IMG/VR virus record: IMGVR_UViG_3300033149_003051
Location: 1-24,228 of that record
DNA: 24,228 nt
Strand: one strand, 5' to 3'
Source: a virus
The notes under the pieces were generated by a model. That model searched no databases. It saw nothing but the letters and a program-made list of their open reading frames with translations, and had not been told where the DNA came from. A program made the position numbers and the translations under genes. Position 1 is the stretch's first letter. The number at the start of each line of letters is the position of its first letter. This document shows, piece after piece, positions 1 through 24,228 of this stretch.

Positions 1-51
1 ATACAACGCCCACGTATGGTGGGCGTCATAAGTTGTTCGTACTATTTTCAT
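1..51 (-). CDS. Partial CDS, unknown small protein (N-terminus only)
   Basis: An ATG at 51 on the minus strand is preceded by an excellent Shine-Dalgarno site (GGAGG five bases upstream, near 57-62) and opens a frame that runs off the left edge. The 17 visible residues begin MKIVRTTYDAHHTW. It would be the next gene of the minus-strand operon, 137 bases beyond the stop of the Cys-rich gene ending at 189. Too little is visible for a function. The coding call competes with the perfect hairpin at 6-26 inside it. Confidence 0.5.
   Translation of the reverse strand, partial: MKIVRTTYDAHHTWALY
6..26. repeat. Perfect 8-bp inverted repeat (hairpin)
   Basis: ACGCCCAC at 6-13 and GTGGGCGT at 19-26 pair perfectly around a five-base loop. 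No T-run follows on the plus strand, so it is not an obvious terminator there; on the minus strand the downstream side is cut off by the window edge. It lies inside the putative partial gene. Confidence 0.5.
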
Positions 52-52
52 G

Positions 53-81
53 TTGCCCTCCTCTCTCAAGATTTTTATGAT
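53..81 (+). promoter_or_regulatory. Weak candidate sigma70 promoter upstream of the folded element
   Basis: TTGCCC (53-58) is separated by 17 bases from TATGAT (76-81). The -10 is good and the -35 matches 4 of 6 positions. Transcription would start near 87-90, just before the closing stem of the folded element at 95. The same bases hold the minus-strand Shine-Dalgarno of the neighbouring gene, so the match may be chance. Confidence 0.25.
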
Positions 82-94
82 ACTAAACTAATAG

Positions 95-183
95 TGCCTG
101 CACCATTGGACTAGCTTTCGGTCTAAGTTGACCTACTGGCTTCGTAGTGTCCTGTGGGGAGCTCTTAGTCTCCAGTGCGGGCA
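95..183 (+). ncRNA. Candidate structured RNA, four-way-junction fold
   Basis: A nine-pair closing stem joins 95-103 with 175-183. Inside it three hairpins can form: one with six pairs (TTGGAC with GTCTAA), one with GACCTAC pairing GTAG-T-GTC around the seven-base loop TGGCTTC, and one with GGAG pairing CTCC. Two pairs (99 with 179, and one in the first hairpin) are G-U on the plus strand but would be A-C mismatches on the minus strand, so plus-strand RNA is favoured. It is not a tRNA: there is no U33, no T-loop sequence and no standard D arm. It could instead be a leader element of the minus-strand gene starting at 51. Inferred by hand folding only. Confidence 0.35.
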
Positions 184-188
184 TAAGT

Positions 189-545
189 TTATAACTCCTC
201 TGGATATGTTATATCTTTAATAGAGTTTTTTGGTTCCCATTTATTTATCATCCCATCTATCCACCCAAGATGTCTTCTGATGAAACGGCCATATTTATGG
301 AGTCCATAAAGATCTGCACAGTTAAGGTCATTCTCTCCAGGCGTGAAGATGTGAAGCATCTCATATGCTTGACAGAAGATACAAAGATATAGGTCTTGAC
401 AGCGCTTCGTTACGTAAGTGTATGTCGGGAAGCCGTCTTCATCCAGTGTTTTCTCTGGATACTCACGTAGAGAAAAGGCCTTACAACATTCTGCTTTGCC
501 TTCTGCTACCAGGTTCCATCTTTCTTGGACTTCATCTATGGTCAT
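189..545 (-). CDS. Cys-rich hypothetical protein, copy 2 of a tandem pair
   Basis: This 118-residue protein starts at an ATG with a strong AAGGAG site eight bases upstream. It is a clear paralogue of the next gene upstream (572-955): both open with EVQERWN, contain a CC pair near residue 20, a DEDG motif, an RC-x5-C-x2-C cluster near residues 49-58, PGEN, one further Cys, and a YGR-[FY]-IRRH segment. Six cysteines are shared, which suggests metal binding, probably zinc, but no known family is recognised. It is the last complete gene of the minus-strand operon. Function unknown; a role in early takeover of the host is only a guess from position. Confidence 0.85.
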   Translation of the reverse strand: MTIDEVQERWNLVAEGKAECCKAFSLREYPEKTLDEDGFPTYTYVTKRCQDLYLCIFCQAYEMLHIFTPGENDLNCADLYGLHKYGRFIRRHLGWIDGMINKWEPKNSIKDITYPEEL

Positions 546-571
546 TATGATGCTCCTTTAAGAGAATTTCT

Positions 572-955
572 CTACTCTTGGAAAAATCTTTTTGTTTTTA
601 TCTCTTCAAAAGACTCTTTTATCGAAGATAAAGAATGTTCTGGTTCCCAGTTTGTCATGCCTATTGTCCACACGATGTGGCGCCGAATGTATCTGCCATA
701 ACCTCTTCTGCTAAATAGCTCACCGCAAGAGTGAATATTTTCACCAGGCATAAATATCTGTAGTAGCAGACTGGCCTGGCAGGAGCGACACAAGAAACTG
801 TCTTTGCATCTCTTTCTTTCTTTAAAGGCAACAGGATATCCGTCTTCATCGTAGATATACTCGTCTGGGTCTATTTTTGTGGTTAGAGCGTAGCAACAAC
901 TGATCAAGCCATCTGCGGCTATGTTCCATCTTTCTTGGACTTCGTTGATATTCAT
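572..955 (-). CDS. Cys-rich hypothetical protein, copy 1 of a tandem pair
   Basis: A paralogue of the gene at 189-545, with the same six cysteines and EVQERWN, DEDG, PGEN and YGR-[FY]-IRRH motifs. The start chosen here (ATG at 955, GGGGG just upstream) aligns with the paralogue's start. An in-frame ATG at 982 overlaps the previous stop as TAATG and would add nine residues; coupling to the upstream gene makes it a real alternative. A stretch of about 20 bases near the start codon is identical between copies, so the duplication looks fairly recent while the proteins have diverged. Putative zinc-binding protein, function unknown. Confidence 0.82.
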   Translation of the reverse strand: MNINEVQERWNIAADGLISCCYALTTKIDPDEYIYDEDGYPVAFKERKRCKDSFLCRSCQASLLLQIFMPGENIHSCGELFSRRGYGRYIRRHIVWTIGMTNWEPEHSLSSIKESFEEIKTKRFFQE

Positions 956-981
956 TATGCCCCCATTATTACCATCAAACA

Positions 982-1200
982 TTAGTGATTAACTTCCTCT
1001 ACCGGAGTTATGCTTTCCTCTGGCAGATAGGTCATTGCGTCAATTTCGGGAATATACACAGCGTAGACAACACGACCTTCTGGAGATACATAATCAGTCT
1101 CAATCTGGCCTGTTAAGATATAGCTCTCAATAGGATCTACACCCTTGAAGCAAAAGGTAGTAGTATACTTGACGTAAGTTCCTTTTTCTAAGACGTGCAT
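982..1200 (-). CDS. Small hypothetical protein
   Basis: A 72-residue protein with a textbook AGGAGG site before its ATG at 1200. It is rich in short beta-type stretches (VKYTTTF, YILTGQI, VVYAVYIPEI), consistent with a small beta-barrel, and acidic towards its end. Its stop overlaps the alternative ATG of the next gene (TAATG). It lies 12 bases after the VWA gene in the same operon. No family recognised. Confidence 0.8.
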   Translation of the reverse strand: MHVLEKGTYVKYTTTFCFKGVDPIESYILTGQIETDYVSPEGRVVYAVYIPEIDAMTYLPEESITPVEEVNH

Positions 1201-1212
1201 AGCTGCCTCCTA

Positions 1213-1824
1213 TTAAAGGTTGATTGAACCTTTGCCAGCATCTTGAGTGAGTAAGAGATTCTCCATAGTCTGCTCTAACTTGAGCAGCTCTTCTTCGCCT
1301 ACTTTTCCATACTCACCACCAGTAACGGCGGCGAGTTGTTTCAAGAACTGTTCATCAAAGTCATAATAACCTTCACCGATGCCAAGACAAGATATCTTGA
1401 CTTCTCTCATCTCAGCTTCTTGGACGATCTCATTTGGATGGGCATCTGTAGGTTTGCCGTCCGTGACGAGGATGATGTGCGTAGGAGACATCCCCCATGC
1501 TAACATGAGGCCTTCAAGCATAGGTGTCGTGCTCGTAGGCTGGTGATGATGAATATCTTCTGGAAGTATCTCTGTGGCATGGTAGTCGGAGAACTTAACT
1601 ATTCTAGCCTCTGGATATTTCTCAATAAGGTTAAGAGTTGCCTGTTTAAGATGATCTATCTTCTGCCCATACATGGAACCTGAAAAGTCTAGGCAGAAAA
1701 CGATTCCTTTTCCTCTGTTGGAGTTAATTGTTAACTTGTGCTTGAGGGTAGAAGGTAGTTTGACCTTCCTGCCATTGGCCTTTAACTTAGCTATTTGATG
1801 TTTGATAGTTAGATCCTTGTTCAT
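1213..1824 (-). CDS. von Willebrand factor A (VWA) domain protein with MIDAS
   Basis: This 203-residue protein is almost entirely a VWA domain. After a basic N-terminus (residues 1-38), strand one carries the metal-ion-dependent adhesion site DxSxS as D46, S48, S50; the conserved Thr falls in TSTT (97-100) and the final Asp in TDG (D122). VWA domains bind a divalent ion and a partner protein, often as part of AAA+ or chaperone assemblies. All MIDAS residues are present, so metal-dependent binding is expected. No signal peptide or membrane segment is seen, so it is cytoplasmic. The start has GAGGAG eight bases upstream, and only three bases separate it from the previous gene. J-domain and unknown proteins precede it in the operon, suggesting a shared complex (inference). 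Confidence 0.92.
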   Translation of the reverse strand: MNKDLTIKHQIAKLKANGRKVKLPSTLKHKLTINSNRGKGIVFCLDFSGSMYGQKIDHLKQATLNLIEKYPEARIVKFSDYHATEILPEDIHHHQPTSTTPMLEGLMLAWGMSPTHIILVTDGKPTDAHPNEIVQEAEMREVKISCLGIGEGYYDFDEQFLKQLAAVTGGEYGKVGEEELLKLEQTMENLLLTQDAGKGSINL

Positions 1825-1827
1825 TGT

Positions 1828-2199
1828 CTAGCTCCTCTTTGGCGGTTTGATTCTTACTGCGATTGTCTCTCTTGGCCTTTCCGGCTCCACTCTTGCCGGC
1901 TCCACTGCTGTCTGCTCTATCACCTTCTCTTCGTCTTCTTTGCTTTCAAGACAAAAACAGAATTCCTCGCCTTGAGAGAATATGGTGTTATAAAGATAGA
2001 CAGGCGTTCTAAGATAGGCCTGCCTTACGTGATCTTCATAGTAAGGAACAAGTTTCTTTCCTTTCCATGAGGATATCTTTGCTGTGGTCTTGTACTGCTT
2101 TTTGGCCCATTCGACTATGATTGAATAGGCTTCATGAGGAACGTATATCTCATTTCCTGGATAAGCTCTGTGCAGGTCATCCAAGAGTGTCTTAAGCAT
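1828..2199 (-). CDS. Hypothetical protein between J-domain and VWA genes
   Basis: A 123-residue protein overlapping the end of the J-domain gene by eight bases, a sign of translational coupling. The N-terminal 90 residues look globular (several Trp and Tyr, and a YEDHVRQAYLRTPVYLY stretch). The C-terminal 35 are low-complexity, charged and Pro-rich, probably a flexible tail. No known family is recognised. Its position makes it a candidate partner of its two neighbours. Confidence 0.85.
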   Translation of the reverse strand: MLKTLLDDLHRAYPGNEIYVPHEAYSIIVEWAKKQYKTTAKISSWKGKKLVPYYEDHVRQAYLRTPVYLYNTIFSQGEEFCFCLESKEDEEKVIEQTAVEPARVEPERPRETIAVRIKPPKRS

Positions 2200-2653
2200 T
2201 ATAAGACTCCATTATCTCACGGTAAGCTTCTTGAATCTCTTGGCACTTCTCAGTATATTGGGCCTTGAGATCAGGGTCTTGTACACGGTCTGGATGATAC
2301 TTTCTCATGAGAGTTTTATATGCTGCCTCTACCACTTCTCTTTCTGCCGTAGGGACAACTCCTAGGATATCATGGCTAGTCTCCATGATGTCTTGCAATC
2401 CATGAATGTCTGGGAAGTACTTCATGGCGAGATCAAGAAATTCTGGAAGGACGTCTTGAGATAGCTCCCATCTCTTTCTTTCTGTGTTCCAGACCCTCTT
2501 AGTAGAGTTGAAGAGGGTCAAGAACTCTTGCTTGAATTCTTTATTCTCAGGGGCATAGAAGACTATATGTCCCTGAGAGTTTATCATGATTCTTGCAGCA
2601 GATTCTATTTTTCGCTGGGCCTTTTGTCTTCTGGTGCGTCTGTAATATGCCAT
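2192..2653 (-). CDS. J-domain (DnaJ-like) co-chaperone with N-terminal HARP-like segment
   Basis: The 153-residue protein ends in a J domain (about residues 93-153). The diagnostic HPD is at 120-122 after a basic helix, and a QEIQEAYREI helix follows. J domains bind Hsp70 (DnaK) and stimulate its ATPase, so this protein probably recruits the host DnaK to a phage target. Before it, residues 30-75 have the pattern YAP-x4-FKQ followed by WN-x2-[KR]-[KR]-x-WE, reminiscent of HARP-type nucleic-acid-binding modules; the same pattern recurs in the late gene at 20234. There is no Gly/Phe or zinc region, so it is not a full DnaJ. The N-terminus (1-20) is very basic. Confidence 0.9.
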   Translation of the reverse strand: MAYYRRTRRQKAQRKIESAARIMINSQGHIVFYAPENKEFKQEFLTLFNSTKRVWNTERKRWELSQDVLPEFLDLAMKYFPDIHGLQDIMETSHDILGVVPTAEREVVEAAYKTLMRKYHPDRVQDPDLKAQYTEKCQEIQEAYREIMESYNA

Positions 2654-2655
2654 GA

Positions 2656-2952
2656 TTATTCACTCCCATTCTTGGCTTTATTCAGAAGGAAGTTAAACAT
2701 GGCCTGAGCCTTTTTTTGATCGATCCTTTGCTTTTTCTCTTTAGGGAGTGTAGGTGGAACTGGAAAGTGTGTTCGGTGGTAGGTGTCTTCACCATGTCTA
2801 AGCAGAGTCATAGCTTGGTGCCATTCCTCTGCAAGCTTGTTATGTAGGGCAGTATGATAAGCTATCTGCCCTTGATGATAGTCCAATTTTGTCTTGAGCT
2901 CTCTAACGTATTGCTCTAATTGCGGGCGGGTCATGGTCTCGATGCTTCTCAT
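2656..2952 (-). CDS. Helical hypothetical protein, first gene of the minus-strand operon
   Basis: The ATG at 2952 has AGGGAG nine bases upstream and gives 98 residues; a TTG at 2973 in the same frame lacks a ribosome site and is rejected. Residues 7-50 are helical with heptad-like spacing, probably a coiled coil; the C-terminus is Lys-rich. It is the first gene after promoter 2998-3025, with a leader of roughly 40 bases. Early promoter-proximal phage genes of this size are often host-takeover or regulatory proteins, but nothing in the sequence shows which. Confidence 0.82.
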   Translation of the reverse strand: MRSIETMTRPQLEQYVRELKTKLDYHQGQIAYHTALHNKLAEEWHQAMTLLRHGEDTYHRTHFPVPPTLPKEKKQRIDQKKAQAMFNFLLNKAKNGSE

Positions 2953-2997
2953 GTCTAGCTTTCTCCCTGGCAAGAGTTTTTCTTTGATCTTAGACCT

Positions 2998-3025
2998 ATT
3001 ATACCATGCCTTTGCGCAATGTCAA
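2998..3025 (-). promoter_or_regulatory. Strong sigma70 promoter of the leftward operon
   Basis: On the minus strand, TTGACA (3025-3020), a 16-base spacer, and a perfect TATAAT (3003-2998). The flanks GGGG before the -35 and GGCATGG before the -10 are shared with the promoter at 5060-5087. Transcription would start near 2990. The AACCCCT motif overlapping the -35 recurs in the neighbouring non-coding region and could be an operator. Confidence 0.85.
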
Positions 3026-3111
3026 CCCCTAAAGTGAAAATTTTTTCTTTAATGAAATCAGGCATTTAGAACCCGATTGGAAAAATCTAATGATTCTAAT
3101 AACTTTCACGT

Positions 3112-3124
3112 TTGGTCAGACCAA
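3112..3124. repeat. Palindromic site TTGGTCAGACCAA, copy 1
   Basis: A 13-base palindrome with one central base. With its flanks (CGTT on the left, TTTT on the right) it matches the copy at 3602-3614 read in the opposite direction. The pair brackets most of the gene-free region. Likely a dimeric-protein binding site. Confidence 0.6.
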
Positions 3125-3163
3125 TTTTTCTGAAAATTTCCCCAATAAAATCAACCCCTTACA

Positions 3164-3190
3164 CGTTTTCTTGAAAATTTTTAGAAAACG
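3164..3190. repeat. 8-bp inverted repeat CGTTTTCT / AGAAAACG
   Basis: CGTTTTCT (3164-3171) and AGAAAACG (3183-3190) pair perfectly around an 11-base AT loop. The half-site AGAAAAC recurs several more times up to about 3565, so this may be a binding site rather than an RNA hairpin. Confidence 0.4.
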
Positions 3191-3277
3191 CGAAACCTAT
3201 TGAAATCATTAGAAAAACGAGAAGTTTTCTTTTCTGGTAAATTCGCTTTTCGAGCTATTAAAACTTTTAATACCTTT

Positions 3278-3292
3278 TGACGTTTTTTGTCA
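3278..3292. repeat. TGAC-N7-GTCA site, copy 1
   Basis: TGAC (3278-3281), seven bases ending in six T, then GTCA (3289-3292). A near-identical copy lies at 3413-3427. The pair flanks the AT-rich core. Confidence 0.45.
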
Positions 3293-3412
3293 CTTAATAA
3301 CACAATATTACAATATTATAATATTCTCATTAATTAATAAAAGAAAACTTAATAAAATCAATCACTTATCAATCCCTTCAATTTCCCCAACAATTTCAAC
3401 CCCTTACCCGAC

Positions 3413-3427
3413 TGACATTTTTTGTCA
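3413..3427. repeat. TGAC-N7-GTCA site, copy 2
   Basis: TGAC (3413-3416), ATTTTTT, GTCA (3424-3427). It differs from copy 1 at a single base and is in the same orientation, 135 bases away on the other side of the AT-rich core. Confidence 0.45.
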
Positions 3428-3601
3428 CCTCTATTAAATCTTTTAACCCCAAACCCTTAAAACTTTTTACACCTGCGAAGCTTTTTCTCCAGAAAAGAAA
3501 ACTTGGCGATTTCCCAAATATATCAACAACTTTCACGTTTTCTGATTTTTTCCAAGAAAACTTGTAACCCCTTGAAATCCCTCGAACTTTTTCGGGGAAA
3601 A

Positions 3602-3614
3602 TTGGTCAGACCAA
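3602..3614. repeat. Palindromic site TTGGTCAGACCAA, copy 2 (inverted flanks)
   Basis: Same 13-base palindrome as 3112-3124. Its flanks (AAAA on the left, ACGCG on the right) are the reverse complement of those of copy 1, so the two sites are arranged as an inverted pair about 490 bases apart. Confidence 0.6.
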
Positions 3615-3705
3615 ACGCGTAAACCCTCGAAATCCTTAGACTTTTCCTAACCCCTTGAAACCCTTGGCTTTTCCGGCCTGGCTGGCCTAAGATAACCTCT
3701 TGGTG

Positions 3706-3750
3706 ACCTCAAAAAAGAAAAACCCCTGGGAGCATCTTAACTTCCAGGGG
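3706..3750 (-). terminator. Intrinsic terminator of the GC-richer minus-strand gene block
   Basis: CCCCTGG (3723-3729) pairs with CCAGGGG (3744-3750), extendable to ten pairs with one G-T. On the minus strand it is followed by TTTTTCTTTTTT. It sits 24 bases beyond the stop of the gene at 3775-4284 and closes that transcription unit. Confidence 0.85.
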
Positions 3751-3774
3751 CTCGAGAGATTAACTATCTAGGTT

Positions 3775-4284
3775 TTAGTCAATTGGGCAAGGCGCCCCGT
3801 GCGCCTCATAGACTTCCCTCATCTTGGCCTGAAACTCATCCTGACTCGGCATAGTACCCTTGGAGATATGATTTTCCATAAGCCACTTCTGCACTTCTGC
3901 CGCCGCCTTCTCTGCGGCTTTCTCAAGTCTCTTTTGCCGTTTATCAGGACTTTCGTACCTCTCCATCAGTTGTGAAGATAAGTCGGCTTCAGCTATCGTC
4001 TTGAAGCCGTGCCTGTAGACCTTGAGGACATAGTCTTGATCGATAGTGCTCAGCTCTTCGACTGACTCTGGCACTTCGACAGTGGCATATACCACCGCCT
4101 TACGGGCACCAGTGTTTCGGCACTTCACTTCATAAATGCCATCTTGCACTTGGCCCTGGTCGTCAGTTGCCTGCTCAATTGGGCTAAGATCCCAATCAAA
4201 CTTGGGATCTTTTCCCTGTTTCCTGAGATCCCGCAGTTGACCATCATCAAAACGATACTGCCGCCTGATCTGTACCTTTTCCAT
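3775..4284 (-). CDS. Hypothetical protein, charged helical C-terminus
   Basis: A 169-residue protein with AAAGGAG upstream of its ATG at 4284. Residues 45-95 look like a compact beta-rich domain (GIYEVKC, AVVYATVEVPE, YVLKVYRHG). Residues 104-140 form a highly charged, Ala/Lys/Glu-rich helix, probably a coiled coil. It has only two cysteines (55 and 166). No family recognised. It follows a terminator at 4309-4345, so it is expressed by readthrough or antitermination from the promoter at 5060-5087. It is GC-richer than the operon to its left. Confidence 0.8.
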   Translation of the reverse strand: MEKVQIRRQYRFDDGQLRDLRKQGKDPKFDWDLSPIEQATDDQGQVQDGIYEVKCRNTGARKAVVYATVEVPESVEELSTIDQDYVLKVYRHGFKTIAEADLSSQLMERYESPDKRQKRLEKAAEKAAAEVQKWLMENHISKGTMPSQDEFQAKMREVYEAHGAPCPID

Positions 4285-4308
4285 GACTATACTCCTTTTG
4301 TTTGGGTT

Positions 4309-4345
4309 AATAATAAAAAAGGGCTAGCCCATTACAGGCTAGCCC
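4309..4345 (-). terminator. Intrinsic terminator between small genes
   Basis: GGGCTAGCC (4321-4329) pairs perfectly with GGCTAGCCC (4337-4345) around a seven-base loop. On the minus strand the stem is followed by TTTTTTATTATT. It lies immediately after the 47-residue gene and only about 25 bases before the start of the next gene, leaving no room for a conventional promoter between them. The T-tract sequence is identical to that of the terminator at 4521-4565. Confidence 0.85.
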
Positions 4346-4353
4346 TAAGACTC

Positions 4354-4497
4354 TTATTTATCGCTCGTCAGGGTCTCGCCAACGGCACGCTTGAAATAGT
4401 CTTTCTCGCCGTCATCAAGACGTTTCCACTCTTTGGCGAATTCCGCCGACGTCATCTCGAAAAACCTTGCGATGTCCTTCAGAGTTGCATCTGCCAT
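4354..4497 (-). CDS. Small helical phage protein, 47 aa
   Basis: A short gene starting at ATG 4497 with AAGGAG in good position and ending in TAA at 4354. The protein begins MADATLKDIARFF and continues with an FAKEWKRLDDGEKDYFK helix pair. This pattern (a small N-terminal helix, then EWK-x-L-x3-[ED]-K and a short tail) resembles a class of tiny helical proteins seen in many phages with no assigned function. It is bracketed by two terminators, at 4309-4345 and 4521-4565. Confidence 0.75.
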   Translation of the reverse strand: MADATLKDIARFFEMTSAEFAKEWKRLDDGEKDYFKRAVGETLTSDK

Positions 4498-4520
4498 AGC
4501 CCTACTCCTTTCTGTTAAAA

Positions 4521-4565
4521 GTTAATAATAAAAAAGGGCAACCCATCTTCCCCGTCGGGTTGCCC
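4521..4565 (-). terminator. Intrinsic terminator between small genes
   Basis: GGGCAACCC (4536-4544) pairs with GGGTTGCCC (4557-4565), nine perfect pairs with a 12-base loop, followed on the minus strand by TTTTTTATTATTAAC. The 19 bases at 4521-4539 are identical to 4306-4324 at the next terminator, so the T-tract and first stem bases are a direct repeat. Confidence 0.85.
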
Positions 4566-4584
4566 TGTCGCCGCCTCTTTCACC

Positions 4585-4610
4585 CCACCCAGCGGCGGCT
4601 CACTGGGTGG
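4585..4610 (-). other. Hairpin downstream of the Cys-rich gene
   Basis: CCACCCAG (4585-4592) pairs with CTGGGTGG (4603-4610) around a ten-base loop. No T-run follows, so it is not a terminator alone. It lies between the stop at 4624 and the terminator at 4521-4565, and could stabilise the message end or act with the terminator. Confidence 0.45.
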
Positions 4611-4623
4611 CAGGGTTCGTGTA

Positions 4624-4947
4624 TTATAACGTCACGTCCCGGGCGCTTCTGTAGGCCCGAGCTATCTCCCTCAAAAAGGCAATTGTGGCTCCTCTCTGGT
4701 GAGCCACTACTGCCTCTACCACGTCCAACAATTCTGCGGGGTGAGCATAAAACTCACGCCCACAGCAAATCTCGCCTTGGTCGTGTGTCCACCGGGACTT
4801 TGCGTCCCAATGGACTTGGCCCTTCTGGTTACAGATGTTGCACTTCCGCCGGACGAGGATGAACTCCCCGTCGGCGGTTACAAGGCGTCCAGCTCTGTCA
4901 CGCCGAACACCGCCACGCTCCCTCGCGAAGGCCTTCAAATTGTTCAT
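4624..4947 (-). CDS. Basic Cys-cluster protein, possible zinc finger
   Basis: The start is ATG 4947, with AGGAGG six bases upstream; the frame is open to 5136, but that extension crosses the promoter at 5060-5087 and is rejected. The 107 residues begin with an Arg-rich segment (9-21), then CNIC (36-39) and CC (61-62), with His 46 and His 55 between, which could bind zinc. A helical C-terminal half follows. First gene of its transcription unit. A DNA- or RNA-binding regulator is plausible, and an antitermination factor would fit the row of terminators downstream, but no family is recognised. Confidence 0.78.
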   Translation of the reverse strand: MNNLKAFARERGGVRRDRAGRLVTADGEFILVRRKCNICNQKGQVHWDAKSRWTHDQGEICCGREFYAHPAELLDVVEAVVAHQRGATIAFLREIARAYRSARDVTL

Positions 4948-5059
4948 TTTCTTCCTCCTGTCGCACCAGGTGTCCGCTGGTGCTGTCGGCCTGCCAACCT
5001 TGCCCTGGCAGGTGGGCGCTTTGGGATGGCCCTCTCGAGCCGCCCCCAATTTCACCCTC

Positions 5060-5087
5060 ATTATACCATGCCCAAACCCCTTGTCAA
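5060..5087 (-). promoter_or_regulatory. Strong sigma70 promoter of the GC-richer leftward block
   Basis: On the minus strand: TTGACA (5087-5082), 16-base spacer, TATAAT (5065-5060), transcription start near 5053. It shares GGGG before the -35 and GGCATGG before the -10 with the promoter at 2998-3025. The AACCCCTT motif at 5086-5093 overlaps the -35. Confidence 0.85.
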
Positions 5088-5099
5088 CCCCTTGAACCA

Positions 5100-5359
5100 A
5101 AAAATTTCGCCCCGCTTGCGATTTTCCTGGATGCAATTTTCATCTTACTCTATCTTGACCAATTTCTCAGATCATCTTAATCTATCACCATCCCGCCCAG
5201 GGTCATCTTCCTAGGATTCCTACTCTCATCATCCCAGCAGCTCACTAGGGGCCCCTTGGGGGTTCGGGAATCATGCTCCACCGGCGGGGTAGAGAGGGGT
5301 CCACTCCCCCACCATAAATAAAATTTTTCACCACTACATAATTACGCAATCTAAAACAC
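5100..5359. other. Gene-free region between divergent promoters
   Basis: No convincing gene. It contains a pyrimidine-rich stretch with repeated TCATCTT words (5140-5215), a perfect ten-base palindrome AGGGGCCCCT (5247-5256), G-rich runs to about 5310, and an AT-rich tail leading into the late promoter. A likely place for regulator binding between the leftward and rightward units, but no specific operator can be named. Confidence 0.4.
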
Positions 5360-5388
5360 TTGACAGGGGTGGAGCCCTAGGGTAGAAT
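5360..5388 (+). promoter_or_regulatory. Sigma70 promoter of the rightward (late) operon
   Basis: TTGACA (5360-5365), 17-base spacer, TAGAAT (5383-5388); start of transcription near 5395. It is the only clear plus-strand promoter seen ahead of the long rightward gene array. The five-of-six -10 and G-rich spacer differ from the two leftward promoters. Confidence 0.8.
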
Positions 5389-5423
5389 GGAGTAAAAAGG
5401 GGTGGAGAGGGAGATTACGTAAG

Positions 5424-5747
5424 ATGATAGTAGTTAAGGACTTAAGGTCACTAGGGCTGGATGATAAGTTGGTAGAGGTGGTAGAAGATCTCTTCAGGGG
5501 GTTTGGAGAGATGGTTATTACTTCTACTCTCCGGCCAGGTGATAAGGGGGTGCATGGTACTGTTCCGGTTAGAGGGATTGACTTGAGGTGCCGAAACATA
5601 AGTTTCGGGAGATTGGTAGAAACTTTTATTAACAGCCGGTGGGTTTATGATCCAAGGAGGGAAAGTCTCGCTGTCTGCATTTGTCATGATACCGGAAGGG
5701 GCCTGCACCTCCATCTTCAAGTTCATCCAGAGACAAGGAGAAGATAG
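5424..5747 (+). CDS. Putative M15-like peptidase (endolysin candidate)
   Basis: A 107-residue protein. The motif TSTLRPGD-x2-VHG (33-45) followed by GIDL (51-54) and HLHLQVHP (95-102) matches the zinc-ligand pattern of M15/hedgehog-type D,D-peptidases: H44, D53 and H97, with H95 nearby. Such enzymes cut peptidoglycan cross-links at the end of infection. There is no signal peptide, so export would rely on the holin encoded two bases downstream. It is shorter than typical lysins and has no wall-binding domain, so it could be a compact catalytic domain or a virion-associated relative. AGAGGGAG lies about ten bases before the start. Confidence 0.65.
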   Translation: MIVVKDLRSLGLDDKLVEVVEDLFRGFGEMVITSTLRPGDKGVHGTVPVRGIDLRCRNISFGRLVETFINSRWVYDPRRESLAVCICHDTGRGLHLHLQVHPETRRR

Positions 5748-5749
5748 GG

Positions 5750-6196
5750 ATGGGGTTTTTATCTTGGTTCGGGTTAGGGAAGTCAGTTAAGGCCGTAGAG
5801 ACGGGAGCAGATGTTGTTAAGACCTTTACGGATGGAATTGTAGATGGTCTAGATGCTCTCATTTATACGGAAGAGGAAAGAGCCAAGATGAGTCAGAAGG
5901 GGGCGGAGACTCTTTTGGAGTTTTTTAATGTTTTTGCGAGAGAGTCATCTCCTAGGGCGTTGGCCAGAAGAGCACTTGCTGTTAAGACCTTTGATGCTTT
6001 CTTTGCTCTTATTTTCTTGGGTGTTGTCTGTAGGATTTTCGGTGTAATAGAGCCGAAGTTAATAGACGTTGCTAAGGATCTCATTAGTCTAGCAACTTCC
6101 GGCATAGTTGGTGGATTAGTTCTCTCTGTCGCAACAACTTACTTCGTACCTCATCAGATCAGTAAGATTTGGAGAGGTAAAAATGCAAAAGATTAG
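5750..6196 (+). CDS. Holin-like membrane protein (GTA/3TM holin type)
   Basis: 148 residues. A hydrophobic N-terminal helix is followed by an amphipathic region (20-60) with a TEEERAKM motif, then an SSPRALARRALA stretch and two membrane segments (about 81-100 and 112-134), ending in a basic tail. This arrangement resembles the family of three-TM holins known from gene-transfer agents and phages, which form membrane lesions that let the lysin out. It starts two bases after the peptidase and overlaps the small terminase start by 14 bases, forming a lysis pair at the head of the late operon. Confidence 0.75.
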   Translation: MGFLSWFGLGKSVKAVETGADVVKTFTDGIVDGLDALIYTEEERAKMSQKGAETLLEFFNVFARESSPRALARRALAVKTFDAFFALIFLGVVCRIFGVIEPKLIDVAKDLISLATSGIVGGLVLSVATTYFVPHQISKIWRGKNAKD

Positions 6197-6857
6197 TGGA
6201 GTGTCAGGAGTACAGTTGCCAGAGCCTTCTAAGAAGGAGACGCCTCAACTGGAGCCTACTCAGGATCTTGTTGGGTTGATAGAAGATAGTGGCATCCGCT
6301 ACGGCACAGCTCCGCAACATAATCGCTTCGCCATGAGAAAGGGCGGCTGGAATCCAAAGGAACTTTCTCCTTTCATGCAGCGTATTATGGATATCCAGCT
6401 AATGAACCCTTCTCTCAAGGCTAAGGAGATAGCACGGCTTGTAGGTGTTTCTAAGAGCACCGTCTCCAGAGTTATCTCATGTGACATGTATCGCATGAGA
6501 TACAAGCAGCGCCGTCTAGAGATAGAGAAGATCCTTGATGAGACTACTGCTAGAGAAGTCAAGAAGTTCCGAGAGCTTCGAGATAAAATGATCGAGCTTC
6601 ATAAGGAACTTATTGAGAAAGATCCTGCTCAATATGCTGGGAAAGAGCTTGAATATGAGAAGCTGAGACAGAGGAGCATTTCGGAGATTCTTCGTCTCTC
6701 TGCTGAAGAGCTTAGGCATCTTCAGGGGAAGATTGATAACAATGGTAACGGGCAGGGTAAGGAGAGTTCTGTAGAGACAGGTGTGGAGTTGGATCTTTCT
6801 GATCCCAATGCGGCATATCTTCGTGTCGTCAGTCGCTTCAGGAAGGGGACTAAGTAG
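6183..6857 (+). CDS. terS: Small terminase subunit (TerS)
   Basis: 224 residues. A helix-turn-helix of the LKAKEIARLVGVSKSTVSRVI type lies at 79-99, followed by a long charged helical region (105-190) that probably forms the oligomerisation coiled coil. TerS rings recognise the phage DNA packaging site and load the large subunit. It sits directly before the large terminase and its stop overlaps that GTG start (TAGTG). It overlaps the holin end by 14 bases. Identification rests on the domain layout and position. Confidence 0.88.
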   Translation: MQKISGVSGVQLPEPSKKETPQLEPTQDLVGLIEDSGIRYGTAPQHNRFAMRKGGWNPKELSPFMQRIMDIQLMNPSLKAKEIARLVGVSKSTVSRVISCDMYRMRYKQRRLEIEKILDETTAREVKKFRELRDKMIELHKELIEKDPAQYAGKELEYEKLRQRSISEILRLSAEELRHLQGKIDNNGNGQGKESSVETGVELDLSDPNAAYLRVVSRFRKGTK

Positions 6858-8608
6858 TGGCTTACTTGTATCCAAAAGATAGGGAAGAGAATATCATCTA
6901 CAGAGATGAAGTTCTCCGTCTTGCGGATAAGGATGATGCTTTTAGAGATCTGGAGAAGAAGAAGTTCTTTTCAGATATTCTCTATGCTTTCAATGTCTTC
7001 TTCTGGACCTACGATCCACGGGTTCCACCTCACCATCTTCCTTTCATTACTTACGACTTTCAAGATGACGCGATTTTAGAAATCAATCAAGCAATAGAAG
7101 ATGGAGAAGATTTGCTCATAGAGAAATCTCGTGACATGGGTGTGAGCTGGATAGTAGTCTCCGTCTTCACTTGGAGATGGCTCAAGAGAGAATCAGGAAA
7201 TAACACTCTTGTCGGCTCGAGAAAAGAGGATCTTGTTGATAAGAAGGGGAACCTTGATACTCTTCTAGAGAAAGCTCGGTACCAGATTTACAAGATTCCT
7301 GACTGGCTAGTTCCTACTGGTTTCAACCCTCTTAAGCATGATAATCACCTTCAGTTATATAATCCCTCCAACAGTAATACCATCCAAGGTGAATCCACCA
7401 ACGAACACTTCGCTACTGGTGGTAGGTATAGAGCAGTCCTCTTTGATGAAGCCGCTAAGTGGGGGGAGTTAGCAGAGGCAGCTTGGATCTCTGCTGGTGA
7501 CTCTACTCCATGCAGGATTGCGGTATCTACTCCCTTCGGAATGGGTAATCATTTTGCTAAGTTGAGATTTAGTAAGAGCATCAAGGTTCTTTCCTTCCAT
7601 TGGACTAAGCATCCTATTAAGTCTCAAGGAGCATATTGTGATCTCGTCACTAGAAAAGTGAGATCTCCTTGGTATGACAAAGAGTGTGAGAGAAGAAAAG
7701 CCACTCCTCTTGCCATTGGTCAAGAGCTAGACATTGACTATGTCACCTCTGGTTCTCCTGCTTTCTCACCAGAGTACATCAAGATAATAAAGACCAGATC
7801 TGAACATGAGGAAAAGGCTCTAAAGCCTTATAAACTCAACGTCAACTCTGGATTCCCAGTTGTTAGTCAAATTGGTAATATCACCATTTATAGACCTCCT
7901 AGAAAAAACTGTCAATATGTCATCGGAGCAGACGTAGCAGAAGGAGTTGGTCTAGGGGATTTCTCTGCGGCGATAGTCTTGAATCGTCATACGATGGATA
8001 TTGATGCTGTTTATCATGCCAGGAGCAGTCCAGATACTTTTGCCTTTGAGCTTATGACTCTCGGCTACATGTACGCAGGTTGTGATCCTAGAAAAGCAGC
8101 TCTTCTTGCTATTGAATCTAATACCATTGGTAAGGGAACTGTCTTAAGATGTGATGAGGAGAACTATCCTAACCTCTATTATCACGTGAACGAACATCTT
8201 GCTACCAAGAAGCAAACCATGCGTCTAGGCTGGCTTACTACTAGACCAACCAAACTGATCCTAGTCTCCGAAATAGAGAACCATCTCTATAACTCTATGC
8301 AATTTGGATATTTCATCCCCATTAACATCTGTGAAGAACTTCTGACCTTTGTAGTAAAAGGTCAGAAGGGATCTATGCTCCGATATGAAGCAGATGATGG
8401 TTGTCATGATGATCTCGTCATGGCTTTAGGGATAACTCTTGCAGCTCATCAGACTGGTGGGGTTGTTAAGAGAAAGAAGAAGGAAGTAATTGCACCTGAT
8501 GTCTTCCCGAAAATGAAAGAGCCTACTATTCATGAGCTATGTATGGCAACCATCAAGAGGAGAAGGATGGAATCACAGATAGATGAACATTTTGGATTAG
8601 ATTTCTAG
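6857..8608 (+). CDS. terL: Terminase large subunit (TerL), ATPase and nuclease
   Basis: 583 residues, GTG start coupled to the TerS stop. The packaging ATPase has an adapted Walker A (SRDMGVSW, 91-98), Walker B with its catalytic Glu (VLFDEAA, 194-200), and a coupling ST at 224-225. The RNase H-like nuclease has its acidic residues at D359 (GADVAEG), E420 (AIES) and D518-D519 (HDDLVMA). It powers DNA translocation into the prohead and cuts the concatemer. Full length, all key residues present. TerL is the best gene here for placing the phage taxonomically and predicting its packaging mode. Confidence 0.97.
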   Translation: MAYLYPKDREENIIYRDEVLRLADKDDAFRDLEKKKFFSDILYAFNVFFWTYDPRVPPHHLPFITYDFQDDAILEINQAIEDGEDLLIEKSRDMGVSWIVVSVFTWRWLKRESGNNTLVGSRKEDLVDKKGNLDTLLEKARYQIYKIPDWLVPTGFNPLKHDNHLQLYNPSNSNTIQGESTNEHFATGGRYRAVLFDEAAKWGELAEAAWISAGDSTPCRIAVSTPFGMGNHFAKLRFSKSIKVLSFHWTKHPIKSQGAYCDLVTRKVRSPWYDKECERRKATPLAIGQELDIDYVTSGSPAFSPEYIKIIKTRSEHEEKALKPYKLNVNSGFPVVSQIGNITIYRPPRKNCQYVIGADVAEGVGLGDFSAAIVLNRHTMDIDAVYHARSSPDTFAFELMTLGYMYAGCDPRKAALLAIESNTIGKGTVLRCDEENYPNLYYHVNEHLATKKQTMRLGWLTTRPTKLILVSEIENHLYNSMQFGYFIPINICEELLTFVVKGQKGSMLRYEADDGCHDDLVMALGITLAAHQTGGVVKRKKKEVIAPDVFPKMKEPTIHELCMATIKRRRMESQIDEHFGLDF

Positions 8609-8617
8609 GAGGAAGAG

Positions 8618-8932
8618 ATGCCCCCAAAATTTAGACTTGATGATTACAGTTATGAAGATTATGAGAGCATTACCGTAGGGAACACGGCAGTAGGGTTCAC
8701 TGCTGGTAAGATTGCTCCTAGTGGTAATGTGAATCCTGTAAAAGCCTTCTGCCGTCTTGAGACAGCGCAAGTGAGATTCCGGATGGATGGAACTGATCCA
8801 ACCAGTAGTGAAGGAATCTTATTGGAAGTTGGGGAGACTCTTGAAATTACAGGAGAGAAGAATCTTCGTAACTTCAGGGCCATCAGGACTGGTTCTACCA
8901 GTGGAGTCTTGAAGGTTCATTATGGATATTAA
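8618..8932 (+). CDS. Small beta-rich virion protein
   Basis: 104 residues with AGGAGG before its ATG. After a DYSYEDYESI start it is predicted beta-rich, with the pattern VRFRMDGTDPT, ILLEVGETLEI and F-x2-IRTG that recurs in small virion-associated proteins of many phages. It may decorate the capsid or support the adhesin. First of four closely spaced small genes between TerL and the membrane proteins. Confidence 0.75.
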   Translation: MPPKFRLDDYSYEDYESITVGNTAVGFTAGKIAPSGNVNPVKAFCRLETAQVRFRMDGTDPTSSEGILLEVGETLEITGEKNLRNFRAIRTGSTSGVLKVHYGY

Positions 8933-8946
8933 GAAGGAGACCCATC

Positions 8947-9435
8947 ATGATAGAGGCGGGAAGTAGGGTAAATATAGCTGGAGTAGCCCCGCAGTTAGAT
9001 GATACCGATAAGATTGCGGTGACTACTTACGCTTATGATGGTTCTGTGTGGAATCCAGTCACGTGTAATAGGAATATTACGGTCTTAGCAAGTGGGAATA
9101 GATCTAGCACAACTGCCAGTGCAGATCAGACGAATTGTGGGGCTGTTGGTGTTATTATCTGGTTTGACGTAACTGCTGTTCCTGGTGGAGATACTGTTCA
9201 GTTACAACTACAGGGCAAAGATCCGGTGAGTGAGAAGTATGTCACGATCTTACAAAGCGGTACTGTTAACAGCGTCTCAATCGTGCAGCTTGTAGTGTAT
9301 CCAGGAGTAACTGACACTGCATCGCAATATGATGCAGAGAATGACTCACCACTTCCAAGAACTTGGCGAGTGAATGTTGTTCATTCTGGAAGTGGAACCT
9401 TTACATATAGCGTTGGCGCTTCTTATGTTCGTTAG
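8947..9435 (+). CDS. Beta-sandwich virion protein, decoration-like
   Basis: 162 residues with AAGGAG upstream. It is Thr/Ser/Val-rich, alternating beta strands throughout, with VQLQLQGKDPVSEKYVTIL in the middle and TWRVNVVHSGSGTFTYSVG near the end, typical of small jelly-roll or Ig-like virion surface proteins. Few charged residues, no catalytic motif. Probably a capsid decoration or adhesin-base protein, judged from composition and neighbours. Confidence 0.72.
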   Translation: MIEAGSRVNIAGVAPQLDDTDKIAVTTYAYDGSVWNPVTCNRNITVLASGNRSSTTASADQTNCGAVGVIIWFDVTAVPGGDTVQLQLQGKDPVSEKYVTILQSGTVNSVSIVQLVVYPGVTDTASQYDAENDSPLPRTWRVNVVHSGSGTFTYSVGASYVR

Positions 9436-9444
9436 GGGGTAATT

Positions 9445-9666
9445 ATGTCTTGGAAATATAGCAAGGCAGTAAGGCAGGGTAACACTATAAGGGTTCTTCT
9501 GAAGAAAGGAAGAAACATCCAAGAACTAACTTGGTCTTTCAACCCCGAAGATGATCTAACCCAAGAAGAATTCTTGGCTATGGTTAAAAGGGAAGTTAAG
9601 TATTACCTTGACCACCTTAACAAACCTGGCGCGGAAGAAGATCTCACAGCGACCTTGAAGCCGTAG
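9445..9666 (+). CDS. Small hypothetical protein before the adhesin
   Basis: 73 residues, GGGGG site before the ATG. It has a basic N-terminal beta part (NTIRVLLKKGRN) and a helical second half (LTQEEFLAMVKREVKYYLDHLN). Eleven bases separate it from the adhesin gene, so it may be an adhesin accessory or assembly protein. No family recognised. Confidence 0.72.
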   Translation: MSWKYSKAVRQGNTIRVLLKKGRNIQELTWSFNPEDDLTQEEFLAMVKREVKYYLDHLNKPGAEEDLTATLKP

Positions 9667-9676
9667 AGTTGGAGTT

Positions 9677-10954
9677 ATGATTAACCAAGGCTTGATAGAG
9701 ATAATCGGAAGAGACGTCACCTTTATTGCCGGATATGGTGTGAGGTGGGATAGCTCTAATGATATAATGACAGCAGGGATTATTAGTGGTGGGGAGTTCA
9801 TAGTCTTTGATTATCAGAATTTTCCTGTTCAAGAACAAATGCGTCGATGCGTTACTACGCATGGAGCGTCTTTCGGAATAGAGTATTACCTTCACCCCGA
9901 AGACTCTACCTTGAAGGAAGATGGTAGTGCTGCTAATATAGATGGTACAGATGGTCAAGTGATGGTAGAGGTTCCTCTTTTTTATTACCTTATCTGCACT
10001 GATGGGAATTATAAGTATTTTCTTGTTGGTGAACGTCCTTTTTCTCTTATTCTTAGTGACGGAACTGAGAAAATTGCTAAGAGGCATGAGTGGTTTGAAG
10101 AAGGAGGGACTCTTAGTGACAAGAAGTACATTGGAGCTTTTGAGGGTGTACTTTACGATACTGGCACGTCTTCCTACGTAGATGGTAATGGTACTGGGCA
10201 GTATTCCTCTGGAGATAAAATTCATAGTGCTGCCGGATATATTCCTCTTACGAAGGAGACAAGAGCCACCTTCCGTGCTGGGTGTTCTGAAGATAGTGCC
10301 TATCACCAAATGGGCTACTGGGCACGTGAAGCAATTTTGCTTCTTTATCTTACTGAGTATAAATCTTGGAATTCTCAAGCAATGCTGCCTGGCTATACCG
10401 AGGGTGGTTCCTTCAACATGAACAAGGTATGCAAGACAGGCATTACCAAAGTTTTTGGCAACAAATCAGGTTCGATTAACTGGGAAGATGCCGATACTAG
10501 TCTTCGTTGTTCTACTGATCAGACGGGGAAAGTTGTTGCAAGCTCTTTCCGCGGTGTCGAAAACTTTTACGGGCATCTCTGGAAATGGGTGGATGGCATC
10601 AACGTTGAGTATGTTGGTAGCCCCCTTACTGATGCCAATGTTTATACTTGTAACGACCCCTCTAATTTCGCTGATAATACTTCCACAAACTATGTTGACG
10701 AAGGCATTGATCTGCCCTTGACGAGCGGTTGGCAGCGAGATCTTCATGATGGGTGTCTACTTCCTTCATCTGTTGGGGGAAGTTCATCTACTTATATTAC
10801 AGACTATTTTTGGGCCGGCGGGTCTGCTGGGTGGGGCGGCGTCCTATCGGCGGGCAGTCTGGCTCAAGGCGCGTATGCGGGGGCCGCGGCGTGGGCTGCG
10901 AATGCCTCTTCGTCCTATCGCGATGTGAATATCGGTGGTCGGCCGGCTGCTTAA
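9677..10954 (+). CDS. C-type-lectin-fold adhesin with DGR-like variable C-terminus
   Basis: 425 residues. The C-terminal 135 carry the marks of the C-type-lectin/formylglycine-enzyme-like fold used by DGR target proteins and phage receptor-binding proteins: FRGVENFYGHLWKWVDG (291-307), LLPSSVGGSSSTYITDYFW (361-379), and a final NIGGRPA (418-424). The last 48 codons are about 69% GC with only 12 adenines in 144 bases, unlike the AT-rich remainder of the gene, and encode a Gly/Ala/Trp/Ser-rich surface. That is what adenine-targeted mutagenic retrohoming would leave. Residues 1-250 probably bind the virion. It sits before the portal gene, an unusual place for a receptor binder. Confidence 0.85.
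   Translation: MINQGLIEIIGRDVTFIAGYGVRWDSSNDIMTAGIISGGEFIVFDYQNFPVQEQMRRCVTTHGASFGIEYYLHPEDSTLKEDGSAANIDGTDGQVMVEVPLFYYLICTDGNYKYFLVGERPFSLILSDGTEKIAKRHEWFEEGGTLSDKKYIGAFEGVLYDTGTSSYVDGNGTGQYSSGDKIHSAAGYIPLTKETRATFRAGCSEDSAYHQMGYWAREAILLLYLTEYKSWNSQAMLPGYTEGGSFNMNKVCKTGITKVFGNKSGSINWEDADTSLRCSTDQTGKVVASSFRGVENFYGHLWKWVDGINVEYVGSPLTDANVYTCNDPSNFADNTSTNYVDEGIDLPLTSGWQRDLHDGCLLPSSVGGSSSTYITDYFWAGGSAGWGGVLSAGSLAQGAYAGAAAWAANASSSYRDVNIGGRPAA
10802..10954 (+). other. Candidate DGR variable region
   Basis: Codons 376 to the stop of the adhesin. Counting by hand from 10808 over 144 bases gives 99 G or C, 33 T and 12 A. The 3' end holds a short GC-only run (CGGCCGGC) before the stop, a feature of DGR initiation sites. 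No template repeat, Avd or reverse transcriptase was found in this window, so the assignment rests on composition and the protein fold. Confidence 0.55.
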
Positions 10955-10966
10955 GATGGAGACATC

Positions 10967-11386
10967 ATGAAAACAGTAAGTGATCAGTATCCGAAAATAG
11001 AAAAACTTCAGGGAAAGATCTTATTTCCTCATAACATCCAAGAAGTAACCATCACAGACGAAGATGGTTCACAGCGAACAGTATATGAGTACGATCTTCT
11101 TTTCGTGCCCGATCATGGACAGTTGATTGATGACTATGATAGATTTAAGCTAAGTAACTATCGCGACCTTCGTCGAGTAATGTATGCCGATTGGAGAGAG
11201 CAGCTAGACATGTTATATCATGGAACTTGGGAAGAGCATATTATGAGTGTCAAGAACCAGTTCCCTAAACCAGAGGAGGGACAAATATGGACTGGAGAAC
11301 AGGAGTCTTCTGTCTCTACATCGCAACCCAAATCTTCGATTTTGTCTCAACTAGGATCGTTCTTAAAAAAGGTGGTAGGGAGTTGA
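10967..11386 (+). CDS. Adhesin-associated protein, possible assembly chaperone
   Basis: 139 residues with a GGAG site. After a beta N-terminal half (QEVTITDEDGSQ, YDLLFVPDHG), residues 60-107 contain RRVMYADWREQLDMLYHG-TW and FPKPE, a pattern shared with small proteins encoded next to phage tail fibres (the YP-x-QLD-x2-YHG and YPKP theme). The C-terminal 30 residues are Ser-rich, with a short amphipathic helix. It begins 12 bases after the adhesin. Its last 100 bases overlap the next gene in another frame. Confidence 0.72.
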   Translation: MKTVSDQYPKIEKLQGKILFPHNIQEVTITDEDGSQRTVYEYDLLFVPDHGQLIDDYDRFKLSNYRDLRRVMYADWREQLDMLYHGTWEEHIMSVKNQFPKPEEGQIWTGEQESSVSTSQPKSSILSQLGSFLKKVVGS

Positions 11387-11586
11387 TGCCGGTGATGAGA
11401 GGGCTCTTTAGGGTTCTTAATATGGATCTTGCCTTGATGATAAAGAGTATTTTTACTCTAGCCATTGGTACGGCGCTTTATTATTTTGGTGATGATTTCA
11501 AAGCTACTGAAGTTGGTCTTTATGTTCTTACCATGTTTTACGTTGTTGTTTGCATCAATAACTTTAGAGCAATGAGGGCATCGTGA
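11287..11586 (+). CDS. DUF5658-like membrane protein
   Basis: 99 residues with AGGAGG before the ATG, beginning inside the previous gene in a different frame. It has three hydrophobic helices (about 5-20, 48-68, 75-92). The pattern D18-x3-T22 followed by KKGGRELMPVMR resembles the DUF5658 membrane family. Role unknown; a second holin or a superinfection-exclusion protein would be compatible, but nothing proves either. Confidence 0.72.
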   Translation: MDWRTGVFCLYIATQIFDFVSTRIVLKKGGRELMPVMRGLFRVLNMDLALMIKSIFTLAIGTALYYFGDDFKATEVGLYVLTMFYVVVCINNFRAMRAS

Positions 11587-11909
11587 TGGAGAATATGTTT
11601 TATGTCTTTTTCTTCGGCTATTTGATTCTTGTCATCGTATTTGTGTTCTTTGCATTTAGGAGATATGACAAGATTATATCGCTCCATCGCCAGATGAACA
11701 GGGAGCTTAGACAGCAACTAGAGAAGACTCTTAATAGACTAATGGCAGTAGATTATGAGAAATTAGCAGAAGTAGATATGAGAGCCAGGGCAGAAGCCCT
11801 TGCAGTATGGCATACAGCCGCTGCGACTAATGAATACTCTGATCTTGATATCCAAGAGCCTTACGAGGTAAAGGTGAGAAAGGATGCCATCACTAGCACA
11901 GAAGATTAA
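11586..11909 (+). CDS. Single-pass membrane protein with coiled coil
   Basis: The ATG at 11586 overlaps the previous stop (TGATG); a GTG three bases earlier is a less likely start. 107 residues: one strong N-terminal membrane helix (4-24), then a charged coiled-coil stretch (30-60) and a hydrophilic tail. This is the topology of i-spanins and of many small phage membrane proteins. No outer-membrane lipoprotein partner was found nearby, so a spanin role is unproven. Ends inside the portal start by 26 bases. Confidence 0.7.
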   Translation: MENMFYVFFFGYLILVIVFVFFAFRRYDKIISLHRQMNRELRQQLEKTLNRLMAVDYEKLAEVDMRARAEALAVWHTAAATNEYSDLDIQEPYEVKVRKDAITSTED

Positions 11910-13821
11910 AGATAAGATCGACGAACATACGAAAGAGAAGCTCGTCAATATGCAGCTTGGTGCATTCGTGACTGAGAAGTTCGATGCAGCCAAGACTATG
12001 AGGCGAGTTCTTGAGGTGAAGTGGTATATTGTCAGATCCTTTCTTAGGAATGAGCAATATATCTTCTGGAACAGAGGGACTGGGAATCTTGAGAGACATA
12101 GAGCAATTGATCCTCGCAGAGTGAGGATGGTTGATAATAAGATATTGCACTATGTCAGAAAACAGCAATCAGCATTCTTGAGACTAAGGCCGAAGGCAGA
12201 AGTTATTCCTAATTCATCTTCTCAAGAAGACAGAGATGCTGCGAAATTAGGTACTCAGGTCTTAGAGCATCTTCACAGAGTTCTTCAAGGTCCAAAGGTT
12301 GCTAGAGATGTTGTTAACTGGGTTACATCTACTGGAAATGCGTTTGTGGTAGATGGTTTTGATGAAGATAAGAATGAGATAGTTCTGGAAGTAGATTCTC
12401 CCTTCTGCTGGTTCGTGCCAGCTCATAGTTTTGGACCTTGTGAGGTTCAAGATATGCCTTGGATTATTCGGGCGAAGATTAGGACTCTTGATTGGATTAA
12501 AGAGAAATATGATTTCGACGCCACAGCAGAGAGTTTCACAGCGGATCAGACTCTTTTGCTTCTCTTAAGGGATCTTGATGAGACTGGAGCGGCTATTGAA
12601 TCTAGTGCTATCCCGTCTGCCATTGTGAAGGAATGTTGGATAAAGCCGAATCCGAAATATCCTAAAGGGGCGTATGTTGTTACTGTTAATAATAAGGTAG
12701 TGCATAGAGATGCTATGCCTAATTATGGTGATAAGGAGAAGCCGATATATGAGTATCCCGTGACGCACTTTAGGGATATTGTCATTCCAGGATTCTTCTG
12801 GGGAATGGCCACTGCTGAGGCAGCTATTCCTCTTCAGAAGGATTGGAATAGGATAAGATCATCTATCATCGAGTGGACTAGATCTATGGCAAAAGGAAAA
12901 TGGCTCTCCCCTAGAGGAGCTGGATTGTCGTCTACTGCCATAGATAATGAACATGGAGAGGTGATAGAGTTTGATGTTATCAGAGGAGTCTTACCTCAAC
13001 AGGCAAGGATAGTTCCTTTACCTAATGCGGTCTTTAATGCGCTTCAGTTGAATAAAGAGAGCTTCATGGATCTTTTTGCTCAACATGAAGTTACTCAGGC
13101 CACAAATCGTAGTGATATTCGGTCTGGCCACATGGTGGCGTTGCTCTTAGAGCAAGATGCCTCAGCTCATGCAGCTACTTATCAGGACTTTGAAGATAAT
13201 TGGGCAAAGTTGTGGAAGCATGTTTTGCTTCTAGTGAAGAAGTTTTATAAAGATACTCGTTATATTAAGATTCTTGGTGCAGGAAGAGAATGGGAGATCA
13301 AAGAGTTCAAAGCATCTGATCTTAAAGATAACACAGATGTCTTCGTAGCAACTGGAGCACACTTGCCAGAGAATAGACTTGCTAGACAGAGTATGATTCT
13401 TGAGCGGTTCCAGATGGGCCTTTATGGGCCGCCTCAAGATCCGAAGGTTGCTAATAAAGTTCGCCGTATGATGGATGAGGCGACTATTGATGATGTTTAT
13501 GATGATATTACTCCGGATCAGAATCTTGCGCAGAATGAGAATAGGATGCTCCGACATGGTGTTCCGGTGAATGTTAATATATATGATAATGACATTGTAC
13601 ATCTCGCTGAGCATGATAGAGATATCAAGTCTCCTGAAGTTCAAGCAAAGTTAAAAGAGCCGGATGGAGCAGATGTTCTTACGGCTTATACTAACCATAT
13701 TAACCAACACAGAGAACGTCTGCAAAAGCAGATGATGGTGCAACAACAGATGATGGGAGGACCACCAAATGTACTGGCTGGGCCGCAGCAACAGAAGACC
13801 CCAGGTTCCCCAATGGTCTAG
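11884..13821 (+). CDS. Portal protein (P22-like)
   Basis: 645 residues. The protein has a long helical N-terminal domain, a central alpha/beta wing (EYPVTHFRDIVIPGFFWGMATAEAAIPLQKDWNR region at about 293-326), a stem and crown region rich in helices, and a Gln-rich tail (QMMVQQQMM, 615-625). This resembles portals of P22-like and other short-tailed phages. Twelve copies would form the DNA channel at one capsid vertex and the base for the head-tail adaptor. Its position before scaffold and capsid genes agrees. Length is in the usual range of these larger portals. Confidence 0.9.
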   Translation: MPSLAQKIKDKIDEHTKEKLVNMQLGAFVTEKFDAAKTMRRVLEVKWYIVRSFLRNEQYIFWNRGTGNLERHRAIDPRRVRMVDNKILHYVRKQQSAFLRLRPKAEVIPNSSSQEDRDAAKLGTQVLEHLHRVLQGPKVARDVVNWVTSTGNAFVVDGFDEDKNEIVLEVDSPFCWFVPAHSFGPCEVQDMPWIIRAKIRTLDWIKEKYDFDATAESFTADQTLLLLLRDLDETGAAIESSAIPSAIVKECWIKPNPKYPKGAYVVTVNNKVVHRDAMPNYGDKEKPIYEYPVTHFRDIVIPGFFWGMATAEAAIPLQKDWNRIRSSIIEWTRSMAKGKWLSPRGAGLSSTAIDNEHGEVIEFDVIRGVLPQQARIVPLPNAVFNALQLNKESFMDLFAQHEVTQATNRSDIRSGHMVALLLEQDASAHAATYQDFEDNWAKLWKHVLLLVKKFYKDTRYIKILGAGREWEIKEFKASDLKDNTDVFVATGAHLPENRLARQSMILERFQMGLYGPPQDPKVANKVRRMMDEATIDDVYDDITPDQNLAQNENRMLRHGVPVNVNIYDNDIVHLAEHDRDIKSPEVQAKLKEPDGADVLTAYTNHINQHRERLQKQMMVQQQMMGGPPNVLAGPQQQKTPGSPMV

Positions 13822-14272
13822 ACCTGGGGCGGAATTTGGTCAGAGAAGACCCTTTGACTTTCCTCTTCAGGCTCTTACTAGGGGTCAGGCGAGTAATATA
13901 GTAAAGCCACTTCAGGAGGAGAAGGATGCCATACCATATTCGTTTTTTCAAAAAACACTCCCCAGACCGGCGTTGGTGTCTCGTCCGGCGCAACGGCTCT
14001 ATCAAACAGTGTCACCGTTCACGGAACTTGGCAGAGAGGGCGAGAAGGGCGATAATGATGAACGAGAGTCGAGAGAAAGAGAAGAGTTAATCCCACGAAG
14101 AGGAGAAAGTAGAAATGCATTTTTATATCTTTTAGGATCAACAATTCCTTCAGTAGAAGAAGGTATGAGGTTAAGAGAAGAGGAGAGAAGAGGAAATGAT
14201 CTAATCCGGCAGTTACGTTTCCGTGATTATATGAACCGGCTACCTTTATTTCTAGGAGGGAGGTTTTTCTAA
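13769..14272 (+). CDS. Arg-rich hypothetical protein overlapping the portal end
   Basis: 167 residues, GGGAGGA site seven to eight bases before the ATG, overlapping the portal gene by 53 bases in another frame. Arg and Glu dominate (EGEKGDNDERESREREE, 110-126) and no hydrophobic core is obvious, so it may be largely disordered. Its end (YMNRLPLFLGGRFF) is hydrophobic and could be a docking peptide. It might be a minor head or ejection protein. No family recognised. Confidence 0.65.
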   Translation: MYWLGRSNRRPQVPQWSRPGAEFGQRRPFDFPLQALTRGQASNIVKPLQEEKDAIPYSFFQKTLPRPALVSRPAQRLYQTVSPFTELGREGEKGDNDERESREREELIPRRGESRNAFLYLLGSTIPSVEEGMRLREEERRGNDLIRQLRFRDYMNRLPLFLGGRFF

Positions 14273-14601
14273 TGAAGAAAGAAGAACTAGAACACAGGTG
14301 GAGGGAGGTGATAGGCACTTATCTAAAACTGAAGAAGCTCCATGGTCAGTTCGTGCAGGAAGCAAATGGATTCCTTCTCGACCATCTTGGCCCCGAGTTG
14401 CAGAAGGTCTTCCAGATGCGCCTGCACAAGAGGAGATTTTCTATTTTTCTAGAAGATCTCCTACATTGGGAAACCACTAAAGGTAATCTCAATGAACTGA
14501 CACCCAAACCCCCAAAGGATTCAACTTCTAAGGTAGAGCAACCCGAGAGGACTCTACCTAAAGTTGAACAACCGAAGGAGATGAAGGATGGGAACGATTA
14601 A
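14272..14601 (+). CDS. Helical hypothetical protein before the scaffold
   Basis: 109 residues, coupled to the previous gene (TAATG) and preceded by GGAGGGAGG. Residues 1-65 are strongly helical and basic. The last 40 residues are Pro/Lys/Glu-rich with two copies of a VEQP-[EK] element, a flexible tail. It overlaps the scaffold start by 14 bases. Probably a head-assembly accessory protein by position. Confidence 0.72.
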   Translation: MKKEELEHRWREVIGTYLKLKKLHGQFVQEANGFLLDHLGPELQKVFQMRLHKRRFSIFLEDLLHWETTKGNLNELTPKPPKDSTSKVEQPERTLPKVEQPKEMKDGND

Positions 14602-15436
14602 GATCGGCGACTTCGAGATGGTCGTCAGAGACAAGGATGGAAAAGAACTGGACACCGTACCTGATGATCTTCCTATTGTTGACTTTGAAGGTAATCAACT
14701 GACGGTTAAAGAGCTGAAGGAAGGTTATCTTCGTCAACAGGATTACACGAAGAAGACTCAAGAAGTTGCTGAACTTCGGAAGTTTCTGCAAGATCAACTT
14801 GGTCTACAGGATACCAAACAGGGTGTTCGAGTAATCGAGAACATGCTGTCGAAGTTGGCAGAACTTGAGCAGGTCGGTGTCATTGATCCTCAGACAGGAG
14901 AGATCAGGCGGGACGTTCTTGGGAAGGGAGCTGGGACATCATCTTTTAGTAGTGACGATGACGATGATGATCTTGGCGGTTATCCTTCCAAGCTCGACTT
15001 GCAATCTCTTCCTCCTGAGGTCGTTTCTGCTGTGGAGCAGACCAAGGCTCTCTCGAGAGATATGGGGATGCTCTTGAGATATATTGCAGATCAACAGATC
15101 AGCTCTAAATTTCAAGACTTCACCGAGAGAGATCGGGAGTGGGTCTTTAAGATGGCAGCACAAGATCCTACTCGAACTCCTCTTGAGTGGGCTGAGGAAC
15201 TCCATAGTGCCAAGAAGGAATGGGGCCAAAAGGCGATAGATGAATATGTGAAGCAGCAAGAGGAGGAAAAGAAGGGCCATGCCAGACCTGGTACTGGTGA
15301 CAAGGAAGGACTGGAGTTATTTGGTGAAGATGTCGCCTTTAGTTTCAGGCCTGGGGAAGAGCAAGATGGTAAGAAAGTCCTTGATCCTCGTCAAGCTGCT
15401 GAAGCATATTTGAAGGCTGCACTTGAGGAGGCGTGA
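14588..15436 (+). CDS. Capsid scaffolding protein
   Basis: 282 residues, AAGGAG site upstream. It is acidic, lacks Cys, and is mostly helical. It has an N-terminal segment (1-55) followed by QDYTKKTQEVAEL, an acidic run D123-D128 flanked by Ser and Gly, and a charged C-terminal helix, consistent with the capsid-binding end of scaffolds. It lies directly between portal-side genes and the capsid gene, with its stop coupled to the capsid ATG (TGATG). No protease is seen nearby, so the scaffold is probably released rather than cleaved. Confidence 0.85.
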   Translation: MGTIKIGDFEMVVRDKDGKELDTVPDDLPIVDFEGNQLTVKELKEGYLRQQDYTKKTQEVAELRKFLQDQLGLQDTKQGVRVIENMLSKLAELEQVGVIDPQTGEIRRDVLGKGAGTSSFSSDDDDDDLGGYPSKLDLQSLPPEVVSAVEQTKALSRDMGMLLRYIADQQISSKFQDFTERDREWVFKMAAQDPTRTPLEWAEELHSAKKEWGQKAIDEYVKQQEEEKKGHARPGTGDKEGLELFGEDVAFSFRPGEEQDGKKVLDPRQAAEAYLKAALEEA

Positions 15437-16836
15437 TGGCATACTCTGGTTCTACTGCGGCGATCTTGAGCAATTACGCTTACGTTCTCAAGACGTTCTA
15501 TCTTCCGGCCATTCGGGAGCAGATCAACAATGCGACTCCGCTCTTGAAGAGGCTGAAGAGAAATCAAGAGTCCGTGAGTGGTAAGAATGCCACTATCGCT
15601 GTGCATTATGGTCGGAACTTGGGGACTATAGCTCTTGGTGATGGTGATCTTCTGCCGGATGCCGGTTATCAGAAGGTCATCGAGACTACAGTTCCCACGA
15701 AGTATAACTATGGTAGGATAACTGTCTCTGGGCCTACCATTGCTGCCACCAGAGACAATCGTGGTGCTTATGCTAAGGCCATTGACTATGAAATGAAGGG
15801 CATGGTGAGAGATCTTACTAAAGATATCAATCGCCAGCTCTGGGGTTCTGGTCATGGTATCTTGGCAAGGTGGAGATCTACCACTAGTGGCACCGTTTAC
15901 ACTCTTCAGAAGGCTTACATTCCTGACACGGGCGGTGCCGGCTTTGGTTCTACCTTCGGGGCGAAGTATCTTATGCCTGAAGGCGCTACTGGTATGGAAG
16001 CGGTGGTTGTTGTTTATACTGGTAGCAGCACTAACACCATTGCCGTAGACACTACTGACATCTCTCCTAGCGCCTTGACGAAGGGAGCTACCTACGATAC
16101 TATCACGGTGTCTGACCCCTCTGTAACTGAGGCGGCTGGTACTGTGTATATCAAGGGTAACTCTTTACGAGCAGTGTTGTATGGTACTGGTGCCACTGAG
16201 GCAGTCACCCGTAAGGAGATGATGGGCCTTTGGGGTATTGTCAATGACAAGAACCCCTCTGCGTGTTTTACTACTGACGCATACACCAGTGGTGAGTATG
16301 ATCTTGCTACTCCTACCACACTTCAAGGGCTGAGTGCTAGCACTTACTCTTGGTGGCAGGCAAATGTTTTCTCCCATCCCAATGGGAGATTCGCAGGTCA
16401 GCGGGCGCTTACTACTGTTGATATGCAGGAAGCAGTAGACGCGATAGAGGAGCAATTGTCAGATGACACTGGTAATGCACTCTCTCCTACGATCATTCTC
16501 ACCACAAGAGCAATCCGTCGGCAGTATGTTGATTTGCTCTTGGCGGATCGTAGATTTGTAGAGTGGAAGACTCTTGATGGTGGGTTCAAGGCTGTTGAGT
16601 TCAATGGCATTCCTCTTGTCGTTGATAATGATGCCATTGATGGGGATATGTACTTCCTCTATGAACCGGCCTTGCAGATCTACCAGATGTCTGATCTTGA
16701 CTGGATGGATAAAGATGGCAATATCTTGAATCGTATTGCCAACTATGATGCCTATGAGGCCACGCTCTTCTGGTATGCAGAGCTTGGTTGTAGTAGGCGG
16801 AATGTTCATTCAGTCTTGACTGACATTGCTTATTAA
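15436..16836 (+). CDS. Major capsid protein (HK97 fold)
   Basis: 466 residues. The ATG at 15436, with GAGGAGG upstream, is preferred over a GTG one codon earlier. Sequence features match HK97-fold capsid proteins: an N-terminal helix (ILSNYAYVLKTFYLPAIREQ), an E-loop-like part (60-110), the long spine helix (AKAIDYEMKGMVRDLTKDINRQLWG), and a C-terminal domain with TRAIRRQYVDLLLADRRFVEWKTLDGGFKAVEFNGIPLVVD. A Gly/Thr/Ser-rich beta insertion at about 155-260 may form a surface domain. It should be the most abundant virion protein. A hairpin follows the gene. Confidence 0.93.
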   Translation: MAYSGSTAAILSNYAYVLKTFYLPAIREQINNATPLLKRLKRNQESVSGKNATIAVHYGRNLGTIALGDGDLLPDAGYQKVIETTVPTKYNYGRITVSGPTIAATRDNRGAYAKAIDYEMKGMVRDLTKDINRQLWGSGHGILARWRSTTSGTVYTLQKAYIPDTGGAGFGSTFGAKYLMPEGATGMEAVVVVYTGSSTNTIAVDTTDISPSALTKGATYDTITVSDPSVTEAAGTVYIKGNSLRAVLYGTGATEAVTRKEMMGLWGIVNDKNPSACFTTDAYTSGEYDLATPTTLQGLSASTYSWWQANVFSHPNGRFAGQRALTTVDMQEAVDAIEEQLSDDTGNALSPTIILTTRAIRRQYVDLLLADRRFVEWKTLDGGFKAVEFNGIPLVVDNDAIDGDMYFLYEPALQIYQMSDLDWMDKDGNILNRIANYDAYEATLFWYAELGCSRRNVHSVLTDIAY

Positions 16837-16841
16837 ACTTA

Positions 16842-16860
16842 TTCACCCCTAGTGGGTGAA
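16842..16860 (+). other. Hairpin after the capsid gene
   Basis: TTCACCC (16842-16848) pairs with GGGTGAA (16854-16860) around a five-base loop, six bases past the capsid stop. No T-run follows, so termination is unlikely; it may protect the 3' end of the abundant capsid message. Confidence 0.5.
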
Positions 16861-16887
16861 GGGTGGGTGGGTGGCAGGAGTAAGACT

Positions 16888-17772
16888 ATGGGTCAGAAAT
16901 TCGCAGTAAGGGAAAGTCCAACTGTTCTTGATCTCTTCACCGCCAGCTTAGTTGGGCAGGTCTTCTTGGCATATCCGGCAGATAATGGAGATCCGGCAGA
17001 TGGTTTTAGTGATATGGTTCATAGATTCCCTTCGGGGAGGGTCTTTAGAACTATCACTCAAGCCATCGGTGCTGCCAGGGCAGGCATGCCTGACTATGTT
17101 CTGGTGTGTGCTCATGATGATCATGACTCTGATGCCTGGACAGAGGATGTTACTGCCAGTAAGGATAACATTCATCTAATTGGCATCAACAAGCCGAAGA
17201 TAGATGGGACTGGTGATCTCTTCACTGTCAGTGGGGATAATGTAGAGATTGCCGGCTTCTGGATGTCTCCGGCGAGTGCTAAGAGTGGTGTTGTTGTTGA
17301 CGCTTGTGATTTCCTCTTCGTGCATGATAACTTCATCGTGTGTGAGGCATCCGCGTCAGGGACTATTGGGATTGAGATCGGTAACACCACTGCGGCACAT
17401 AATGTTCTAGTGAAGGATAATTTCATTAAAGATGGGATCAATGGAATTTTCCTAGAGCTAGGACATCATAACAGGATCATTGGTAACACTATTGTTACCA
17501 CCGCGAATAGTGCGATTGGGATTAATGAGACACATAATTCCACTAACGCACTTTATCTTCTCTTCGCGGAGAACACGATCCTGCAAGCTGGGACTGGTAC
17601 TACGGGGATCTTACTCACTAATGACACGGCTGCATCCCACGTCGTAACGAAGAATCGAATTGCAGGTAGTGCTACTGCAATCACGCAAGATAAGTGGGAT
17701 GAAGGTGTGCTTAGTGATAATGTAATCTATGGTGGGACGGCTGCCATAGTGGTGGTTGACCCGACGGCGTAA
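16888..17772 (+). CDS. Right-handed beta-helix virion protein
   Basis: 294 residues from the ATG at 16888, which has AGGAG seven bases upstream; an in-frame GTG at 16852 lies in the hairpin and lacks a site. From about residue 95 the protein shows repeated coils with N-x-I, DNFI and GNTI turns (HNVLVKDNFIKD, NRIIGNTIVTT, VVTKNRIAG, VLSDNVIYGG), the signature of pectate-lyase-like beta helices. The N-terminal 90 residues are an attachment region. Placed right after the capsid gene it may be a capsid-surface or decoration fibre binding host glycans. No catalytic residues can be assigned. Confidence 0.8.
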   Translation: MGQKFAVRESPTVLDLFTASLVGQVFLAYPADNGDPADGFSDMVHRFPSGRVFRTITQAIGAARAGMPDYVLVCAHDDHDSDAWTEDVTASKDNIHLIGINKPKIDGTGDLFTVSGDNVEIAGFWMSPASAKSGVVVDACDFLFVHDNFIVCEASASGTIGIEIGNTTAAHNVLVKDNFIKDGINGIFLELGHHNRIIGNTIVTTANSAIGINETHNSTNALYLLFAENTILQAGTGTTGILLTNDTAASHVVTKNRIAGSATAITQDKWDEGVLSDNVIYGGTAAIVVVDPTA

Positions 17773-17776
17773 GGTA

Positions 17777-18082
17777 ATGCCAATTTATGAGTTTAAATGT
17801 GTAACTTGTAACCGAACTGTAGAGGAGATCTGCAAAAGTACAGATCCATCCCCCGTCTGTCACTTTTGTGGATCTCCTACTATAAAGATTCCTTCCACTT
17901 TTGGTATAGCCGTAAGAGGGCAGTTTACTGCCAAGAAGGAATTGCCAAGTAACAGAGTTGAGCTAGACGATTTTATATCTGATTTTGGTCATGCGCCATT
18001 ATATTCAAATCCAGAATCCAAGGAGAGGGCAAGATGGGCCTTGAAGAAAGTTAAGTTTGGAGAATATGATGCGAAAATTTAA
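17777..18082 (+). CDS. FmdB-like zinc ribbon protein
   Basis: 101 residues. The start MPIYEFKCVTC is nearly invariant in FmdB-type zinc ribbons, with CxxC at 8-11 and a second CxxC at 28-31. The remaining 65 residues are basic and specific to this phage. The ATG at 17777 follows four bases after the beta-helix stop; a TTG upstream is rejected. FmdB-like ribbons are thought to bind nucleic acid or protein partners; here the role is unknown. Last gene before the strong terminator. Confidence 0.85.
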   Translation: MPIYEFKCVTCNRTVEEICKSTDPSPVCHFCGSPTIKIPSTFGIAVRGQFTAKKELPSNRVELDDFISDFGHAPLYSNPESKERARWALKKVKFGEYDAKI

Positions 18083-18086
18083 GGTT

Positions 18087-18157
18087 GTGCCCCTAGCGTC
18101 TCCTACCAACATGAGCCGCCCTCCTCATGCCACTTTGGGCGTTAGGGGCACTTTTTT
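18087..18157 (+). terminator. Strong nested intrinsic terminator
   Basis: GTGCCCCTAGCG (18087-18098) pairs over 12 positions (one G-T) with CGTTAGGGGCAC (18140-18151), followed by six T. The large loop contains a second hairpin, CATGAG (18110-18115) with CTCATG (18124-18129). It ends the capsid part of the late operon; downstream virion genes need readthrough or another promoter, which was not found. Confidence 0.85.
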
Positions 18158-18166
18158 CTGGAGTGG

Positions 18167-19216
18167 ATGATGTTTGATTGGTTAAGAGGTGAGGAAGGAA
18201 GAGATGCTTTCGGGCTGAGAGAAAGATACCCCAGCCTTCCTCAAGAAGATGTTGCTAGAAGATCCTTAGCAGATGCTCTTGGATTTGGTGGGTTGTGGAA
18301 TAGGATTAACAAACCTGTGGCATTTGAGATAGAGCCTGGGAAATATTATTATCAGGGGCGTTACTATGAACGCCCTCCCGAGAATGCCTCTATTATTCGT
18401 CCTGAGGATTTAGGAGATTTTCTGCCATTAGGTACAGTGAGCGGAGTGGCAAGAGCATTACAGAAAGCAGAAGAAAACCCTGTCGTTCGCGCGAAGATTT
18501 ACTCTTGGTTTTCAAAACCTAAATTGACAAGATATGTAGGACATGGAGCTATTGGAACGTTTTACTCTCTTGGAAAACAGGCACCAGGAACAGGAATTAA
18601 GAAGGGTATAATGGGTCTGGGTATGGAACGTGGTAGTTTACAGCACTTTGCAAGATCATTTGGCGTTTCTTCTCTTGAGGAGGCCGCGAAAGCAATCCAG
18701 AAAGATCCTGTGTTGAAAAAACATATTCCCAAGATCTACCACCTTGGACGGACATATCAACTTTCTGAAAAAATAAATATTGTGCCTTGGGAATCTGTCC
18801 GTTATGTTGACGAGCCTACATTCCGAAAGTTTGCTCTTGATCTTATCGGGCAAGCAGATAGATTGGATAGGAAGTTGAAAAGATTGGGTCTGCGGTACAC
18901 AGACGCGCATGAAGGAAACATAGTCTTTGACGAGGATGGAATACTGAAGATAGTAGATCTTGGTGGATTTGACGAAATAGTAAGTAGGCGGGTTCCTAGT
19001 CGTAGGATCACCTCCTGTGTTATAAGGGCATTAGCTTCATATAGAGATGATCTAAATCTTACTAGATATCCAGTCGAAACGATGCAGAAAATTGCTCGGG
19101 CGTATAAGAGAGGTCTTCTTGACGACAAAGATCTTGCCAAACCAGAGTTTTGGTCTATCGCAAAGCGCATTATAGAGCGGAGAATGGAGAATGTTAAAAA
19201 GCCCATCCCAAGATGA
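18167..19216 (+). CDS. Protein-kinase-like virion-cluster protein
   Basis: 349 residues (start ATG 18167, or ATG 18170, better spaced from GGAG). Residues 120-270 carry a kinase pattern: glycine loop VGHGAIGTFYSLG (G125, G127, G130), Lys at 145-146, catalytic loop YTDAHEGNIVF (D246, N251) and metal-binding DLG (D264-G266). The D-x-H-x-G-N form resembles atypical kinases rather than the classical HRD type. It may phosphorylate a host or virion protein, or be a pseudo-kinase structural module. The N-terminal motif FGL-x2-RYPSL is echoed in the next protein, suggesting a shared virion-docking role. It ends overlapping the next gene by 26 bases. Confidence 0.75.
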   Translation: MMFDWLRGEEGRDAFGLRERYPSLPQEDVARRSLADALGFGGLWNRINKPVAFEIEPGKYYYQGRYYERPPENASIIRPEDLGDFLPLGTVSGVARALQKAEENPVVRAKIYSWFSKPKLTRYVGHGAIGTFYSLGKQAPGTGIKKGIMGLGMERGSLQHFARSFGVSSLEEAAKAIQKDPVLKKHIPKIYHLGRTYQLSEKINIVPWESVRYVDEPTFRKFALDLIGQADRLDRKLKRLGLRYTDAHEGNIVFDEDGILKIVDLGGFDEIVSRRVPSRRITSCVIRALASYRDDLNLTRYPVETMQKIARAYKRGLLDDKDLAKPEFWSIAKRIIERRMENVKKPIPR

Positions 19217-20234
19217 TATTATCAGAACAATCGCTCAATCTCAAGTAAGAGTTGAGACTCCTGATCCTTTTGGGCTTTCTCAGAAATATCCTGAGCTGTG
19301 GCAGAAGTATCTTGCTCAGCAGCAGGTAGGTAGGGAAGCGGATATCACTAACAGATTCGCAGCGGCGAGAGAGCTTGAAGAGATGAAGAGAGGGTTTTTT
19401 GACCCAAGACTTCTTGCTCTTGATGTTGTAGGGGAGGCTGGTCTTGGTGCGCCGTTGTTGATTGCGAAGGAGAAAGTTCTTAAGGAGATACTTCCTAGAT
19501 ATATTGAGAGGCTTTTCCCTGTTCTTCGAACTTACAAAAGTGCTGCCCAGGTTCCTAGTCATTTAAGGCATGAGTACATTAACGCTAGGGCTGTGAAGAA
19601 GAATGTTGAGAAGCTATTCAAGAAAATTCCTCAAAAGATTTATGATGAGATTGATGAAATGACTTTTACGCCACATCCTCAAGATCCCACTGCCTATGGC
19701 TCTTGGGACCCGAGAAGAAAAAGTTTCCATCTTGTCACTCAAAGGATTAAACGCGCAGCCGAGCAAGATCCTTGGGAAGTGGCAAGAACTCCGGCGCATG
19801 AGATGTCTCATGTTATTTCTACATACTTAAGGAAACACCCGACACATGGGGAAACTCTTAGAAAAGCTATGGATAAGTGGAAAGATATTCATCTCTTAAC
19901 GCATTATGCGAGAAGACAACTGTTACCTGAGTATGCAGAGAACTTGGATTATCTTCTCTACCGGCAAAGCCCTGAAGAGGTTTTTGCTCATGCCTTTGAA
20001 ACAATATATACTGGGACTGGAAATGCAAGAGAAGCTTTGAGAGAAGCTATTAAAGCGGGCACTAACGCGGCAGACGCTCAATTGGGGACATTGTTATATC
20101 TTTATGAAAGAGGTACTATGGCGCCTTTTATACATTCAAAGTATGTAAATTTGCTCTCGAAATATAGAAGAGCGGCTAGGAGAAAAGGAAGTTTGCCAAC
20201 CTGGTTAAGAAACATAGAATGGAGGGCAGAATAA
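19191..20234 (+). CDS. HExxH metallopeptidase-like virion-cluster protein
   Basis: 347 residues. A zincin signature HEMSH sits at 203-207, preceded by hydrophobic and acidic residues (WEVARTPAHEM), and SPEEVFAHAFE at 260-270 supplies a candidate third ligand (E262 or E263) in a downstream helix, as in gluzincin-like folds. The N-terminus has DPFGLSQKYPEL (25-36), like the kinase-like neighbour. The rest is helical and basic. It might cut the cell wall or a host protein on entry, or process virion proteins. No signal peptide. Start overlaps the previous gene by 26 bases; its stop is coupled to the next start (TAATG). Confidence 0.78.
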   Translation: MLKSPSQDDIIRTIAQSQVRVETPDPFGLSQKYPELWQKYLAQQQVGREADITNRFAAARELEEMKRGFFDPRLLALDVVGEAGLGAPLLIAKEKVLKEILPRYIERLFPVLRTYKSAAQVPSHLRHEYINARAVKKNVEKLFKKIPQKIYDEIDEMTFTPHPQDPTAYGSWDPRRKSFHLVTQRIKRAAEQDPWEVARTPAHEMSHVISTYLRKHPTHGETLRKAMDKWKDIHLLTHYARRQLLPEYAENLDYLLYRQSPEEVFAHAFETIYTGTGNAREALREAIKAGTNAADAQLGTLLYLYERGTMAPFIHSKYVNLLSKYRRAARRKGSLPTWLRNIEWRAE

Positions 20235-20698
20235 TGGTAGACTACACAGCACCATCAATACCACCTGGGTTCAAACAGAAGTTAAGAGCCATTGATAAAG
20301 ATCTTTACCCCAAGTGGAACGCAAAGAGACGGCAGTGGGAAATTTGGTGGAAGAGGCCATTTCGTGAAGATGTTTGTGTGGTGCTTGTAGGTGGGATTGA
20401 CAAGTGGGGAAGAAGGATTTTTCAGCCTTTAGATGATAGGGTAATAGAGACTCTCCGGAAGGGGGATCTTTATAACATCGGCCCAAAGGCTTTTATGAGA
20501 ATGATAGAAGAGGAAGAAAGAAAAGCTCTGGAGGCTCAAGAACGTGAAAGAGCAGAGCAAAGAAAGGCAGTCGCGGAAGATATGGCAGAGCATCTTAAAC
20601 TTGTGCAGAAGCCTATTGGAGTGCCTACAGAGAAGGAGTATCAGAAGCCGAAAGGTAAAATCGTGGATTCAACATCACTTTCATCCGATTCATGTTGA
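20234..20698 (+). CDS. Hypothetical protein with HARP-like motif
   Basis: 154 residues from the ATG at 20234, which overlaps the previous stop and has GGAGG eight bases upstream; an ATG five codons earlier is rejected. Residues 4-40 carry YTAP-x5-FKQKL followed by PKWNAKRRQWEIWW, matching the J-domain protein at 2192-2653 in pattern and spacing. A long charged helix follows (about 88-120), then a low-complexity tail. It may bind nucleic acid; role in the virion or in DNA delivery unknown. Confidence 0.75.
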   Translation: MVDYTAPSIPPGFKQKLRAIDKDLYPKWNAKRRQWEIWWKRPFREDVCVVLVGGIDKWGRRIFQPLDDRVIETLRKGDLYNIGPKAFMRMIEEEERKALEAQERERAEQRKAVAEDMAEHLKLVQKPIGVPTEKEYQKPKGKIVDSTSLSSDSC

Positions 20699-20774
20699 AT
20701 GTAGGTTTTATGATCTCTGCCGTTGGTATGATAAATATATCTATCAGCCTTTCATCAGGAGGCTTACGAAATGA
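20616..20774 (+). CDS. Possible small ORF in the gap before the adaptor
   Basis: The frame open from before 20616 to the TGA at 20774 encodes a tail with protein-like composition (WIQHHFHPIHVECRFYDLC, then WYDKYIYQPFIRRLTK). No ATG or GTG with a ribosome site was found; TTG at 20616 is the only candidate start and has a poor site. It fills an otherwise unexplained 72-base gap in a tightly packed operon and its stop overlaps the adaptor ATG (ATGA). It might alternatively be a frameshifted extension of the preceding protein. Confidence 0.25.
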   Translation: MECLQRRSIRSRKVKSWIQHHFHPIHVECRFYDLCRWYDKYIYQPFIRRLTK

Positions 20775-21622
20775 GAGATGCGTATGAGATAGGAGAATAT
20801 CTTCAGTATCTCCTGCACGACTCTACGGAGAGTATGTGGGATGAAGCAACTAGACTTACAGCTATAAATGCTGCTTATGATCAGATCTGTAATAGAATCA
20901 TTCAAGCATATGAGAATTGGTTTTATACGGAGACGACTCTGACTCCTGGAACTTCCTCTTGGGAAAAAACTCCTTTTGAACTACCGAATCCTAAGACTGT
21001 TGTGAAGATTCTCCTTGTGACTGATACAGATGGCAGGCCGATTGAGCCTATTAACTTGGCAATGAGAGATTACAGTTATCCCACAGTGGCGAATAGAAAT
21101 GTTGATATGGGGTATTGGTTGGGGCATGATACTCTCTACGTTAATGCAAAGGATTACACAGATAATCTTCGACTTTACTACATAAGAAGACCTTGCAGAC
21201 TCCTCACCGGAACAGCAAGTGCTGGTTCGACTAGTTCTATCACTTTCGCAACAAGTCCTGCTCCGGATGGGGTAGATGATTATTACAATGGGTCATATCT
21301 ATGGATCAAGTCTGGAACTGGGGCTGGACAGAGGGTGGAGATAACTGATTATGTTGGGTCTACCAGAGTTGCCTCAGCAACTTTCTCTACTGCGCCAGAT
21401 ACTACTTCAGCCTATGCTCTTGAATCAGAGCTGCCAGATGGTCATAATGAAATAGTAGCATATGGGGCAGCAATAAGAGCTTTGCAGTTTGACACAAGAC
21501 AGCAAGGAAAGTTAGAGCAACTTAAGCAATGGTATACCAAGCTAGAGTATGATCTCATTGATTATGTAAAAAATCGTCAGGTTCAAACTTCAAGATCTGT
21601 TTTCATGAGGAATTTAGACTGA
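20771..21622 (+). CDS. Head-tail adaptor (connector) protein
   Basis: 283 residues, AGGAGG eight bases upstream. The N-terminal helices (YEIGEYLQYLLHD, LTAINAAYDQICNRIIQAYENW) are typical of gp4/gp6-like head-tail connector proteins that bind below the portal. A Ser/Gly/Thr-rich beta insertion (about 145-225) and a C-terminal helix (EIVAYGAAIRALQF) follow. It should form a dodecameric ring between portal and hub. It is coupled to the large hub gene, whose ATG overlaps its stop (TGATG). Confidence 0.85.
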   Translation: MRDAYEIGEYLQYLLHDSTESMWDEATRLTAINAAYDQICNRIIQAYENWFYTETTLTPGTSSWEKTPFELPNPKTVVKILLVTDTDGRPIEPINLAMRDYSYPTVANRNVDMGYWLGHDTLYVNAKDYTDNLRLYYIRRPCRLLTGTASAGSTSSITFATSPAPDGVDDYYNGSYLWIKSGTGAGQRVEITDYVGSTRVASATFSTAPDTTSAYALESELPDGHNEIVAYGAAIRALQFDTRQQGKLEQLKQWYTKLEYDLIDYVKNRQVQTSRSVFMRNLD

Positions 21623-24165
21623 TGGCTAATAAAGATGCACTAGATACTGGTGGAGTTGAAGAGAAGCTCTTTGTGGGCAGATTAATAACTGCTTATCCTG
21701 GCTTCCTGATCGGGCCGGATAATTATGTTGTATTGAAGAACATGAGATACTTATCCGGTGGTGTCGGGATAGAGACGAGAGGAGGGACGAGGAGATTTAA
21801 CGCAACTGCTGTTGGGAGTGGGGCAAATATAGATAAGATCTTCCAACATATCTACACAAGGAATCAAGTAGACTATGCAGATACTTACGTTGTCACAGAT
21901 GAAAGGAAGTTATATCAGGCGGATTCTATTCCAGAGTCTTCTAATGGCTCTGGAAGCCTTGGTTCTTCTTTGTATAGTTTTTCCTCTGGAGCTGATATTC
22001 CGTCAGTATGTCAAGTGGAAGACGTTGTGGTTGTATCGACAAGGAAGGATATTGTGACTTATCAGGGAAGTCTTCCGCCGATTGATGGTTTCTTAGTGGG
22101 GCATGATATTGATAATGCAAACACAGGTGATGCAGAGGATGGGAAGACTTTCTATGTCTGGACGGATGAAGTTACTGATTTTGATGATAGTACGTATGCT
22201 GTCTTTACGCTAGACACTCTTAGTACGGATAATGATAATGCTTTCTATGTCGGCTTCTTTCAGCCGATAGAAGGGATTAAGTTTACTCTAGGAACCTCTA
22301 CTAACAATAACGCTAGTACGTTAACTCTGCAAAAATGGACTGGAGCGGCTTGGAGTGATCTTACTATCACAGATGGGACTACTTCTGGCGGTGCTACTTT
22401 CGCTCAGACTGGGACAGTTTCTTGGACCTATGATGGTACCGAGAAACCTAGAATGCTTAATGGCCTTATGTTATATTGGTACAGAGGAACCGTAAATGCT
22501 ACCCTCGATCAAGTTCATGTTAAGCAAATAGAAGCAGTAAAGCCTTGGGCACAGTTGGTAGATGTGTCTGATGGAGAACAATTTTATTGTACCGGTTTCT
22601 ATCACTACGATCAGTCCGCAGATAAACATGTTGACTGGTTAGCTCAAGTTATAGACGGAAGTCGGGGATCTTATGCAAAGATAGATGAAATTACCTCTAG
22701 TGATGCTATTTATATAGGCTTTCCAGTTAGAGTTATGTCCATTAGTCTAGACATAACTCAGGCCTACAGTAATGATGCCAACGCGGCTGCGATGACGGTT
22801 AGCTATTGGGATGGTGATAGTTGGGTGAATTATGCTTCGGATGAGTATCATGATGGGACAGATGCAGATGGTTATTCGTTCACTCAGTCTGGTGTTATTA
22901 GACTAGAGGATAAAGGAACCGCAGTGAAGATGCGGTCTATTCAAAACTCTCTACCGATGTACTGGTACAAATTGACTTTTGATGACACCGTAGATAATAC
23001 TGCAAATGATGAAATAAGAATTTGGCGCGTAAGAGGAGTTGCTGCCCCTAGAACAGTTAAAAATTGTAACTGGGTCTTGAATTTTAAAGATAGACTTTTC
23101 AGGTTTGGCCTAGAGGATGCTCCTAATACGGCAGAGTATAGTGCATATAAACTACCTTATGCAATCGGTGGTGCAGACACTAGTGCAGTTAATCCAAGAA
23201 TTACTTTCGGAGATCACTCAGAAATAACTTGTGCTGTTAATTTCTATAATGAGGCTCTTGTCTTCAAGAGAAATCAGGTATGGATGATGGAGGGAGATTC
23301 TCCACAGACTTTTGGAACTTTGCTACTTGATAACACCGTAGGCTGTGTTGCCCCTCAAACAGCACAACTTGTTAGAACGTGGGTTACCTTGAAAGAAGAG
23401 AAGAAAGACTTTCGTCACGCTGTCTTCTTTCAGGCGTATGATGGTGTCTACGGCTGTGATGGGATTAGGTGTTGGAAGTTGTCACATGATATAGAAAACT
23501 ACTTTGACCCCAATAATAGTAATGGGATCAAGGCTGGATATAGGGATAAATCCGTTGCCTGGTATGATAGGTTTAGGAATGAATATAATATCATTCTCTG
23601 GCTTGGGGCTACTCCTACTCCTTATAGATTCGTCTATAATACAGAACTCCAAAGATGGGCAGGGCCTTGGGAGTATGGAGTTGATCTCTGTTCAGGAGCC
23701 ACTTTGGTAGATTCTAACTATGACTCACACCAGTATGGTGGTGGAACGGATGGAAGGCTTTACCACTTGGAGTGTAATAGTTATAATGATGTTGATAGTA
23801 GTGGTAATAATACGGCTATTGATAACTATGTAGAGCTTGGGGATAACTGGACTGGGTTGTTAAATAAATGGTCTTACAGAGGCATTTATCTTTACGGTCA
23901 AGCCAAATCTAGTGGAGCTGTCACCGTCAAAATGAAAGGAAACGGAAGAACGTCTGCTGTTACTCTTGGTACTGTTTCTATGGTCAGCAGTGGATATACT
24001 AACTTTCAAGGAAGAGTTGTGATTGGAAAGAATGACTCTAGCGGATCTTCTATGGAGAATAAGTTTCAATCCGCTAGATTCATCTTTCAAACCGACACGG
24101 CAGGAGTTAGTCAGACTCTTTATGGTTATGCCTTGAAGAAGGATATCGTCGGTGAAGCAGAGTAA
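21622..24165 (+). CDS. Large tail hub / propeller-like protein with repeated beta domains
   Basis: 847 residues. The N-terminal part (LITAYPGFLIGPDNYVVLKNM, then GTRRFN) and WMMEGDSPQTFGTLLLDNTVGC near residue 560 resemble tail-hub/stopper proteins of short-tailed phages (P22 gp10-like, propeller fold). Two similar beta-sandwich domains are inserted (about 206-304 and 361-472), each with a YIGF/YVGF start, a W-x-G-x-[AS]-W core, DGT, an F-[TA]-Q-[TS]-G strand and a final YWY. They look like an internal duplication of a carbohydrate-binding-like module. It would cap the adaptor and contact tail fibres. Full length in the window. Confidence 0.82.
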   Translation: MANKDALDTGGVEEKLFVGRLITAYPGFLIGPDNYVVLKNMRYLSGGVGIETRGGTRRFNATAVGSGANIDKIFQHIYTRNQVDYADTYVVTDERKLYQADSIPESSNGSGSLGSSLYSFSSGADIPSVCQVEDVVVVSTRKDIVTYQGSLPPIDGFLVGHDIDNANTGDAEDGKTFYVWTDEVTDFDDSTYAVFTLDTLSTDNDNAFYVGFFQPIEGIKFTLGTSTNNNASTLTLQKWTGAAWSDLTITDGTTSGGATFAQTGTVSWTYDGTEKPRMLNGLMLYWYRGTVNATLDQVHVKQIEAVKPWAQLVDVSDGEQFYCTGFYHYDQSADKHVDWLAQVIDGSRGSYAKIDEITSSDAIYIGFPVRVMSISLDITQAYSNDANAAAMTVSYWDGDSWVNYASDEYHDGTDADGYSFTQSGVIRLEDKGTAVKMRSIQNSLPMYWYKLTFDDTVDNTANDEIRIWRVRGVAAPRTVKNCNWVLNFKDRLFRFGLEDAPNTAEYSAYKLPYAIGGADTSAVNPRITFGDHSEITCAVNFYNEALVFKRNQVWMMEGDSPQTFGTLLLDNTVGCVAPQTAQLVRTWVTLKEEKKDFRHAVFFQAYDGVYGCDGIRCWKLSHDIENYFDPNNSNGIKAGYRDKSVAWYDRFRNEYNIILWLGATPTPYRFVYNTELQRWAGPWEYGVDLCSGATLVDSNYDSHQYGGGTDGRLYHLECNSYNDVDSSGNNTAIDNYVELGDNWTGLLNKWSYRGIYLYGQAKSSGAVTVKMKGNGRTSAVTLGTVSMVSSGYTNFQGRVVIGKNDSSGSSMENKFQSARFIFQTDTAGVSQTLYGYALKKDIVGEAE

Positions 24166-24228
24166 CTATTCATGGAAAAAACCTTGGGCTTTTGAAGATT
24201 ATCTTGCTATGCGGGCAAGAGTGACGGA
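24152..24228 (+). CDS. Partial CDS, start of the next tail-region gene
   Basis: GTG at 24152 with AAGGA eight bases upstream, overlapping the end of the hub gene by 14 bases, an overlap also seen at the 6183 and 14588 starts. The first 25 codons stay open to the window end and encode SWKKPWAFEDYLAMRARVT after a short start. Function unknown. Confidence 0.55.
   Translation, partial: MKQSNYSWKKPWAFEDYLAMRARVT

Follow-up and report, generated by a model that had tools for sequence, protein, structure and literature searches.

The gene at 9677..10954 on the + strand of the window (the complete available virus record IMGVR_UViG_3300033149_003051, a linear fragment of 24,228 bases and not a whole genome) codes for a 425-amino-acid protein that, by its fold, the position of its variable region (VR) and its template pattern, is a variable protein of a diversity-generating retroelement (DGR), of the C-type-lectin (CLec) class. 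Taken as a whole, the evidence is very probably best explained by a DGR variable end whose cassette, the template repeat (TR) and the reverse transcriptase (RT), is absent from its slot, the target being either frozen or remotely served.

The 144 coding bases preceding the stop codon (10808-10951) contain 68.75% GC and 12 A, in agreement with the roughly 69% GC and 12 A given by a previous sequence-only reading, while the GC content is 43% in the remainder of the target gene and 44% in the record. This is the extreme of the record: the richest 144-mer across all 24,228 bases starts at 10812 (69.4% GC), and an A count of 12 or below is confined to three overlapping 144-mers, those with starts at 10807-10809. 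Among 4,378 in-frame 41-codon windows from the other main genes and from the target gene up to 10800, none reached 60% GC (the maximum was 55%) and none had as few as 12 A. The same reading placed the diversified segment at 10802-10954; the A-poor end is real, but the VR proper begins near 10826 at a conserved AGW motif, and 10802-10825 is a conserved lead-in. The A-poor and GC-rich VR core, delimited by composition and template comparison, thus occupies 10826..10951 (+ strand) and runs from AGW to IGGRPAA. The protein ends ...NIGGRPAA, matching the NIGGRPA terminus that had been read.

The 425-residue protein has no Pfam match, and in PHROGs it matches the tail-protein family phrog_5302 (E 5.6e-68). 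A profile built from 18 homologues gave a sole sequence match in the PDB, 5vf4 (E 1.6e-6), which is the crystal structure of TaqVP, the DGR variable protein of a Thermus aquaticus prophage (PMC6328139). The AlphaFold2 model of the target (mean pLDDT 84.6, pTM 0.88) retrieved TaqVP first in a Foldseek search of the PDB (E 1.8e-8), followed by Mtd (E 1.7e-3), so that the C-type-lectin-like domain proposed from the sequence is borne out by the predicted fold. TvpA, which together with Mtd and AvpA makes up the other solved DGR variable proteins according to the TaqVP paper (PMC6328139), was a weak match at rank 11 (E 0.28).

The VR was read against the TRs of relatives, as distinct from a template of the window's own, the closest homologue being L178 with 59% amino acid identity. 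Relative to the L178 TR, the window VR has kept 10 of 30 A columns versus 72 of 96 non-A columns (Fisher p=5e-5), and the same A-column bias is seen with the TRs of L002 (p=0.0017) and L004 (p=0.0022). In the DNA upstream of the VR, the identity of the window is independent of whether the base of the relative is an A. Ten window codons between 10856 and 10930 (+ strand) stand opposite AAY codons of the L178 template in the VR/TR alignment, namely AGT at 10856, GCT at 10862, CAA at 10865, TAT at 10874, GCT at 10895, AAT at 10901, GCC at 10904, TAT at 10916, GAT at 10922 and AAT at 10928; nine of the ten are still NNY, with the pyrimidine third base kept. The A loss had been ascribed to mutation of template adenines. 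This part stands, since template A's are randomised, and a second cause has to be added, because A has to be kept out of those template codons that are not to vary. The latter accounts for the scarcity of third-position A in the window VR (2 counted, where the remainder of the gene predicts about 6.8), which is also found in homologues with live cassettes. A GC-rich patch taken by itself could come from transfer, and horizontal transfer or codon bias might then explain the gene end with no DGR involved. We regard this as highly improbable, since the patch sits exactly at the VR of the homologues, fits the templates of the relatives at the codon level and shows an excess of change at template-A columns.

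The search of related contigs that the sequence-only reading had proposed revealed the cassette in the relatives. TR and RT lie immediately downstream of the target in 5 of the first seven viral homologues and, in a wider scan, in 48 of 80, a count in which some contigs repeat the same sequence (L210/L212/L218, L002/L003 and L055/L056). The remaining loci of that scan, whose classes were called by a script that could miss a divergent RT, comprise 6 with a TR and no RT found, 2 with an RT only, 13 that are cassette-less despite at least 1.5 kb assembled downstream, and 11 that are cut by the contig end. TR and RT also accompany 14 of 23 homologues from bacterial and archaeal genomes. The best PDB match of the relatives' RT is 8ub7 (E 2.6e-56), which we take to be the DGR RT of a Bordetella phage. 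Of 47 complete cassettes, 35 have a VR that departs from its own TR by 0 or 1 non-A mismatch per 96 nt. Contig L005 (IMGVR_UViG_3300021349_000004), whose protein is nearly identical to that of L004, ends at 11056, exactly at the VR start, as would be expected if VR diversity breaks assembly. That the window gene is or was a DGR target, as had been claimed, is strongly supported on three grounds: homologues have TR and RT at the same place, the window VR matches the homologues' TRs in the way typical of DGRs, and the predicted fold is that of DGR variable proteins.

In the window itself the slot is empty. A search of the record found no second copy of the VR and no RT, confirming that neither RT nor template repeat is in the window, which holds target and VR but not these two parts of a complete DGR. 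The target stop is separated by only 12 nt (10955..10966, + strand) from the next start, that of an accessory gene of 139 amino acids at 10967..11386 (+ strand). The order is target-TR-RT-accessory in L178 and target-12 nt-accessory in the window, and the two accessory proteins are 48% identical. Homologues of the accessory protein follow the RT in L178 and L004, the TR in L188, where the order is target-TR-accessory with no RT found, and the target itself in L184 (target-accessory). The sequence conserved behind the TRs of relatives is absent from the window. The search for a BPP-1-type hairpin behind the VR of the window yielded nothing more than a stem of 4 bp with a loop of GAGA; it overlaps the likely ribosome-binding site of the next gene and was taken as chance, and relatives with cassettes have no such hairpin behind the VR either. 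We infer that the window's phage itself lost the cassette, rather than receiving a module without it. When nearest relatives were sought by capsid and terminase, the sister phage by capsid, L018, proved to have no target gene at all, which leaves room for a module that came in with its cassette already missing.

Other parts of the record are worth describing. Scans for tRNA and Rfam families gave no match in the window, including a gene-free stretch of about 800 nt at 2974-3774 that lies between minus-strand genes, with about 30-36% GC and a strong skew of C over G (about -0.39). The region 4290-5420, ahead of the plus-strand structural genes, is GC-rich (up to 57%); it contains short hairpins, and AATAAAAAAGGGC stands before them near 4310 and 4525. 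On the minus strand, a von Willebrand A domain protein and a DnaJ-domain protein are encoded by the phage close together, at 1213-1824 and 2192-2653.

Taking into account the order of genes and the fold, we propose the following model. The target is very probably a tail protein of the receptor-binding type, of the TaqVP/Mtd class, whose last 42 or so codons form the variable region of a DGR. An ancestor would have carried TR and RT next to the gene, as the relatives do, and the gene end would have been overwritten by template copies altered at random at their adenines. The TR-RT cassette being absent between target and accessory gene, the target would be non-autonomous; either its latest variant has become fixed, or a TR and an RT outside the record continue to rewrite it.

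That the cassette was lost, VR rewriting ended and one receptor-binding variant was kept is a reading that falls only just short of probable. Losses at several stages are seen across the family. A TR is present and an RT absent by either test in L179, L188, L222 and L225, and L204 keeps a TR together with a short C-terminal remnant that resembles an RT. In Synechococcus phage S-EIV1 the VR is diversified and the TR intact, but the RT is reduced to the first 27 codons (locus KJ410740.1:21519-21599, equal to L098:5520-5600; TR at L090:3967-4099), and no RT was found in its 79-kb circular genome. The crAss-like phage cr85_1 has, beside its target homologue, an RT remnant with three stop codons (MT774390.1:22118-22492), near which no TR was found. 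Both TR and RT are absent from the complete circular record of Methanosarcina virus MetMV. In that record (MK170447.1) the same gene run occurs at 754-7994 and at 59883-67123, with an offset of 59,129 bases, and the deposited circle apparently includes a terminal repeat of about 8 kb. Among records of up to 90 kb with cassette-less, TR-only or cut-off targets, 17 of 18 have no RT, the exception being L178, where the RT is adjacent. Genome-wide TR searches, which covered three MAGs with homologues, found nothing in the assemblies that fits the VR with at most 3 mismatches. In MAGs with cassette-less targets, RTs located on other contigs were considered as suppliers and discarded, no matching TR being found beside them. 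Since intermediates occur in L188, L184, S-EIV1, L204 and MetMV, cassette loss is recurrent, and the window target belongs with other targets, met repeatedly in the family, that have no adjacent mutator. Some cassette-less VRs, those of L195/L053, of L237 and, in part, of L211, are filled with third-position A and look old, which also speaks against continued rewriting in the family. There is precedent in Treponema denticola, where target genes, read as remnants, persist in isolates that have neither RT nor TR (PMC4891356). Nevertheless, an end to rewriting sits poorly with the window VR, which still looks fresh by its third-position A.

Evidence for rewriting after cassette loss comes from other cassette-less members of the family, the siblings L197 and L210, which have a common cassette-less junction (VR loci at L197:10976-11345 and L210:5601-5970). 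They differ at 51 of 600 nt upstream of the VR and at 8 of 245 downstream. Measured on the TR of a third phage (L204:11232-11333), their VRs differ at 15 of 31 template-A columns versus 2 of 71 other columns (p=8e-8), so that some cassette-less lineage was rewritten after the junction arose. The L210 VR has 0 of 71 non-A mismatches to this foreign TR at a target identity of 75%, while 27 comparisons among cassette-bearing phages at 70-75% identity, limited to pairs with at most 25 mismatches, gave at least 4; the contrast is post hoc, the orphan pairs having been chosen for closeness. At least one cassette-less lineage has therefore been rewritten since the junction arose, either by a remote or foreign DGR or through recombination with a DGR-bearing relative. 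Accordingly, continued rewriting of the window VR by an RT and TR elsewhere in the phage, or supplied by its host or a co-infecting phage, is a real possibility, if not a probable one, and remote variable proteins are known from cyanobacteria (PMC7517822). Against such a supply, no RT was found in the records of L197 and L204, nor in the complete MetMV and S-EIV1; recombinational exchange of VRs would yield the same pattern; and no TR fitting the window VR was found in IMG/VR by window-specific VR/TR pattern searches, nor among the 243 sequences compared. A contig near-identical to the window was likewise not found in IMG/VR. The claim of an RT and template at another site in the phage or acting from the host is hence not established, the slot being empty and complete cassette-less genomes having no RT, and the L197/L210 pair gives it the standing of a possibility.

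The known systems each share part of this arrangement. TaqVP, the top match in sequence and structure, has the CLec fold and a C-terminal VR of about 40 amino acids, but avd, TR and RT lie beside its gene, while the window record has no TR or RT. Mtd of Bordetella phage BPP-1 (PMC3240598) is likewise of a phage receptor-binding class, with a C-terminal VR and adenine-directed variation; BPP-1, however, has TR, RT and a GC-rich hairpin with stems of 7-10 bp behind the VR, none of which the window has beyond its 4-bp stem. The cyanobacterial remote variable proteins also include a CLec target away from the RT, but in that case the genome that holds the target is known to carry RT and TR as well, whereas neither was found in the window record. 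The T. denticola remnants, VR-bearing targets without a core DGR, are the nearest precedent; they belong to a bacterial chromosome, whereas the target in the window is a phage tail gene, the empty slot beside it can be identified and relatives supply intermediates.

Surveys of DGRs in metagenomes take the RT as their starting point, and targets without an adjacent RT escape them by design (PMC8144416). In the tail-protein family of the target such cases recur, as the 13 cassette-less viral homologues and the further ones with a TR and no RT show. It is conceivable, though we think it unlikely, that these are non-autonomous DGR targets, in which phages shed RT and template and yet get new VRs from a template and RT of other phages or of the host, or by VR exchange with them, in analogy to non-autonomous transposons that depend on autonomous ones. 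Should rewriting of such targets continue, more phages would be reached by DGR diversification than RT counts suggest, and the dynamics of helper and non-autonomous elements would be testable with existing contigs and reads.
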